From assembly GCF_004216915.1 (NCBI RefSeq), contig NZ_SGXD01000002.1:992001-1056000 (forward strand): a DNA stretch of 64,000 bases. The letters run 5' to 3'. The notes beneath the pieces are model-generated. The model had not been told where the DNA came from, made no database searches, and was given only the letters and a program-made list of their open reading frames with translations. Positions 1 through 64,000 of the stretch are shown here, piece after piece (the first letter of the stretch is position 1; every line of letters begins with the position of its first letter). The position numbers and the translations under genes are program-made. This stretch comes from Motilibacter rhizosphaerae (GTDB lineage: Bacteria > Actinomycetota > Actinomycetes > Motilibacterales > Motilibacteraceae).

Positions 1-87
1 CGTTGCCGGCCGCAGCCCACCGTCGAGGTGGTCGTGGAGCAGGACCTTGGGGACCGCCCGCAGCTGCTCGGGGGTCGGCGCGGTCAT
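1..87 (-). CDS. add: Adenosine deaminase, N-terminal fragment (cut by window edge)
   Basis: Only the first 29 codons lie in the window; the gene continues beyond position 1. The visible peptide carries the start of the metallo-dependent deaminase fold: a lead-in VPKVLLHDHLDGG in which His18 and His20 would be the first two zinc ligands. The family deaminates adenosine and deoxyadenosine to inosine and deoxyinosine in the cytosol. The ATG overlaps the stop of the upstream cupin gene (ATGA), so it is probably translationally coupled as the last visible gene of the nucleoside salvage operon. The assignment rests on one short but characteristic motif plus context. Confidence 0.85.
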   Translation of the reverse strand, partial: MTAPTPEQLRAVPKVLLHDHLDGGLRPAT

Positions 88-446
88 GCGTCCTCGTCCT
101 CGCGGTTGACGAGGTCGGGCCCGAAGGCCGGCAGGCAGACCGCGACGTACTCGGCGCCCTCGTCGCCCACGAGGTAGCGGATGCGCTCGCCGGCGCGGGT
201 CAGCACCGCCTGGCCCGCCGGCACGTGCAGCACGCCGTCCGCGTGCTCCACCCGCACCTCTCCCGCGAGCACGACCGTCACCTCGTCGAACTCCGGCGTC
301 TGCGCGGGCTCGGACCAGCCCGCGGGCGCCTTCATGTGGGCGACGGAGACCTCGGCCGTGCCGGTGGAGGCGCGGCCGACGTACTCGTCGATCTGCTTGC
401 CGCCGGGGACGGGGATGCGGGCGGGAGCGGGCACGAGGGTCGGCAT
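84..446 (-). CDS. Small cupin-domain protein in the salvage operon
   Basis: A 120-residue single-domain protein with the beta-rich pattern of a cupin: a first motif region around TPEFDEVTVVLAGEVRVEH and a second around GVLHVPAGQAVL. The metal-binding His/Glu set is incomplete in what I can see, so it could be a binding or structural cupin rather than a metalloenzyme. I chose the ATG at 446 because the eight extra codons back to 470 add no cupin-like sequence. It follows deoA with a gap of about 25 bases, and its stop overlaps the add start, so it is co-transcribed with pyrimidine and purine nucleoside salvage. Its substrate is unknown; a role in sugar-phosphate or nucleoside handling is only inferred from position. 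Confidence 0.8.
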   Translation of the reverse strand: MPTLVPAPARIPVPGGKQIDEYVGRASTGTAEVSVAHMKAPAGWSEPAQTPEFDEVTVVLAGEVRVEHADGVLHVPAGQAVLTRAGERIRYLVGDEGAEYVAVCLPAFGPDLVNREDEDA

Positions 447-471
447 GGCGCCAGCGTAGGCCGCACGCACC

Positions 472-1777
<1,306 letters not shown>

Positions 1778-1785
<8 letters not shown>

Positions 1786-2194
1786 GTCGGCTCGCCTCCC
1801 ACTCGGCCCGCAGGTCCGCGTCGTCGAAACCGTGCGGCAGCAGGCCGTCCACGGTCGTCTCCCCCGACTCGAGCAGCACCGCGCAGTCGCGCCCACCGTG
1901 CTCGAGCAGCAGCTGCCGGCAGCGACCGCACGGCGAGAGCAGCTGGCCGTGGCCGCCGACCGCGACGACCGCGCGCAGCCGCCCGCCGCCGGTGGCCAGC
2001 AGCGTCGAGACCATGCCGCACTCGGCGCACAGACCCACGCCGTAGCAGGCATTCTCGACGTTGCAGCCGACGACGACGCGACCGTCGTCCACGAATCCTG
2101 CCGCCCCCACCGGGAACTTCGAGTACGGCGCATAGGCCCGACCCGCGGCCTCCACGGCTGCGGCGCGCAGCGCCTCCCAGTCGACCGTGCTCAT
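1778..2194 (-). CDS. cdd: Cytidine deaminase
   Basis: A 138-residue small homotetrameric-type cytidine deaminase that converts cytidine and deoxycytidine to uridine and deoxyuridine, the substrates of the next enzyme in the operon. Visible features are the substrate loop YAPYSKFPVGAA, the NVENACYG segment, the catalytic CAE (proton-shuttling Glu with the first zinc Cys) and the second zinc motif PCGRCRQ. The length is that of the short CDA class. The ATG overlaps the upstream permease stop (ATGA), and the 3' end overlaps deoA by 8 bases. Together with deoA and the ABC transporter this forms an import-and-degrade path for pyrimidine nucleosides. Confidence 0.96.
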
Positions 2195-3501
2195 CCGCCC
2201 TGCCCCTTCCGGTACGTGACGCCGTCCGCCGCCGGCATGCGCAGCCGCTGCGAGGCGAGCGAGAGCACGAGCAGCGTCGTGAGGTGCGGGGTGAAGAACA
2301 CCAGCTGCTGCGGGACCTCGTCCGAGAGCTGGTACCACGCGAAGAACGCCGCCGCGGCGACCAGCGCCACGACCGCCCCGACCTGCCGCCGGCGGTACGC
2401 GTTGAGCAGCACCGCGAGCAGCAGCAGGATCGTGACGAACAGCAGCAGGCCGTGGACCGCGACGGGCCCGCCGCGCAGCTGCACCGCGTCGGTGTAGCCG
2501 AAGAGCCCGGCACCGGCGGCCAGGCCGCCCGGTCGCCAGTTGCCGAAGATCATGGCGGCGAGGCCGATGTAGCCGCGGCCACCGGTCTGGCCCTCGCGGT
2601 AGATCGAGGACGACACGGTGACGAGGAAGACCCCGGCCATCCCGGCGAGCGCGCCGGAGATGACGACGCCGGCGTACTTGAGGCGGTAGACGTCGATGCC
2701 CAGCGACTCGGCGGCGACGGGGTTCTCCCCGCAGGAGCGCAGCCGCAGGCCGAACGCCGTGCGCCACAGCACGAGGTAGCTCGCCGGCACGAGCAGCACG
2801 GCGATGACGGTGAGCCAGGTGAGCTGCGTGGTGACGCCGCGCAGGATGCCGGCGACGTCGGAGAGCAGGAACCAGTGCCGGCTCTCCAGCCCGCGCAGCA
2901 GGTAGTCCGCTCCTGGCACGGAGATCGAGGAGAAGCCCGGGACCGGCGGGGACTGCGTGGGACCACCCCCGCTCTCGCCGGTGAACAGCTGCCCGGACAG
3001 GTAGCGCGCCGCGCCCCCCGCGAGGATGGTGATCGCCACGCCGGAGACGATCTGGTCGACGCCGAAGCTCACCGTCGCGACCGCGTGGAGCAGCCCTCCG
3101 AGGGCCCCGAACGCGAGCCCGCCGAGCAGGCCGACCCACGGGCTACCGGACTTCCAGGCGGTGAACGCGCCGCCCCAGGTCCCGAGGATCATCATCCCCT
3201 CGAGCCCGATGTTGACGACGCCCGCGCGCTCTGACCACAGGCCACCGAGGCCGGCGAGGCCGACGGGCACCGAGAGCGAGAGCGTCGCGCCCATGACGCC
3301 GGCGCTGGTGAGGTCGTCCACCCCGGAGATGAGCCGGACCAGGGACAGCAGCACGAGGAGGCCGAGCAGCCCGAGCAGGAGCTCGCGGGGGCCCGTACGC
3401 CGGCTGGCGAGGCGGGCGCGCCCCAGCCCGGTCTCGCCCCCGACGACCGTGCGGGAGAGCTCCCCGCCGCCGACCGGACCGCTGCCTGCGTCGATGCTCA
3501 T
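2191..3501 (-). CDS. ABC transporter permease, nucleoside type (second permease)
   Basis: A 436-residue inner-membrane permease of the branched-chain amino acid/ribose-type (BPD_transp_2) family, as found in BMP-dependent nucleoside importers. It has about ten hydrophobic segments; the family core is seen as LWSERAGVVNIGLEGMMILG near the N-terminus and GENPVAAESLGIDVYRLKY in the cytoplasmic coupling loop. A hydrophilic N-terminal extension of about 35 residues precedes the first membrane helix, and the C-terminus is longer than usual, with two or three extra helices. Start and stop overlap the neighbours (ATGA on both sides). It should pair with the permease upstream and the ATPase to form the channel. 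Confidence 0.93.
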   Translation of the reverse strand: MSIDAGSGPVGGGELSRTVVGGETGLGRARLASRRTGPRELLLGLLGLLVLLSLVRLISGVDDLTSAGVMGATLSLSVPVGLAGLGGLWSERAGVVNIGLEGMMILGTWGGAFTAWKSGSPWVGLLGGLAFGALGGLLHAVATVSFGVDQIVSGVAITILAGGAARYLSGQLFTGESGGGPTQSPPVPGFSSISVPGADYLLRGLESRHWFLLSDVAGILRGVTTQLTWLTVIAVLLVPASYLVLWRTAFGLRLRSCGENPVAAESLGIDVYRLKYAGVVISGALAGMAGVFLVTVSSSIYREGQTGGRGYIGLAAMIFGNWRPGGLAAGAGLFGYTDAVQLRGGPVAVHGLLLFVTILLLLAVLLNAYRRRQVGAVVALVAAAAFFAWYQLSDEVPQQLVFFTPHLTTLLVLSLASQRLRMPAADGVTYRKGQGG

Positions 3502-4613
3502 GCCGCCACCTCCGCGGGCACGCCGGGACGGGAGGAGAGCTGCGCGGCGACCCGCCGCTGCTGGCGCACGAGGTCGAGGCGGCGCACCAGCTCGTACGCG
3601 ACGACGACCGAGAGCACGACCGTGCCCTGGGTGATCTGCACGATCTCCTTCGGGACGCCGTTGATGTCGAGGATCAGCGCGGACTGGTCGAGGAACGCCC
3701 ACAGCAGCGCGCCGAACGCGATGCCCACCGGGTTGTTGCGCCCCAGCAGGGCGATCGCGATGCCCGTGAAGCCCAGCCCCGACGGGAAGTCGAGGGAGTA
3801 GGTGTGGCTCTCCCCCAGCAGGTTCGGCATGCCGACGAGGCCCGCCACCGCACCGCTCAGCACCATGCTCGTCAGCACCATCCGCCGGACATCGACGCCG
3901 CTCGCGAGCGCCGCCGAGGACGAGCGCCCGGTCGCGCGCAGGTCGAAGCCGAAGCGGGTGCGGTTGACCAGCACGTGGAAGCCCACGCCGACCGCGACCG
4001 CGAGGAGCACGAGGCCGTAGACCTGCGTGTCCGCACCGGGGATGAGCGAGAAGCCGCCGACCTGGCCCGAGGGCGGGATCGGCTTGGTGCCGATGTTGTT
4101 GCTGCCGGCGCTGGTCACCGCCAGCAGCTTCGGCGTCAGGAGGTACGCCACGACCCCCGTCGCGATGTAGTTCAGCATGATCGTCGAGATGACCTCGCTG
4201 ACCCCGCGGGTCACCTTGAGCAGGCCGGCGATGCCGGCCCACAGCGCGCCCACGAGCGCGGCGGTGAGGATGACCGCCGCCTGGCGCAGCCCGGTCGGCA
4301 GCGCCCACGACCCGCCCACCGCCGCGGACAGGATCGCCGCGAGGCGGTACTGGCCGTCGACGCCGATGTTGAACAGGTTCATCCGGAACCCGATGGCCAC
4401 CGCGATCGCCGACAGGTAGTACGTCGTGGCGTTGTTGACGATCGTCGCCTCGGAGTTGGCGCTGGTGCCGTAGGACGCCATCTGCTCGAGGACGTGCAGC
4501 GGGTTGTGGCCGCTGACGACGAGCACCACGGAGGTGATGACCGCCGCGAAGACGAAGGCCAGCACCGCCGCCGCCAGTCCGAGGAGCAGGCGGTCCACCC
4601 GCTCGCGCCTCAT
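3498..4613 (-). CDS. ABC transporter permease, nucleoside type (first permease)
   Basis: A 371-residue BPD_transp_2-family permease with about nine or ten membrane segments. The diagnostic stretch IGFRMNLFNIGVDGQY and the loop FDLRATGRSSSAALASGVDV match the permeases of nucleoside and simple-sugar ABC importers. It is the partner of the permease encoded next, and the two differ enough to form a heterodimeric pore. The ATG at 4613 overlaps the ATPase stop (ATGA), which fixes the start and argues against the longer open frame upstream. The substrate is inferred from the cdd, deoA and add genes downstream in the same operon. Confidence 0.93.
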   Translation of the reverse strand: MRRERVDRLLLGLAAAVLAFVFAAVITSVVLVVSGHNPLHVLEQMASYGTSANSEATIVNNATTYYLSAIAVAIGFRMNLFNIGVDGQYRLAAILSAAVGGSWALPTGLRQAAVILTAALVGALWAGIAGLLKVTRGVSEVISTIMLNYIATGVVAYLLTPKLLAVTSAGSNNIGTKPIPPSGQVGGFSLIPGADTQVYGLVLLAVAVGVGFHVLVNRTRFGFDLRATGRSSSAALASGVDVRRMVLTSMVLSGAVAGLVGMPNLLGESHTYSLDFPSGLGFTGIAIALLGRNNPVGIAFGALLWAFLDQSALILDINGVPKEIVQITQGTVVLSVVVAYELVRRLDLVRQQRRVAAQLSSRPGVPAEVAA

Positions 4614-6139
4614 GCCGACGCTCCGGCGGACGCTCCGGTCATGGCCGAGCCCAGCTCCTCGGGGGTGGTCGTACGCGGGTCGACCTCGGCGACGAGCCTG
4701 CCGCGCAGGACGACCACGAGGGTGTCCGACATGCCGAGCAGCTCGTCGAGGTCGGCGGAGATGAGCAGCACGGCGAGCCCGGCCGCGCGCGCCGCGCGCA
4801 GCGCGTCCCAGATCTGCGCCTGCGCGCCGACGTCGACGCCGCGGGTCGGGTGCGAGGCGATGAGCACCGAGGGCGACCCGCTCATCTCGCGGCCCACGAT
4901 GAGCTTCTGCTGGTTGCCGCCGGACAGCGACGAGGCGAGCACGTCGATCCCGGGCGTGCGCACGTCGAAGTCCCGGACGATGCGCCGGGTGTCCTCCTGC
5001 GCGCCGCCGCGGTCGATCCAGGGGCCCTTCACGTTGGGGCTGCGGGTCTGGTGGCCGAGGATGCGGTTCTCCCACAGCGGCGCCTCGAGCAGCAGGCCGT
5101 GGCGGTGCCGGTCCTCCGGGATGTAGCCGATGCCGGCCTCGCGCCGGCGCCGGGTCGTCCAGGTCGAGACGTCCTCGCCGGCGAGCAGCACGGTGCCCTG
5201 CGCCGGGCGCATGCCCATGAGCGCCTCGACGAGCTCGGCCTGGCCGTTGCCCTCGACCCCGGCGATGCCGAGGATCTCGCCGCGCCGGATGCGCAGGGAG
5301 ACGTCGTCGACGACGGGCCGCCCGTCCGCCCCGGTGACGGTGAGCCCGCGGACGACGAGCTCCTCGACGTCGGTGACGGTCGACTCGCGCAGCTCCGGGA
5401 CTGGCAGCTCGCTGCCCACCATCATCTGGGCGAGCTGGCGCGCGGTCACCTCGCCGGGCACGGCCGAGCCGACCGTGGTGCCCCGCCGGATGACGGTGAT
5501 GTCGTCGGCGACGGCGAGCACCTCGTCGAGCTTGTGGGAGATGAAGATGACGGTGAGCCCCTCGGCCTTGAGCCCGCGCAGGTTGCCGAAGAGCTCGTCG
5601 ACCTCCTGCGGGACGAGCACGGCGGTCGGCTCGTCGAGGATCAGCGTGCGGGCGCCGCGGTAGAGCACCTTGAGGATCTCCACGCGCTGGCGGTCACCGA
5701 CGCCGAGGTCCTCGACGAGCACGTCGGGGCGGATGCCCAGGCCGTACGCGTCGCTGATCCCGCGGATGCGCCGGCGCGCCTCCTTGAGGTCGAGGGTGCC
5801 GCGCCGCGTCGGCTCCGCGCCGAGCACGACGTTCTCGAGCACGGTGAGGTTGTCCGCGAGCATGAAGTGCTGGTGCACCATGCCGATCCCCGCGGCGATC
5901 GCGTCGGCCGGCGAGGAGAAGACGACCGGCCGCCCGTCGACCTCGACGGTGCCCTCGTCGGGCTTGTGCATGCCGTACAGGGTCTTCATCAACGTCGACT
6001 TGCCGGCGCCGTTCTCCCCCACGACGGCGTGGACGGTGCCGCGCCGGACCGTGATGTCGATGTCCCGGTTGGCGACGACGCCCGGGAAGCGCTTGGTGAT
6101 GCCGCGCAGCGCCACCGCAGGGACGTCGGCAGCGGGCAC
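4610..6139 (-). CDS. ABC transporter ATP-binding protein with two nucleotide-binding domains, nucleoside type
   Basis: A protein of about 509 residues with two fused ABC domains, as in ribose and BMP-dependent nucleoside importers. Domain 1 has Walker A GENGAGKST, a signature in the LGVGDRQRVEIL region and Walker B LILDEPTAV. Domain 2 has a degenerate P-loop GVEGNGQAE, LSGGNQQK and Walker B LIASHPTRGVDVG, the usual asymmetry of this family. The start is uncertain. GTG 6139 gives the family length. GTG 6232 (540 residues) lies inside a perfect terminator hairpin and adds an Ala/Pro-rich tail. A GGGGGAGGA ribosome-site-like tract sits five bases before an in-frame ATT at 6172. The stop overlaps the next permease. 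Confidence 0.92.
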   Translation of the reverse strand: MPAADVPAVALRGITKRFPGVVANRDIDITVRRGTVHAVVGENGAGKSTLMKTLYGMHKPDEGTVEVDGRPVVFSSPADAIAAGIGMVHQHFMLADNLTVLENVVLGAEPTRRGTLDLKEARRRIRGISDAYGLGIRPDVLVEDLGVGDRQRVEILKVLYRGARTLILDEPTAVLVPQEVDELFGNLRGLKAEGLTVIFISHKLDEVLAVADDITVIRRGTTVGSAVPGEVTARQLAQMMVGSELPVPELRESTVTDVEELVVRGLTVTGADGRPVVDDVSLRIRRGEILGIAGVEGNGQAELVEALMGMRPAQGTVLLAGEDVSTWTTRRRREAGIGYIPEDRHRHGLLLEAPLWENRILGHQTRSPNVKGPWIDRGGAQEDTRRIVRDFDVRTPGIDVLASSLSGGNQQKLIVGREMSGSPSVLIASHPTRGVDVGAQAQIWDALRAARAAGLAVLLISADLDELLGMSDTLVVVLRGRLVAEVDPRTTTPEELGSAMTGASAGASA

Positions 6140-6231
6140 GGCGGGTGCCGCGGGTGCGGGTGTCGCGGGAATGGGAGTCCTCCCCCGGTGCGTGCGCTGG
6201 TGGGCGCGGGCGGACGTGCCGGACAGCAGCA

Positions 6232-6280
6232 CGACGGGCCCGTGGGGGGACGGTACTCCTGTCCCCCCACGGGCCCGTCG
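6232..6280 (-). terminator. Perfect 20-bp hairpin between the binding-protein gene and the ATPase
   Basis: The arms 6232-6251 and 6261-6280 are exactly complementary around a 9-base loop. There is no U-tract on the minus strand, so it may act as an attenuator or mRNA-stabilising stem that leaves the bmp transcript in excess over the ABC genes. Confidence 0.85.
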
Positions 6281-6294
6281 CGACGAGCCGGGTG

Positions 6295-7461
6295 CTAGCC
6301 GACCGTCTCCGGGACGGTGAGCGCGCCGCTGGTGATCTTCGAGGCGAAGTCATCGATCTTGGACTCGTACGGCTGCAGCGCCGGGTTGGACTTGGCGTAG
6401 CCCACGCCGCCGCTCTTGAGGTCGAACCGCTTGAAGCCAGCGGTGAACGAGCCCTTGGCGACGCCCTCGATGAAGGAGTCCACCGCGACGTCGACGCCCT
6501 TGAGCGCCGAGGTCAGGATCCACTGCTTCTGGTCCGCCGGAGCGCTCTGGTACTGGTCGCTGTCGACGCCGATCGCCCACTTCTTGCTGGCCGCCGCCGC
6601 CTGGAACAGCCCGGAGCCCGAGCCGCCGGCCGCGTGGTAGACCACGTCGGCGCCCTTGTCGTACATGCCCTGCGCGGTGACCTTGGCCTTGGCCGGGTCG
6701 TTGAAGCCGCTGAAGTCCGGCGGCTGCGAGAGGTAGGCCACGTCGACCTTGTCGCTCGGGTCGACGGCCTTGACGCCCGCCGCGAACCCGGCCTGGAACT
6801 TCTGGATCAGCGGGGTCTGCACGCCGCCGATGAAGCCCACGTGCTTGGTCTTGCTGGCCAGCGCGGCCGCGACGCCGACGAGGAACGAGCTCTGGTTCTC
6901 CGTGAAGACCAGGCCCTCGACGTTGGGCGCCTTGATGGAGTTGTCGTCGACGATCGCGAACTGCGTCTTCGGGAACTTCGGCGCGACCTTGCCGAGCGCG
7001 GTCGCGTAGGCGAAGCCGACGGCCACGATCGGGTTGTAGCCCGACTGCGCGAGCAGCGTGAGCCGCTCGCCCTTCTGCGCGTCCGTCTCGCCCTGGACCG
7101 CGGAGAGCTCCTTGGTCTGGATCGTCAGCGACTGCTTGGCCTTGTCGAGGCCGGCCGCCGCCAGGTCGTTGAACGACTTGTCCCCGCGGCCGCCCACGTC
7201 GTAGGCCAGGCCCACCTTGACGGTCTTCCCGGTCGTCGTGCCGCCGCTGCTGGCGCCGCCGCTCGGGGCCGCGCTCGCCGCGCCGGAGCCCGCTGCGTCG
7301 GACCCGCCGGCCGCGGACGCCGCGGGCGCGCTGGACGCCCCCGCGCTGGTCCCGCCGGCCGCGGAGCCGCTCGAGCTCCCCCCGCTCGAGCTGCTGCCGC
7401 ACCCGGCCAGCGCCAGCGCGGCGACGGCCGCCCCTGCCGCCGTGCGTACGAAGAAGCGCAC
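6295..7461 (-). CDS. BMP-family substrate-binding lipoprotein (nucleoside binding)
   Basis: A 388-residue secreted lipoprotein of the basic membrane protein (Bmp/Med) family, the extracytoplasmic receptor for the nucleoside ABC importer downstream. It has a short N-region, a hydrophobic stretch and the lipobox ALAGC, followed by a low-complexity Ser/Gly/Ala linker of about 60 residues. The globular domain starts with VKVGLAYDVGGRGDKSFNDLA, characteristic of the family. GTG 7461 is preferred over the ATGs at 7476 and 7485 because GGGGAG lies five bases before it. It is first in the operon, separated from the ATPase by a strong hairpin. The long disordered linker is typical of high-GC actinobacterial lipoproteins. 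Confidence 0.93.
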   Translation of the reverse strand: MRFFVRTAAGAAVAALALAGCGSSSSGGSSSGSAAGGTSAGASSAPAASAAGGSDAAGSGAASAAPSGGASSGGTTTGKTVKVGLAYDVGGRGDKSFNDLAAAGLDKAKQSLTIQTKELSAVQGETDAQKGERLTLLAQSGYNPIVAVGFAYATALGKVAPKFPKTQFAIVDDNSIKAPNVEGLVFTENQSSFLVGVAAALASKTKHVGFIGGVQTPLIQKFQAGFAAGVKAVDPSDKVDVAYLSQPPDFSGFNDPAKAKVTAQGMYDKGADVVYHAAGGSGSGLFQAAAASKKWAIGVDSDQYQSAPADQKQWILTSALKGVDVAVDSFIEGVAKGSFTAGFKRFDLKSGGVGYAKSNPALQPYESKIDDFASKITSGALTVPETVG

Positions 7462-7537
7462 GTCTGCTCCCCACATGATCGACATGCCCTGGTCGAGGGC
7501 CGTTGCCGGAAGGCTATGGCACCAGACCTTAGGGGGA

Positions 7538-8815
7538 CTACGTACGTGACGAGACTGTTACCGAGCGGTAGCACGCCAGCAGCGCGGTGGCCGCGAGCGC
7601 CCTCGCGCCGACCGGGATGCAGCGCTCGTCGACGTCGAAGCCGCCCTGGTGCAGGTCGCGCAGCACGGGGTCGCCGGGCTTCGCGGTGCCGAGCCGGGCC
7701 AGGGCGCCGGGCACGTGCTCGAGGTACCACGCGAAGTCCTCGCCCCCGAGGCTCTGCGGCGTGGGGACGACGGCCTGGCGGCCCTCGGTGCGGCGCACCG
7801 CCTCGGCGAGCAGGTCCGCGCAGGCCTGCTCGTTGTCGACCGGCGGGACCCCGCGGACGTACTGCACCTCGACCGCCACGCCGTACGGCGAGACGACCGC
7901 CTCCGCCAGGGAGCGGACGAGCGCGGGCGCGCTGGTCCAGGTCGCCGAGTCCAGGCAGCGCACGGTGCCCTCGGCCTCGCCGCGCTCGGGGATCGCGTTG
8001 GGCGCGGACCCCGACGCGATGCGGCCCCAGACGAGGCTGAGCCCCGCGCGCGGGTCGGTGCGCCGCCCCAGCGCCGCGGGCAGCTCGGAGACGAGCACGC
8101 CGAGCGCGTGCACGAGGTCGGCGGTGAGGTGCGGGCGGGCGGTGTGCCCGCCCGGGCCGCGCAGCACGACCTTGACCCGGTCGCAGGCGGCGGTGATCGG
8201 GCCCTCGCGCACGCCGACCCGGCCGACCTCGAGGCGCGGGTCGCAGTGCAGCGCGAAGATCTCGTCGACGTCGACGATCCCGCGGGCGGCGATGACGTCG
8301 AGCGCACCACCCGGCATCTGCTCCTCCGCCGGCTGGAAGAGCAGCCGGACGCGCCCGGGGAGCCCGCCCGCGCGCTCGAGCTCGCGCAGCGCCAGCCCCG
8401 CGCCGAGCACGCACGCGGTGTGCACGTCGTGCCCGCAGGCGTGGGCCATGCCCTCGACGGTCGAGCGGTAGGGCACCTCCTTGAGGTCGCGCACGGGCAG
8501 CGCGTCGATGTCCGCCCGCAGGGCGACGGCACGGTCGCCCTCGCCGAGGTCGCACCACAGCCCGGTGCCCTTCGGGAAGACGTGCGGCTCGATCCCCTCG
8601 GCGGCGAGCCGCTCGGCCAGCAGCCGCGTGGTGCGCACCTCGGCCCGGCCGAGCTCGGGGTGCGCGTGCAGGTCGCGGCGCAGCGCGACGAGCTCGGCCT
8701 CCAGGCCGGCGACCTGCTCCCCGAGCAGGGCGAGGCCGCGGTCCGGGCCCGGGCCGTCGAGCCCCTCGGAGGGCTGCTCGTGGGCCTGCGTCCCCGTCGC
8801 GAGCTCGCTCGTCAC
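7538..8815 (-). CDS. M20-family amidohydrolase
   Basis: A 425-residue peptidase M20/amidohydrolase protein, the group that hydrolyses N-acyl amino acids, hippurate-like amides or indole-acetyl conjugates. Metal-site motifs are visible: RRDLHAHPELG, ALRADIDALPV, HACGHDVHT (metal ligands), FQPAEEQMPGGA (catalytic Glu-Glu) and the late GGEDFAWY. The dimerisation domain is between these. GTG 8815 was chosen because of a GGAGGGGG tract upstream; the longer frame to 8857 has no better signal. It is transcribed toward the bmp lipoprotein gene with a gap of 76 bases, so it may be co-transcribed. The substrate is not predictable; it is cytosolic because no signal peptide is present. Confidence 0.92.
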   Translation of the reverse strand: MTSELATGTQAHEQPSEGLDGPGPDRGLALLGEQVAGLEAELVALRRDLHAHPELGRAEVRTTRLLAERLAAEGIEPHVFPKGTGLWCDLGEGDRAVALRADIDALPVRDLKEVPYRSTVEGMAHACGHDVHTACVLGAGLALRELERAGGLPGRVRLLFQPAEEQMPGGALDVIAARGIVDVDEIFALHCDPRLEVGRVGVREGPITAACDRVKVVLRGPGGHTARPHLTADLVHALGVLVSELPAALGRRTDPRAGLSLVWGRIASGSAPNAIPERGEAEGTVRCLDSATWTSAPALVRSLAEAVVSPYGVAVEVQYVRGVPPVDNEQACADLLAEAVRRTEGRQAVVPTPQSLGGEDFAWYLEHVPGALARLGTAKPGDPVLRDLHQGGFDVDERCIPVGARALAATALLACYRSVTVSSRT

Positions 8816-8949
8816 GCCTGCCGCACCCCCTCCTCGACCGCACCCGTCCTCGGGCAAGCCTCGCAGACGGGCCCGGGCACGGCGTACCGGAGTCCTCCCC
8901 AGGAGCGGCGGGTGGAACGCCGAGGCCCCCTGCGACGTTCGCAGACGTC

Positions 8950-10635
8950 GTGCAGCAGCCCCTCCGCGCCGCCGTCGTCGCCCGGGTCCCGACCCTCGCC
9001 GCGGCGGGCGGCTACGTCATCGGCACGGCCGGCGTGGTGCGCGCGCTGCTGCCGCACCGCGCCTTCGACGACCTCAACCACCTGGTGCCGGCGACCCTGC
9101 TCGGCGTCTCCCGCGCGGCCGAGGTCGGCGTCGGCGTCCTCCTGGCGCTGCTCGCCTCCGGCCTGCGCCGGCGCAAGCGCGCAGCCCACGTCGGGGTCTG
9201 CGCCCTCCTGCTGGGCAACGGCGCCTTCCACCTCGCGGTGGGGCTGCACGTCGTGGGGGCGGCCGTCGAGCTGCTGGCGGGGCTGCTGCTCGCCCTGCGC
9301 TGGCGCGACTTCCCCGCCAGCGGCGACCCCCGCACCCGCGTCCGCGCGCTGGGCGTCCTCGTGGGGCTGGGGGTCCTGGACGTCGCGCTCGGATGGGTGC
9401 TGGTGCGCCTGCGCGAGGACGACGGCAACAGCGTGGGGACCGAGCTGCGCCACGTCGTCGAAGGGCTCGTCGGCATCACCGGCCCGCTCGACTTCACGAG
9501 CGACCGGGCGAGCGCCGTCGTGGCCGCGGTGCTGCCCACGCTCGGCGGCGTGACCCTGTTGACGACCGCGTGGCTCCTGCTGCGCCCGTACGCGCCGGCC
9601 CCCGGCCAGGACGTCGCCGCCACCGAGCAGGCCCGTGCGCTGCTCGACCGGCAGGGCGAGCGCGACTCGCTCGGCTACTTCGCGCTGCGCGACGACAAGC
9701 AGCTGCTGTTCTCGGCGAGCGGGAAGGCGGCGGTCGCGTACCGCGTGGTGTCGGGGGTCATGCTCGCCAGCGGCGACCCGCTCGGCGACCCGGAGGCCTG
9801 GCCGGGCGCCATCGAGGCGTTCCAGGCGGAGGCCCGGCGCCACGCCTGGCTCCCCGCCGTCCTCGGCTGCGGAGAGGCGGGGGCCGAGGCGTGGGCGCGC
9901 CACGCCGGCGCCGCGGCCCTGGAGCTCGGCGACGAGGCCGTCATCGACGTGGCGACCTTCTCGCTCGAGGGCCGGGCGATGCGCAACGTGCGCCAGATGG
10001 TCCGCCGGGTGCAGCGGGCGGGCTACTGCACCCGCGTGGTCCGCGTGGCCGACCTCGAGCCCGCGGAGGCCGCGCTGGTCGCCGCTGCCGCGGACCGCTG
10101 GCGCGGCTCGGCCACGGAGCGCGGCTTCTCGATGGCCCTCGGCCGCTGCGCCGACCCCCGTGACCCCGGGGCCGTCGTCGCGCTGGCCGAGCGGGAGGGC
10201 CAGCTCGCCGCGGTCCTGCAGCTCGTGCCGTGGGGGCGCCACGGGCTCTCCCTCGACCTCATGCGCCGTGACCCGGGCGCCGACCCGGGGCTCAACGAGC
10301 TCCTCATCGTCGCGGTGCTGCAGGCGGCGGCCGAGCTCGAGGTCTCCCGCGTCTCCCTCAACTTCGCGGTGTTCCGCAGCGCCCTCGACCGCGGGCGCCG
10401 GATCGGCGCGGGTCCTGTCCTGCGGCTGTGGTGCCGCGTGCTGCTGATCGCGTCGAAGTGGTTCCAGATCGAGTCGCTGTTCCGCTTCAACGCGAAGTTC
10501 GGGCCGCGCTGGGAGCCCCGCTTCGTGGTCTACCCCTCGGCGGGCGACCTGCCGCACGTCCTGCTCGCGGCGCTCGAGGCCGAGGCCTTCGTCGTCCGGC
10601 CGGAGCTGCGCTTCTTCCAGAAGCGGCGCGCCTGA
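8950..10635 (+). CDS. MprF-like aminoacyl-lipid synthase (DUF2156/LPG synthase C domain)
   Basis: A 561-residue membrane enzyme. The first ~215 residues hold about six hydrophobic segments, shorter than the 14-helix flippase domain of MprF. The cytosolic C-terminal half is the tandem GNAT-like LPG synthase domain. Visible marks are RDSLGYFALRDDKQLLFS, a GDPLGDPE turn, RNVRQMVRRVQRAGY, a MALGR motif followed by an acidic loop, LMRRDPGADPGLNELL and a final KFGPRWEPRFVVYP. Enzymes of this family transfer lysine or alanine from aminoacyl-tRNA to phosphatidylglycerol or diacylglycerol. Its stop overlaps the next ATG (TGATG), tying it to a membrane-anchored esterase. The amino acid and lipid used are not readable. 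The GTG start lacks a clear ribosome site. Confidence 0.9.
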   Translation: MQQPLRAAVVARVPTLAAAGGYVIGTAGVVRALLPHRAFDDLNHLVPATLLGVSRAAEVGVGVLLALLASGLRRRKRAAHVGVCALLLGNGAFHLAVGLHVVGAAVELLAGLLLALRWRDFPASGDPRTRVRALGVLVGLGVLDVALGWVLVRLREDDGNSVGTELRHVVEGLVGITGPLDFTSDRASAVVAAVLPTLGGVTLLTTAWLLLRPYAPAPGQDVAATEQARALLDRQGERDSLGYFALRDDKQLLFSASGKAAVAYRVVSGVMLASGDPLGDPEAWPGAIEAFQAEARRHAWLPAVLGCGEAGAEAWARHAGAAALELGDEAVIDVATFSLEGRAMRNVRQMVRRVQRAGYCTRVVRVADLEPAEAALVAAAADRWRGSATERGFSMALGRCADPRDPGAVVALAEREGQLAAVLQLVPWGRHGLSLDLMRRDPGADPGLNELLIVAVLQAAAELEVSRVSLNFAVFRSALDRGRRIGAGPVLRLWCRVLLIASKWFQIESLFRFNAKFGPRWEPRFVVYPSAGDLPHVLLAALEAEAFVVRPELRFFQKRRA

Positions 10636-11846
10636 TGCTGCCCGAGCTGATCGGCCTCCCCCTGGTCGTGCTGCTCGTCGTGCTCGCGCTCGCGGCCGCC
10701 CTCGGAGGTGCGCTGCTCTGGCCGCGGCTCGCCCGCACCGGCCCCCTCACCGTGCTCGCGCGCGTCGGGGTGCTCGTGCTCTGCCAGGTGACCGCCGTCG
10801 CCCTGCTCGCCGACCTCGTCAACCGCCAGTACGCCTTCTTCACCTCCTGGGACGACCTGCTCGGGCGCCCGCCCGCGGAGGCCGTCGCGGGGCACCTGCC
10901 GGTCCCCGAGCACTACCGCGTCGGCGTGCTGCCGCTCGCGCAGGCGCAGGTGCACGGCGAGCTGCTCGACGAGGCGCTGCCCGGCGCGACGACGCACCTG
11001 ACGGGCGCGGCCTACGTCTACCTGCCCCCGGAGTACTTCTCGCCCCGCTGGGCCGGCGTGCGCTTCCCCGTGGCCGTCTGGCTCGCGGGCTACCCCGGCA
11101 GCGGCGACACGATCGTCCAGCACCTCGACCTCGTCCAGGCGATGCAGACCGAGGTGGACCTCCACCACGCGCAGCCGATGGTGCTCGTCATGATGAGCCC
11201 CACGCTCGCCCCGCCCCGGGACACCGAGTGCGCGGACGTGCCGCACGGGCCGCAGGTGAGGACCTACTTCGAGCGCGACCTGCCGCAGCTGCTCGAGTCG
11301 CGCTACCGCGTGGCGCGCGCCCGCACGGGGTGGGCGGTCGACGGCATCTCGACCGGGGGCTTCTGCGCCGCCACGCTGCTCCTGCACGACCCGCAGCGCT
11401 ACGCCACCGGGGTCTCGGTCAGCGGCTACTACTCCGCGCTGCTCGACGGCACGACCGGTGCGCTGTACGCCGGCAGCCAGGCCCTGCGCGACGACAACGA
11501 CCCGCTCTGGCTGCTCGCGCACCGGCCCGCGCCGCCCGTCGCCCTGCTCATCACCGCCTCGCGGCAGGAGAAGGAGGTCTACGCCCAGTCGCTCGCCCTG
11601 CTGCGAGCGGCGCGGGCGCCGATGACGGTGGACGCCCGCTTCGTGCAGTCGGGCGGTCACAACTACACCGTCTTCCGGGCCGAGGTCCCCGCCGTCCTGG
11701 ACTGGCTGTCGGCGCGACTGCAGCCCGAGACCGACGAGCCGGTCGCGGTGCGCTCGACGACCGGCGCGCCGCGGCACTCGCGGCCCGGAGGGCGTCCCCG
11801 CACCGCCGTCGTCAGGAGCTCGCCTCGAGCAGCGCCCGGGCGATGA
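10635..11846 (+). CDS. Membrane-anchored alpha/beta-hydrolase (esterase-D/mycolyltransferase-like fold)
   Basis: A 403-residue protein with two N-terminal membrane helices (about residues 5-29 and 39-61), then a domain predicted outside the membrane with the putative-esterase fold. The nucleophile is Ser239 in GISTGG, preceded by WAVDG. The catalytic His is likely in the late GGHNYTVF motif, with an acid in between. An oxyanion-type loop AVWLAGYPGSGD follows the first core strand. The start overlaps the synthase stop, so the two are coupled. In other actinobacteria, hydrolases next to aminoacyl-lipid synthases remove the aminoacyl group, and this is the favoured inference here. The last 35 bases overlap the convergent SGNH gene. 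Confidence 0.88.
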   Translation: MLPELIGLPLVVLLVVLALAAALGGALLWPRLARTGPLTVLARVGVLVLCQVTAVALLADLVNRQYAFFTSWDDLLGRPPAEAVAGHLPVPEHYRVGVLPLAQAQVHGELLDEALPGATTHLTGAAYVYLPPEYFSPRWAGVRFPVAVWLAGYPGSGDTIVQHLDLVQAMQTEVDLHHAQPMVLVMMSPTLAPPRDTECADVPHGPQVRTYFERDLPQLLESRYRVARARTGWAVDGISTGGFCAATLLLHDPQRYATGVSVSGYYSALLDGTTGALYAGSQALRDDNDPLWLLAHRPAPPVALLITASRQEKEVYAQSLALLRAARAPMTVDARFVQSGGHNYTVFRAEVPAVLDWLSARLQPETDEPVAVRSTTGAPRHSRPGGRPRTAVVRSSPRAAPGR

Positions 11847-12564
11847 CCTGGTGGCCCGCGGCGCTGGGGTGGTCGCCGTCCGCCGCGAGCAGGGGCGTCG
11901 GGTCCTTGCGGCCGTCGCGGCCCTTGAACGGCGCGTACGTGTCCACGCACTGCACGTGCGTCACGCGCGCCGCCGTGCAGATCGCGTCGTTGGTCGCCCG
12001 GGTCACCCGGTCGGTCTCGGCGCGGTAGTCGGCCCCCCACCGCTGCCGGGCGACGGCTCCGTCGACGGTGACGTTCCAGTAGTCGAGGAGCAGGATCCGC
12101 GTCCACGCCCCGCCGCGCAGGGCCCGGACCGCCCGCACCGAGCGCGCGAGGTTCGTCTGGACCTGCTCGAGGACGTCGTCGAAGCAGTCGCTGCCGCTGG
12201 AGCAGCGGCCGCTGCGGTAGTCCGCCAGCGCGGCGCTGACGTCGTTGGCGCCCGACATGAGCACGACCACCGAGCTCGAGCGGACGGCGTCGCGGGTCCT
12301 CCCGCGGTGGAGCAGCGCGTGCAGCAGGTCGGCCGAGGTGGAGCCCGGCACCCCCAGGTTGAGCGCGACCGTGGTGCGCCCGTCGCCCTGCAGCCCGGAG
12401 GCGTAGCGCTCGACGAAGCCGGTGCACCCGCAGGCCGAGGCCGAGACGACCGAGTCGCCGAGCCCGACGACGTACCGCGTCCGCGTGCTGGCCTCGGCCG
12501 ACCCGCAGGTCGTGGCGAGCAGCGCCGCGAGCGCCACCGCCAGCGCGCCTCGTCTGGTCCGCAC
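11812..12564 (-). CDS. Secreted SGNH/GDSL-type hydrolase
   Basis: A 250-residue exported esterase-like protein. The N-terminus is a signal peptide (two Arg, a hydrophobic run of Ala/Leu, then cleavage near AEAS). A Cys sits at residue 20, but the preceding residues TT do not make a good lipobox, so it is probably soluble. SGNH blocks are visible: VGLGDSVVSAS (block I Ser), NLGVPGS (Gly block), VVLMSGANDV (Asn block) and DGDHPSAAGH (catalytic Asp and His). Four or more Cys residues could form disulfides. GTG 12564 follows AGGAGGAG with good spacing. The natural ester substrate is unknown; cell-wall or lipid esters are possible. Confidence 0.9.
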   Translation of the reverse strand: MRTRRGALAVALAALLATTCGSAEASTRTRYVVGLGDSVVSASACGCTGFVERYASGLQGDGRTTVALNLGVPGSTSADLLHALLHRGRTRDAVRSSSVVVLMSGANDVSAALADYRSGRCSSGSDCFDDVLEQVQTNLARSVRAVRALRGGAWTRILLLDYWNVTVDGAVARQRWGADYRAETDRVTRATNDAICTAARVTHVQCVDTYAPFKGRDGRKDPTPLLAADGDHPSAAGHQVIARALLEASS

Positions 12565-12711
12565 CCGTGCTCCTCCTGCTGCTCGGCGCCCTGTGCCACC
12601 GTCGGGTGTGCTACCCGCGGCAAGCGCCCCGGGCACCGTAGCGGGCGCTCCTGTGCCCGCTCTGTGCGCGAACTCACCGACTCCCGGGCGGTGGGGAGCG
12701 ACGAACCTGAC

Positions 12712-12717
12712 TAGCAT
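12712..12717 (+). promoter_or_regulatory. Possible -10 box for the sdh operon
   Basis: TAGCAT fits the actinobacterial TANNNT pattern 76 bases upstream of sdhC; no convincing -35 element is visible, so this is tentative. The following leader can form a GGCCGG-type stem. Confidence 0.3.
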
Positions 12718-12793
12718 CGACTCGGCCGGACGAACTGCCCGGCCGGGTCCGGGTCCGCCCGGGCCCTCCGCGACCACCACGGGAAGGCCTGCT

Positions 12794-13186
12794 GTGGCCA
12801 AGGCACCGGCCGGCACGCTCTATCGCGGCCGTGAGGGCATGTGGTCCTGGGTCGCGCACCGCGTGACCGGGGTCCTCGTCTTCTTCTTCCTGTTCGCGCA
12901 CGTGCTCGACACCGCGCTGGTGCGCGTCAGCCCCGACGCGTACGACAAGGTCATCGACACCTACAAGAACCCCGTGGTCAACCTCATGGAGGTCGGCCTC
13001 GTCGGCGCGGTGCTGTTCCACGCGTTCAACGGCATCCGGGTCGTGCTGATCGACTTCTGGTCCAAGGGCCCGCGCTTCCAGCGCCAGATGCTCTGGACCG
13101 TGGTGTCGGTGTGGATCGTGCTCATGCTGGGCTTCCTCTACCCCATGACCCAGCACACGTGGGCGTACCTCTTCGGGAGCGACTGA
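12794..13186 (+). CDS. sdhC: Succinate dehydrogenase cytochrome b556 subunit
   Basis: A 130-residue three-helix membrane anchor of complex II. The motif SWVAHRVTGVLVFF corresponds to the family S-x-x-H-R-x-T-G block, and a His in FHAFNGIR is a likely haem ligand. It anchors SdhAB to the cytoplasmic membrane and takes part in quinone reduction. GTG 12794 follows GGGAAGG at good spacing; the sequence in frame upstream is not protein-like for the family. It is first in the order sdhC-sdhD-sdhA-sdhB, with its stop overlapping the sdhD ATG. Confidence 0.95.
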   Translation: MAKAPAGTLYRGREGMWSWVAHRVTGVLVFFFLFAHVLDTALVRVSPDAYDKVIDTYKNPVVNLMEVGLVGAVLFHAFNGIRVVLIDFWSKGPRFQRQMLWTVVSVWIVLMLGFLYPMTQHTWAYLFGSD

Positions 13187-13647
13187 TGGCCACCGACACC
13201 CCGGTCGAGGACCTCACGCCGCTCGACCTCTCGGCCCACCTCGAGGCCCCGCGCAGCGCGGCGCCCAAGGTGCGCGACCGGCGCCTGCCCTCTCGCCGCG
13301 GCAACTACGAGATGTACGCCTGGGTGTTCATGCGCGTCTCGGGCCTCCTGCTCGTCGTGCTGACGCTCGGCCACCTGTTCATCCAGATGGTCACCGACGG
13401 CGGCGTGCAGAAGATCGACTTCGCCTTCGTCGCCGGCCGCTGGTCCAGCCCGTTCTGGCAGACGTGGGACCTCTCGATGCTCTGGCTCGCCGAGCTCCAC
13501 GGCGTCAACGGCCTACGCACGATCATCAACGACTACGCCGAGCGCACCGTGACCCGCTCCTGGCTCAAGGCCGTGCTCTACACCTCGGCCGTGCTGGTGC
13601 TCTTCCTCGGCACGCTCGTCATCTTCACCTTCGACCCGAACGTCTGA
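13186..13647 (+). CDS. sdhD: Succinate dehydrogenase hydrophobic membrane anchor subunit
   Basis: A 153-residue protein with a hydrophilic N-terminus of about 45 residues followed by three membrane helices. It contains the family features WVFMRVSGLLLVVLTLGHL and LHGVNGLRTIINDY; the His residues in those helices are candidate haem and quinone-site ligands. The ATG overlaps the sdhC stop (TGATG). Together with SdhC it forms the two-subunit anchor typical of actinobacterial complex II. Confidence 0.94.
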   Translation: MATDTPVEDLTPLDLSAHLEAPRSAAPKVRDRRLPSRRGNYEMYAWVFMRVSGLLLVVLTLGHLFIQMVTDGGVQKIDFAFVAGRWSSPFWQTWDLSMLWLAELHGVNGLRTIINDYAERTVTRSWLKAVLYTSAVLVLFLGTLVIFTFDPNV

Positions 13648-13710
13648 TCCCCCCTCCTCGGCCGCCCGCTCCCGGGCACTGAGGGCCAGCCCGAACCTTC
13701 AGGAGGCGAC

Positions 13711-15468
13711 GTGTCCACGACCGCGGTCGAGGTCCACCGCTACGACGTGGTGATCGTCGGTGCCGGCGGCGCCGGCATGCGCGCGGCCCTGGAGTCGGGC
13801 AAGCGCGCGCGCACCGCCGTGCTCACCAAGCTCTACCCCACGCGCTCCCACACCGGCGCGGCGCAGGGCGGCATGTGCGCCGCCCTCGCCAACGTCGAGG
13901 AGGACAACTGGGAGTGGCACACCTTCGACACCGTCAAGGGCGGCGACTACCTCGTCGACCAGGACGCGGCCGAGGTCATGTGCAAGGAGGCCATCGACGC
14001 GGTCCTCGACCTCGAGAAGATGGGCCTGCCGTTCAACCGCACGCCCGAGGGGCGCATCGACCAGCGCCGCTTCGGGGGCCACACGCGCAACCACGGCGAG
14101 GCCGCCGTGCGCCGCTCCTGCTACGCCGCCGACCGCACCGGGCACATGATCCTGCAGACGCTCTACCAGCAGTGCGTGAAGCACGAGGTGGAGTTCTACA
14201 ACGAGTTCTACGTCCTCGACCTGCTGATGACCGAGGGCCGTGCGGCGGGCGTCGTGGCCTACGAGCTGTCGACGGGCAAGCTGCACGTCTTCCAGGCCAA
14301 GTCGATCGTCTTCGCCTCGGGCGGCTTCGGCAAGGTCTTCAAGACGACGTCCAACGCGCACACCCTCACCGGTGACGGCATGGGCATCGTCTGGCGCAAG
14401 GGCCTGCCCCTGGAGGACATGGAGTTCTTCCAGTTCCACCCGACGGGCCTCGCCGGTCTGGGCATCCTGCTCTCCGAGGCCGCGCGCGGCGAGGGCGGCA
14501 TCCTGCGCAACTCCGAGGGCGAGCGCTTCATGGAGCGCTACGCCCCGACGATCAAGGACCTCGCGCCGCGCGACATGGTCGCCCGCGCGATCCACACGGA
14601 GATCCGCGAGGGCCGCGGCTGCGGGCCCAACAAGGACTACGTCCACCTCGACCTCACGCACCTGCCGCGCGAGCAGATCGACGCGAAGCTGCCCGACATC
14701 ACGGAGTTCGCCCGCACCTACCTCGGCGTCGAGCCCTACACCGAGCCGGTTCCGATCGTCCCTACGGCGCACTACGCCATGGGCGGCATCCCGACCGACA
14801 TCGACGCCCGGGTGCTGCAGGACGACATCCACGTCGTCCCCGGCCTCTACGCCGCCGGCGAGTGCGCCTGCGTGTCGGTGCACGGGGCCAACCGCCTCGG
14901 CACCAACTCGCTGCTCGACATCAACGTCTTCGGCCGCCGCGCGGGCATCCACGCCGCCGCGTACGCCGCCGAGGCGGACTTCGTCCCGCTGCCCGAGGCG
15001 CCGGCGGCCTACGTCACGCAGCTGCTCGCCGACCTCTACTCGAGCACCGGCACGGAGCGGGTCGCGGCGATCCGCACCGAGCTGCAGGCGACGATGGACC
15101 TCAACGCGCAGGTCTACCGCACCGAGACGACGCTCAAGCAGGCCGAGAACGACATCCAGGTGCTCAAGGAGCGCTACCGCAACGTCGGCGTGCAGGACAA
15201 GGGCCTGCGCTTCAACACCGACCTGCTCGAGGCCGTCGAGCTGGGCTTCCTGCTCGACCTCGCCGAGGTGCTCGTGGTCTCCGCCCGCGCGCGCAACGAG
15301 TCGCGCGGCGGCCACTTCCGCGAGGACTACCCCACCCGCGACGACGTCAACTTCATGCGGCACACGATGGCCTACCGCCAGGTGGACGAGCAGGGTGACG
15401 AGGCGATCGAGCTGCACTACAAGCCGGTCGTGCAGACGCGGTACAAGCCGATGGAGCGCAAGTACTAG
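13711..15468 (+). CDS. sdhA: Succinate dehydrogenase flavoprotein subunit
   Basis: A 585-residue FAD-dependent subunit that oxidises succinate to fumarate. The dinucleotide-binding [10 protein letters not shown] is at residues 17-26, and His47 in [10 protein letters not shown] is the expected covalent FAD attachment site. Active-site segments include [21 protein letters not shown] and the [13 protein letters not shown] block near the end of the FAD domain; the C-terminal region ends with YRQVDEQ and KYKP-like elements. GTG 13711 has AGGAGG seven bases upstream. A 63-base gap separates it from sdhD, and its stop overlaps sdhB (TAGTG). Confidence 0.97.
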
Positions 15469-16172
15469 TGGACATCACGCTCAAGATCCGGCGCTACGAC
15501 CCGGAGAACGACCTCGAGCCGCACTGGGAGTCGTACGCCGTCTCCTGCCTGCCCACGGACCGCGTGCTGGACGCCCTTCACAAGATCAAGTGGGAGATCG
15601 ACGGCTCGCTCACCTTCCGGCGCTCCTGCGCGCACGGCGTCTGCGGCTCCGACGCCATGCGCATCAACGGCCGCAACCGGCTCGCCTGCAAGACGCTCGT
15701 CAAGGACATCAGTCCCGACAAGCCCATCACGGTGGAGGCCATCAAGGGCCTCCCGCTGCTGAAGGACCTCGTCGTCGACATGGACCCGTTCTTCGCGGCC
15801 TACCGCGACGTCATGCCCTTCCTCATCACGCAGGGCAACGAGCCCACCCGCGAGCGGCTGCAGTCCTCCGAGGACCGCGCGAAGTTCGACGACACCACCA
15901 AGTGCATCCTCTGCGCCGCCTGCACCACCTCGTGCCCGGTGTTCTGGACCGACGGGCAGTACTTCGGGCCCGCCGCGATCGTCAACGCGCACCGGTTCAT
16001 CTTCGACAGCCGTGACGACGGCGCCAACCAGCGCCTGGAGATCCTCAACGAGAAGGAGGGCGTGTGGCGCTGCCGCACGACCTTCAACTGCTCGGAGGCC
16101 TGCCCCCGCGGCATCCAGGTGACGAAGGCGATCCAGGAGGTCAAGCGCGCGCTGCTCACGCGCGCCGTCTGA
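15468..16172 (+). CDS. sdhB: Succinate dehydrogenase iron-sulfur subunit
   Basis: A 234-residue electron-transfer subunit. Three cluster motifs are in order: RSCAHGVCGSDAMRING with a later LAC for the [2Fe-2S] cluster, CILCAACTTSCPVFW for the [4Fe-4S] cluster, and CRTTFNCSEACPRGI for the [3Fe-4S] and [4Fe-4S] ligands. The length is standard. The GTG start overlaps the sdhA TAG, so translation is coupled. It is the last gene of the operon, followed by a hairpin terminator and a repeat-rich gap. Confidence 0.97.
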   Translation: MDITLKIRRYDPENDLEPHWESYAVSCLPTDRVLDALHKIKWEIDGSLTFRRSCAHGVCGSDAMRINGRNRLACKTLVKDISPDKPITVEAIKGLPLLKDLVVDMDPFFAAYRDVMPFLITQGNEPTRERLQSSEDRAKFDDTTKCILCAACTTSCPVFWTDGQYFGPAAIVNAHRFIFDSRDDGANQRLEILNEKEGVWRCRTTFNCSEACPRGIQVTKAIQEVKRALLTRAV

Positions 16173-16189
16173 CAGCGCGGTCGTGCACT

Positions 16190-16488
16190 GCCTGGGCTCC
16201 AGGAGTGCATGATCACGGCGAGATCCCAAGAGCCCGCCTGCACAGGAGCCCGCCCGGCCTCGGCCGCGGCGGGCTCCTCGCGTCTCGCTCGTGATCATGC
16301 ACGTCCTGGGCTACGAACTCCCCGGTGATCATGCACATCCTGGGCGGTGCTCGTCAGGAGCGCTGCCTCAAGATCTGCATGATCACCGCCAAGGGGTCAG
16401 GGTCCGCAGCCCGCCATCTCCTCGTGATCATGCAGATCCTGGGCCGCCGCGCGGACGCCGGCCCAGGACGTGCATGATCACGGCGAGG
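16190..16488. repeat. Cluster of six TGCATGATCAC-core repeats in the sdhB/SDR gap
   Basis: The 316-base gap between the converging genes contains six copies of a 20-24 base unit with consensus close to CCAGGANNTGCATGATCACG. The copies are at 16199-16222 (+), 16288-16310 (-), 16322-16345 (-), 16371-16390 (+), 16421-16444 (-) and 16461-16488 (+), with a degenerate half at about 16181-16198. Opposed copies can pair into long stems. The last copy stops exactly at the SDR stop codon. They look like a REP/ERIC-type intergenic element or a bidirectional terminator built from them. Confidence 0.85.
16244..16278 (+). terminator. Hairpin after the sdh operon
   Basis: An 11-bp perfect stem (16244-16254 with 16268-16278) around a 13-base loop, 72 bases after sdhB. 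It has no T-tract, as is common for terminators in very GC-rich actinobacteria. Confidence 0.7.
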
Positions 16489-17271
16489 TCAGTCCTGCGG
16501 CTCCGCCATGCCGCGGTGCGCGACGGCCTTGAGCTTGTCCGGGAGCACGATGTTCGCGGCGCCCGTGGCCTTCGTCTTCAGCGAGCCGGCGACGAGCTTG
16601 CCCTTGCCCTCGAACAGCGCGTCGACGCCCTGCTTGGCGACCTGCGCCGGGTCGTCCTTCCCGCCCCGGCCCACGCGGGTGTCGTCCATCTCCGCGCGGT
16701 GGAAGAAGTTCGTGTCCGTCGGGCCGGGCATGAGCGAGGTGATGGTGACGCCGGTGTCCTTCATCTCCTCCTGGAGCGCCTGCGTCCACGACTGGAGGAA
16801 CGACTTGGTCGCGTTGTAGACCGACTGGAAGGACCCGGGCATCGTCGACGCGATCGACGACGTGACGAGCAGACGGCCCTCGTCGCGCTCGGCGAAGGCC
16901 CGCAGCACGCGCTTGCCGAGGTGCACGGTCGAGATGACGTTGAGCTCGATCATCCGGATCTCGTCGGCGAGGTCGGTGTCGAGGAACGCCCCTCCGAGCC
17001 CGACGCCGGCGTTGAGCGCGGCGACGTCGAGCGGGCGACCCGTACCGACGGTCGCCGCGAAGACCTCCTCCACGCCGGTGAAGGTCCGCAGGTCGGCTTG
17101 CACGGGGTAGACCTCGATGCCCAGCGAGCGCAGGTCCGCGGTGACGGGGGTGAGGTCGTCCTCGGCGTTGATGACGAGGTCGTGGCCGCGCTCGGCGAGC
17201 TGGCGGGCGATCTCCAGCCCGATGCCGCTCGAAGCGCCGGTCACGAGGGCGAGGGGGGTGCTGGCTACCAT
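16489..17271 (-). CDS. Short-chain dehydrogenase/reductase (classical type)
   Basis: A 260-residue NAD(P)-dependent oxidoreductase. The cofactor motif TGASSGIG is at residues 11-18, a NAG-type strand appears as LNAGVG, the catalytic Ser lies in VTSSIAS and the Tyr-Lys pair in YNATK. The C-terminus KAVAHRGMAEPQD is typical of a subgroup of actinobacterial SDRs annotated only as general reductases. ATG 17271 has GAGGGG just upstream. It converges on the sdh operon across the repeat cluster and diverges from the GNAT gene by 36 bases. The substrate is not predictable. Confidence 0.9.
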   Translation of the reverse strand: MVASTPLALVTGASSGIGLEIARQLAERGHDLVINAEDDLTPVTADLRSLGIEVYPVQADLRTFTGVEEVFAATVGTGRPLDVAALNAGVGLGGAFLDTDLADEIRMIELNVISTVHLGKRVLRAFAERDEGRLLVTSSIASTMPGSFQSVYNATKSFLQSWTQALQEEMKDTGVTITSLMPGPTDTNFFHRAEMDDTRVGRGGKDDPAQVAKQGVDALFEGKGKLVAGSLKTKATGAANIVLPDKLKAVAHRGMAEPQD

Positions 17272-17307
17272 GACCCCTCCCCTACCCGCTTGCGCGAGGA
17301 TGCAGGC

Positions 17308-17913
17308 ATGGCGCGCATCCGAGCGTACGAGCCGGCCGACCTCCCCGCGGTCTACGAGATCTGCCTGCGCACGGGCGATGCCGGGCAGGACGCCGCCCCG
17401 CTGCTGCGCGACCACGACCTCATGGGGCACGTCTGGGCCGGCCCGTGGTGCCTGCTGGAGCCGGAGCACGCCTTCGTCCTCGAGGACGACGAGGGCGTCG
17501 CGGGCTACGTCCTCGGCGCCCTCGACACCCGCCGCTTCGAGGCGCTCTGCGAGGAGCGCTGGTGGCCGCCGCTGCGCGCGAGGTACGCCGCTCCCTCCGG
17601 AGATCCGGCGCGCTGGTCGCTCGACGAGGCGCTCGCCGACCGGATCCACCACCCGCGGCTGGCGCCGGAGGCCCTCGTCGCGCTCGCGCCGAGCCACCTC
17701 CACATCGACCTGCTGCCCCGCGCCCAGGGACAGGGCTACGGCCGCGCCCTGCTCACGACGCTGTTCGACGCCCTGCGCGCCGGGGGCTCGAGCGGCCTGC
17801 ACCTCGGCGTGCACCCGCGCAACACCGGCGCCATCCGGTTCTACGAGCGGTGCGGGCTCGTCCGCTCGGCGTTCGCCACCGACGGCGTCGTCATGGTCCG
17901 CTCGCCGCTCTGA
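17308..17913 (+). CDS. GNAT-family N-acetyltransferase
   Basis: A 201-residue acetyltransferase. The acetyl-CoA loop is seen as LLPRAQGQGYGRALLTTL (motif A, Q/R-x-x-G-x-G/A) and the later motif B as GVHPRNTGAIRFYERCGL. The N-terminal MARIRAYEPADLPAVYEICL is the usual GNAT opening. It resembles the O-GlcNAcase-C-terminal-like acetyltransferases by its inserted region WAGPWCLLEPEHAFV. GAGGA lies seven bases before ATG 17308. The 3' end overlaps the convergent small membrane gene by 73 bases. The acceptor is unknown. Confidence 0.9.
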   Translation: MARIRAYEPADLPAVYEICLRTGDAGQDAAPLLRDHDLMGHVWAGPWCLLEPEHAFVLEDDEGVAGYVLGALDTRRFEALCEERWWPPLRARYAAPSGDPARWSLDEALADRIHHPRLAPEALVALAPSHLHIDLLPRAQGQGYGRALLTTLFDALRAGGSSGLHLGVHPRNTGAIRFYERCGLVRSAFATDGVVMVRSPL

Positions 17914-18143
17914 GGTCCCGCACCCCGCCAGGCGCGTACGCCGCGGAGCCCGAGCCACCCCACCGCGGTCCCGATCGCGAGCGACGCGACGACGAGCACG
18001 AGGTGGACGAGGAAGAACGCCGTCGGCCCGTGGTGCCAGCTGCGGTCGTCGGCCCAGATGGCCTTGAGGAACCGCGGCCAGATGAGCCACGACCAGACCC
18101 CGACGGCGAGCAGGAACCAGGACGCGCGGCGCGAGAGGGTCAC
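17841..18143 (-). CDS. SCO4848-family small membrane protein
   Basis: A 100-residue protein with two membrane segments: SWFLLAVGVWSWLIWPRF with a short linker, and HLVLVVASLAIGTAVGWLG. The pattern MTLSRRASWFLLAVGVWSW is that of the Streptomyces SCO4848 family, which, as here, sits beside a D-alanyl-D-alanine carboxypeptidase gene. Function is unknown; the conserved neighbourhood suggests a role at the cell envelope. GTG 18143 is preceded by GGGAGGA. The hydrophilic C-terminal 25 residues overlap the GNAT gene on the other strand and are probably poorly conserved. Confidence 0.82.
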   Translation of the reverse strand: MTLSRRASWFLLAVGVWSWLIWPRFLKAIWADDRSWHHGPTAFFLVHLVLVVASLAIGTAVGWLGLRGVRAWRGAGPQSGERTMTTPSVANAERTSPHRS

Positions 18144-18215
18144 CCCTCCATCCTCCCAGCCGCACCTCCGGGGGACACGCGGGCGCAGCGGCGGCCCAGG
18201 AAGGGCGCGCGACCC

Positions 18216-18221
18216 TAGGCT
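18216..18221 (+). promoter_or_regulatory. Leaderless-type -10 box of the carboxypeptidase gene
   Basis: TAGGCT lies exactly six bases before the GTG at 18228, so transcription would start on the start codon. No ribosome site is present, in agreement. Confidence 0.5.
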
Positions 18222-18227
18222 GGGCCG

Positions 18228-19427
18228 GTGCAACGGCGCAGCGGCCTCCTCGGCATGACCGGCGCGCTCGTCGCCGTCGCGACCGCGCTCCCGGCGCCGG
18301 CCCGGGCCTCCGTCGGCGGCGACCAGATGACCCGCGGGGGCCTCGTGGCCGGCAGCGGGGTCGCCGCGCCTCCGGTCGTCCCGGCGCTGTCCTACGTCGT
18401 GGCCGACGCGGACACCGGCGCCGTGCTCGCCGCCAAGGCCCCGCACCGCGCGCTCCGTCCGGCCAGCACGCTCAAGCTGCTCACCGCCCTGACGCTCCAG
18501 CCCGTGCTGGACCCGAGGGCGACCTACCGGGGCACGGACGCGGACGCGAACGTCGAGGGCAGCCGGGCGGGGATGGTGCCGGGAGGCACCTACACCGTCA
18601 CCAACCTGTTCCAGGGGATGTTCCTGCGCAGCGGCAACGACACGGTCCACGGCCTGGCGGTGCTGCACGGCGGCGTCACGAAGACCGTGGCCGACATGAA
18701 CGCCGAGGCCGCGCGGCTGCAGGCGCTCGACACCCACGCCGTCACCCCGGACGGCCTCGACGAGGACGGGCAGGTCAGCTCGGCGTACGACCTCGCGCTG
18801 TTCGGCCGCGCCGCGCTGCGCAACCCCGCGATCGTGTCGTACGCGACGACCACGCACGCCCGCTTCCCCGGCGGCCCGCGCTCCTACGGCCACGCGCACC
18901 CGGCGTTCCAGCTGTGGAGCGAGCAGCGCTTCGTCCAGCACTACCCGGGCGCGCTCGGGCTGAAGAACGGCTACACCAGCCTGGCGCGCAACACCCTCGT
19001 GGCCGCTGCCCGCCGGGGCGGCCACACGGTCGTCGTCACGCTGATGGACGACGGCGCGGGAGCCTGGCGCGACGCCGCGAAGCTCGCCGACTGGTACTAC
19101 GCCGGCGGCTGGCACGCCGCGCCCGTGGGGCAGCTCGTCGACCCGGTCCAGCCCGCGCCCGCCGCCGCCCCTGCCGTCTCCCGCGCGGCGGCCGGCACCC
19201 CGGCCGCCCTCCGCCGCGCGACGACGCCGTCACGCTCGTCGGTCGTCCCGGAGACGGCGGCAGGAGCCGGGGGCGCGCTCGTCCTCGCCGTCGTCCTGCT
19301 CCGGCTGCGCGCCGTGCGCCGCACCCGCCGCCGTCGTGCGCTGCGGGCGGCTCAGCGCCGCGACGTGCCGTCCCCGCGCCGTCCGAGCCGGACGGCCACG
19401 AGCGCGAGCACCCCGAAGAAGGCGTAG
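18228..19427 (+). CDS. D-alanyl-D-alanine carboxypeptidase (serine peptidase S11)
   Basis: A 399-residue exported penicillin-binding protein that trims pentapeptide side chains of peptidoglycan. The signal peptide covers about residues 1-27. Catalytic motifs: Ser80-Thr-Leu-Lys83 (SxxK), Ser135-Gly-Asn137 (SxN) and KNG in LGLKNGYTSLA in place of KTG, a variant usual in actinobacteria. After the catalytic domain comes an Ala/Pro linker, a membrane helix (AGGALVLAVVLLRLRAV) and a basic tail, so it is anchored at the C-terminus. The last 76 bases overlap the convergent YihY gene. GTG 18228 fits a leaderless start. Confidence 0.94.
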   Translation: MQRRSGLLGMTGALVAVATALPAPARASVGGDQMTRGGLVAGSGVAAPPVVPALSYVVADADTGAVLAAKAPHRALRPASTLKLLTALTLQPVLDPRATYRGTDADANVEGSRAGMVPGGTYTVTNLFQGMFLRSGNDTVHGLAVLHGGVTKTVADMNAEAARLQALDTHAVTPDGLDEDGQVSSAYDLALFGRAALRNPAIVSYATTTHARFPGGPRSYGHAHPAFQLWSEQRFVQHYPGALGLKNGYTSLARNTLVAAARRGGHTVVVTLMDDGAGAWRDAAKLADWYYAGGWHAAPVGQLVDPVQPAPAAAPAVSRAAAGTPAALRRATTPSRSSVVPETAAGAGGALVLAVVLLRLRAVRRTRRRRALRAAQRRDVPSPRRPSRTATSASTPKKA

Positions 19428-20491
19428 AACCGGCGCTTGGCCTCGGCCTGCACGGCGGCCTGCCGCTTGCGCAGGGCCTTCTGCTCCGCCGACCGCCGCT
19501 CGGCCCGCACCCGCAGCAGCGACACGTGCGCCGTGGGCAGCGCCTTCCCGGAGACGGCCTTCGCCTCCTCGGGGTCCAGCACGTCGTCCTCGGCCACCGT
19601 CAGTGCCTCGAGCGTCGGCTTGGGGCCGGTGACAGCCCAGGCGGCGGAGTACATGACCGCCCGGCAGATGAAGTTGATCCACACGAGCAGCCCGATGATG
19701 ATCGCGAAGGCGCCGTAGAGCGCGTTGCTCGTCGTCTTGCCGACGAGGTAGGTCCCGAGCAGCTTGAGGATCTCGATGACCACCGCGCCGAGGACGGCCC
19801 CGTGCAGCACGTTGCGCCAGGGCAGCTTGTGACCGGGCAGCCGGCTGAAGACGAAGACCAGCACCACCGCGTCACCGGCGAGCGCGATGACCGTGCCGAG
19901 GACCTTCAGCGCGAGCAGGGCCCAGGTGTTGCCCTGCAGGCCGACCCAGCCCAGCGCCGTCTCGGAGAACGACGTCGCGAAGCTGGACAGCGCGGTCGAG
20001 ACGAGCACGAGGCCGCCGAGCACGACCAGCACGAAGACGTCGGTGACCTTCTTGACGACGACGTTGGCCTTCTCGGGCGCCAGTCCCCACATCTGCCGAA
20101 GCGCCTCGCGGAGGGCGTCGAGCCAGGCGAGGCCCGAGAGCAGCAGGGTCACGAGGCCGATGATCCCGACCCCGGCCTTGGCGCTGCTGATCGTGTCCAG
20201 GTTGATCTTGCCGGGGTCCGTGCCGATCAGCCCGGGGAACGTCGAGTTGATCGACGAGGTGAGGTTCGCCTTCGCGTCCGGGTAGGCGTCCGACACGTAC
20301 CCGATGACGGAGAAGGCGACGGCGACCAGCGGGAAGAACGACAGGAAGCCGAAGTACGTCACCGCCCCGGCCAGCTGCCCGCCACGCACGGTGCCGTAGT
20401 GCTTGTTCATCCGGAGGACGTGGTCGACGACGGGGGCGCGGGTGCGCACCTCGGTGACGGCGTCCTTGGCCGAGCTCACGACAGCAGGCAT
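19352..20491 (-). CDS. YihY/BrkB-family integral membrane protein
   Basis: A 379-residue protein with six predicted membrane helices of the YihY/virulence factor BrkB family (once misnamed RNase BN). Family marks are the early LAGAVTYFGFLSFFPLVAVAFS and the later TTSNALYGAFAIIIGLLVWI. The C-terminus carries a charged cytosolic tail rich in Arg, Lys and Glu. The biochemical role of the family is not settled; export or lipid-related functions have been proposed. It lies between the carboxypeptidase and the RNA ligase-like gene and runs the same way as trpS, separated from the ligase-like gene by 52 bases. Confidence 0.92.
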   Translation of the reverse strand: MPAVVSSAKDAVTEVRTRAPVVDHVLRMNKHYGTVRGGQLAGAVTYFGFLSFFPLVAVAFSVIGYVSDAYPDAKANLTSSINSTFPGLIGTDPGKINLDTISSAKAGVGIIGLVTLLLSGLAWLDALREALRQMWGLAPEKANVVVKKVTDVFVLVVLGGLVLVSTALSSFATSFSETALGWVGLQGNTWALLALKVLGTVIALAGDAVVLVFVFSRLPGHKLPWRNVLHGAVLGAVVIEILKLLGTYLVGKTTSNALYGAFAIIIGLLVWINFICRAVMYSAAWAVTGPKPTLEALTVAEDDVLDPEEAKAVSGKALPTAHVSLLRVRAERRSAEQKALRKRQAAVQAEAKRRFYAFFGVLALVAVRLGRRGDGTSRR

Positions 20492-20543
20492 GGCGATGGC
20501 GTACCCCGCGCTGGGCGGTCCACCCGCCTCAAGATCGGGAGCG

Positions 20544-22277
<1,734 letters not shown>

Positions 22278-22364
22278 GGCTCCCCCTGGCTGTCCGCTCA
22301 ACGGGCTCCCCTGCGGCGCGGGAGCCCCTACGTCGAGCAGGAGACGGTGGACCACCGGTCTGGT

Positions 22365-24653
22365 TCAGTCCCCGCGGGCAGCAGTCGCTCCGCCGTCGGC
22401 GACCGCGGCGAGCAGCCGTTCCACGGGCTGCGGGCGCCCGGTGAGGAAGCCCTGGACCAGGGAGCAGCCGAGCGACCGGAGGACCTCGAGCTGCTCCTCG
22501 GTCTCCACGCCCTCGGCGACCACGTCGAGCCCGAGGCTCGTGCCGAGCAGCAGCACCGTCTCGACCAGCGCCCGCCCGTCGGGCTCGTCGACACGGGCGA
22601 CGAACGACCGGTCGATCTTCAGCACGTCCACCGGGAGCCGGCTGAGCATGCCGAGCGAGCTCCACCCGGTGCCGAAGTCGTCCATCGCGACGCGCACCCC
22701 CGCGGCCCGTACGCGCTCGAGCAGCCGCCGCGCTCCCTCCACGTCGGCGATGACCGCGGTCTCGGTGACCTCGAGGACGAGCGGCACGCCGCCGGGCACC
22801 GCGAGGGACTCCACCAGCTCGGCGAAGCCGGGACTGGCGAGCTGGCGGGCGCTGACGTTGACCGCCACGGGCAGCCGCAGCCGGCTCGCGTCGGCGCAGG
22901 CGCGGCGCAGCACCGCTTCGCCGACGGCGACGATGCGACCGGTCTGCTCGGCGACCTCGAGCCACGCGCCGGGGAGGAGCAGCTCACCGTCGCGGCGCCA
23001 GCGCACGAGCGCCTCCACCGACACCGGCCGCCCGTCGGCCGTCCGCACGACCGGCTGGTAGTGCACTTCCAGCCGGTCGGGCACGTCGCGGTCGAGGTCG
23101 CTCTCCAGCTGCACGCGCTCGAGCAGCTCGCGGCGCAGGCCCTCGCCGAACGTCTCGACGCCCGTGCCGCGCTCCTTGGCCCGCTGCAGCGCGGCGTGCG
23201 CGTCGCGCAGGAGGTCCTCGGGGCTGCCCTCTCCCGCCGGCGACGCCGCGATGCCGGCCGAGGCGGTGAGCGCGGGCCCGGGGAGGTCGAGCCGGGCGAC
23301 CTCCGCGCGCACGTGCTGGGCGATCTCGAGCAGCCGGGCGGGCGGGCAGTCGCCCTCGCAGAGCAGGACGAACTCGTCGCTGCCGAACCGCGCTGCCGTG
23401 TCCGTGCTGCGCGCGGCCCGGGCGACCGCGCTGCCGACCTGGACGAGCGCGGCGTCGCCCGCCGCGTGCCCGGCGGTGTCGTTGAGCCGCTTGAGCCCGT
23501 CGAGGCCGAAGAACAGCACGGCCACGACGTCCTGGGTGCGGCCGGCACGGCCGAGCGCGCTCGCGAGCCGGTCCTGCAGCAGCGCGCGGTTCGGCAGCCC
23601 CGTCAGCGCGTCGCGGACCGCGAGGCGGCGCAGCTCCTCCTCGGCGGCGGCCCGCTCTGCACCCGCGGACAGGACGTGCAGCACCGACTCGACGACCTCG
23701 ACGTCCTCCGGAGCGAGCTCGCCCTCCCAGCTCGCCTCCAGCTCCTCCCGGGAGCCGCCGACGCGGACACCGCGGGCCTGGCGCTGCCCCGGGGGCAGTC
23801 GCCGCTGCGGGACGGCGGCCGGGTGCGTGCCCAGCGGCCGGCGCTGCAGGCTGACGGGGGCGTCGACCAGCTCGCCGACCACGCGCACAGCGTCGGCCTC
23901 CAGCAGCGCCAGGTCGTCCTCGCCCACAGCACGGCCACCGAAGGCGGCCAGGGCGGACTGCCGCGACAGCAGCCGGCGCTCGGAGGCCTCGACGCTCACC
24001 AGTCGCAGCACCACGAGCATCCCCTGGGCGGCGACGAAGGGGGTGACCCACAGCGCGCTCAGCAGCTCGCCGAGCCGGCGGGATCCGGTGGTGTCGGCGA
24101 CGGCCGCGATGAGCACCGCGGCCAGCACGGAGCCGACGAGCGCGCGCCGCGCCAGCGCCGAGCTCGAGCGGCGCGCCGCGTCGAGCGTCAGCCAGACGAC
24201 GACCAGCACCACCGGGACGAAGGAGAGGACGACCAGCGGCCCGTAGACCGGGAACCCGTCCCGGTCGACCCGGTGGGCGTAGACGAGGTGGGTCGTCCCC
24301 CACAGCACGAAGCGCACGGCGTACAGCGCGAGCATGAGCGTGACGGCCAAGCGCGCGGGCGGCAGCCCGGCCCCGACGCGCGTCGCGACGACCGCGAGCA
24401 CGGTCACGGCAGCGATGGCGGCGGTGCGGACGAGCAGCAGGGTCTGCACGTGCACGAGGGCGCCGGTGTCGAACAGCGCGGCCCCGCTCGCGAGCAGCAC
24501 CGCGGCGCTCAGGCTGAGCAGCCCCGACCACAGCGCCGAGCGCTCCTCGGGCCGCCGGCGCCACCACAGCAGGTGCAGCAGCGCGACGAGCAGGGTGGCC
24601 CCGGCCAGGGCGTACTGGACGGCGACCGCCGCCTGCCAGTCCCCTCCGCCCAT
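22365..24653 (-). CDS. Membrane-bound GGDEF-EAL protein (cyclic di-GMP turnover)
   Basis: A 762-residue protein: seven or so N-terminal membrane helices (about residues 10-225), a linker domain, a GGDEF domain from about residue 345, and an EAL domain to the end. The cyclase signature reads RFGSDEF (GSDEF) near residue 424, while NRALLQDRL and LDGLKRLND resemble active cyclases. The EAL domain keeps VEALVRW, NVSARQL, DDFGTG, KIDRSF and EGVE, so phosphodiesterase activity is likely. The net effect on c-di-GMP cannot be told. The N-terminal membrane part could be a sensor. It is monocistronic, with a TACGGT box eight bases before the ATG. Confidence 0.93.
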   Translation of the reverse strand: MGGGDWQAAVAVQYALAGATLLVALLHLLWWRRRPEERSALWSGLLSLSAAVLLASGAALFDTGALVHVQTLLLVRTAAIAAVTVLAVVATRVGAGLPPARLAVTLMLALYAVRFVLWGTTHLVYAHRVDRDGFPVYGPLVVLSFVPVVLVVVWLTLDAARRSSSALARRALVGSVLAAVLIAAVADTTGSRRLGELLSALWVTPFVAAQGMLVVLRLVSVEASERRLLSRQSALAAFGGRAVGEDDLALLEADAVRVVGELVDAPVSLQRRPLGTHPAAVPQRRLPPGQRQARGVRVGGSREELEASWEGELAPEDVEVVESVLHVLSAGAERAAAEEELRRLAVRDALTGLPNRALLQDRLASALGRAGRTQDVVAVLFFGLDGLKRLNDTAGHAAGDAALVQVGSAVARAARSTDTAARFGSDEFVLLCEGDCPPARLLEIAQHVRAEVARLDLPGPALTASAGIAASPAGEGSPEDLLRDAHAALQRAKERGTGVETFGEGLRRELLERVQLESDLDRDVPDRLEVHYQPVVRTADGRPVSVEALVRWRRDGELLLPGAWLEVAEQTGRIVAVGEAVLRRACADASRLRLPVAVNVSARQLASPGFAELVESLAVPGGVPLVLEVTETAVIADVEGARRLLERVRAAGVRVAMDDFGTGWSSLGMLSRLPVDVLKIDRSFVARVDEPDGRALVETVLLLGTSLGLDVVAEGVETEEQLEVLRSLGCSLVQGFLTGRPQPVERLLAAVADGGATAARGD

Positions 24654-24758
24654 GCGCTACCACCGTAGGTCAGGGCGGGTGCTCCCGCGCTCCCTCCCCA
24701 TGAGACCACAGCAGGGGCACAGCGGGAGCCTGACGGGCGTACGCGGGGGCAGGGACGC

Positions 24759-24792
24759 CGACGGCCCCCGCGGGAGGTCGCGGGGGCCGTCG
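24759..24792 (-). terminator. Hairpin after icd
   Basis: A perfect 14-bp stem (24759-24772 with 24779-24792) with loop GGAGGT lies 18 bases after the icd stop. Confidence 0.8.
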
Positions 24793-24809
24793 TCAGGGCG
24801 TGGGCAGCG

Positions 24810-26030
24810 TCAGGCGCTGGCGCGCTTGCGCTGGAGGTTCTCGTCGAGCGCGGCGAGGAAGTCCTGCGTGGTGAGCCAGGGCTGGTCCTTGCCGATGAGC
24901 AGCGCGAGGTCCTTGGTCATCTGGCCACCCTCGACGGTCTCGATGCAGACCTTCTCGAGGTCGTCGGCGAAGGCCGTGACCTCGGGGGTGCTGTCGAGCT
25001 TGCCGCGGTGCTGCAGGCCGCGGGTCCACGCGAAGATCGAGGCGATCGGGTTGGTGGACGTCGGCTTGCCCTGCTGGTGCTGGCGGTAGTGCCGGGTGAC
25101 GGTGCCGTGCGCGGCCTCCGCCTCGACGGTGCGGCCGTCCGGGGTGAGCAGCACGCTCGTCATGAGGCCGAGCGAGCCGAAGCCCTGCGCGACGGTGTCC
25201 GACTGGACGTCGCCGTCGTAGTTCTTGCACGCCCAGACGTAGCCGCCCTCCCACTTGAGCGCCGCGGCGACCATGTCGTCGATGAGCCGGTGCTCGTAGG
25301 TGATGCCCGCGGCCTCGAAGTCCGCCTTGAACTCCGCCTCGTAGACCTCGGCGAAGATGTCCTTGAAGCGGCCGTCGTAGGTCTTGAGGATCGTGTTCTT
25401 CGTCGAGAGGTAGACGGGGTAGCCGCGGTCGAGCCCGTAGCGCATCGAGGCGCGGGCGAAGTCGCGGATCGAGTCGTCGAGGTTGTACATCGCGAGCGCG
25501 ACGCCGCCGCTCGGGAAGTCGTAGACGTCGAGCTGGATCGGCTCGCCGCCGTCCTTCGGCGTGAAGCTCAGCGTCAGGGTCCCCTCGCCGGGCACCTTGA
25601 GGTCGGTCGCGCGGTACTGGTCGCCGAAGGCGTGACGGCCGATGACGATCGGCTTGGTCCAGCCCGGCACCAGGCGCGGGACGTTCTGCATGATGATCGG
25701 CTCGCGGAAGATGACGCCGCCGAGGATGTTGCGGATGGTGCCGTTGGGCGACTTCCACATCTTCTTCAGGCCGAACTCCTCGACCCGTGCCTCGTCCGGC
25801 GTGATGGTCGCGCACTTCACGCCCACGCCGTGCTGCTTGATGGCGTTCGCGGCGTCGATCGTCACCTGGTCGTCGGTGGCGTCCCGGTGCTCGATGCCGA
25901 GGTCGAAGTACTGCAGGTCGACGTCGAGGTACGGCAGGATCAGCGAGTCCTTGATGGACTGCCAGATGATCCGCGTCATCTCGTCGCCGTCGAGCTCGAC
26001 GACCGGGTTCTGGACCTTGATCTTCGCCAT
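24810..26030 (-). CDS. icd: NADP-dependent isocitrate dehydrogenase, homodimeric eukaryote-like type
   Basis: A 406-residue enzyme that converts isocitrate to 2-oxoglutarate and CO2. It opens with [14 protein letters not shown] and carries [24 protein letters not shown] and the [12 protein letters not shown] block of the NADP-linked dimeric class, like Mycobacterium Icd1 and mitochondrial IDH. It is not the large monomeric IDH used by many actinomycetes. AAGGAGAG lies seven bases before the ATG. It follows mdh by 47 bases on the same strand, so a mdh-icd operon is likely. A strong hairpin ends the unit. Confidence 0.96.
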
Positions 26031-26077
26031 GCGGGCGCTCTCCTTCGGGTGCTTCTGTGGTCAGCGAGCCGCGTGGC

Positions 26078-27034
26078 TCAGAGGTCCTTGACGTCGGCCT
26101 GCTTGGCCCTGACCGCCTCGGCGGCCTCCTTGAGCGCGGCGAGCTCGGACTCGGTGAGCTCGGTCTCGACGACGCGCTTCACGCCGCCGGCGCCGATCTC
26201 GGCCTCCACCCCGAGGTAGACCCCGGAGATGCCGTGCTCGCCCTCGACCCAGGCGCAGACGGGCATGACCGCGCCGGAGTCCTCGATGACCGCGCGCGCC
26301 ATGCGCGCGGCCGCGGCGGACGGCGCGTAATAGGCCGAGCCGGTCTTCAGCAGCGCGACGACCTCGGCACCGCCGTTGCGGGTGCGGTCGACGAGCGCGT
26401 CGATGCGGTCCTGCGGGAGCACCTCGGCGAGCGGCTTGCCGTCGACGCTCGAGCGGCTGGGCACCGGCACCATCGTGTCGCCGTGCGAGCCGAGCGTCAG
26501 CGTGCGGACCGAGCCGACCGGGACCCCGAGCTCCTCCGCCACGTTGTTGGTGAAGCGCGCGGTGTCGAGCATGCCGGCCTGGCCGAGCACGCGGGACTTC
26601 GGGAAGCCCGTGGCGAGCTGCGCCAGCGCGGTCATCTCGTCGAGCGGGTTGGACACGACGATGACCACGGCCTCCGGGGCGTGGCGGGCGACGTTCTCCG
26701 CGACCGAGCGCACGATCTTGGCGTTGGTCTCGATGAGGTCCATGCGGCTCATGCCCGGCTTGCGCGGCAGGCCGGCGGTGATGACGACGACGTCCGAGCC
26801 CGCGATGACCTCGTAGCCCGAGCCGTCGGTGCCCGTGGTGGCGCCGGTGACCTTCGTCTCGAAGCCCTCGACCGGGCGGGACTGGTTCATGTCGAGGGCG
26901 AGGCCCTCGGCCTTGCCCTCCACCACGTCGGTGAGGACGACCTCGTCGAGGACGTCGTACTCCGCGAGACGCAGGGCGGTCGTCGAGCCGTAGAAGCCCG
27001 CACCGACCACCGTCACCTTGCCACTGCGCGCCAC
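26078..27034 (-). CDS. mdh: Malate dehydrogenase, LDH-like type
   Basis: A 318-residue NAD-dependent dehydrogenase of the LDH/MDH superfamily. The Rossmann motif is VVGAGFYGSTTA; substrate residues are in AGLPRKPGMSRMDL (an Arg where lactate dehydrogenases have Gln, which selects oxaloacetate), VVSNPLDEMT and the catalytic His in TLGSHGDTMVP. It belongs to the LDH-like MDH group, unlike the mdh type with GAAGQIGY found in Streptomyces at the comparable place. GTG 27034 follows AAGGGAG at seven bases. It is probably co-transcribed with icd. Confidence 0.94.
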   Translation of the reverse strand: MARSGKVTVVGAGFYGSTTALRLAEYDVLDEVVLTDVVEGKAEGLALDMNQSRPVEGFETKVTGATTGTDGSGYEVIAGSDVVVITAGLPRKPGMSRMDLIETNAKIVRSVAENVARHAPEAVVIVVSNPLDEMTALAQLATGFPKSRVLGQAGMLDTARFTNNVAEELGVPVGSVRTLTLGSHGDTMVPVPSRSSVDGKPLAEVLPQDRIDALVDRTRNGGAEVVALLKTGSAYYAPSAAAARMARAVIEDSGAVMPVCAWVEGEHGISGVYLGVEAEIGAGGVKRVVETELTESELAALKEAAEAVRAKQADVKDL

Positions 27035-27109
27035 CTTGGCACTCCCTTGCTCTCGTCCGTCCCCCGCGGGGACTGGTCCGGATCCGTCCGGCAGGCTATC
27101 CCCGCAGGC

Positions 27110-27403
27110 TCAGCGCCCGCTGGTGGGGGTCGCGAGCACGAGGGCCAGGACGCCGACCGCCGCCGCCGCGAGCAGGACGACGTCGACCGCACGAGCGCGT
27201 ACGCGCAGCAGCCCCGCGCGCGCGGACGGCAGCACCGCCCGCAGCACGGCCCCGAGCGCCGGGGCGGCAGCCAGGACCTCGAGCGCCAGCCGCAGCGCCA
27301 CCCCCGGCAGCGCGACCAGCAGCACCCCCGCAGCGGCGACGCCGAGCACGAGGACCGTCGGCCACTCCCCGAGCCAGCGGGGGGTGCGCGACGCGTGGCG
27401 CAC
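27110..27403 (-). CDS. DUF3017-family membrane protein
   Basis: A 97-residue protein with about three hydrophobic segments (TVLVLGVAAAGVLLVAL, LEVLAAAPALGAVLRAVL and VDVVLLAAAAVGVLALVLA). Small proteins of this family are encoded directly after folD in many actinobacteria. The GTG overlaps the folD TAG (TAGTG), which fixes the start and shows coupling. The function is unknown. A short GC-rich inverted repeat at 27059-27073 lies between it and mdh and could end the purN-to-DUF3017 transcript. Confidence 0.82.
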   Translation of the reverse strand: MRHASRTPRWLGEWPTVLVLGVAAAGVLLVALPGVALRLALEVLAAAPALGAVLRAVLPSARAGLLRVRARAVDVVLLAAAAVGVLALVLATPTSGR

Positions 27404-28275
27404 TACCGGTCGGCGAGCGCGCGCTCGGCGGCCTCGACGACGTTGCTCAGCAGCATCGCCCGGGTCATCGGCCCGACCCCGCCCGGCATCGGCGCCAGCC
27501 ACCCGGCGACCTCGCGCACCTCAGGGGCGACGTCACCGGTGTAGCGGCCCTTCCCGTCAGGGCCGACCACCCGCGTGATGCCGACGTCGAGCACGGCCGC
27601 GCCCGGCTTGACCATGTCGGCCGTGAGCAGGCCGGGGACGCCCGCCGCCGCGATGACGACGTCGGCGCGCCGCACGTGCGCGGCGAGATCTTTGGTGCCG
27701 GTGTGGCACGTCGTCACGGTGGCGTTCTCCGTGCGGCGGGTGAGCAGCAGCCCCATCGGGCGCCCGGCGGTCACCCCGCGGCCCACGACCACGACCTCCG
27801 CGCCGGCGGTCGGGACGCCGTAGCGGTGGAGCAGCTCGAGGCAGCCGCGGGGGGTGCAGGGCAGCGGCGCCTCCTGCATGAGGACGAGCTTGCCCAGGTT
27901 GACCGGGTGGAGGCCGTCGGCGTCCTTCTCGGGGTCCATCAGCCCCAGCACGCGCTGCTCGTCCAGCCCGCGCGGCAACGGCAGCTGGACGATGTAGCCC
28001 GAGCACGCCGGGTCGGCGTTGAGCTCGGCGACGGTCGCCTCGACCTCGGTCTGGGTGGCGGTCGCCGGGAGCTGGCGCTCGATGCTCGTGATGCCGACCT
28101 CGGCGCAGTCGCGGTGCTTGCCGGCGACGTACGCCGCGCTGCCCGGGTCCTCGCCGACGAGCACGGTCCCGAGGCCGGGGACGACGCCCCGCGCACGGAG
28201 CGCGTCCACCCGCTCCCGGAGCTCAGCCCGGATCGCCGCTGCGGTCGCCTTGCCGTCGAGGATCGTCGCCGTCAC
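27403..28275 (-). CDS. folD: Bifunctional methylene-THF dehydrogenase / methenyl-THF cyclohydrolase
   Basis: A 290-residue enzyme that oxidises 5,10-methylene-THF and hydrolyses the product to 10-formyl-THF. Conserved blocks are [18 protein letters not shown] (the catalytic Lys is in the YxxxK region), [14 protein letters not shown], the NADP-binding [12 protein letters not shown] and [17 protein letters not shown] 28275 has GGAAGGA nine bases upstream. The 5' end lies inside the 3' end of the DMT transporter gene (53-base overlap). Its product is the formyl donor for PurN and PurH, encoded upstream in the same operon. Confidence 0.96.
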
Positions 28276-29215
28276 GAGCGCCCATCCTTCCACGCCGCGA
28301 CCCCACCACGACCGCCACCGCGGTGATCGCGCAGCCCGCGACGCTGCGCCAGCCGAGCTCGTGCCCAGGGGTCGGGACCACGGCGTCGACGACGAGGCTG
28401 CCGGTCAGCTGCCCGAGGACCGAGCACAGCCCCAGCACGAGCACGCCCAGGGGCCGGACGACGAGGGCGCCCACCGCGATGGTGACGATCCCGAGCACGC
28501 CGCCGAGGTAGAGCTGCGGCTCCCCCGGCAGCGCCCCGCTCGCCGCGGCTCCGACGAGCGCCCGTACGGCCAGGACCAGGGCGAGCGCGACACCGCCCAC
28601 GGCGAAGTTCACGAGCGCGGCGACCAGCGGCTGGCCCGACGCGCGCCCGACGTGGCCGTTGACGGCGAGCTGCACGGCGAGGGTGGCGCCGGCGGCGACG
28701 GACGCCACGAGGACCGCGCTGTGCCCGCCCCTGCCCAGCCCGCCGGAGCCGGCGACGAGCACGGCGACCACCGCGAGCGCGGCGGCGACCAGCCGCGGGA
28801 GCGTGACGGGGGCGCGGCCGCTGGGGCTGAGGCCCGCCCGGTCGACGGCGGCGCTGCTCGCGGTCTGGCCAGCGACCACCGCGACCGAGTAGAGCGCGAC
28901 CCCCACGAGCGGGACCGCGACCGACTGCACGACGACGAACGCCGCGCCCAGCGCGCCGCCCACGCACTGCCACCAGCGGATGCCGCCCTCGAGCAGCGCG
29001 GTCCGCAGCCGCCGGAGCCCCGACCGCCCGCGCGGCGTGCCGAGGACCACCACCGCGAGGACCAGCAGCCCGCTGCCGAAGCTGATCCCCGCCGCGGAGA
29101 CGCCGTCGTGGAGGCGCTGGCCCAGCGTGCCGTTGATCCGGGACTGCACCGCGAGCACCGCGCCTGAGGCGACCGCGAGCCCGAGGGCCAGTGGCCGGGG
29201 CGGCCCCCCGCTCAG
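28223..29215 (-). CDS. DMT-superfamily (YdcZ/DUF606) membrane transporter
   Basis: A protein of about 330 residues with ten hydrophobic segments in two similar halves; [15 protein letters not shown] and [16 protein letters not shown] mark the repeated YdcZ motif. Substrates of the family are mostly unknown. No ATG, GTG or TTG is available before the first helix. The CTG at 29215 overlaps the purH TGA (CTGA), mirroring the ATGA couplings elsewhere, and gives a complete first helix. The next GTG (29158) would remove most of it. It lies between purH and folD, so a link to purine, folate or precursor transport is possible but unproven. Confidence 0.85.
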
Positions 29216-30771
29216 TGGAAGAAGTGCCGCGAGCCGGTGACGTACATCGCCACGCCGGCCTCCGCGGCGGCCGCGAAGACCTCCTCGTCGCGGATCGAGC
29301 CGCCCGGCTGGACGACAGCGCGCACGCCGCCGCTGATGAGCACCTCGAGCCCGTCGGCGAACGGGAAGAACGCGTCGGACGCCGCCACCGCGCCCCGCGC
29401 CCGCTCGCCCGCGCGGGCGACCGCGAGCCGGCACGAGTCGACGCGGTTGACCTGGCCCATGCCGACGCCGACCGAGGCGCCGCCGGACGCGAGCAGGATC
29501 GCGTTGGACTTCACCGTGCGGCAGGCGCGCCACGCGAACGCGAGGTCCGCCAGCGTCGCCTCGTCGACGGGGTCGCCGGCCACCAGGCGCCAGCTGACCG
29601 GGTTGTCGCCTTCGGCCTGGAGCCGGTCGACGGTCTGCATGACCAGTCCGCCGCTGATGGGACGGACCTCGACGGGATCGGGAGCGGTGCTCGCCGGCAC
29701 CCGCAGCACGCGGAGGTTCTTCTTGCCGGCCAGCAGGTCCAGCGCTTCGTCGTCGAACGCCGGCGCCGCGAGCACCTCGGTGAAGACGCCCTCGAGCTGG
29801 CGGACGAGCGCCGCGGTGACGGGCCGGTTGGTCGCGATGACGCCGCCGTAGGCCGAGACCGGGTCGCACGCGTGCGCCTTGCGGTGCGCCTCGGCGATGT
29901 CGGCGCCCACCGCGATGCCGCAGGGGTTCGCGTGCTTGATGATCGCGACGGCGGGCTGCTCGTGGTCGTGCGCCGCGCGCCAGGCGGCGTCGGTGTCGAC
30001 GTAGTTGTTGTACGACATCGCCTTGCCGCCGAGCTGCTCGGCGTGGGCGAGGCCCGGGCGCCAGTGGCGGTAGACCGCCGCGCGCTGGTGGGGGTTCTCG
30101 CCGTAGCGCAGCACCTCCCCGCGCTCCCAGCTGCCCGCGGTCCACGCCGGGAACCCGCTGCCGTCGTCCGTCGGCACGAGCACGTTGCCCATCCACGACG
30201 CCACGGCGATGTCGTAGCCCGCGGTGTGGGCGAACGCCTCGACGGCCAGCCGCTGGCGCTGGTGGAGGGTCGAGCCGCCGTCGCGGACGATGTCGAGCAC
30301 CTCCGGGTAGCGCTCGGGGTTGACGACCACGGCCACCGAGGGGTGGTTCTTCGCCGCGGCGCGGACCATGGCCGGGCCGCCGATGTCGATCTGCTCCACG
30401 CACTCGTCGGGGCTCGCGCCCGACAGGACCGTCTGGCGGAACGGGTAGAGGTTGACGACGACGAGCTCGAACGGCGCGATCCCGAGCTCGGCGAGCTCCG
30501 CCTCGTGCTCGGCCTTGCGCAGGTCGGCGAGGATCCCCGCGTGGACGCGCGGGTGCAGCGTCTTGACCCGCCCGTCGAGGGTCTCGGGGAAGCCGGTCAG
30601 CTCCTCCACGCGGGTCACGGGGATGCCGTCGGCGGCGATGCGGGCGGCGGTCGAGCCGGTGGAGACGATCTCGACGCCGGCCTCGTGCAGCCCGCGCGCC
30701 AGCTCGTCGAGCCCGGTCTTGTCGTAGACGCTGACCAGGGCACGGCGTACGGGCCTGCGCTGCTCGGTCAT
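29212..30771 (-). CDS. purH: Bifunctional AICAR transformylase / IMP cyclohydrolase
   Basis: A 519-residue enzyme for the last two steps of IMP synthesis. The N-terminal IMP cyclohydrolase domain begins [18 protein letters not shown] and has [15 protein letters not shown]. The C-terminal transformylase has [21 protein letters not shown] (catalytic His), VRPISGGLV and [12 protein letters not shown]. It uses 10-formyl-THF. The ATG overlaps the purN stop (ATGA). The TGA overlaps a putative CTG start of the transporter. The length is normal. Confidence 0.97.
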
Positions 30772-31385
30772 GCGAACCTCACCTTCCGGCCCTCGACGGA
30801 CCACTCGGACCGCGCGAGGCGGCCCACGACGTCGACGAGCAGCCGACGCTCCACGGTCTTGATGCGCTCGTGCAGCCTCGCCTCGTCGTCGCCGTCCTCG
30901 ACCGGCACGGCCTCCTGGGCCAGCACGGGGCCGGTGTCGACGCCCTCGTCGACGAGGTGGACGGTGCTGCCGGTGACGCGGACGCCGTAGGCGAGCGCGT
31001 CGCGGACCGCGTGCGCCCCGGGGAAGCTCGGCAGCAGCGCGGGGTGGGTGTTGACGACGCGGTCGGGGAAGCGGGCCAGGAAGTCGCGGCCGAGGATGCG
31101 CATGAAGCCTGCGGAGACGACCAGGGCCGGCGCGTACGCCGCGGTGGCCTCCGCGAGCGCGACGTCCCAGGCCCGGCGGTCGGGGAAGTCGGCCGGCGGG
31201 ACGACGAAGGTCGGCACTCCCGCGCGGTCGGCGCGGCGCAGCCCCTCGATGCCCTCGCGGTCGGCGCCCACGGCGACGAGCTGCGCGCCGAGCTCGTCCT
31301 CGCCGGCGTCGAGCAGCGCCTGGAGCAGCGTGCCCGACCCCGACACGAGGACCACGACTCGTGCCGGTATCGCTGTCGGTGCCAT
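30768..31385 (-). CDS. purN: Phosphoribosylglycinamide formyltransferase
   Basis: A 205-residue GAR transformylase that uses 10-formyl-THF. It shows the opening [18 protein letters not shown], the folate-site AGFMRIL and the catalytic Asn-His segment [18 protein letters not shown], followed by [17 protein letters not shown] with the catalytic Asp. It is first gene of the purN-purH-DMT-folD-DUF3017 string; a TATGGT box eight bases before the ATG suggests a very short or absent leader. It diverges from the small membrane gene at 31405 by 19 bases. Confidence 0.97.
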
Positions 31386-31404
31386 CAGCCGTCACCATAG
31401 CGGC

Positions 31405-31992
31405 GTGGCCGACCAGCACGAGAACCCGCCTGCCGATCCCTGGGCCCCGCCTCCCGAGGGCTCCCAGGCGGGGCAGCCGGGCGCGCCCGCGCGGCCACCG
31501 GCAGCGCCGTCGCCCTGGGCAGCTCCGCCGGCGGGCGGCCCGCAGCGGACCGGCCAGCACCAATCCGGGCAGCACCGCACGGGGCAGCACCGGACGAGCG
31601 GCGCGCCGCGCCGGCCGGCGAGCGGCAGCGACGGCAGTGCGGACGTCGGCCCCGAGGCGCGGACCGGCATCCTGCTGGGGGCCCTCGGGCTGCTCACGGT
31701 CTTCGACCCCGCCGTCGGCCTCGCGTTCGGCCTCGGCTCCGCGGTCCTCGGCGCGCTCGCCGTGCGTGCCGCACGGCGCAGCTCGCACGGCATGGGAGTG
31801 GCGATCACCGCGGCCGCGATGGGGGCCGGGCTGACGCTGGTGTCGCTCACCCTGCTGCTCGTGGCGCGGCTGCCGGAGTACCGCGACTACCGCGCCTGCC
31901 TCGACCGCGCGCAGACCCACACCGCGCAGCAGGTCTGCGAGCGCGACTTCAGCCGCTCCCCCGTGCTCGGCGGGCTCGGGCCGCGGCGCTAG
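31405..31992 (+). CDS. Proline-rich small membrane protein (DUF4190-like architecture)
   Basis: A 195-residue protein. About 90 N-terminal residues are disordered, rich in Pro, Ala, Gln and Gly, with a short tandem repeat [17 protein letters not shown]. Two membrane segments follow ([21 protein letters not shown] and [22 protein letters not shown]), then a polar tail with two Cys. This layout is common in actinobacterial DUF4190-type proteins; the family identity is tentative and no function is known. The GTG lies close to the purN start on the opposite strand. The stop abuts the stop of the convergent DUF6350 gene. Confidence 0.75.
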
Positions 31993-33192
31993 CTAGCTCC
32001 GCTGGCGCGCCCGCAGCACCCAGGCGGTGCACGCCGCGACGAGCGCGAGCTCGGTCGCCGCGGCGAGCGCGACGGCGACCGGCGAGGGGCCGAGGACCTG
32101 GAGCCGCTCGTCCCCGGCCGCTCCGCTGGACAGGGCCGCGAGCAGGCCGAGCAGCAGCCCCGCCACGGCGCCACCGGCGCCCGCGACGACGGCGGTCGCG
32201 TCGACGGCGTACGAGCGGGGGGCACGGCGCGCGACGACGGCACCGCCGAGCACGCCCGCACCGACCGGCAGCAGCACGACGAGCAGCCGCACCAGCGCGG
32301 GGACGCCCCCTGCCGAGGGCAGCGCGGTGAGCAGCGGCAGGTCGGGCAGGGCCCCGAGGTGCACGCCGGACGGCGAGACGCTGGTCCCGGTGCCGACGGC
32401 GAAGCCCGGCCCGAGGCAGAACGCCGCCGTCCAGACGACCGCGTCGGGGAGCAGCGCGACCTGCCCGGCGAGCAGCAGCAAGCCCCCGACCGGCCCGGCG
32501 TGCAGGCTCTGCGCCGCGGCCGCGCCCTCGCCGAGCCGGACCAGCAGGTCGAGCGCGAGCAGGCCGGCCGACGCCCCGAGCAGCGCCACCGCGCAGGACA
32601 CCGCCCCGAGGAGCACGAGGCCCGCGCGCAGCGGCATGACGGGCAGGGCGCCGGGCCGGCGGCGCAGCGCGCGGGCCGCTCCGACGAGGACCGCCGGGAC
32701 CGCGAGCAGGGCCGCCCTCAGCGCGGCGAGCGCGGGAGGGGCGGAGACGTCGTGGACGGCGGTGGCCGCGGCGACCAGCACCGCCAGGGCCGCCGTCCCG
32801 AGGACGACCGCGGCGAGCGGGACGGCCGCCGCCCGCAGGCTGCGCGCGCCGAGCGCGCGGACGAGCCGGGTCGTGCTGGACGCCGTCGCGGCCGCCGGCA
32901 GCAGCGCGAGGCCGAGCGGCCACAGGGCCAGTCGCCCGGAGGCGAGGTGGAGCGGCGCACCCTGGGACAGCAGCCACGCGTACGCCGTGGTGCGGACGGC
33001 CTGCCCCGCCGACGAGCCGCCGGCGGTCGTCGCCCAGCCGACGAGCACGAGGACGGCCAGCGGCAGCCAGGTCAGCAGTGCGCTGCGGAGCACGGCGACG
33101 GTGCAGAGCACGGCGGCCCGGCCCGGGTGGCGGCGCGGGCCCGGCGGCGCGGGGACGGGCCGGCGGGTGCGGGGGTCGAGCAGCGTGGACAT
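31993..33192 (-). CDS. DUF6350-family polytopic membrane protein
   Basis: A 399-residue protein with about nine or ten membrane helices and an N-terminal basic, Pro/Arg-rich region. Ala, Leu and Val dominate; recognisable spots are AWLLSQGAPLHLASGRLALWP and GPGFAVGTGTSVSPSGVHLG, both typical of the DUF6350 family (some databases use the label PerM for it). It is commonly encoded between sucCD and purN in actinobacteria, as here. The function is unknown. It is transcribed on the minus strand and is convergent with the small membrane gene. Confidence 0.85.
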   Translation of the reverse strand: MSTLLDPRTRRPVPAPPGPRRHPGRAAVLCTVAVLRSALLTWLPLAVLVLVGWATTAGGSSAGQAVRTTAYAWLLSQGAPLHLASGRLALWPLGLALLPAAATASSTTRLVRALGARSLRAAAVPLAAVVLGTAALAVLVAAATAVHDVSAPPALAALRAALLAVPAVLVGAARALRRRPGALPVMPLRAGLVLLGAVSCAVALLGASAGLLALDLLVRLGEGAAAAQSLHAGPVGGLLLLAGQVALLPDAVVWTAAFCLGPGFAVGTGTSVSPSGVHLGALPDLPLLTALPSAGGVPALVRLLVVLLPVGAGVLGGAVVARRAPRSYAVDATAVVAGAGGAVAGLLLGLLAALSSGAAGDERLQVLGPSPVAVALAAATELALVAACTAWVLRARQRS

Positions 33193-33320
33193 CGCGACGA
33201 TGGTCTCCCGCCGGGACGGCCCAGCCGGGGCTCCCGCGCCGCCCTCGGCGTGTCGGGGCGGCAGGCCCGGCGGGACGTGAGGGCAGGGGCTCCGGGGCTG
33301 CGCGTCAGGGCAGGCGCGCC

Positions 33321-33354
33321 GACGGGCCGGGACGCCGCAGCGTCCCGGCCCGTC
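33321..33354 (-). terminator. Hairpin after sucD
   Basis: A 15-bp perfect stem (33321-33335 with 33340-33354) with loop CGCA, 15 bases past the sucD stop. Confidence 0.85.
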
Positions 33355-33368
33355 GAGGGAGCAGGAGG

Positions 33369-34250
33369 TCAGCCCTTGAGCAGCTCGCGCATGAGCCGCG
33401 CGGTCTCGCTCGGGGTCTTGCCGACGCGGACGCCGGCGGCCTCGAGGGCCTCCTTCTTCGCCTGCGCGGTGCCGGCGGAGCCGGAGACGATCGCGCCGGC
33501 GTGGCCCATCGTCTTGCCCTCGGGGGCGGTGAAGCCCGCGACGTAGCCGACGACCGGCTTGGTGACGTTGGCGGCGATGAAGGCCGCGGCCCGCTCCTCG
33601 GCGTCGCCGCCGATCTCGCCGATCATGACGATCGCCTCGGTCTCCGGGTCGTCCTGGAAGGCCTGGAGCGCGTCGATGTGCGTGGTGCCGATGACCGGGT
33701 CGCCGCCGATGCCGATGGCGGTGGAGAAGCCGAAGTCCCGCAGCTCGTACATCATCTGGTAGGTCAGCGTGCCGCTCTTGCTGACCAGGCCGATGCGGCC
33801 GGGCGGCGTGATGTCGGCCGGGATGATGCCGGCGTTGGACTTGCCGGGGCTGATGATGCCGGGGCAGTTCGGGCCGATGATCCGCGTGGTGCCCTTGCTC
33901 TGCGCGTAGGCGAAGAACTCGGCAGTGTCGTGGACCGGGACGCCCTCGGTGATGACGACGGCGAGCGGGATGCCCGCGTCGACGGCGTCGTGGACGGCGG
34001 CCTTCGTGCCGGCCGGCGGCACGAAGATCACGGTGACGTCGGCGCCTGTGGCGCCCATGCCCTCGGCGACGGTCGCGAAGACGGGCAGGGCGGTCCCGTC
34101 CACGTCGACCGTGGTGCCGGCCTTGCGCGGGTTGGTGCCGCCGACGACCGTCGCGCCAGACGCGAGCATGCGCCGGGTGTGCTTCAGGCCCTCGGAGCCG
34201 GTGATGCCCTGGACCAGGATCCTGCTGTTCTCGGTGAGGAAGATCGCCAT
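33369..34250 (-). CDS. sucD: Succinyl-CoA synthetase alpha subunit
   Basis: A 293-residue CoA-binding subunit. It shows [17 protein letters not shown] (CoA loop), [36 protein letters not shown] and the phosphorylated His in TMGHAGAIV. With SucC it makes ATP (or GTP) from succinyl-CoA in the TCA cycle. It follows sucC by 7 bases, so they are co-transcribed. A clear hairpin follows. Confidence 0.97.
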
Positions 34251-34257
34251 CGGGGTG

Positions 34258-35457
34258 TCAGGCTCCCTGGGCCGTTGCGGCCAGCTCGGCCGCGCGGCGC
34301 GCGGCGTCGTCCATGGTGTCGACGAGGGTGACCAGCGGGTGCGCCGCCTCCGTGAGGATGCGCCGGCCCTCCTCCGCGTTGTTGCCGTCGAGGCGCACGA
34401 CGAGGGGCTTGGTGACCTCCTCGCCGCGGGACTCCAGCAGCGCGAGCGCGCTGACGATGCCGTTGGCGACGGCGTCGCAGGCGGTGATGCCGCCGAAGAC
34501 GTTGACGAACACGCTGCGCACGGCCGGGTCGGACAGGATGATCTCCAGCCCGTTGGCCATGACCTCGGCCGAGGCGCCGCCGCCGATGTCGAGGAAGTTG
34601 GCCGGCTTCACCCCGCCGAACGCCTCGCCGGCGTACGCGACCACGTCGAGGGTGCTCATGACGAGGCCCGCGCCATTGCCGATGATGCCGACCTCGCCGT
34701 CGAGCTTGACGTAGTTGAGGTGCTTCTCCTTGGCCCGCTGCTCCAGCGGGTCGGCGGCGGCAGTGTCCGCCAGCTCGCCGTGTCCCGGGTGCCGGAAGCC
34801 GGCGTTCTCGTCGAGGGTCACCTTGCCGTCGAGCGCGACGACGCGGCCGTCACCGGTCTTCACCAGCGGGTTGACCTCGACCAGCGTGGCGTCCTCGGAG
34901 ACGAAGACGTCCCAGAGCCGCTCGATGACCGAGGCGACCTGGTCGGCGACCTCGGCCGGGAAGGCGGCCTGCGCGACGATGCCCTGCGCGACCTCGGGGG
35001 TGATCCCCGTCAGCGGGTCGATGGCGACCTTGGCCAGCGCCTCGGGCTTGGTGGCGGCGACCTCCTCGATCTCCATGCCGCCCTCGACGGAGGCCATCGC
35101 CAGGAAGGTGCGGTTGGAGCGGTCGAGCAGGACGGAGAAGTAGTACTCCTCCGCGATCGCGGCCGCCGGCGCCAGCATGACGCGGTGCACGGTGTGGCCC
35201 TTGATGTCCATGCCGAGGATCTGCCCGGCCTTGTCGTGCGCGTCGTCCACCGAGTCGGCGAGCTTCACGCCCCCCGCCTTGCCGCGGCCACCGGTCTTGA
35301 CCTGCGCCTTGACGACCACCCTGCCGCCGTCGACCCCGGCGCCCAGCCGCTCGGCGGCCGCGCGGGCCTCCTCCGGCGTCTGCGCCACGGCACCGTCGAG
35401 CACGGGGACCCCGTGCGCCTCGAAGAGGTCTCTCGCCTGGAACTCGAAGAGGTCCAC
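34258..35457 (-). CDS. sucC: Succinyl-CoA synthetase beta subunit (ADP/GDP forming)
   Basis: A 399-residue ATP-grasp subunit. It starts [19 protein letters not shown] and contains [51 protein letters not shown] and [11 protein letters not shown] 35457 has GGAGG just upstream. The frame stays open far upstream (to 36111), but that part is only the antisense of the M23 peptidase gene. It diverges from that gene; the 271-base gap holds a perfect 20-bp palindrome. Confidence 0.97.
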
Positions 35458-35620
35458 AGGCCTCCGTCCGTCGTCGTCGTGGGTGCGCCGGGCGCACCGC
35501 TCGTCCGAGGGAAGGGTAGTTCGTGGCGCGGCACGGCGGCCGACGGGCTCCCGTGGCCCCGGCTCGCGGGGCCCGCCGTCGCCCGTCGCCGTGCTGCGCG
35601 GTCCGGCCGCGGGCGGCCTG

Positions 35621-35640
35621 ACCCGTTCCCGGGAACGGGT
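35621..35640. promoter_or_regulatory. Perfect 20-bp palindrome between sucC and the M23 peptidase gene
   Basis: The 20 bases ACCCGTTCCCGGGAACGGGT are fully self-complementary. They lie 164 bases upstream of sucC and 89 bases upstream of the peptidase start, just before a possible -35/-10 (TAGGGT at 35664-35669). The form fits a dimeric regulator operator. The regulator is unknown. Confidence 0.6.
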
Positions 35641-35728
35641 GTCGCCCACCCCGCTGCGGCCGATAGGGTGGGGCTCCGCTGCCCCGCTCGGGGACCCAGC
35701 GCCCACCTGCTCCCCGGGAGGACGGTCC

Positions 35729-36496
35729 GTGGCTGCGCGTCGTCGCTCCGCCGGCAAGCACCGGCGTCCCGGCAAGCACCGCGCCGCGTCCTCCACGCAC
35801 CCCTCCCCGCCGGTCCTCGTGGGCACCGCGGTGCTCGCCACCGCCGCAGCGGCGTGGTTCTCCCCGACGACCGCGCTCGGCAGCACCCGCGACGCCGCCG
35901 TGCACCGGACCTCCCCGGAGCCGGGCCCCACGCCGACCGAGCTCGCCGCCGCGGCGAGCGCCGTCCAGGCGCAGGCCGCCGGCGCCGCGACCGCGGGCTC
36001 CCGCTTCACCGCCCCTGCGGCGAAGGCGAGGTCGACCGCGCGGCAGCGGGCCTCCCGCAGCGCCGCGCGCATCGCCCTGCAGGACGCGGTCGCGACCCCC
36101 CAGTGGGTCAAGCCGGTCGACCGCTACACGCTCACCGCGCACTTCGGCGAGGGCGGCGGGCTGTGGTCCCACGGCCACACCGGCCAGGACTTCGCCGCGC
36201 CCACCGGGACGCCCGTCCACGCCGTCGGCGCGGGGGTGGTCGTCTCCGCGCAGCGCGACGGGGCCTACGGCAACAAGATCGTCCTGCAGCACGCCGACGG
36301 CACGCAGACGTGGTACTGCCACCTCTCGGCGTTCCTCGTCTCCCCCGGCGACAAGGTCACGACGGGCGAGGAGATCGGCCGCGTCGGTGCCACCGGCAAC
36401 ACGACCGGGCCGCACCTCCACCTCGAGGTGCGACCCACGCCGGACCAGCCGGTCGACCCCATGCCGTGGCTGCGCGCCCACGGCGTCGAGGTCTGA
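35729..36496 (+). CDS. M23-family metallopeptidase (LytM-type), exported
   Basis: A 255-residue protein: a very basic N-terminus with tandem RRPGKHR-like stretches, a hydrophobic segment near residues 28-45, an Ala-rich probably helical linker, and a C-terminal LytM domain. Zinc-site motifs are present: [14 protein letters not shown] (H-x(3)-D) and the distal HLHLEV, with WYCHLSAF for the catalytic His. It probably cleaves peptidoglycan cross-bridges or activates another hydrolase. GGGAGGAC precedes GTG 35729. The gene ends 9 bases from the end of the convergent DinB gene. Confidence 0.92.
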
Positions 36497-36505
36497 GCCC
36501 TCCCG

Positions 36506-37051
36506 CTACAGCGCCTGGCGTTCGACGTCGTGCACGTGGTGCACGACGTCGTGGAGGAAGTAGCGGCCCAGCGAGTCGAGGGTGAAGACCGACCCGTTGC
36601 TGCGCAGCCCGCGGCGCTCCCAGGCGTCCTCGGGCACGGAGGCCCAGCGCTGCTCGGCCGCCCGCGCCGCCTCCAGCAGCTCCTCCCGCACCCGAGCGGG
36701 CACCTGGCCCGCGTAGTCCTGCTCCAGGGCCGTCGCGTCCTGGTCCCAGTTGGCGAAGCGCGCGCCGTCCTCCGCGAGCACCAGCGCGGCCCGCTCGGAG
36801 AAGATGCGGAAGACGTCGCGCACGTGGCAGGCGTACTCGAGGACCGACCAGGTGCCGGGCAGCGTGCGCACCGCGGCGCCGGGCCGCTCGAGAGCGGCGG
36901 CGTAGCGGTCGGCGAGCCCGGGCAGCTGCGCGGCGACGTCACGGCCGTGCAGGGTCCGGGCGTCGAACCCGCACTCGGGGCAGGGGCCGTCGAGGACCCA
37001 GGTCCAGTCCTTGTCGTCCGGGACGATGGTGTCGGCGGCGCTCGCGCTCAC
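36506..37051 (-). CDS. DinB-like / maleylpyruvate isomerase-N family protein
   Basis: A 181-residue protein of the DinB/YfiT four-helix superfamily. It contains the helix TWSVLEYACHVRDVFRIF and the terminal HDVVHHVHDVERQ, whose His residues with the earlier His form the expected metal triad. An N-terminal extension has a CPECGFD motif, possibly a small zinc site. Members act as thiol-dependent transferases (mycothiol in actinobacteria); the substrate is unknown. The GTG overlaps the pcrA stop (GTGA), so it is translated with pcrA. Confidence 0.85.
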   Translation of the reverse strand: MSASAADTIVPDDKDWTWVLDGPCPECGFDARTLHGRDVAAQLPGLADRYAAALERPGAAVRTLPGTWSVLEYACHVRDVFRIFSERAALVLAEDGARFANWDQDATALEQDYAGQVPARVREELLEAARAAEQRWASVPEDAWERRGLRSNGSVFTLDSLGRYFLHDVVHHVHDVERQAL

Positions 37052-39330
37052 AGCTTCTCCACGGGGGCGTAGCGGAGCAGCAGGCGCTTGGTGCCCGCGG
37101 CTCCGAAGTCGATGGTGGCCTCGGCCTTCTCGGCGACGCCGGCGGTGGCGACGACGGTCCCGAGCCCGAAGGCGTCGTGGGTGACCTTGTCGCCGATCAT
37201 GAGGGACACGACCGACCTGTTGCCAGGGGATTTCGCCGTCGGCCGGGCGGCGGCCACCGCGATCGCGGGCGGGGCCGAGCGGCTCGACTCCACCCGCTGC
37301 CAGTCGAGCAGCGCGGCCGGCACCTCGTCGAGGAAGCGCGACGCGGGGTTGTACGACGGGGCGCCGAACGCGCTGCGCACGAGCGCGCGGGAGAGGTAGA
37401 GCCGCTCGCGGGCGCGGGTGATGCCGACGTACGCGAGGCGCCGCTCCTCCTCGAGCTCCTTGTCGTTGGCCAGCGAGCGCATGTGCGGGAAGACGCCGTC
37501 CTCCATGCCAGTGAGGAACACCACGGGGAACTCCAGCCCCTTCGCCGTGTGCAGCGTCATCAGCGTGACGACCCCGGTGCCGTCGTCCGCGTCGGGGATC
37601 TGGTCGGCGTCGGCCACGAGCGAGACCTGCTCGAGGAAGCCGACGAGGCCGCCCTCGGGGCTGGCGGTGGCGTACTCCCGTGCGACGGCGACGAACTCCT
37701 GGAGGTTCTCGAGGCGCGTCTGGTCCTGCGGGTCGAGCGAGGCCTGCAGCTCGCGCAGGTAGCCGGTCTGCTCGAGCGCCGCCTCGAGCACCTCGGCGGG
37801 CTCGGTGCCGGCCTCCACGAGGGTGCGGAGGGACTCGATGGTCCGGTTGAACTCCTGGATGTTCGACAGCGAGCGGGTGGCGAGGCCGGGTGCCTCCTCC
37901 GCGCGGAGCAGCGCCGCGTTGAACGTCGTCCGGTCGCGCTCGGCCAGCGCCTGGACGCACGCCTCCGCGCGGTCACCGATGCCGCGCTTGGGGGTGTTGA
38001 GGATGCGGCGCAGCGAGACCGAGTCCTCCGGGTTGGCGAGGTAGCGCAGGTAGGCGAGGGCGTCGCGGACCTCCTTGCGCTCGTAGAAGCGCACGCCGCC
38101 GACGACCTTGTAGGGCAGCCCGACCCGGATGAACACCTCCTCGAACACCCGGGACTGGGCGTTGGTGCGGTAGAAGACCGCGACGTCCGCAGGCCTGGCG
38201 AGTCCCTCGTCGGTGAGCCGGTCGACCTCGTTGGCGACGAAGGCCGCCTCGTCGTGCTCGTTGTCCGCGACGTAGCCGACGATCTGCTCGCCCGCCCCCG
38301 CCTCCGACCAGAGGTTCTTCGGCTTGCGGCCGACGTTCTGCGCGATGACGGCGTTGGCGGCCGACAGGATCGTCTGCGTGGAGCGGTAGTTCTGCTCCAG
38401 CAGGATCGTGCGCGCGTCGGGGTAGTCCTCCTCGAACTGGAGGATGTTGCGGATCGTCGCCCCGCGGAAGGCGTAGATCGACTGGTCCGCGTCGCCCACG
38501 ACGCAGAGCTCGGCGGGCGGCACGGACCCCCCGGACGGACCGACGAGCTCGCGCACCAGCGCGTACTGCGCGTGGTTGGTGTCCTGGTACTCGTCGACGA
38601 GGACGTGGCGGAAGCGGCGCCGGTAGTGCTCCGCAGCGTCGGGGAACGCCTGGAGCAGGTGCACGGTCGTCATGATGAGGTCGTCGAAGTCGAGGGCGTT
38701 GGCCTCGCGCAGCCGCTGCTGGTAGAGCGAGTACGCCTCGGCGAGCACCTCCTCGAGGTGCGACGTGGCGCGCGAGCGGTAGGTCTCGTGGTCGACGAGC
38801 TCGTTCTTGAGGTTGGAGACCTGCGCCGAGAACCCCCGCGGCGCGTAGCGCTTCGGGTCGAGGTCGAGGTCACGGCAGACCATCGCCATCAGCCGCTGCG
38901 AGTCGGCGGCGTCGTAGATCGAGAAGCTCGAGGTGAACCCGAAGCGGCTGATCTCGCGGCGAAGGATGCGCACGCAGGCCGAGTGGAACGTCGAGACCCA
39001 CATCGCCTTGGCGCGCGGGCCGACGAGCGCGGCGACGCGCTCCTTCATCTCCCCGGCGGCCTTGTTGGTGAAGGTGATCGCGAGCACCGCACCCGGGTGG
39101 ACGCCCCGCGCCGCGAGCAGGTGCGCGATGCGGTGGGTGAGCACGCGGGTCTTCCCCGACCCCGCACCGGCCACGATGAGCACCGGCGTCCCCTCGGCCA
39201 CGACCGCCGCGCGCTGCTGCGGGTTGAGCCCCTCCAGCAGCTCCTCGGGGTCGCGCCGGCGGGCCGCCGGGCGCGCGTCCGGGGCGGGCACGTCGAGGGG
39301 CAGGAGGAGGTCGTCGGGCAGGCTCGTCAT
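37048..39330 (-). CDS. pcrA: ATP-dependent DNA helicase PcrA/UvrD
   Basis: A 760-residue superfamily 1A helicase. It shows LNPQQRAAV (Q motif), AGAGSGKT (Walker A, 54-61), ITFTNKAAGEM (Ia), VDEYQDTN (II), VVGDADQSIYAFRGA (III), LEQNYRST (IV), TLHTAKGLEFPVVFL (V) and YVGITRARERL (VI), with the UvrD-type C-terminal tail ending in a Tudor-like GDKVTHDAFGLGTV segment. It acts in nucleotide excision repair and replication-fork rescue. Upstream is TAGACT nine bases from the ATG plus a GGGAGG ribosome site. A DinB-like gene is coupled behind it. Confidence 0.97.
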   Translation of the reverse strand: MTSLPDDLLLPLDVPAPDARPAARRRDPEELLEGLNPQQRAAVVAEGTPVLIVAGAGSGKTRVLTHRIAHLLAARGVHPGAVLAITFTNKAAGEMKERVAALVGPRAKAMWVSTFHSACVRILRREISRFGFTSSFSIYDAADSQRLMAMVCRDLDLDPKRYAPRGFSAQVSNLKNELVDHETYRSRATSHLEEVLAEAYSLYQQRLREANALDFDDLIMTTVHLLQAFPDAAEHYRRRFRHVLVDEYQDTNHAQYALVRELVGPSGGSVPPAELCVVGDADQSIYAFRGATIRNILQFEEDYPDARTILLEQNYRSTQTILSAANAVIAQNVGRKPKNLWSEAGAGEQIVGYVADNEHDEAAFVANEVDRLTDEGLARPADVAVFYRTNAQSRVFEEVFIRVGLPYKVVGGVRFYERKEVRDALAYLRYLANPEDSVSLRRILNTPKRGIGDRAEACVQALAERDRTTFNAALLRAEEAPGLATRSLSNIQEFNRTIESLRTLVEAGTEPAEVLEAALEQTGYLRELQASLDPQDQTRLENLQEFVAVAREYATASPEGGLVGFLEQVSLVADADQIPDADDGTGVVTLMTLHTAKGLEFPVVFLTGMEDGVFPHMRSLANDKELEEERRLAYVGITRARERLYLSRALVRSAFGAPSYNPASRFLDEVPAALLDWQRVESSRSAPPAIAVAAARPTAKSPGNRSVVSLMIGDKVTHDAFGLGTVVATAGVAEKAEATIDFGAAGTKRLLLRYAPVEKL

Positions 39331-39342
39331 CGCCTCCCGAGT

Positions 39343-39990
39343 CTAGGTCGCCCCGCCGACGGTGCGACTGCCCTCGAGCTCGCGCAGCCGCTCGCGCAGT
39401 CCGGCCAGGAGGAGCTGCAGGCCGTGCTCGAAGCGCTCCTCGTCGTCGCCCATCTCCTGCGCCGAGGCCAGGACGTGCGGGTACGCGCCGCTGCGCACCG
39501 CGAGCAGCATGTCCTCGGCGGGGCTGCGGCCCTCGCCGAGCTGGGTCTCGAGCGCGTCGCCGATGACGTAGGCCCCGAGCGCCGTGATGGTCCGCACCGC
39601 CTCCCCCGGCTCGAGCCCGGCCTCGACGAGCGACGCGAGCGTCTGCTCGATGCGCGGGAGGGAGGCCACGGTCGGGCGGTTGCCCGCGAGCACGCGGGCG
39701 CCGTCGCGGTGCGCCAGCAGTGCCCGCCGGTGCAGCCGCATGACGCGGCCGAGCCAGGCGTCGACGGCCTCGCCCTCCTGCCGCCGCGAGCCCTCCTGGC
39801 CGAAGACCTCCTCGCCCGCCTGCTCCGCGACGAGGTCGAGCAGGTGGCCCTTGTCCTTGACGTGCCAGTAGAGCGTGGGGGCCGAGACGCCGAGCCGACC
39901 GGCGAGCGAGCGCAGGGTGAGCGCGTCGAGCCCCTGCTCGTCGATGAGCTCCAGGGCGGCGCTCACGACGTCGCGCTGGGTCACGGGCAC
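39343..39990 (-). CDS. TetR-family repressor (TetR-C type)
   Basis: A 215-residue repressor. The N-terminal helix-turn-helix reads ALTLRSLAGRLGVSAPTLYWHVKDKGHLL, close to that of the tetracycline repressor TetR itself. The C-terminal ligand domain is of the TetR_C kind. It diverges from a DrrAB-like ABC exporter, and two near-identical palindromes (40000-40012 and 40031-40047) lie in and beside the shared promoter. The GTG has no ribosome site and a TAGGGT box six bases before it, so it should be leaderless and self-repressed. The ligand is probably a small amphiphilic compound exported by the ABC pair. Confidence 0.92.
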   Translation of the reverse strand: MPVTQRDVVSAALELIDEQGLDALTLRSLAGRLGVSAPTLYWHVKDKGHLLDLVAEQAGEEVFGQEGSRRQEGEAVDAWLGRVMRLHRRALLAHRDGARVLAGNRPTVASLPRIEQTLASLVEAGLEPGEAVRTITALGAYVIGDALETQLGEGRSPAEDMLLAVRSGAYPHVLASAQEMGDDEERFEHGLQLLLAGLRERLRELEGSRTVGGAT

Positions 39991-39991
39991 G

Positions 39992-40026
39992 TTGACACCC
40001 TAACGCCGTTAGAGCAGCATGTCCCC
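39992..40026 (+). promoter_or_regulatory. Promoter of the DrrA-like ABC gene, leaderless
   Basis: TTGACA (39992-39997) is separated by 17 bases from CAGCAT (40015-40020), and six bases later comes the ATG at 40027. The 17-base spacer contains the palindrome CTAACGCCGTTAG. On the minus strand, GGGACA (40020-40025) and TAGGGT (39997-40002) form the counterpart promoter of the TetR gene. Confidence 0.55.
40000..40012. promoter_or_regulatory. TetR operator O1
   Basis: CTAACGCCGTTAG is a perfect 13-base palindrome located in the spacer of the ABC promoter and overlapping the -10 box of the TetR gene. It shares TAACG-N-CGTTA with O2. Confidence 0.75.
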
Positions 40027-41004
40027 ATGACTCTAACGGCGTTAGAGAGCCCGGCCGTCGAGGTGCGCGGGCTCACGAAGGCGTACGAGAAGGTCGAGGC
40101 GGTGCGCGGCATCGACCTCACCGTCGCGTCGGGTGAGCTGTTCGGCTTCCTGGGTCCCAACGGCGCGGGGAAGTCCACGACGATCAAGATCCTCTGCACG
40201 CTGCTGCGGCCGACGACGGGCAGTGCCCGGGTCGCCGGGCACGACGTCGTCCGCGAGCGGGGTGCCGTCCGCCGCAGCATCGGCCTCGTCTTCCAGGAGC
40301 CGACGCTCGACGAGCACCTCACGGCGGAGCAGAACCTCCGCTTCCACGGGGAGATCTACGGCCTCGACAAGCAGACCGTCCGCAGCCGGAGCGACGTCGT
40401 GCTCGACATGGTCGGGCTGGACGACCGGAGGGGCGACCTCGTCCGCACGTTCTCCGGCGGCATGAAGCGCCGGCTCGAGATCGCGCGCGGGCTGCTCCAC
40501 TCCCCCCGCGTGCTCTTCCTCGACGAGCCGACGATCGGCCTCGACCCCGAGAGCCGGGCGACGCTGTGGCGCTACATCGACGTGCTCCGCCGCCAGGAGC
40601 AGATCACGGTCTTCCTCACCACCCACTACATGGACGAGGCCGAGCGCTGCGACCGCATCGCCATCGTCGACGCGGGACTGGTCGCGGCGCTGGGCACCCC
40701 GGGTGAGCTCAAGGCGGGCGTCGGGCACGACCGGGTGCGGCTGCAGACCTCCGACGACGCGGCGAGCGCCGCGGTGGTCCGGGAGCGGCTCGGCCTCGAG
40801 GTCGTGCAGGAGCGCGACGCGCTGGTCGTGCTCGCCCCGGACGGCGAGCGGGTGGTGCCCTCGCTGTTCGAGCTCGGCCTGCGGATCCGCTCGGTCAGCG
40901 TCTCGCGCCCGAGCCTCGACGACGTGTTCCTCGCCTGCACCGGCGGTCGGCTGAGCGAGAAGCAGGCGGCCGCCGCCCCCCGTGGCCCGAGGAGGCCCCG
41001 ATGA
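40027..41004 (+). CDS. ABC exporter ATP-binding protein (DrrA-like)
   Basis: A 325-residue ABC-2-type ATPase. It has GFLGPNGAGKSTTIK (Walker A), the Q-loop VFQEP, TFSGGMKRRLEIARGL (signature), LFLDEPTIGLDPESR (Walker B, D-loop) and TTHYMDEAERCD (H-loop), with the DrrA-type C-terminal extension FELGLRIRSVSVSRPSLDDVFL. It energises export of drugs or natural products together with the permease that overlaps it (ATGA). The first residues MTLTALES are encoded by an operator palindrome. It is probably a leaderless mRNA controlled by the divergent TetR. Confidence 0.94.
   Translation: MTLTALESPAVEVRGLTKAYEKVEAVRGIDLTVASGELFGFLGPNGAGKSTTIKILCTLLRPTTGSARVAGHDVVRERGAVRRSIGLVFQEPTLDEHLTAEQNLRFHGEIYGLDKQTVRSRSDVVLDMVGLDDRRGDLVRTFSGGMKRRLEIARGLLHSPRVLFLDEPTIGLDPESRATLWRYIDVLRRQEQITVFLTTHYMDEAERCDRIAIVDAGLVAALGTPGELKAGVGHDRVRLQTSDDAASAAVVRERLGLEVVQERDALVVLAPDGERVVPSLFELGLRIRSVSVSRPSLDDVFLACTGGRLSEKQAAAAPRGPRRPR
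40031..40047. promoter_or_regulatory. TetR operator O2, inside the ABC coding sequence
   Basis: CTCTAACGGCGTTAGAG is a perfect 17-base palindrome. It covers codons 2-7 of the ABC ATPase and so lies just downstream of the predicted transcription start. The centre-to-centre distance to O1 is 33 bases, about three helical turns. Confidence 0.75.
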
Positions 41005-41855
41005 CCCAGCTCGCCGTCGCCCCCGTCCTCCCTGTCGCCTCAGGGCCGCGCCACGAGGCGCGCGCCGCGCTCGTGGTGTGGCGGCGCGACCTCCTGCGCT
41101 TCCGCACCGACCGCAGCCGGCTCGTCTCCTCGATGGTGCAGCCGCTGCTCTTCCTGTTCGTCCTCGGCAAGGGGCTCGGCGCTTCGCTGGGCACGACGGG
41201 CGGGCTGCAGTACTCGACGTTCCTGTTCCCCGGCACGATCACGACCGGGGTGATGTTCACGGCGGTGTTCTCCGCGATCTCGATCGTCTGGGACCGGGAG
41301 TTCGGCTTCCTGCGCGAGATGATGGTCGCGCCGATCAGCCGCAGCAGCATCGTGGTCGGCAAGTGCCTGGGCGGGGCGTCCGTCGCGACGCTGCAGGGGA
41401 TCGTCCTGCTCGCGCTCGCGGGGACGGTGGGGGTGCCGTACCGTCCCGGGCTGCTGCTCGGCTGCCTCGCGATGCTGTTCCTCACGGCCTTCGCCATCAC
41501 GGCCTTCGGCCTCGTGCTCGCCGTCGACGTCCAGCAGGTGCAGACGGTGATGCCGCGCGTGCAGCTGCTGCTGATGCCGCTGATGTTCCTGTCCGGCTCG
41601 CTGTTCCCGGTGAGCGGACGGCTGCCGACGTGGCTCGTCGTGCTGACCCGCATCAACCCCATGACGTACGCCGTGGACGCGATGCGACGCATCGTCCTGC
41701 ACGACCTCCCGCACCACGGCGCTGGCAGCCCGCTCGCGCGGCCGGTGAGCTGGGGCGGGTGGACGGTGCCGGTGCCCCTGGAGGTCCTGCTCGTCGCCGG
41801 GACCGGCGCCGCGCTGCTGGCCGTGGCCTGCGTGATGTTCTCCCGCACCGACTAG
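41001..41855 (+). CDS. ABC-2 type permease (DrrB-like)
   Basis: A 284-residue membrane protein with six hydrophobic segments. It starts with a cytosolic helix RHEARAALVVWRRDLLRFR and has FPGTITTGVMFTAVFSAISIVWDREFGFLREMM, characteristic of the ABC-2 family, and FLSGSLFPVSGRLPTWL near the end. The start overlaps the ATPase stop. With the ATPase and the TetR repressor this is a self-contained inducible efflux unit. Confidence 0.93.
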   Translation: MTQLAVAPVLPVASGPRHEARAALVVWRRDLLRFRTDRSRLVSSMVQPLLFLFVLGKGLGASLGTTGGLQYSTFLFPGTITTGVMFTAVFSAISIVWDREFGFLREMMVAPISRSSIVVGKCLGGASVATLQGIVLLALAGTVGVPYRPGLLLGCLAMLFLTAFAITAFGLVLAVDVQQVQTVMPRVQLLLMPLMFLSGSLFPVSGRLPTWLVVLTRINPMTYAVDAMRRIVLHDLPHHGAGSPLARPVSWGGWTVPVPLEVLLVAGTGAALLAVACVMFSRTD

Positions 41856-41877
41856 CGGATGCTGCGCCCCCGGCTCG

Positions 41878-41883
41878 TAGGGT
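41878..41883 (+). promoter_or_regulatory. Leaderless-type -10 box of the PIG-L gene
   Basis: TAGGGT lies exactly six bases before the GTG at 41890, 23 bases after the stop of the permease, so the PIG-L gene may have its own promoter. Confidence 0.5.
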
Positions 41884-41889
41884 GGCCCG

Positions 41890-42621
41890 GTGCCCACCGT
41901 GCTGACCCCCGAGGAGCTCGAGCGCGTCCTCGTCGTGACCGCCCACCCGGACGACGTCGACTTCGGGGTCTCCGGCACCGTCGCCGCGCTCGTGCAGGCG
42001 GGCGTCGAGGTCTCTTACTGCATCTGCACCGACGGCGACGCGGGCGGCTTCGACCCCGCCGTGCCGCGCAGCGAGATCCCCCGGATCCGCCGCGAGGAGC
42101 AGACCGCCGCGGCCAAGGCGGTCGGGGTCAGCGACGTCCGCTTCCTCGGCTGGTCCGACGGCCGGCTCGAGCCGAGCTTCGAGCTGCGCCGCGACATCAC
42201 CCGGGTCATCCGGCAGGTGCGCCCGCAGCGGGTCATCACCTCGAGCCCGGAGTACCACTGGGACCGCCTGCCGGCCATGCACCCCGACCACCGGGCGGCG
42301 GGCGAGGCGACGGTCGACTGCGTCTACCCCGACGCCCGCAACCCCTTCACCCACGTCGAGCTCCTGCGCGACGAGGGCCTCGAGGCCTGGACGGTCCGCG
42401 AGCTCTGGCTCATGGGCCACGAGCACGCCGACCACGCGGTCGACGTCACCGACCAGTTCGACCGCAAGATCGCGGCGCTGCGCGCGCACGAGAGCCAGAC
42501 CGCGCACATGCCCGACCTCGAGGGCTTCCTGCGCCAGTGGATGTCGGCCTCGGCGAAGGCCTTCGGGATGCCCGACGGCAGGCTCGCCGAGACCTACCGC
42601 ACGATCGTCTGCCCACCGTGA
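41890..42621 (+). CDS. PIG-L family de-N-acetylase
   Basis: A 243-residue zinc deacetylase of the family of MshB/BshB and N-acetylglucosaminyl-PI deacetylases. The zinc site is TAHPDDVDFG (His, Asp-Asp) with the third ligand in MHPDHRAAGE, and SSPEYHWDR in between. The protein lacks membrane or signal segments, so it is cytosolic. Possible roles are mycothiol-conjugate amidase-type hydrolysis or antibiotic biosynthesis; substrate not decided. It is followed by an SDR gene after 11 bases, so the two may act together. Confidence 0.92.
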   Translation: MPTVLTPEELERVLVVTAHPDDVDFGVSGTVAALVQAGVEVSYCICTDGDAGGFDPAVPRSEIPRIRREEQTAAAKAVGVSDVRFLGWSDGRLEPSFELRRDITRVIRQVRPQRVITSSPEYHWDRLPAMHPDHRAAGEATVDCVYPDARNPFTHVELLRDEGLEAWTVRELWLMGHEHADHAVDVTDQFDRKIAALRAHESQTAHMPDLEGFLRQWMSASAKAFGMPDGRLAETYRTIVCPP

Positions 42622-42632
42622 CGGAGCGCTAG

Positions 42633-43412
42633 ATGGATCTGGGACTGCGCGGGAAGCGCGCCGTCGTCACCGGCGGCAGCCGCGGCATCGGCCTCGGCAT
42701 CGCCACCGCCCTCGCCGCCGAGGGCGTCGACCTGCTGCTCCTCGCGCGCGGCGCGGAGGCGCTGGCGGCCGCAGCGGAGCGGGTGGAGGGAGTGCGCGTC
42801 GTGACCCGCGCCGTCGACGTGACCGACGCGGAGGCCCTGCGCACCGCGGTCGACTCCGGCGCCGACGAGCTCGGCGGGCTCGACCTCGTCGTGGCCAACG
42901 CCGGCGGCGCCGTGGGCGGCAACCTCGCCGACAGCACGCCCGGGGACTTCGCCGCCGCGTACCAGCTCAACGCGGGGCACAGCGCCGCGCTCGTCCAGGC
43001 CGCGCTCCCCCACCTGCGGCGCAGCGGCGGCGGCGCGTGCCTGCTCGTGACGAGCATCAACGGCTCGGGCGGACGGGTCGCGCCGCGGACGACGTACTCC
43101 GTCGCCAAGGCCGCGCAGATCCAGCTGGCGAAGGCGCTCGCGCAGGAGCTGGCCCCGGACCGCGTGCGCGTCAACGCGCTCAGCCCCGGCAGCATCCTGT
43201 TCCCGGGCGGGGGCTGGGACTCGTTCCGCGAGCAGCACCCCGAGCAGTTCGCGCGCTTCCTCGACGAGGAGCTGCCGTACGGCCGGCTGGGCACCGTCGA
43301 GGAGGTCGCCGACGTCGCGGTGTTCCTCCTCAGCGAGCGCGCCTCGTGGGTGACGGGCGCGGACGTCGTGGTCGACGGGGGCCAGGGACGCCCCTCCGCG
43401 CGCCGCTTCTGA
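42633..43412 (+). CDS. Short-chain dehydrogenase/reductase (3-oxoacyl-ACP reductase-like)
   Basis: A 259-residue SDR. It has RAVVTGGSRGIGLGIA (cofactor site), VVANAGGAVGG (NNAG-like strand), the catalytic Ser in VTSINGSGG and YSVAK (Tyr and Lys), then NALSPGSILFPGG and VTGADVVVDGGQG at the C-terminus. It belongs to the broad FabG-like group, acting on alcohols or ketones of unknown structure. It is 11 bases after the PIG-L gene and on the same strand. Confidence 0.92.
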   Translation: MDLGLRGKRAVVTGGSRGIGLGIATALAAEGVDLLLLARGAEALAAAAERVEGVRVVTRAVDVTDAEALRTAVDSGADELGGLDLVVANAGGAVGGNLADSTPGDFAAAYQLNAGHSAALVQAALPHLRRSGGGACLLVTSINGSGGRVAPRTTYSVAKAAQIQLAKALAQELAPDRVRVNALSPGSILFPGGGWDSFREQHPEQFARFLDEELPYGRLGTVEEVADVAVFLLSERASWVTGADVVVDGGQGRPSARRF

Positions 43413-43595
43413 GTCCGTCCTCGCTCCCTTCTGGGTCCCTGAGGACGCCAGCTCCCCCGCTGAGGCGCCCGCGCCCGCATCTGAGGCCCGGGTTCGGGAG
43501 TTCGCCCGATGCACCTCCACCCCCCTCAGGACGACCGTGGTCTGCGAAGGACGACGCAGACCGGCGCGAGCGCGCCGACGGAGGAGGCGGACGAC

Positions 43596-43790
43596 ATGTA
43601 CGTCGAGGAGCAGCTGGCACGCAGCCGCCACGAGGAGCTCGTCGCACGCGCCGAGCGGGAGCGCCTGGTGGGCCAGGTCCGCCGGGTGGCGCGGGACCGG
43701 CGCCGCGAGCGCCGCGCGACCGCGGTCCGGGAGGCCGTGGCGCTCGGTCGCGCCTCGGTGCTCGCCGCCGGCCGGGCGATCGTCGCCTGA
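43596..43790 (+). CDS. Small basic helical protein, function unknown
   Basis: A 64-residue protein beginning MYVEEQLARSRHEELVARA. It is almost entirely charged and helical (Arg/Glu/Ala), with a short hydrophobic end (SVLAAGRAIVA). GGAGGAGG lies eight bases before ATG 43596; the reading frame is also open to ATG 43509, but that part is low-complexity and lacks a ribosome site. Short proteins opening MYVEE are seen in other actinobacteria, without known function. It lies just upstream of the large LuxR-type regulator. Confidence 0.65.
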   Translation: MYVEEQLARSRHEELVARAERERLVGQVRRVARDRRRERRATAVREAVALGRASVLAAGRAIVA

Positions 43791-43816
43791 GCCGGGGCGG
43801 GCGGAAAGCCAGGGGC

Positions 43817-46798
43817 GTGCTGTCGGTGGCCGGTGGCATCCTTGCCGACGTGGTCCCCCAGCAGCGCGGCAGCGTCCCGGCCCTGGTGGGGCGCGAGCCC
43901 GCCCTCGAGCGGCTGGGCGGCGCGCTCGCGGCCGCCGTGAGCGGGGAGCCGCGCGTGGTCCTGCTCGCCGGCGAGGCCGGGATCGGCAAGACGCGCCTGG
44001 TCGAGGAGCTCGTGCCGCGGGCCGAGCGCGCCGGCGCCCGCGTGCTCGTGGGTGCCTGCGTGGAGCTCGGTGAGGACGGCGTGGCCTTCGCGCCCGTCGT
44101 CGCGGCCCTGCGCTCGATGGCCCGGGCGCTGCCGGAGGACGAGGTCGAGCGGGTGCTCGGTCCCGCCCGCGCCGGGCTGGCGCGCCTGGTCCCCGAGCTC
44201 GGGCCGGCCCCCGCGCCGGCGGCCGGGGAGCTGGGGAGGGGGCAGCTGTTCGAGCTGCTGCGCGGGGTCGTCGAGCGGGCGGCCACGCGCACGCCGCTCG
44301 TGCTCGTCATCGAGGACGTCCACTGGGCCGACCGCTCGACGCGCGAGCTGCTCGGCTACCTCGTGCGCGGCACGTGGGCCCGGCTGCTGCTCGTGGTGAC
44401 CTACCGCACCGACGAGCTGCGGCCCGGGCACCCGGTCCGCGGATGGCTCGCGGAGCTCGAGCGGCTGCGCGGGGTCGAGCGCGTGGACCTGCCGCGCCTG
44501 GCCCGGGGGGAGGTCGCCGAGCAGCTGGCCTCGCTGTCCGGCGGCGACGTCGCGCCCGAGCGCGTCGACCTCGTCTACTCGCGCTCGGAGGGCAACCCGT
44601 TCTTCGTCGAGGAGCTGGCGATGACGGTCGAGGACTGCCCCGTCCCCGACTCGCTGCGCGACCTGCTGCTCGCCCGCGTGCACGCCCTCTCGTCGCCCGC
44701 GCAGGCGGTCGTCCGCCTCGCGGCGGGCGCCGGCCGGCTGCTCGACCACCCGCTGCTGGCGGCGGTCGCCGACCTGCCGGAGGACGCGCTGCTGGCCGCC
44801 CTGCGCGAGGCGGTCGCGGCGAGCGTGCTCGTCGTGGACCCGCCGACCGAGGCCTACGCGTTCCGCCACTCGCTCGTCCGCGAGGCCGTGCACGACGCCG
44901 ACCTGCCCGGCGAGCACCGCCGGCTGCACCGGCGCTACGCCGAGGCGCTGGAGCGCGACCCCGGCCTCGTGCCCGCCGAGCGCGCCGCCGCCGTCCTCGC
45001 GCACCACTGGCGCGGTGCCCACGTGCCCGAGCGCGCGCTGCCCGCCCTGCTCGACGCCGCCGCGCGCGCCGCCGCCCAGTACGCCCCGGCGGAGCAGCTG
45101 CGCCTGCTCGAGCTCGCCCTCGAGCAGTGGGAGCTCGCCGCGGACCCCGAGGCGCTGACCGGGACCGACCACCTGGGGCTGCTCGAGCAGGCCGTCGACG
45201 CAGCGAAGCAGTGCGACCTGCCGCGCGGGCTGCAGCTCGCCAACGCCGCCGTCGCCGAGGCGGACGAGCGGACCGAGCCCGTGCGCACCGCGCTGCTGCT
45301 CGAGCGGCGGGCGCAGCTCCTGCGCAGCATGGCCCGACCGGCGGACCTCGACGACCTGCTGCGCGCGCGGGCCCTGCTGCCCGAGGAGGACACCCCCGCC
45401 CGCGCCAAGGTGCTCGCGGCCCTCGCGACCAGCCACATGATGCGCGCGGAGGGGGCCCTGTCGCTCGAGGCGGCGGAAGAGGCCGTGCGGGTCGCCCGCG
45501 AGGTCGGCCACGAGCACGCCGAGCTCATGGCCCGGGTGACCTTCGGCGTCGACCTCACCATGCTCGGCCGCGACGACGAGGGCCTCGCCGTCCTGCGCCA
45601 GGTCGCCGGCCAGGTGGACCCCGCGGTCTACCCCGACGTCGCGGTGCGCGTCCGCGTCAACCTCTCGGACTCCCTGGAGATCTGCGGCCGGCTGCAGGAG
45701 TCGGTCGACGTGGCGCTGGCCGGCGTCGAGCTCGCCCGCGGACTCGGCCTCGCCCGCACCCACGGGACGTTCCTCGCCAGCAACGGCAGCGTCGCGCTGC
45801 TCGAGGCCGGCCGGGCCGACGAGGCCGCCGAGCTGGTGGCGTCCGCGCTCGCGCAGGACCCCCACGGCATCCAGGCGATCTGCCTGTTCACCCTGCGCGG
45901 GCTCATCCGCGTGCGGCGCGGTGACGTGGAGGGCGCCGGCCACGACGCCGACCGCGCGCGGGGGATGCTCACCCGCAGCTACGCCGGCCTGCAGTACGAC
46001 CTGCCGCTCGGGGCGCTCGACGCGGAGGTGGCGCTCGCGAGGGGCGAGGAGTCCGCCGCGCTGACGGCCGCGGAGGAGGCGCTCGCCCTCGCCCGGCCCG
46101 GGCAGATCCCGCGCGCGGCCTGGCTGGTGCTCGGCGTCGGCGCACGGGCGGCGGCAGCGCTCGCGGCGCGGGCGGCGGTGACGCACGACGACGTGGCGAC
46201 GGCGCGGGCGGCCGAGGCGACCCGGCGGCTCCGCGCGCGCATCGCCGAGGAGCCCGCCGCGATGGCCCCGCAGCGGGCGTGGCGGGCGACGGCGCTCGCC
46301 GAGCTCGCGGGCGCCGCCGCCGTGGACGAGTGGCGCGGGGCCGTGGCCCTCTGGGACGAGGGCGAGGACCGCGAGACCGTCGCGTACGCCTCCCTGCGCC
46401 TCGCCCAGGCAGCCCTCGCCGCCGGCGACCGTGCGACGGCCACGGCCGCGCTGGCGCGCTGCCGGGAGCGGGCCACCGCGCTCGGCTACGCGCCGCTGCT
46501 GCGCCGGGCCGAGGAGGTGGCCGCCGCGTTCCGGCTCGCCCCGGCAGCCGGTGCTGCCGGCGCCGTCGACGCGGCCGACCCGCTCATCCGGCTCGGCCTC
46601 ACCGAGCGCGAGCGCGAGGTGCTCGCCCTCGTCGCGGCGGGCCGCAGCAACCGCGAGATCGGCGAGGCGCTGTTCATCAGCGCGAAGACGGTGAGCGTGC
46701 ACGTCTCCAACCTGCTCGCGAAGCTCGGCGTGTCCTCGCGCGGCGAGGCGGCGGCGCTGGCGCACCGGCTGCAGCTGTTCCCGGTGGCCGCGTCGTGA
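43817..46798 (+). CDS. Large ATP-binding LuxR-family transcriptional regulator (LAL)
   Basis: A 993-residue regulator. The N-terminal AAA/STAND ATPase has GEAGIGKT (Walker A, 52-59) and LVLVIEDVHWAD (Walker B); the middle is a long helical repeat region (TPR-like), and the last ~65 residues are a LuxR/NarL helix-turn-helix: LTEREREVLALVAAGRSNREIGEALFIS then KTVSVHVSNLLAKLGV. Such LAL regulators often activate sugar or antibiotic pathways on ligand binding. The start is uncertain: GTG 43817 or the next GTG at 43826; both lack a clear ribosome site. Its stop overlaps the LysE gene (GTGA). Confidence 0.9.
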   Translation: MLSVAGGILADVVPQQRGSVPALVGREPALERLGGALAAAVSGEPRVVLLAGEAGIGKTRLVEELVPRAERAGARVLVGACVELGEDGVAFAPVVAALRSMARALPEDEVERVLGPARAGLARLVPELGPAPAPAAGELGRGQLFELLRGVVERAATRTPLVLVIEDVHWADRSTRELLGYLVRGTWARLLLVVTYRTDELRPGHPVRGWLAELERLRGVERVDLPRLARGEVAEQLASLSGGDVAPERVDLVYSRSEGNPFFVEELAMTVEDCPVPDSLRDLLLARVHALSSPAQAVVRLAAGAGRLLDHPLLAAVADLPEDALLAALREAVAASVLVVDPPTEAYAFRHSLVREAVHDADLPGEHRRLHRRYAEALERDPGLVPAERAAAVLAHHWRGAHVPERALPALLDAAARAAAQYAPAEQLRLLELALEQWELAADPEALTGTDHLGLLEQAVDAAKQCDLPRGLQLANAAVAEADERTEPVRTALLLERRAQLLRSMARPADLDDLLRARALLPEEDTPARAKVLAALATSHMMRAEGALSLEAAEEAVRVAREVGHEHAELMARVTFGVDLTMLGRDDEGLAVLRQVAGQVDPAVYPDVAVRVRVNLSDSLEICGRLQESVDVALAGVELARGLGLARTHGTFLASNGSVALLEAGRADEAAELVASALAQDPHGIQAICLFTLRGLIRVRRGDVEGAGHDADRARGMLTRSYAGLQYDLPLGALDAEVALARGEESAALTAAEEALALARPGQIPRAAWLVLGVGARAAAALAARAAVTHDDVATARAAEATRRLRARIAEEPAAMAPQRAWRATALAELAGAAAVDEWRGAVALWDEGEDRETVAYASLRLAQAALAAGDRATATAALARCRERATALGYAPLLRRAEEVAAAFRLAPAAGAAGAVDAADPLIRLGLTEREREVLALVAAGRSNREIGEALFISAKTVSVHVSNLLAKLGVSSRGEAAALAHRLQLFPVAAS

Positions 46799-47445
46799 GC
46801 GGCGTGCCCCTGCACGGCGTGCTCGGCGTCGCGCTCGTCTCGCTCGGCATGGTGCTCACGCCCGGCCCCAACATGCTCTACCTCGTCTCGAGGAGCATCA
46901 GCCAGGGGGCGCGGGCCGGCCTCATCTCGCTCGGCGGGGTCGCGGTCGGGTTCCTCGCGTACCTCACGGCAGCCGCCTGCGGGCTCGCCGTGCTCTTCGC
47001 CGCCGTCCCGGCGCTCTACGTCACGGTGAAGCTGGCGGGCGCGGCGTACCTCGCCTGGCTGGCGTGGAAGGCGCTGCGCCCCGGGGGCACCTCGGTGTTC
47101 GCGCCGGTCGAGCTGCCGCGCGACTCGCCGCGACGGCTGTTCCTCATGGGGCTGACGACGAACCTGCTCAACCCCAAGGCGGCGATCCTCTACGGCTCGC
47201 TGATCCCGCAGTTCCTCGACGTCCGCGCGGGCCACGTCGTGCTGCAGGGCTTCCTGCTCGGCGGTACGCAGATCGCGGTGAGCATGTCGGTCAACACCGT
47301 GCTCGTGCTCAGCGCCGGTGCGATCGCGGCCTTCCTCGCCCGGCGCCCGGCATGGTTGCGGGCCCAGCGCTGGGTCACCGGCACCCTGCTCGGGTTCATC
47401 GCCGTCCGCGTCGCCACCGAGCGCGCCCAGCCGCTCGCCACGTAG
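46795..47445 (+). CDS. LysE/RhtB-family amino acid exporter
   Basis: A 216-residue membrane protein with five or six helices. The family opening is visible as VSLGMVLTPGPNMLYLVSRSI, followed by GARAGLISLGGVAVGF and LTTNLLNPKAAILYGSLIPQF. It would export an amino acid, homoserine lactone or related compound. The GTG overlaps the regulator stop, so it is coupled to the LuxR-type gene, which may control it. The gap after it holds a 15-bp inverted repeat. Confidence 0.92.
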   Translation: MSGVPLHGVLGVALVSLGMVLTPGPNMLYLVSRSISQGARAGLISLGGVAVGFLAYLTAAACGLAVLFAAVPALYVTVKLAGAAYLAWLAWKALRPGGTSVFAPVELPRDSPRRLFLMGLTTNLLNPKAAILYGSLIPQFLDVRAGHVVLQGFLLGGTQIAVSMSVNTVLVLSAGAIAAFLARRPAWLRAQRWVTGTLLGFIAVRVATERAQPLAT

Positions 47446-47503
47446 CCAACCCGCGACCCCGTCCGCGCCGTCACCCGCCCCGGCACGCCGGCGCGCGCTG
47501 GAA

Positions 47504-47610
47504 GTTGATCAGGCTGCCCGATCAAGAGGCAGCCCGGCCGTACGAGGTGGGCGTCGGCAGCACGAGATCCGGTCCGTACGGCGACCACCTGGTGCGGCAG
47601 CCTGATCAAC
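47504..47610. repeat. 107-base element bounded by 15-bp inverted repeats with a TGATCA core
   Basis: The arm GTTGATCAGGCTGCC (47504-47518) is exactly complementary to 47596-47610. Inside lie a shifted, partly conserved GATCAAGAGGCAGC (47520-47533) and a pair CCGTACG / CGTACGG. It sits in the gap between LysE and the aldo/keto reductase gene (convergent). It could be a bidirectional terminator, a REP-like unit or a small MITE. No coding potential is apparent. Confidence 0.7.
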
Positions 47611-47680
47611 TGCCAGCGGAGCACGGGCCAGCGGAGCACGGCGCCCGCCGCACCGGCACCGGCACCGGCAGCGCCGGCAC

Positions 47681-48565
47681 CTACCAGGGCATCGCGACGA
47701 ACGGCGACGCGTACTCCGGGACGTCGCGCAGCAGGGCCTCGGCCTCGGCGACGGGCGCGCGCGAGGCCTCGGCGCGCAGCAGCGGGCCGAGCAGCCGCAC
47801 GTCGCCGGCGGTGGCGAGCCCGGTGATCTCCTCGTGGGCGAGCACCCACGAGGCGGCCGCGCGGATGCGCTCCTCCTCGACCAGCGGCTCGTACCACGTC
47901 GCGTACTCCTGCGGCGGCAGCTCCTGCCCCGCGACCGAGCCGGGCCAGTTGCGCCGCGCGACCGTCTTGATCGTCATCAGGCCGACGTCCTGCGCCTGCA
48001 CCTCCGCGACCAGCGCCTCGTACGCCGCGCGCCACGAGGAGTCGCGCCACAGCACCGGGTTCAGCGGCGTCAGGACCGTGGCGAAGGGGTGCCGACGCAG
48101 CGCCTCGAGGTGCGTCTCGGCGGCGTGCGGCCCGTGGCCGGTGATGCCGACCTCACCCACGAGGCCCTCGTCCTTGGCGCGGAGCGCGGCCTCGAGCGCG
48201 CCACCGGGGCGCGTGCAGGCGTCGAGCTCGTCGAGGTCGCCGACGGCGTGCAGCTGGATGAGGTCGACGCGGTCGGTCTGCAGCCGCTCGAGCGAGCGGT
48301 TGATCGACGCCCACGCGGCCTCGGCGTCACGGTCACCGGTCTTCGTCGCGAGGAAGATGCGGTCCCGGATGCGCGACATCCACGGGCCGAGGCGCAGCTC
48401 GGCCTCGCCGTAGCTCGCCGCGACGTCGAAGTGGTTGATGCCCCCGTCCAGCGCCTCCTGGACCGAGCGGTCGGCGACCTCCTGCGTCACCCCGCCGAGC
48501 GCTGCCGCGCCGTAGATGAGCACCGAGCTCTGGTGGCCGATCCTGCCGAGTCGCCGCGTCTCCAT
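47681..48565 (-). CDS. Aldo/keto reductase family protein
   Basis: A 294-residue TIM-barrel oxidoreductase. It shows [21 protein letters not shown] at the N-terminus, [19 protein letters not shown] (the Asp-Tyr of the catalytic tetrad), IFLATKTG with the Lys, DLIQLHAVG with the His, and a C-terminal NADPH-pocket region. It belongs to the group of AKRs with a methylated or shortened C-terminal cofactor motif, so the natural substrate is unknown. A TAGGAC box lies six bases before the ATG. It converges on the LysE gene. Confidence 0.9.
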
Positions 48566-48614
48566 GCGCCAGTCCTACCACCGGCACCCCGTCGGCGCAC
48601 CGCCCGACCGGCGC

Positions 48615-48986
48615 TCAGCCCCAGTTCTGCCGCAACGACAGGCAGAACGGGTGCCCGGCCGGGTCCAGCAGCACCCGCCACGTCTCGCCCGGCTGCGGGT
48701 CGGCGAGCGTCGCCCCCAGCGCCGTCGCCCGGCCCTCCGCCTCAGCGATGTCGTCGACCGCGACGTCGAAGTGGAACTGCTTGCTGCCGTGCGGGTTCGG
48801 CCACGCCGGTGGGGCGTAGTCCGCCACCTCCCCGAAGCCGACGGCCGGCCCGTCCGGGCCCTTCAGCATCGCGTACCCCTCGCCGCTGGCCACCGTCTCG
48901 AGGCCGAGGAACTCCGACCAGAACGCGGCCACGGGGCCGACCTCCCGGCAGTCGAGGGTGACCATGGCGAGGGTCGGGGTGCTCAC
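48615..48986 (-). CDS. VOC-family (glyoxalase/bleomycin-resistance-like) protein
   Basis: A 123-residue protein with two beta-alpha-beta-beta-beta modules: LAMVTLDCREVGPVAAFWSEFLG and HFDVAVDDIAEAEGRATALGA. The family usually binds a metal with His/Glu residues, here partly present (His in HFDVAV, and DPAGHPFCL at the end). Functions range from glyoxalase to antibiotic binding. GTG 48986 follows GGAGGA at eight bases. It diverges from the AraC regulator by 94 bases. Confidence 0.88.
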   Translation of the reverse strand: MSTPTLAMVTLDCREVGPVAAFWSEFLGLETVASGEGYAMLKGPDGPAVGFGEVADYAPPAWPNPHGSKQFHFDVAVDDIAEAEGRATALGATLADPQPGETWRVLLDPAGHPFCLSLRQNWG

Positions 48987-49080
48987 GGCGGGTGTCCTCC
49001 TCCGGACCGGGTACGCGGCGGACCCCCAGCATCGCGCGGCGCCGCCCGCGCGGCTTGGAGGAATGCGACAGGGTGGACCC

Positions 49081-49908
49081 ATGGCGGCAGAGCCGGTGGC
49101 GTCGCGCAACGAGCGGGCGGCAGTCCTCTACCCCGAGCGCGCGCGCGACCGGGTCGCGATCGGCCGCGGCGCCGTCCCCGACGAGCTCGCGGAGCTGGTC
49201 GACTACGCGTGGTGGGTCGCCTGGTCCCTGCAGGGGACGCACCGGCAGCAGGTCATCCCGCGCCCGGTCGTCCACCTCGCGGTCGAGGTCGTCGACGGTG
49301 AGCCGCGCGCGCTGGTCCACGGCATCCACCTGCGCATGTTCGAGCGGCGGCTCTCCGGGACCGGGAGCACGGTCGCGCTCGCCTTCCGGCCGGGCGGGTT
49401 CCGCCCGTTCCTCCGCGGCCCGGCCTCCGCGCTGCGCGGGCGCGAGGTGCCGGCGGCCGAGGTGCTCGGGGTGGACGACCGGGCGGTCGCCGCGCGCGCC
49501 CTCGCCGCCCCGCCCGAGGACGGCGCGGCCGTGCTCGCCGAGTGGCTGGCCGACCTGCCCCGGGAGCGGGACCCCCGCGTACCCCGCCTCGCGGCGCTCG
49601 TCGAGCGCGTGGCCGTGGACCGCTCGCTCGTCCGCGCCGAGCAGCTCGCGGAGCTCGCCGGCGTCACGCTGCGGACCCTCGAGCGGCAGTTCGCCGACTG
49701 CGTGGGCGTCGGACCGAAGTGGGTGCTGCAGCGGGCCCGGCTGCTCGACGTCGCCGAGGCCGCCAACTCCGGCGGTGACGTGGACTGGAGCGCGCTGGCC
49801 GCCGAGCTCGGCTACGCCGACCAGTCCCACCTCATCCGGCACTTCACCGCGCTCGTCGGCTGCCCGCCCGCGACGTACGCCGCCCGCGCCCGGGCGTCCG
49901 GGCCCTAG
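49081..49908 (+). CDS. AraC-family regulator (DUF6597-type N-terminus)
   Basis: A 275-residue regulator: an N-terminal sensor-like domain of about 165 residues, then an AraC helix-turn-helix pair with LAELAGVTLRTLERQFADCVGVGPKWVL and LAAELGYADQSHLIRHFTALVGCPPATY. ATG 49081 is favoured, because CAGGGT lies exactly six bases before it, a leaderless arrangement; the in-frame ATG at 49063 abuts a GGAGGA without spacing. The target is unknown, perhaps the divergent VOC gene. The stop overlaps the response regulator stop by four bases. Confidence 0.88.
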   Translation: MAAEPVASRNERAAVLYPERARDRVAIGRGAVPDELAELVDYAWWVAWSLQGTHRQQVIPRPVVHLAVEVVDGEPRALVHGIHLRMFERRLSGTGSTVALAFRPGGFRPFLRGPASALRGREVPAAEVLGVDDRAVAARALAAPPEDGAAVLAEWLADLPRERDPRVPRLAALVERVAVDRSLVRAEQLAELAGVTLRTLERQFADCVGVGPKWVLQRARLLDVAEAANSGGDVDWSALAAELGYADQSHLIRHFTALVGCPPATYAARARASGP

Positions 49909-50558
49909 ACCAGCCGGCGGTCCGCCGCCCAGCGCGAGAGCTCGTGCCGGTTGGACAGCTGGAGCTTGCGCAGCACGGCGGAGACGTGGGTCTCGACCGT
50001 CTTGATGCTGATGAAGAGCTGCTTCGCGATCTCCTTGTACGCGTAGCCCCGCGCGATGAGCCGCAGCACCTCGCGCTCGCGGGCGGTGAGCCGGTCGAGG
50101 TCCTCGTCGGCGCCCTCGACGGGCTCCGCCTCGACCGTGCCGCCGGCCGCGAAGGCGTCGAGCACGAAGCCCGCGAGCCGCGGGGAGAACACGGCGTCGC
50201 CCTCGGCGACGCGGACGACGGCGTCGGTGAGCTCCGGGCCCGTGATGGACTTGGTGACGTAGCCGCGGGCGCCGGCACGGATGACGCTGATGACGTCCTC
50301 GGGCGCGTCGGAGACCGACAGCGCGAGGAAGCGCACGTCGGGGAGCTCCTTCGCGAGCGCCTGCAGCACGGCGACTCCGCCCCCACCGGGCATGTGGACG
50401 TCGAGCAGCACGACGTCGGGCCGGGCCGTGCGCACGACCTCGATCGCCCCGGGGGCGTCCTCGGCCTCGCCGACCACCTCGAGGGGCTCGCGCAGCTCCG
50501 CGCGCACGCCCGTACGGAACATCCGGTGGTCGTCCACCAGCACGACACGCACGCTCAT
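49905..50558 (-). CDS. NarL/LuxR-type response regulator of the PspC kinase
   Basis: A 217-residue regulator. The receiver has Asp9-Asp10 acid pair, phosphorylated Asp53 in LLDVHMPG, and Lys in VTKSI. After a linker, the LuxR helix-turn-helix reads LTAREREVLRLIARGYAYKEIAKQLFIS and KTVETHVSAVLRKLQL. The ATG overlaps the kinase stop (ATGA), which shows that both are made together. The adjacent PspC proteins suggest a response to membrane or cell-wall stress. Candidate binding sites lie between the kinase and the divergent PspC gene. Confidence 0.94.
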   Translation of the reverse strand: MSVRVVLVDDHRMFRTGVRAELREPLEVVGEAEDAPGAIEVVRTARPDVVLLDVHMPGGGGVAVLQALAKELPDVRFLALSVSDAPEDVISVIRAGARGYVTKSITGPELTDAVVRVAEGDAVFSPRLAGFVLDAFAAGGTVEAEPVEGADEDLDRLTAREREVLRLIARGYAYKEIAKQLFISIKTVETHVSAVLRKLQLSNRHELSRWAADRRLV

Positions 50559-51784
50559 GACGCCGCCTCCTCCTGCTTCCGCCGCAGCGGCATCACCAGC
50601 GAGACCTCGGTGCCCTCGCCGGGCGCCGAGCGTACGGTGGCGCGCCCGCCGTGCCGCTCCATCCGCCCGAGGATCGAGCGGCGCACGCCCAGCCGGTCGT
50701 CGGGCACGTCGGCGAGGACGAAGCCGGGCCCGCGGTCGCGCACCCACACCTCGACGGCCTCGGCCCCGACCTCCGCGTAGACCGAGACCGCGGCGCCCGC
50801 CCCGTGCTTCGCCGCGTTGACCGCGGCCTCGCGCACGGCGCCCAGCACCGCGGTCACCGGCTCGGGGACGAGCCCGTCGAGCGGGGCGTCGCCGACCGTC
50901 ACGACCTCGATCGCCGTCCCGTGGGCGTCCTCGACCTCGGCGAGCGTCCGTGCGAGGGCCGCCGCGAAGCTCGCGGCCGTCTCCGTCTCCGGGCGGTAGA
51001 GCCACGCGCGCAGCTCGCGCTCCTGCGCCCGCGCGAGCCGCGCGACCTCGCGCGGGTCGTCGACCCGACGCTGGATCAGCGTCAGCGTCTGCAGCACCGA
51101 GTCGTGCAGGTGCGCCGCGACCTCGGCGCGCTCCTGCTCGCGCACGCGCGCGGCCCGCTCGGACTGCAGGTCGCGGGCCATCCGCACCCAGTACGGCAGG
51201 GTGACCAGCGCGAGCCCGGCGACGAGCACGAGCGCGGACACCAGCGTGCGCACGGTGACGGTGAGCCCCGCGTGGGAGCCGAGCAGCGCGACCCCGCCGA
51301 CGACGACGAGCAGGACGCCGGCGGCACTGCGCAGCCGGGCCATGCGCAGGTCGGCGGGGCTGACGGCGAACCACCGCGCCCGCTGGGACTCGTCGGCCTG
51401 CCACCACACGATCGCGACACCCACCACGACGACGGCGACCGGCCAGAGCGCGGGACCGACGAGCGTGAGGCCGAGCCAGCGGAGCAGCGCGTCGCCGGCG
51501 GCGACGGCCAGCGCGACGGCGACGAGCACGGCGGCGGTGACCACGCGCGTACGCGGTCGCGGGCGCCGCTCCGCGCAGCTGTCGACGGGAGCGAGCCACC
51601 AGAAGAGCACGTAGGCGAGGACGCCGGCACCCGAGCAGAAGGCCAGCACGACGAAGGCCGCGCGCACGATGCGCACGTCGATGCCGAGGTGCGCGGCGAG
51701 CCCACGGGCCACCCCGCCGCCGACGCCGTCCGGGAGCCGGACCAGGCGGGGCGCCGGCTGCCAGGGGGTGTGCGCCGCGTCCAC
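50555..51784 (-). CDS. Sensor histidine kinase with N-terminal PspC domain
   Basis: A 409-residue kinase. Residues 10-65 form a PspC domain (RLPDGVGGGVARGLAAHLGID, then a membrane helix). Three further membrane segments follow, then a DHp-like domain with the phosphoacceptor His at about residue 225 in HLHDSVLQTL (HisKA_3 type), and an HATPase domain with AAVNAAKHGAG (N box) and RDRGPGF (G1). It pairs with the overlapping NarL-type regulator. A GACCAT box is six bases upstream of the GTG. PspC-kinase pairs are known in actinobacteria as envelope-stress modules. Confidence 0.92.
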   Translation of the reverse strand: MDAAHTPWQPAPRLVRLPDGVGGGVARGLAAHLGIDVRIVRAAFVVLAFCSGAGVLAYVLFWWLAPVDSCAERRPRPRTRVVTAAVLVAVALAVAAGDALLRWLGLTLVGPALWPVAVVVVGVAIVWWQADESQRARWFAVSPADLRMARLRSAAGVLLVVVGGVALLGSHAGLTVTVRTLVSALVLVAGLALVTLPYWVRMARDLQSERAARVREQERAEVAAHLHDSVLQTLTLIQRRVDDPREVARLARAQERELRAWLYRPETETAASFAAALARTLAEVEDAHGTAIEVVTVGDAPLDGLVPEPVTAVLGAVREAAVNAAKHGAGAAVSVYAEVGAEAVEVWVRDRGPGFVLADVPDDRLGVRRSILGRMERHGGRATVRSAPGEGTEVSLVMPLRRKQEEAAS

Positions 51785-51896
51785 TCCCCGATGGTCGCAG
51801 GCGGCGGGCCTCCGGGGCATCGGGGAGCACCCCGGGTACGCCCGCGTCGAGCACCAGGGTCGGCTCAGGGGAACACCCGATGGTCGTCGGGCCCTC
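51784..51896. promoter_or_regulatory. Repeated CCCGATGG sites between the PspC kinase and the PspC-toastrack gene
   Basis: CTCCCCGATG at 51784-51793 is matched by its inverse CATCGGGGAG at 51818-51827, and CCCGATGGTCG occurs at 51787-51797 and again at 51886-51896. Three copies in the divergent promoter region fit binding sites for the response regulator. Confidence 0.5.
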
Positions 51897-51917
51897 CCGC
51901 CCGCCATCGTCAGTGCC

Positions 51918-53123
51918 ATGAGCCAGTCCGCCCCGCCACCCCCACCGCCAACATCGCAGATCCCGGTGCTCTCGCGCTTCCGGCGCAGCCGGTCCGACCG
52001 CAAGGTCGCCGGCGTCTGCGGCGGCCTCGGCGCAGGGCTGGGGATCGACCCGCTCGTGCTGCGCGTCGTCTTCGTGCTGCTCACGGTGTTCGGCGGCGCC
52101 GGGATCCTGGCGTACGCGCTCGCCTGGCTCCTGCTCGCCGAGCCGGAAGCCGCTGAGGCGCCGGCCGAGGCGCTCGTCCGTGGCCGGGGGGACTCCTCGG
52201 TCGTCCTGCCGATCGTGGGAGTGGTCGTGGGGATCGCCGCCTTCGGGCACACGCTGGGCAACGGGCCGACCGGGTTCGTCGTCGTCCTCACGCTGCTCGC
52301 GCTCGCCGCGGTGGTCGCGGTGGGCGGCGAGGGCCGCCGCGTACCCCCTCCGGCGGCGCCGCGGCAGCCGGACGCCTTCGGACGGACCGCCGGCACGGCG
52401 TACGCGACGCCCGGCCGTGCGACGGGCTTCCCCGCTCCCCCGGCGCCCCCGACGACCCCGGCCGCCGGCCCCGGCTGGACGCCGCCCCCCGTCCCCGCGC
52501 GTCAGCCGCGGCCGCGCTCCGCACCGCTGCTCGTCCTCACGGTCACCGGAGCGGTCCTGCTCGCGGCAGCCGCGACCGTGCTGGCCCTCGCGGCCGGGGA
52601 GCCCGTCGGCTCCGGCTGGGTGCTCGGCCTGCTCCTCGTCGGCGTGGGCGGCGGCCTCGCGGTCGCCAGCGTGTGGGGACGGCCGGGGCTGCTCCCCGGG
52701 CTGGGCGTCGTGCTGGCCGCCGCGCTGGTCCTCACCACCGCGGTGCGCGACGACGTGCTGCGCGACACGGGCAGCTCGGTCGGCAGCGTGCGGTTCCACC
52801 CGCTCTCCGCCGCCGACGTGCCCGCGCGCTACGAGCACGCCGTCGGCAGCACCACCGTCGACCTGCGCGACCTGCCGCTCACGGGCGGCACCCAGCACGT
52901 CGCCGTCGCCTCCGGCGTGGGCCGCGTGCTGGTGCTCCTCCCGCGTACGGCCAAGGTCGACGTGACCGCGGAGGTGCGCCTCGCCGGCCAGATCGACCTC
53001 CCCGGCGAGGTCCTCGGCGGCACCGACCACCTGCGCGAGCACCTGGTCCTGCCCGGCACCTCCGCCGGGACCCTCGACCTCGACCTCGACCTGAGCATCG
53101 GACACCTGGAGGTACGGCGATGA
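51918..53123 (+). CDS. PspC-domain membrane protein with C-terminal toastrack (LiaF-like) domain
   Basis: A 401-residue protein. Residues about 22-75 are a PspC domain (SRSDRKVAGVCGGLGAGLGID then a helix). More membrane segments follow in pairs (about four helices), with a Pro/Ala-rich cytosolic or outer linker in between. The C-terminal 130 residues form a beta-rich domain (SVRFHPLSAADVPARYEHAV, then VGRVLVLLPRTAKVDVTAEV) like LiaF/toastrack domains. It probably regulates or is regulated by the divergent PspC kinase pair. It is followed by an overlapping small membrane gene (ATGA). Confidence 0.88.
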   Translation: MSQSAPPPPPPTSQIPVLSRFRRSRSDRKVAGVCGGLGAGLGIDPLVLRVVFVLLTVFGGAGILAYALAWLLLAEPEAAEAPAEALVRGRGDSSVVLPIVGVVVGIAAFGHTLGNGPTGFVVVLTLLALAAVVAVGGEGRRVPPPAAPRQPDAFGRTAGTAYATPGRATGFPAPPAPPTTPAAGPGWTPPPVPARQPRPRSAPLLVLTVTGAVLLAAAATVLALAAGEPVGSGWVLGLLLVGVGGGLAVASVWGRPGLLPGLGVVLAAALVLTTAVRDDVLRDTGSSVGSVRFHPLSAADVPARYEHAVGSTTVDLRDLPLTGGTQHVAVASGVGRVLVLLPRTAKVDVTAEVRLAGQIDLPGEVLGGTDHLREHLVLPGTSAGTLDLDLDLSIGHLEVRR

Positions 53124-53380
53124 GCGACTCCCCGACCGTGGACCTGGACAAGGAGGAGCCGACGCCTCCCCTGCAGCCGCGCAGCTCCCAGCACCGCTTC
53201 GACCCGCTGCCGCTCGTGCTGGGCGCAGTGCTGGTCGCCCTCGGGGTGACGTACGCCGGGGCGGACGCCCGCGACCAGCACGTCGACGCGTGGGTGACGA
53301 CCGCCGTGCTCGTCGCCGGGGTCGCGCTCGTGGCCTTCGCCGCCGCGGTGCGCGCGGTGGTGCGGGCGGCCCGGAGGTAG
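53120..53380 (+). CDS. Two-helix small membrane protein coupled to the PspC gene
   Basis: An 86-residue protein: a polar N-terminus (MSDSPTVDLDKEEPTPPLQP) and two membrane helices (PLPLVLGAVLVALGVTYAG and WVTTAVLVAGVALVAFAAAV) with a basic end. Its ATG overlaps the PspC-toastrack stop, and GGAGG lies eight bases upstream. Small proteins of this kind often sit behind PspC genes in actinobacteria. No domain name can be given. A strong inverted repeat follows 15 bases later. Confidence 0.75.
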   Translation: MSDSPTVDLDKEEPTPPLQPRSSQHRFDPLPLVLGAVLVALGVTYAGADARDQHVDAWVTTAVLVAGVALVAFAAAVRAVVRAARR

Positions 53381-53394
53381 CCCGGTCCTCCCGC

Positions 53395-53454
53395 GTGCAG
53401 CGGACCCCCACGAGGTGCACCGTCCCGGGTGCACCTCGTGGGGGTCCGCTGCAC
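53395..53454. repeat. 27-bp perfect inverted repeat with six-base loop
   Basis: Arms 53395-53421 and 53428-53454 are exactly complementary around GTCCCG. Its length and perfection exceed what a simple terminator needs. It follows the PspC cluster, so it may end that transcript. No T-tract is present. A repeat-family member is possible. Confidence 0.8.
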
Positions 53455-53572
53455 TGCGTCGTCGCCCAGGTCGCCGGGCCCAGCAGGTTCAGGATGCGGT
53501 GACGAGGGGCACGACGGACGCTGGTAGTAGGACCCACCGCCAACGCCACCCCAGCCCGCCAGGAGGACCCCC

Positions 53573-53992
53573 GTGACCACGCTCCAGGACTCCCGCCGCA
53601 CCGGGGTGGACCCCGACCGGCACCCGCTGTTCAGCGCCCTCGTCGGGCTCGCGACCCTCGGCATCCTGCTCCAGGGGCTGTGGGCCGGCCTGTTCGTCCA
53701 CGAGGGCAAGGAGTACGAGGACACGTGGGTGCACGTGCACTCGATCGACGGCGAGGTCACCATCGTCCTCGCGCTCCTCGCGACGGTCGTCGCGTTCCTC
53801 AAGCTGCGGCGCAGCCGCCCGGAGCTGCTCGCGGGCTCCGCGGCGCTGACCGTGCTGCTCATCGTCGAGGCGTACATCGGCGGGCTCATCGGCGACCACA
53901 GCGGGCTGACCGCCATCCACTTCCCGCTCGCCCTCGCCCTCATGGGCCTGGCGGTCTGGCTGCCGGTGCGCACGCTGTCGCGCCGCGCCTGA
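53573..53992 (+). CDS. Four-helix membrane protein with conserved-looking His residues
   Basis: A 139-residue integral membrane protein with four helices: ALVGLATLGILLQGLWAGLFV, VTIVLALLATVVAFLKL, LAGSAALTVLLIVEAYIGGL and HFPLALALMGLAVWLPV. His residues occur at the ends of three helices (FVHEGK, HVHSIDG, GLIGDHSG, IHFPL), which could bind haem or a metal, but this is only a guess. GTG 53573 has AGGAGG seven bases upstream. It is monocistronic, ended by a strong hairpin. I do not recognise the family with confidence. Confidence 0.78.
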   Translation: MTTLQDSRRTGVDPDRHPLFSALVGLATLGILLQGLWAGLFVHEGKEYEDTWVHVHSIDGEVTIVLALLATVVAFLKLRRSRPELLAGSAALTVLLIVEAYIGGLIGDHSGLTAIHFPLALALMGLAVWLPVRTLSRRA

Positions 53993-54024
53993 CCGAGTCC
54001 CTGCGCGAGCAGGACCCCGGGACA

Positions 54025-54065
54025 GCAGCGGGCCCCCGCCGGTCGGTCCGACGGGGGCCCGCTGC
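54025..54065. terminator. Bidirectional hairpin between converging genes
   Basis: A perfect 14-bp stem (54025-54038 with 54052-54065) and a 13-base loop lie between the four-helix gene and the MMPL transporter gene. Confidence 0.8.
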
Positions 54066-54099
54066 GTGCGGCGGCACGCGGTGCGCGTTGCGTGCGCGG

Positions 54100-56409
54100 T
54101 CAGACCGCGGCGCCGGTCCGCTCCGTGCGCTGGCCGGGGAGTGCAGCAGCGGTGAGCGCCAGCTCCTCCTCGGGCAGGTGGAACTCCGGCCGTCCCTCGA
54201 TGTGCGGGTCGGGCAGGCGGCGGTCCCAGGAGGCCGGGATCCACCAGTTGCGCGTGCCCAGCAGCTGCATCACCGCGGGGACGAGCAGCATGCGCACGAC
54301 GGTGGCGTCGATGAGGATCGCGCTCGCGAGGCCCACGCCGATGACCTTGAGGATGACGTCGGGCGCGGGCACGAAGGCCGCGAAGACGGCCACCATGATC
54401 GCGGCGGCGGCCGTGATGATCCGGCCGGTGCCCGCGAGGCCCTCGGAGACCGCGCGGCTGTTGTCGCCGGTACGCACCCACCACTCGCGCATGCGGCTCA
54501 GCAGGAAGACCTCGTAGTCCATCGAGAGCCCGAACAGGATCGCGAACATCAGCACCGGGATGAAGGCCGGCAGCGGCGTCGCGGTCTCGATGCCGACGAG
54601 CTTGCCCGCCCAGCCGCCCTGCAGGACCAGGCTCACCACGCCGTACGCCGCGGCGATGGAGATGAGGTTCATGACCGCGGCCTTGACCGCGACGACCACG
54701 CTGCGGAAGGCGACGAGCAGCAGCAGCATCGAGAGCCCGACGACGCCGGCGACGAGCAGCGGCAGCCGCTTCGAGACGTCGTCGGTGGAGTCGATCGCCG
54801 AGGCGGTGACACCACCGACGTGGACCGTGTCACCGGTGCCGCGGGTCGCGGTGGGCACGACCGAGTGGCGCAGCCGCTTGACGAGGTCCTCGGTGGCGGA
54901 GGCCTGCGGGCCCGTGGTCGGCACGACGGTGAGCACGGCGGTGGTGCCGTCGGGGCTCGCGGTCGCCGGCGTCACCGCGGCGACCCCCTCGGTGCTGCGC
55001 AGGGCGGTCGTCAGCCGGTCGAGCGAGGCCGTGCTGCCCTTGGTGCCGAGCTCAGCGGCCAGCAGCAGCGGGCCGTTGGCGCCCTTGCCGAACGCCGCGG
55101 CCGCCATGTCGTACTCCTGGCGCACCTGGCGGTCCTTCGGCACGTTGCCGGAGTCGGGGAACCCGAAGCGCAGCGTGCTCAGCGGCAGGGCGAGCACGGC
55201 GAGGACCGCGACGCCCAGGGCGGCGAACACGACCGGCCGGCGCTGCACCGTGCGGCTCCAGCGGACCCACAGGCCGGTGGACCCGGGCCGGGAGCGCCCG
55301 GTGAAGGGGATGCGCAGGGAGTTCACGCGGCGCCCGACGACGCCGAGCATGGCCGGGACGGCCGTGGCCGCCGCGAGCATGACGACGAGCACGGCGACGA
55401 TCGTCGCCAGCGCGGCGCCGCGCATGTAGCTGAGCCCCATGCCGAACAGCCCGAGCATGCTGATGACGACCGTGGTGCCGGCGATGAGCACGCTGCGCCC
55501 GGCGGTCTCGGCCGTGGCGATGACCGCCTCCTGCGGCTCCCGGCCCGAGGCGAGGTTCTCGCGGTAGCGGCTGACGAGGAGCAGGACGTAGTCGATGCCG
55601 ACGCCGATGCCCATCATCGAGGCGAGCGAGGTCGACCAGTCGGGAGTGGCGGTGATGGCCGCGACGACGCCCACGAGGCTGGCGCTGACCCCGAGGCCGA
55701 GCACGGCGGTGAGGATCGGCAGGCCGGCCGCGACGACCGAGCCGAAGGCGAGCAGGAGCACGAGCGCGGCCGCGACGAGCCCGATGCCCTCGGAGCCGAT
55801 CGCCCCCTGCTGCGCCTGGTCGATGCTCTGGCCGCCGACCGCGACCTGCGTGCCGCCCTTCGAGGCCGCGACCGCGAGGTCGATCACCCGCTGCGCGTCG
55901 GCCTTCGGCATGTCGACGGGGTTGGTGACGTCGAGCCGCGCGTGGGTCAGCACCGTACGGCCGTCCTGGGACACGTCGCCGGGCGAGGTGAACGGGTCGT
56001 CCACGGCCGCGACGTGCGGGACCGCGCGGATGCCGTCGAGCAGCTGCTGCACCTCGGCCTTCTGCGCGGTGACGGGCCCCGCGGTGCGCACGGCGATGTC
56101 GATGGTGTCGCCGGCCTGGCTCGGGAAGTGCGCCTTGAGCAGGTCGGTGGCGGCGCGCGAGTCCGAGCCGCGGACGGTGTAGTCGGCCGAGAACGACCCG
56201 CCCCAGAGCGAGGAGGCGGTGGCCGCGGCGACGACCGCGACGATCCAGAGCGCGAGCACGCTCCACCGGCGGCGGAAGGAGAAGGACGCCACCCGCCCGA
56301 GCACGCCGGGCACCGGCGTGGGGAGCGGCGCGGGCGGGCGGGGCGGAGCGGACGACGCGCTCAAGGGGGCCTCCGGGTGGGAAGGGCTGTCAGTACCGTT
56401 ACGAGTCAT
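54100..56409 (-). CDS. MMPL-family (RND) membrane transporter
   Basis: A 769-residue MMPL protein with twelve membrane helices in two halves and two large outer loops. MMPL marks are GSEGIGLVAAALVLLLAFGSV, GIGVGIDYVLLLVSRYRENLASG, LFGLSMDYEVFLLSRMREWWV and ADAQRVIDLA-like loop segments; the Asp in GIDY and MDYE are the proton-relay candidates. The group exports lipids or drugs. The N-terminus is a disordered Pro/Ser-rich tail. ATG 56409 and GTG 56412 are adjacent. It diverges from a TetR gene that probably controls it. Confidence 0.93.
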   Translation of the reverse strand: MTRNGTDSPSHPEAPLSASSAPPRPPAPLPTPVPGVLGRVASFSFRRRWSVLALWIVAVVAAATASSLWGGSFSADYTVRGSDSRAATDLLKAHFPSQAGDTIDIAVRTAGPVTAQKAEVQQLLDGIRAVPHVAAVDDPFTSPGDVSQDGRTVLTHARLDVTNPVDMPKADAQRVIDLAVAASKGGTQVAVGGQSIDQAQQGAIGSEGIGLVAAALVLLLAFGSVVAAGLPILTAVLGLGVSASLVGVVAAITATPDWSTSLASMMGIGVGIDYVLLLVSRYRENLASGREPQEAVIATAETAGRSVLIAGTTVVISMLGLFGMGLSYMRGAALATIVAVLVVMLAAATAVPAMLGVVGRRVNSLRIPFTGRSRPGSTGLWVRWSRTVQRRPVVFAALGVAVLAVLALPLSTLRFGFPDSGNVPKDRQVRQEYDMAAAAFGKGANGPLLLAAELGTKGSTASLDRLTTALRSTEGVAAVTPATASPDGTTAVLTVVPTTGPQASATEDLVKRLRHSVVPTATRGTGDTVHVGGVTASAIDSTDDVSKRLPLLVAGVVGLSMLLLLVAFRSVVVAVKAAVMNLISIAAAYGVVSLVLQGGWAGKLVGIETATPLPAFIPVLMFAILFGLSMDYEVFLLSRMREWWVRTGDNSRAVSEGLAGTGRIITAAAAIMVAVFAAFVPAPDVILKVIGVGLASAILIDATVVRMLLVPAVMQLLGTRNWWIPASWDRRLPDPHIEGRPEFHLPEEELALTAAALPGQRTERTGAAV

Positions 56410-56566
56410 CACTGTTTCGAGATGTCGTAGTGTCTGTCAAGTGCTTTCAGGCAAGAACAGGGTCGACACGCCCTAACGTCGGGTACGAGGAGGAGCCGGA
56501 GGGACGCGCCTCCTCCTCCAGGACTCCTCCGCGAGGAGGACCCGACGGACGGCAGACGGGAGAGCG
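56410..56566. promoter_or_regulatory. Divergent control region of the MMPL and TetR genes
   Basis: A 157-base gap with TTGACA (56435-56440, minus strand) as a possible -35 for the MMPL gene. The region CACTGTTTCGAGATGTCGTA (56410-56429) contains an imperfect CACT...AGTG palindrome. Purine-rich GAGGAGGAG and CTCCTCCTC tracts near 56487-56520 can pair into a leader stem before the TetR start. The operator is not decided. Confidence 0.4.
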
Positions 56567-57289
56567 GTGAGCACGCGACGCGAGATCACCCGGGCGGCGA
56601 CGGTGGCGGAGATCAAGCAGACCGCGCTGCGCCTGATGCGCGAGCAGGGCACGACGAACATCCGCTTCGCCGACATCGCCCGCGCCATGAGCATGACGGC
56701 GCCTGCGCTCTACCGGTACTTCTCCGGCCGTGACGAGCTGCTGACCGGGATGATCGAGGACGCCTGGACCGACCTCGCCGACGAGCTCGAGAAGAGCCTC
56801 GCCGACGTGCACGAGCCGGACCCGGTGGCGGAGTTCCGGGCGGTCTGCGCCGCGTACCGGCGATGGGCGCTCGCTGACACCGCCCGGCTCAACCTCGCCT
56901 TCGGCCTCCCGGTGCCGGGGTACGCCGCCCCCGCCGAGGGCCCGCACATGGACGGCGCGGCCCGCGCGTTCAGCGCCATCGCCGGGACGGTGCTCCACGC
57001 CGAGGCGCTGGGGCACCCGGTCACCCCGCTCACGCCGCCGATGAGCCCCGAGCTCTGCGCCGAGCTGACCCGCGGCAAGGGCGTCGAGCACCCGCCGGCT
57101 GCGCTCTCCCCCGAGCTCACCCAGGCGCTGCTGCACACCTGGGCGAGCCTGCACGGCTTCGTCACGCTCGAGGCCAACGGGCACTTCCACTGGGCCAGCG
57201 GCCAGCACACCGTGCAGATGTTCGACGGGCTGGTCAGCGGCCTGGCGGGCTACATCGGGCTCATCGAGCCGGTGCGGCCGGCGCCCTAG
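56567..57289 (+). CDS. TetR-family regulator (WHG-type ligand domain)
   Basis: A 240-residue repressor. The N-terminal helix-turn-helix reads IRFADIARAMSMTAPALYRYFSGRDELL. The C-terminal part contains the WASLHGFVTLEANGHFHW segment typical of TetR_C_13/WHG domains. It is divergent from the MMPL transporter and is the likely regulator. GTG 56567 has only a weak GAGAG upstream. The last 29 bases overlap the converging hypothetical gene. Confidence 0.9.
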   Translation: MSTRREITRAATVAEIKQTALRLMREQGTTNIRFADIARAMSMTAPALYRYFSGRDELLTGMIEDAWTDLADELEKSLADVHEPDPVAEFRAVCAAYRRWALADTARLNLAFGLPVPGYAAPAEGPHMDGAARAFSAIAGTVLHAEALGHPVTPLTPPMSPELCAELTRGKGVEHPPAALSPELTQALLHTWASLHGFVTLEANGHFHWASGQHTVQMFDGLVSGLAGYIGLIEPVRPAP

Positions 57290-57731
57290 TCAGCATGCTC
57301 AGCGGCACGGGGCGCCCGCGCAGCGTCGCGTCGCCGGGGAGCGGCTCGTCTCCCCACCACCACGTGCCTCCCGAGTCCGGGACCATCTCTAGGAGGGTGC
57401 GGCCCAGCGGTTCGGCGAGGTCGAGCACGGCGATCGATCGCGCGAGGTCGACGGCCGGGTCCCCGTCGTCGAAGCGTGGCAGGCTCCCGTCGTCGACCAG
57501 GCGGCGGCGCAGACCCGTACGGAAGTCCCACCACGGGTGGGTGTAGACGACGTAGAGCACGGGCTGCCCGTCCTGCACGGCCGCGCGCACGTCGAGGAGG
57601 CACACGACCGGGAGCCCGAAGAGGGGGTGGCGGACCGCCTCGGGCAGCGCCTCAGCCACGGCGGCCGCGAACCCACCCGGCGACTCCGCGACGCGCTCGC
57701 GCGCATCCGGCCACAGGTCGGGCTCGTCCAC
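57261..57731 (-). CDS. Conserved hypothetical cytosolic protein
   Basis: A 156-residue protein of unknown family. It is acidic, with a Trp-rich stretch GGTWWWGDEPLPGDATLRG and LYVVYTHPWWDFRTGLRRRL. No signal or membrane segment is present. The GTG at 57731 has TAGCCT six bases upstream, the same leaderless layout as several genes here, which supports the gene. It overlaps the TetR end by 29 bases (convergent). No function is proposed. Confidence 0.7.
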   Translation of the reverse strand: MDEPDLWPDARERVAESPGGFAAAVAEALPEAVRHPLFGLPVVCLLDVRAAVQDGQPVLYVVYTHPWWDFRTGLRRRLVDDGSLPRFDDGDPAVDLARSIAVLDLAEPLGRTLLEMVPDSGGTWWWGDEPLPGDATLRGRPVPLSMLTRAPAAPAR

Positions 57732-57737
57732 CCGACG

Positions 57738-57743
57738 AGGCTA
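57738..57743 (-). promoter_or_regulatory. Leaderless-type -10 box of the 156-residue hypothetical gene
   Basis: TAGCCT on the minus strand ends six bases before the GTG at 57731; no ribosome site is visible. Confidence 0.45.
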
Positions 57744-57748
57744 GCCGC

Positions 57749-58999
57749 CTAGTCCAGCAGCCCGTCCGCGATCGCGGTGGCGAAGCTCGGCGCGAGCGGA
57801 AGCCGCGGCACGAGCACCGCCTGGTACGCGTGGTAGACGTCCGGCTTGCCGCTCCACACCGTCGCGGCGGGACGGTTCTCCGGGTCGAGCTCGTGGCGCC
57901 AGGACCCGCCCTCGAGGTCGAGCAGGTGCTCCCGCGCGTACGCCCACCAGGTGGCGTAGTGCTCGGCGTAGGACGGCTCCCCCGTGGCGGCGAACAGGCT
58001 CGAGGCCGCCGCGAGGCCTTCGGCGACGACCCAGTGCAGCCGCTGGCGGACGACCGGCGACCCGTCCCAGTCCGTGGTGTAGACGAAGCCGTCCGCGCCG
58101 TCGGCCGCCCAGCCGTCCGCGACCGCACCGCGGAAGAGCTGCTCCGCGCCGTCGCGCAGCTCGCGCGGCGCCTGCTCCCCGAGGGCCGCGGCGAGGTCCA
58201 GCGCCAGGCGCGACCACTCGAGCGCGTGGCCCACCGTCGCGCCGTACGGGCGGAACTGGTGGCCGGGGTCGGCGCGGTTGTAGTCGGGCAGCGGGGTCCA
58301 GGAGCTGTCGAAGTGCTCGGGGATCCGCCAGTCGTTGCCCGCCGCCCAGCCGAGCACGCGGGTGGTGATCCGGAGCGCGCGCTGCCGGTAGCGCTCGTCG
58401 CCCGTGACGTCGGCGACCGCGAGCAGCGCCTCGACGGTGTGCATGTTGGCGTTGACGCCGCGGTAGTCCTCGAGCTCGGTCCAGCCGCGGTCCCAGACGT
58501 CGACGACGAGACCGTCGTCCTCCCGCCAGAACCGCGCGTCGTGCACGGCGAGCGCGTCGTCGAGCAGCTCGCGCGCCCCGTCCCGGCCGGCCCGCAGCGC
58601 GGAGGACGCCGCCAGCAGGACGAAGGAGTGGCCGTACGACTCCTTGGCGTCCTTCACCGGGCCGTCGGGGCCCACCGCGGCGTACCAGCCGCCGTGGACG
58701 TCGTCGTGCAGCCGGCAGCGAAGGGCGCGCACGCCCTCGTCGACGAGCGCGGCCGTGCTCTCGTCCCCCGCGAGCAGGGCGAGGGCGGCGACGTGCGTCA
58801 TCCGGCAGGTCAACCACAGCTCGACCGGGTGCTCGCGCACCAGCCGGCCCTGGTCGTCGAGCCAGCCGAACCCGCCGTCGGGGTGGACGCTGCTGCGGGC
58901 GAAGTCGACCAGCCTGGCGGCCTCGGCCGTCAGCTCCGCGCGGTGCTCGGGGGTGGCGGGGCCGGAGGAGGCGTCGGGCGTGCGGAGCAGCGGCGTCAT
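57749..58999 (-). CDS. AGE-family epimerase/isomerase (N-acylglucosamine 2-epimerase fold)
   Basis: A 416-residue (alpha/alpha)6-barrel protein. Family marks are ELWLTCRMTHVAALALLAGD, GWYAAVGPDGPVKDAKESYGHSF, NANMHTVEALLAVADVTGD, FRPYGATVGHALEWSRL and HELDPENRP, with catalytic His residues in the MTHV, NMHTVEA and GHALEW segments. The pattern is closer to sulfoquinovose/mannose isomerases (YihS-like) than to N-acetylglucosamine epimerase. It would interconvert a hexose aldose-ketose or 2-epimer pair. No operon partner of clear sugar function is adjacent. Confidence 0.9.
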   Translation of the reverse strand: MTPLLRTPDASSGPATPEHRAELTAEAARLVDFARSSVHPDGGFGWLDDQGRLVREHPVELWLTCRMTHVAALALLAGDESTAALVDEGVRALRCRLHDDVHGGWYAAVGPDGPVKDAKESYGHSFVLLAASSALRAGRDGARELLDDALAVHDARFWREDDGLVVDVWDRGWTELEDYRGVNANMHTVEALLAVADVTGDERYRQRALRITTRVLGWAAGNDWRIPEHFDSSWTPLPDYNRADPGHQFRPYGATVGHALEWSRLALDLAAALGEQAPRELRDGAEQLFRGAVADGWAADGADGFVYTTDWDGSPVVRQRLHWVVAEGLAAASSLFAATGEPSYAEHYATWWAYAREHLLDLEGGSWRHELDPENRPAATVWSGKPDVYHAYQAVLVPRLPLAPSFATAIADGLLD

Positions 59000-59038
59000 G
59001 GCGCTCCCTCGGGTCGGCGGGGTGGGGCGGTGCGGAGC

Positions 59039-59947
59039 CTAGCGACCGGGGAGCGCGGCCTCGTACGCGAACAGCTCCATCCCCGGCCGGCAGCGGCTGG
59101 CCTCCAGCGTGTGCCCGACCCGCCGCTCGACCAGGACCTCGACCCCTCCGCTCGGGAGGGTGACCGGCACCCGCGCCGTGCTGCCGTCGGGCCGTGCGGG
59201 CCCGCACTCCACGTCGCCGCGGGCGAGCAGGCCGAGCTGCGCGCGGACCTCGACCTCGGCGGTCTGCTGCCACGGGTCGTACGACGCGCGCCCGCGCATC
59301 GTCGTCGGCCGCACCTCACCCGCGAGCGCGGCGGCGAAGGTCGCGAGGCCGCCCTCGGCCTCGACCCGCCCGTGGAACTCGCCGTGGGGAGCGACGACGA
59401 GGTTGCCCGCGAAGCGGTCGCCGCCGACGTGCGAGCACTCCCACGCCGCCTCGCCGTACGCCTGGGCGAGCGCCGCCGCCACAGGACGCCCGTCGACCGC
59501 GCAGCAGAGGTCCTTGGTCCCGTGCGTGCAGACGAGCGCGAGCGGGCCCGCCGGTGCGCCGAGCCCGAGCGGCTCCCCCGCGGCCAGCGCGTCGAGGGGG
59601 ACGTCCGCCAGCGCAGCGAGGTCGGGCACGTCCAGCGCCTCGAGCCAGGACGCCGTACCCGCGCAGGAGCCCAGGTGGACGCGGCGCGCGCCCTCGTGCA
59701 GGGCGCCACCGCCCGGCCGGCGGACCAGCAGCGTGCGCAGCCCTGCCTCCCGCGTGAGCCGGGCGACCGTCGCGCGCACGTCACCGGGGAGCGCGGCGAG
59801 CACCTCCTGCAGCGCGGTGCGCGACCACGGCCCGGGCTGCTCGAGGAGCAGCCAGCGGCGTACGGGCGGGGCCGTCCCGACGCCGGACTCCCCGGAGGCC
59901 CGGGACGCTACCGCGCAGCGGGAGGCGGTGGGCTCGGGCGAGGGCAC
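59039..59947 (-). CDS. Sucrase/ferredoxin-like family protein
   Basis: A 302-residue protein of the Suc_Fer-like (thioredoxin-fold [2Fe-2S]) family. It contains the pair VCTHGTKDLCCAVDGRPV and SHVGGDRFAGNLVV, whose Cys and His residues are the candidate cluster ligands, and a C-terminal redox domain ending RVGHTLEASRC. Yeast and plant members are mitochondrial or apoplastic redox proteins; in actinobacteria the role is unknown. A TAGGGT box five bases before the GTG suggests a leaderless start. The neighbouring gene is the AGE epimerase, 39 bases downstream. Confidence 0.85.
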   Translation of the reverse strand: MPSPEPTASRCAVASRASGESGVGTAPPVRRWLLLEQPGPWSRTALQEVLAALPGDVRATVARLTREAGLRTLLVRRPGGGALHEGARRVHLGSCAGTASWLEALDVPDLAALADVPLDALAAGEPLGLGAPAGPLALVCTHGTKDLCCAVDGRPVAAALAQAYGEAAWECSHVGGDRFAGNLVVAPHGEFHGRVEAEGGLATFAAALAGEVRPTTMRGRASYDPWQQTAEVEVRAQLGLLARGDVECGPARPDGSTARVPVTLPSGGVEVLVERRVGHTLEASRCRPGMELFAYEAALPGR

Positions 59948-60077
59948 GCCTCACCCTAGGTGACCTGCACGAGTGCCACCCGTTCGGCCGCTCGTCCGTC
60001 CCTCCCGCCTGCCGAGACTCCCAGGGAAGGAACGCGCACGCCAGGAGGGCGGCGCGAGCAGTGGTCCAGGAGGACGC

Positions 60078-60443
60078 ATGGCACGGGTGCTGGTGGTCGA
60101 GGACGACCAGGACGCGCGGCTGCTCATCAGCGCGTGCCTGCGTCGCGCGGGGCACACCGTGCTCACCGCGGAGAGCGGCTACCAGGCGCTCTCCCTGGTG
60201 TTCGAGGAGGGCCTGCCCGAGGCCGCCGTGCTCGACCTGCACATGCCCGGGATGGACGGCTTCGACGTGCTCACCGCACTGCAGGCGACCGGCCTCGCGG
60301 GCGCGAACACGGTCGTGCTCACCGCCGTGCAGGGCAGCTCCGCCCGCGCCGCCGTGACCGCCCGCGGCGCGCACTACCTCGCGAAGCCGTTCTACCCCAG
60401 CGAGCTGACCGCGGCCGTCGAGGAGTGCACCTCCGCGGCGTAG
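60078..60443 (+). CDS. Single-domain response regulator (CheY-like)
   Basis: A 121-residue receiver with the acid cluster Glu8-Asp9-Asp10, phosphorylation site Asp53 in VLDLHMPGMDG, the Thr of VVLTAVQ and the Lys of YLAKPF. It has no output domain. CAGGAGG lies five bases before ATG 60078. No kinase is adjacent. It is followed by a gene for an exported protein, a link that may be chance. Confidence 0.93.
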   Translation: MARVLVVEDDQDARLLISACLRRAGHTVLTAESGYQALSLVFEEGLPEAAVLDLHMPGMDGFDVLTALQATGLAGANTVVLTAVQGSSARAAVTARGAHYLAKPFYPSELTAAVEECTSAA

Positions 60444-60563
60444 CCGCGACGACGGGCTCCGCGGGCAGCCGCGACAAGCGGACCGCAAGGAAGCGGCAGC
60501 TCGCGTACGGACTCTGGTCCCACGGGCGCACACGGCGTCCGCGGACCCGAGGAGATGCTCGAC

Positions 60564-61937
60564 GTGGCACACCACACGATCCCGACCACCCGGCGGCGGA
60601 CGGCCTGGCCGGCCGTGGTCGTCACCGCCGGCGCGGTCGCCGGCGGCCTGGCAGCGCCCGCCGCCAGCGCGTACGCCGGGGAGGCCAGCGCGACGACGGC
60701 TGCTGCCTGCGACCTCACGGCGTACACCCCGCCCACCATCACCTCGCTGGGGACGGGCCCGGCGGCGCTCGACGTCCGCTCCGGGCCGAAGGACGTCTCG
60801 CTCACCGTGGGGGCCAGCGACGACGACCGCGGCGTGTCCAGCGTGCAGGTGCTGCTCGCGTCGCCGAAGGGCCCCGGTGGCAAGCAGTCCTACGCGTACG
60901 CGACGCTGCGCCGCACCGCGGGCACGGCGCTGAGCGGCACGTTCTCGGGCAAGGCGACGGTGGCCCGCTGGGTCGTGCCGGGCGCCTGGTCGGTCGAGAG
61001 CGTCATCGCGACCGACGCCGGCGGCGCCGTCGCCTTCCTGCAGGAGAGCGACCTCGCCGCCAAGGGCTGGCCGCACCAGGTCGACGTCACCTCGACGCCC
61101 GACCTCGTGCCGCCCGCGGCGACCGCGCTGACGATCGCTCCGGTCCGCGTCGACACGACCCGCGCGGTGGGCAGGGTCCACGTCACGGCGCAGGTGGCAG
61201 ACGGGCTGTCGGGAGTCCTCAGCGCCTCCGTCGAGCTCACGCCGCCCGGGTCCAGCGAGCCGACGGTCACCGGTCTGCTCCGCCGGACGTCGGGGACGGC
61301 GCGGAAGGGCGTCTTCTCCGGTGACGTCGTCGTGCCGCGCTGGGTCGGCAAGGGCGCGTGGAGAGCGCAGGCGCTGCTCGTCGACGGGGCTCTCAACACC
61401 CGGACGTACGCGACCCGCGACCTCGCCGCGAATCACTGGACCTCGCGCGTCGCCGTCGTCTCCGGGACCGATGCGGTGGCCCCGACCCTCTCGGGCGTCA
61501 CCGCCACTCCGGCGACCGTCGACACCCGGGGCGGGACCGCGACCTTCAGCGTGTCCGCCACCGCTCGCGACGCCCTGTCGGGGGTCGCGTCGGCCCGGGT
61601 CACCTGGACCAGCCCCTCGGGGCAGAGCGTCACGGCCGACCTGCAGCGGGCCTCGGGCAGCGCTCAGGTGGGGCGCTGGACCGGGACGGGGACGTTGTCC
61701 GTCTGCTCGGAGGCGGGGGCGTGGAAGCCCAGCGCCACCGTCCGCGACGTCGCGGGCAACGAGCGCGTGGTCACCGCCGGACTGCCGGTGCTGACGGTGC
61801 TCGGCCGCGACCTCTCCGCCGCGGCGACGACCCCGCCCGCCGTCGGGGGCGACCCGGGGACCCCCGATGCTCCGGACACCTCCGGCACCCCCGCCGCCGG
61901 AGATCCGCAGCCGGTCTGGGGCGGCGACAACGGCTGA
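60564..61937 (+). CDS. Exported protein with three ~115-residue beta repeats
   Basis: A 457-residue protein: signal peptide (residues about 1-37, RRRTAWPAVVVTAGAVAGG), then three Ig-like repeats, each containing R-x-A/S-G-x-A-x-x-G-x-F/W-S/T-G and AW at a fixed distance (LRRTAGTALSGTFSG, LRRTSGTARKGVFSG, LQRASGSAQVGRWTG), and a Pro/Thr/Gly-rich C-terminal tail ending in VWGGDNG. The first repeat follows a Cys (ACDLTAY) and the last has SVCSEAG. GTG 60564 is nine bases after GAGGAG; the ATG at 60555 abuts it. Likely extracellular, perhaps adhesive or calcium-linked; no enzyme motif seen. Confidence 0.82.
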   Translation: MAHHTIPTTRRRTAWPAVVVTAGAVAGGLAAPAASAYAGEASATTAAACDLTAYTPPTITSLGTGPAALDVRSGPKDVSLTVGASDDDRGVSSVQVLLASPKGPGGKQSYAYATLRRTAGTALSGTFSGKATVARWVVPGAWSVESVIATDAGGAVAFLQESDLAAKGWPHQVDVTSTPDLVPPAATALTIAPVRVDTTRAVGRVHVTAQVADGLSGVLSASVELTPPGSSEPTVTGLLRRTSGTARKGVFSGDVVVPRWVGKGAWRAQALLVDGALNTRTYATRDLAANHWTSRVAVVSGTDAVAPTLSGVTATPATVDTRGGTATFSVSATARDALSGVASARVTWTSPSGQSVTADLQRASGSAQVGRWTGTGTLSVCSEAGAWKPSATVRDVAGNERVVTAGLPVLTVLGRDLSAAATTPPAVGGDPGTPDAPDTSGTPAAGDPQPVWGGDNG

Positions 61938-61975
61938 GGGCGCCCTCCCCGGCCGCCCGACGCTGCGTACGCCGA

Positions 61976-62019
61976 CAGGCGCGGCAGGCCTGGTCCCCCC
62001 GGACGGCCTGCCGCGCCTG
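61976..62019. terminator. Bidirectional hairpin between the repeat protein and the fasciclin gene
   Basis: A perfect 15-bp stem (61976-61990 with 62005-62019) and a 14-base loop lie between converging genes, 39 bases after the plus-strand stop. Confidence 0.85.
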
Positions 62020-62054
62020 CGTCTCTCCAGCCGGGGGACCGGCTGGAAGCTCGA

Positions 62055-62807
62055 CTACTTCGTGGGCGTCAGCACGCCGTCGATGAGGTAGACGGTCGCG
62101 TTGGCGGTCTGCACGCCACCGCAGATGACGTGGTTGCCGTTGACGGTCAGGTTGTTCCCGCTGCCGGCGACCTTGACGGTGCTGCCCTCGAGGGTCTTCT
62201 GCGTGCCGGCGATCTTGTCGGGGCTGATCTGCCCGTCGAGCACGTGGTAGGTCAGCACCTTGGTGAGCAGCGCCTGGTCGGTGCTGAGCTTCTTCAGCGT
62301 GGCGGCCGGGACCTTCTTGAAGGCCGCGTCGACCGGGGCGAAGACCGTGAACTTGCCGCTGTTGAGGGTGTCCACGAGGTTGACCTTGGGGTTGAGCTTG
62401 CCGGAGACGGCGGCGACCAGGGTCTTGAGCAGCGGGTTGTTCGAGGCTGCAGTGGCCACCGGGTCCTGCGCCATGCCCGCGACCGAGCCGGCGCCGCTCG
62501 GCACCGCCTTGGCGTACGCCGCACAGCCCGAACCGACGAGGGTCGCGGCCTCGGCACCGCTGGACGCCATCGGCGTGTCGGACGCCATCGCGCTGTCCGA
62601 CGCCATCGGCGCGCTCGAGGCCATCGAGCTGTCGGAGGTCATCGGCGCGCTCGAGGCCATGCTGCCGCTCGAGGACATCGAGCTGCTGGCCGGAGCGGAG
62701 CCCGCCGAGCTGCCCCCGCTGCTGCTGCTGCCGCAGGCGGAGAGGCTGAGGGCGAGGGCCGTCACGGTGCCGGCCAGGACGACGGAAGAGTTCTTGCGGA
62801 GCAGCAT
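62055..62807 (-). CDS. Fasciclin-domain lipoprotein with a methionine-hexad linker (MPT83-like)
   Basis: A 250-residue lipoprotein. The signal sequence ends in LSAC (Cys25). Residues 44-80 form a low-complexity linker with Met at every sixth position (44, 50, 56, 62, 68, 74, 80) between Ser/Ala/Pro/Asp. Then comes one fasciclin (FAS1) domain: [39 protein letters not shown] and [25 protein letters not shown]. Two Cys could form the disulfide of MPT70/MPT83. AGGAGAAGAAG precedes ATG 62807. In mycobacteria such proteins belong to the SigK regulon; a molybdopterin oxidoreductase gene lies upstream on the same strand. Confidence 0.92.
62568..62678 (-). repeat. 18-bp tandem repeat encoding the methionine hexads
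   Basis: Seven ATG-containing units, each 18 bases, coding for M-(S/A/T)-S-(S/D)-x-x. Sub-repeats such as GCCATCGGCGCGCTCGAGG recur on the plus strand. Repeat number could vary between strains. Confidence 0.7.
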
Positions 62808-62925
62808 CTTCTTCTCCTGAAGAGTTGTGCACGGCTTCCCGTGCGACGAGTTCTGCTTGTCTTGCTTGGGATTCGGACCAGATCCGGGGCCGGATGGGTG
62901 AGGTACGTCTCCCTGACGGGGTGTT

Positions 62926-64000
62926 TCAGCCCACGCGGACGACGACCGAGTGCCAGCCCGTCGCGCCACTGGGGAAGGGGGCCTCGCGCTTCTCGGGCTG
63001 CACGGCGCCGGTGCCGTCGGTGGCACGGACCTGCAGGGTGTGCACCCCCGACGTCGCGCCCGTCCAGCGCCAGAGCCACTGGCGCCACGTGTCCTTCGTG
63101 TTCGAGGCCGCGAGCTCTGCCTTCTGCCACGGGCCTTCGTCGACGCGCACCTCGACGGCGGAGATCCCCCTCTCCTGCGCCCACGCCACACCTCCCACCG
63201 CGACCGTCCCGGGCGTCGAGGTGGACAGCGGCTTGGGAGTGTCGATGCGCGAGAAGGTCTTGATCGGCGCCTGCTCCTTCCAGCCGCGCTGCACCCAGTA
63301 CGGGTCGTACGCCGCGAAGGTCGTCACCTCCATCGAGGTGATCCACTTGCACGCCGACACGTAGCCGTAGAGGCCGGGCACGACCATGCGGACGGGGAAG
63401 CCGTGCTCGGGGCGGAGCGGCTCGCCGTTCATCGCGACCACGAGCATGGCGTCGCGGCCGTCGAGCAGGGCCGCGGTGGGGGTGCCGATCGTCATGCCGT
63501 CGACCGAGCGCGAGACCACCTGGTCGGCACCTGTCTTCGGGCGCAGCGGCTGGAGGAGGGACTTGACCGGGACGCCCAGCCAGCGGGCGTTGCCGGCCAG
63601 GTTGCCGCCGACCTCGTTGGAGACGCACGAGATCGTGATGTCGCGCTCGATCATGGGCATCGCGAGCAGGTCGTCCCAGCGCAGCGTGCGCTCCTCGGCG
63701 ACCTGACCGTGGATGTGGAGCTTCCAGTCGTCCGTCGAGAGCTGCGGGACGACGAGGGCCGTGTCCACGCGGTAGAAGTCGCGCGGCTCGGTGTAGAACC
63801 CGGTGATCCCCGGGACCGCCAGCTGCGCCCCCGCAGGGAGCGCCGGTGCCGGGCTCACCGGCTTCGGCAGTGCGACCGCACGCCGGGAGGCCCCGACGTC
63901 GAGCCGATCGGTGAGCCGCTGGCCCACCAGGGCCGCGACGCCGGCCGCAGCGGCAGAACCCCCTGCGAAGACGAGGAAGCTGCGTCGCCCGGCACTGTGC
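62926..64000 (-). CDS. Molybdopterin-dependent oxidoreductase (SUOX/YedY-like), 5' end outside the window
   Basis: At least 358 codons; the frame stays open through 64000, so the start and the expected N-terminal membrane region are missing. The edge codes for [17 protein letters not shown], a membrane or Tat-like segment. The molybdopterin domain follows, with the active-site Cys in [34 protein letters not shown] and the Mo-co dimerisation domain at the end ([23 protein letters not shown]). It would be an exported, membrane-anchored oxidoreductase, perhaps for sulfite or protein methionine sulfoxide. The shorter ATG/GTG at 63927 would cut off the anchor. Confidence 0.9.

Follow-up and report, generated by a model that had tools for sequence, protein, structure and literature searches.

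Why does the gene for a membrane-anchored esterase share a base with the gene for an aminoacyl-lipid synthase? The question is raised by two genes, here called gene A (the synthase) and gene B (the esterase), in a stretch of 64,000 nucleotides of the genome of Motilibacter rhizosphaerae (the window). A first-pass annotation of the bare letters had proposed a reversible membrane-charge module, in which gene A attaches an amino acid to a lipid and gene B, facing outward, removes it. The coordinates given there and the TGATG overlap of the gene A stop and the gene B start are exact (Table 1). Published work is cited by PMC number and for what the available excerpts of each paper state.

Table 1 Features of the gene A-gene B locus (positions in the window).
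Feature	Position	Strand	Basis or remark
Stretch holding gene A, gene B and the GDSL hydrolase gene	8700..12735	.	~4 kb, absent at the same site in four family relatives
Promoter-like site GGAAC (8914-8918), N17, CGTT (8936-8939)	8914..8939	+	SigE-type by resemblance
Gene A, LysX-class aminoacyl-tRNA:lipid transferase, 561 aa	8950..10635	+	GTG start; stop TGA 10633-10635
Membrane region of gene A, PF16995, residues 11-210	8980..9579	+	Pfam E 6.4e-10 and hydropathy scan
Transferase domain of gene A, PF09924, residues 229-528	9634..10533	+	Pfam E 3.2e-87 and alignment
TGATG, one base common to gene A stop and gene B start	10633..10637	+	sequence
Gene B, membrane-anchored esterase, 403 aa	10635..11846	+	ATG start 10635-10637; PF00756 E 1.6e-11
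Two N-terminal helices of gene B, residues 8-34 and 37-65 in the model	10656..10829	+	hydropathy, model
Alpha/beta-hydrolase domain of gene B, ~residues 106-364	10950..11726	+	model; esterase D / feruloyl esterase / antigen 85 fold
Codon of C199	11229..11231	+	invariant, 58/58 and 35/35
Codon of S239, predicted nucleophile, in GISTGG (residues 237-242)	11349..11351	+	conservation
Codon of C244	11364-11366	+	invariant, 58/58 and 35/35
Codon of E312, probable acid partner of S239	11568-11570	+	less secure column
Codon of H342, probable partner of S239	11658-11660	+	conservation
GDSL-type hydrolase gene, PF13472	11812-12816	minus	convergent with gene B, overlaps its 3' end

Domain content and alignment support gene A as an aminoacyl-tRNA:lipid transferase. 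Its matches to PF16995, a membrane region of LysX type, and to PF09924 both exceed the curated cut-offs. Solved lysyl-PG and alanyl-PG synthases align with its catalytic part, and its residues 19-541 can be aligned with 9j8q, a full-length phosphatidylglycerol lysyltransferase, over the C-terminal half of the latter. The LPG-synthase domain claimed for it is thus confirmed; of the six helices claimed, the hydropathy scan shows five clearly, so that the sixth is only probable. A structure model computed from the single sequence of gene A was too poor (mean pLDDT 40) to settle the helix count. The NCBI LysX model matches with 505.4 bits over model positions 56-575 of 1102; because the match stops there and stays below the cut-off of 742, the half of LysX that carries lysyl-tRNA synthetase (LysRS) is missing, and the domain search of the synthase rows (see below) gave no LysRS match in gene A. 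Nor did the Pfam scan find the flippase domain PF03706 in gene A at E values up to 0.1. PF03706 occurs at five places elsewhere in the same genome, in which gene A is the sole PF09924 match. By sequence, gene A is a synthase of the LysX class that lacks both the LysRS domain and the MprF flippase domain. It was rejected as LysX proper for want of the C-terminal synthetase domain and as classic MprF for want of PF03706; the first-pass annotation was right in calling it unlike classic MprF, yet this build is ordinary for the LysX class.

In a quick tree of 119 transferase domains (34 weak forks, several long branches), gene A falls within the short forms of the LysX class, with 66% as its highest identity. 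The LysRS-fused forms branch from within these short forms, and the AlaDAGS-like synthases, from Corynebacterium, Rhodococcus and Nocardia, are remote from gene A; on this tree position an identity of gene A with AlaDAGS was rejected. Lysine is likelier than alanine as the amino acid used, but it is not assured, since gene A stands outside the LysRS-fused clade.

Gene B had been described as a two-helix esterase with a GISTGG nucleophile, and this description stands. At E values up to 0.1 its Pfam matches are Esterase (PF00756) and Peptidase_S9, and none else. Conservation was read in two alignments, one of 58 sequences (the named-locus set of gene B) and one of 35. The predicted nucleophile S239 is kept in all sequences of both (58/58 and 35/35), as are two cysteines, C199 and C244, which possibly form a disulfide; H342 is kept in 58/58 and in 34/35, the remaining sequence having a gap. 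The catalytic acid is less secure because the E312 column, which holds 56 Asp and 2 Glu in the 58-sequence set, is poorly aligned in the 35-sequence set (Gly 16, Asp 12, Glu 2). Of the structure predictions suggested earlier for both proteins, that of gene B, built from gene B and 57 relatives from named loci, was usable (mean pLDDT 80.3), and that of gene A was not. In the predicted model, the folds closest to the domain by score are feruloyl esterases and esterase D/S-formylglutathione hydrolases (Z up to 30), followed by antigen 85 proteins and a mycoloyltransferase of C. glutamicum (Z 24-27). Antigen 85 enzymes are acyl transferases, and the fold of gene B would therefore permit hydrolysis or transfer.

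Gene B has the features of the esterases of the SCO3396/PesT/Rv1639c type, namely PF00756, membrane helices at the N-terminus, the conserved Ser and His and the cysteine pair; like them, it adjoins an aminoacyl-lipid synthase gene. It probably faces outward, as had been proposed, to judge from its two N-terminal helices, the two invariant cysteines and the appearance of Rv1639c among in vivo exported proteins (PMC5405230), a listing that supports the outside placement of the domain. The three K/R in the loop between the helices are a weak sign in the same sense, with the loop inside and the domain outside. The genome encodes a second esterase of the gene B family (PF00756; profile E 3.9e-88) at G000:C1:47120-48343 (L237, within ORF 4542-6254, +), an orphan that lies away from the only PF09924 gene.

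Are the two genes neighbours by accident? One-base gene overlaps are common in high-GC actinobacteria, which speaks for chance. We compared 101 LysX-class synthase loci, the window and 100 from Actinomycetes chosen among search hits, a non-random set with many close relatives and some cuts at contig ends; 30 of the 101 hold an esterase of the gene B family as judged by an iterated gene B profile. A length filter removed one row and left 100 synthase rows including the window, 69 without and 31 with LysRS. The esterase is present in 26 of the 69 (14 divergent, 10 synthase-then-esterase, 1 esterase-then-synthase, 1 convergent) and in 4 of the 31, all synthase-then-esterase and one ~2.9 kb away. 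The other 70 of the 100 rows hold no such esterase in the stretch covered, some being cut by contig ends, and from this it follows that gene A's kind can work without gene B. At three loci, two or three family esterases stand in a row beside one synthase (L148 3351-6817, L107 3245-5917, L161 3945-6960).

The same linkage was seen from the side of the esterase in a scan of named genomes with Corynebacterium-type esterases, from which the best 80 of 482 relatives among the matches listed were taken. An LPG-synthase-domain gene is included in 65 of these best 80 of 482 loci, and the 63 of the 65 that passed the filter comprise 55 with esterase-then-synthase, 4 divergent and 4 convergent arrangements. 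Among the best 80 of 482 are 19 Corynebacterium loci, 17 of which have the LPG-synthase gene directly downstream of the esterase; the Corynebacterium locus L279 has a LysRS-fused synthase in convergent position, and in L301 no synthase was found in the stretch covered. In a Corynebacterium-group locus (L238 6500-10601, minus), the esterase is followed by a synthase ORF of 871 aa, which differs from the others by its longer build and branches separately in the tree.

Across 60 genomes, our own included, the esterase was found in 17 and a synthase match in 32, and all 17 have a synthase (p = 1.5e-6 if the 60 genomes were independent, which they are not). By coordinate count, the pair lies within 6 kb in 10 of the 17, side by side in 9, against ~0.07 places expected. 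Together with the 65 synthase-bearing loci among the best 80 of 482, this recurrence refutes chance adjacency, which we regard as extremely improbable. Esterase linkage is seen with two distant synthase classes and in several gene orders; gene A and gene B are a conserved module that recurs in many actinobacteria.

How might the module be switched on? A promoter-like site, GGAAC-N17-CGTT, ends 10 bases before the GTG of gene A and is among the features new here. The motif occurs 12 times in the 4.3-Mb genome, six times per strand, and its backward control 0 times. One copy ends 7 bases before the sigE gene of the genome (NCBI PRK09647, over the cut-off; L231 1333-2010, minus; G000:C3, ~506 kb), as if sigE were autoregulated; a few of the other copies are found within 20 bases of a long ORF, several are not. 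A looser promoter pattern gave no enrichment in the window (2 found vs 3.29 expected). From the resemblance of its site to that before sigE, the pair is predicted to be under the control of a SigE-type sigma factor.

Upstream of the synthases, GAAC-N16-18-CGT[CT] was counted in the 98 rows with enough upstream sequence, the expectation being obtained by shuffling. The motif stands before the synthase at 13 of 14 divergent loci (0.49 expected) and at 3 of 9 synthase-then-esterase loci, counting the window (0.20 expected). It also precedes 6 of 42 unpaired synthases (0.93 expected) and 3 of 28 unpaired LysRS forms (0.66 expected), and was found in 0 of 3 paired LysRS forms (0.18 expected) and 0 of 2 other layouts. 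Facing the esterase, the CGT[CT] motif was found in none of the 14 divergent loci; the published sco3396 promoter has CATC there. Near-copies of the published promoters, with up to 5 mismatches and the first six bases exact, occur in these 14 loci as follows: sco3396 promoter in 4, sco3397 promoter in 5, both in 3.

The pairing of synthase and esterase is already known in outline, and the window pair is a compact operon form of it. In S. coelicolor, sco3396 (Pfam Esterase) and sco3397 (mprF) are listed as targets with a single, wholly sigmaE-dependent promoter each (PMC6767563), sco3396 is confirmed as a sigmaE target (PMC10771440), and an sco3397 mutant shows raised sensitivity to vancomycin and bacitracin (PMC6767563, citing Hesketh 2011). 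The same two families are adjacent in the window, likewise behind a promoter-like site of sigmaE type. The Streptomyces genes, however, are divergent and have their own promoters, whereas the window pair is one overlapping operon behind one site. Three divergent pairs of our set (L102, L155, L159), with genes of 50-58% identity to gene A and 38-40% to gene B, are flanked by near-copies of both Streptomyces promoters with 2-4 mismatches; by promoters and layout they would be the counterparts of sco3396/sco3397.

In M. tuberculosis, Rv1639c lies immediately downstream of lysX (Rv1640c) and has a putative esterase domain (PMC9504009). As in the window, a LysX-class synthase is followed by a membrane protein with such a domain, but LysX of M. 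tuberculosis has a fused lysyl-tRNA synthetase and gene A has none. The loci L118, L119 and L124 match this arrangement; the esterase of L118 is 23% identical to gene B (E 1e-12). LysX makes lysyl-DAG, and the LysX-class and AlaDAGS enzymes assayed so far act on diacylglycerol; pesT and alaDAGS of C. glutamicum are named in the same source, and a secondary enzyme making Ala-PG is mentioned (PMC10580965). A C. glutamicum host in which pesT and alaDAGS are missing has been published. The 17 Corynebacterium loci described above hold the same esterase family directly upstream of an LPG-synthase gene, in opposite gene order and with a distant synthase class compared with the window pair. Their esterases would correspond to pesT; C. 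glutamicum itself is outside the 80 loci (best 80 of 482). PesT we take to be an esterase and also the secondary enzyme that makes Ala-PG. Altogether, sco3396-sco3397, lysX-Rv1639c and, provided that the identity with pesT holds, pesT-alaDAGS look like the same module as the window pair. No statement tying the three pairs together was found in the excerpts of the literature examined, and an earlier publication is possible.

These comparisons suggest what the pair may do. A SigE-type sigma factor, predicted from the promoter, would drive it as an aminoacyl-lipid operon under envelope-stress control. Inside the cell, gene A would draw on an aminoacyl-tRNA, with lysine likelier than alanine, and esterify its amino acid to a lipid, for which diacylglycerol is the likeliest candidate. 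The product would then reach the outer leaflet, where gene B would attack the aminoacyl ester via S239 (with H342 and probably E312) and pass the amino acid on, most likely to phosphatidylglycerol. We advance this explanation, taken as a whole, tentatively and at somewhat less than even probability. It is supported by the domains, the linkage with two synthase classes, the action of assayed LysX-class and AlaDAGS enzymes on diacylglycerol, the antigen 85 fold likeness, the promoter evidence and the sigmaE dependence of sco3396/sco3397; it is weakened by the hydrolases being the closest folds to gene B by score, by the promoter motif before unpaired synthases, by the uncertainty about lysine and by the 70 of 100 synthase rows that hold no esterase. 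It is tempting to go further and to regard aminoacyl-DAG as a membrane shuttle and gene B as an outward transacylase of antigen 85 fold with phosphatidylglycerol or a wall polymer as acceptors, a reading that we consider unlikely.

Alternatively, gene B could hydrolyse the aminoacyl lipid of gene A, so that membrane charge is set and reset. The modelled domain of gene B is nearest in fold to hydrolases, and the PA0920/PA0919 operon of P. aeruginosa, an alanyl-PG synthase beside the hydrolase of its product (PMC7916210), follows the same logic. The first-pass annotation, whose model this is, had pointed to such hydrolases beside MprF-like enzymes in other bacteria. PA0919 presumably belongs to another alpha/beta-hydrolase family than gene B. 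Disruption of Rv1639c/MMAR_2446, however, had no significant effect on lysyl-DAG according to the available text of PMC12637418, and to place the making and the removing enzyme under the same sigma factor, as would be the case for sco3396 and sco3397 (PMC6767563), would be wasteful, though still conceivable. The coupling and the probable outward placement fit the reversible module that had been proposed, but we regard removal of the amino acid by gene B as rather unlikely. The unchanged lysyl-DAG after disruption of the LysX neighbour also speaks for a third possibility, that the substrate of gene B is some other ester of the envelope, in a lipid or a wall polymer, with a shared stress response as the only link to gene A. 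The esterase arrays (L107, L148, L161) and the orphan second copy indeed suggest more than one substrate. But then it is hard to see why esterase and synthase stay linked across two distant classes of synthase and several gene orders, and why all 17 esterase-bearing genomes of the 60 have a synthase; we consider such a separate substrate quite unlikely. Between transfer outside the membrane and simple erasure, both of which are live, we lean towards transfer, which the published hints, as far as the excerpts go, fit better.

Three gene pairs that have been studied apart from one another thus seem to be a single conserved module. A decision between transfer and removal by its second enzyme, the esterase, would reveal how the charge of the envelope is adjusted in actinobacteria under stress. 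If aminoacyl-DAG were indeed a shuttle, actinobacteria in general would have in this module their own equivalent of wall D-alanylation, turned on by SigE-type sigma factors, and pesT-alaDAGS, sco3396-sco3397 and lysX-Rv1639c would be united.

How did the pair come to this site? In four family relatives, one of the same genus, the site is likewise bordered by the M20 peptidase gene and sdhC, and no match to gene A, gene B or the GDSL gene was found there. DNA similarity breaks off near 8700. In three of the relatives it returns near 12735-12740, across a gap of ~190-230 bases on their own side; in the fourth (L336) it returns at 12806, and the gap on that side is ~1.8 kb. A gene B-family esterase is absent from the whole genomes of the four relatives at E values up to 1e-5, and only one of these genomes (G002) has a synthase, a distant one of 32% identity. 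Gain of the accessory stretch is likelier than repeated loss, but G+C gives no separation of gene A and gene B from their surroundings. In the ORF set searched, the GDSL hydrolase has a relative outside the window in L148 only, and it was left out as a third part of the module on this ground. The genes of an ABC transporter whose binding protein is a PnrA-like Bmp protein (PF02608; window 3498-7485, minus) are found beside the M20 gene in the family relatives too.
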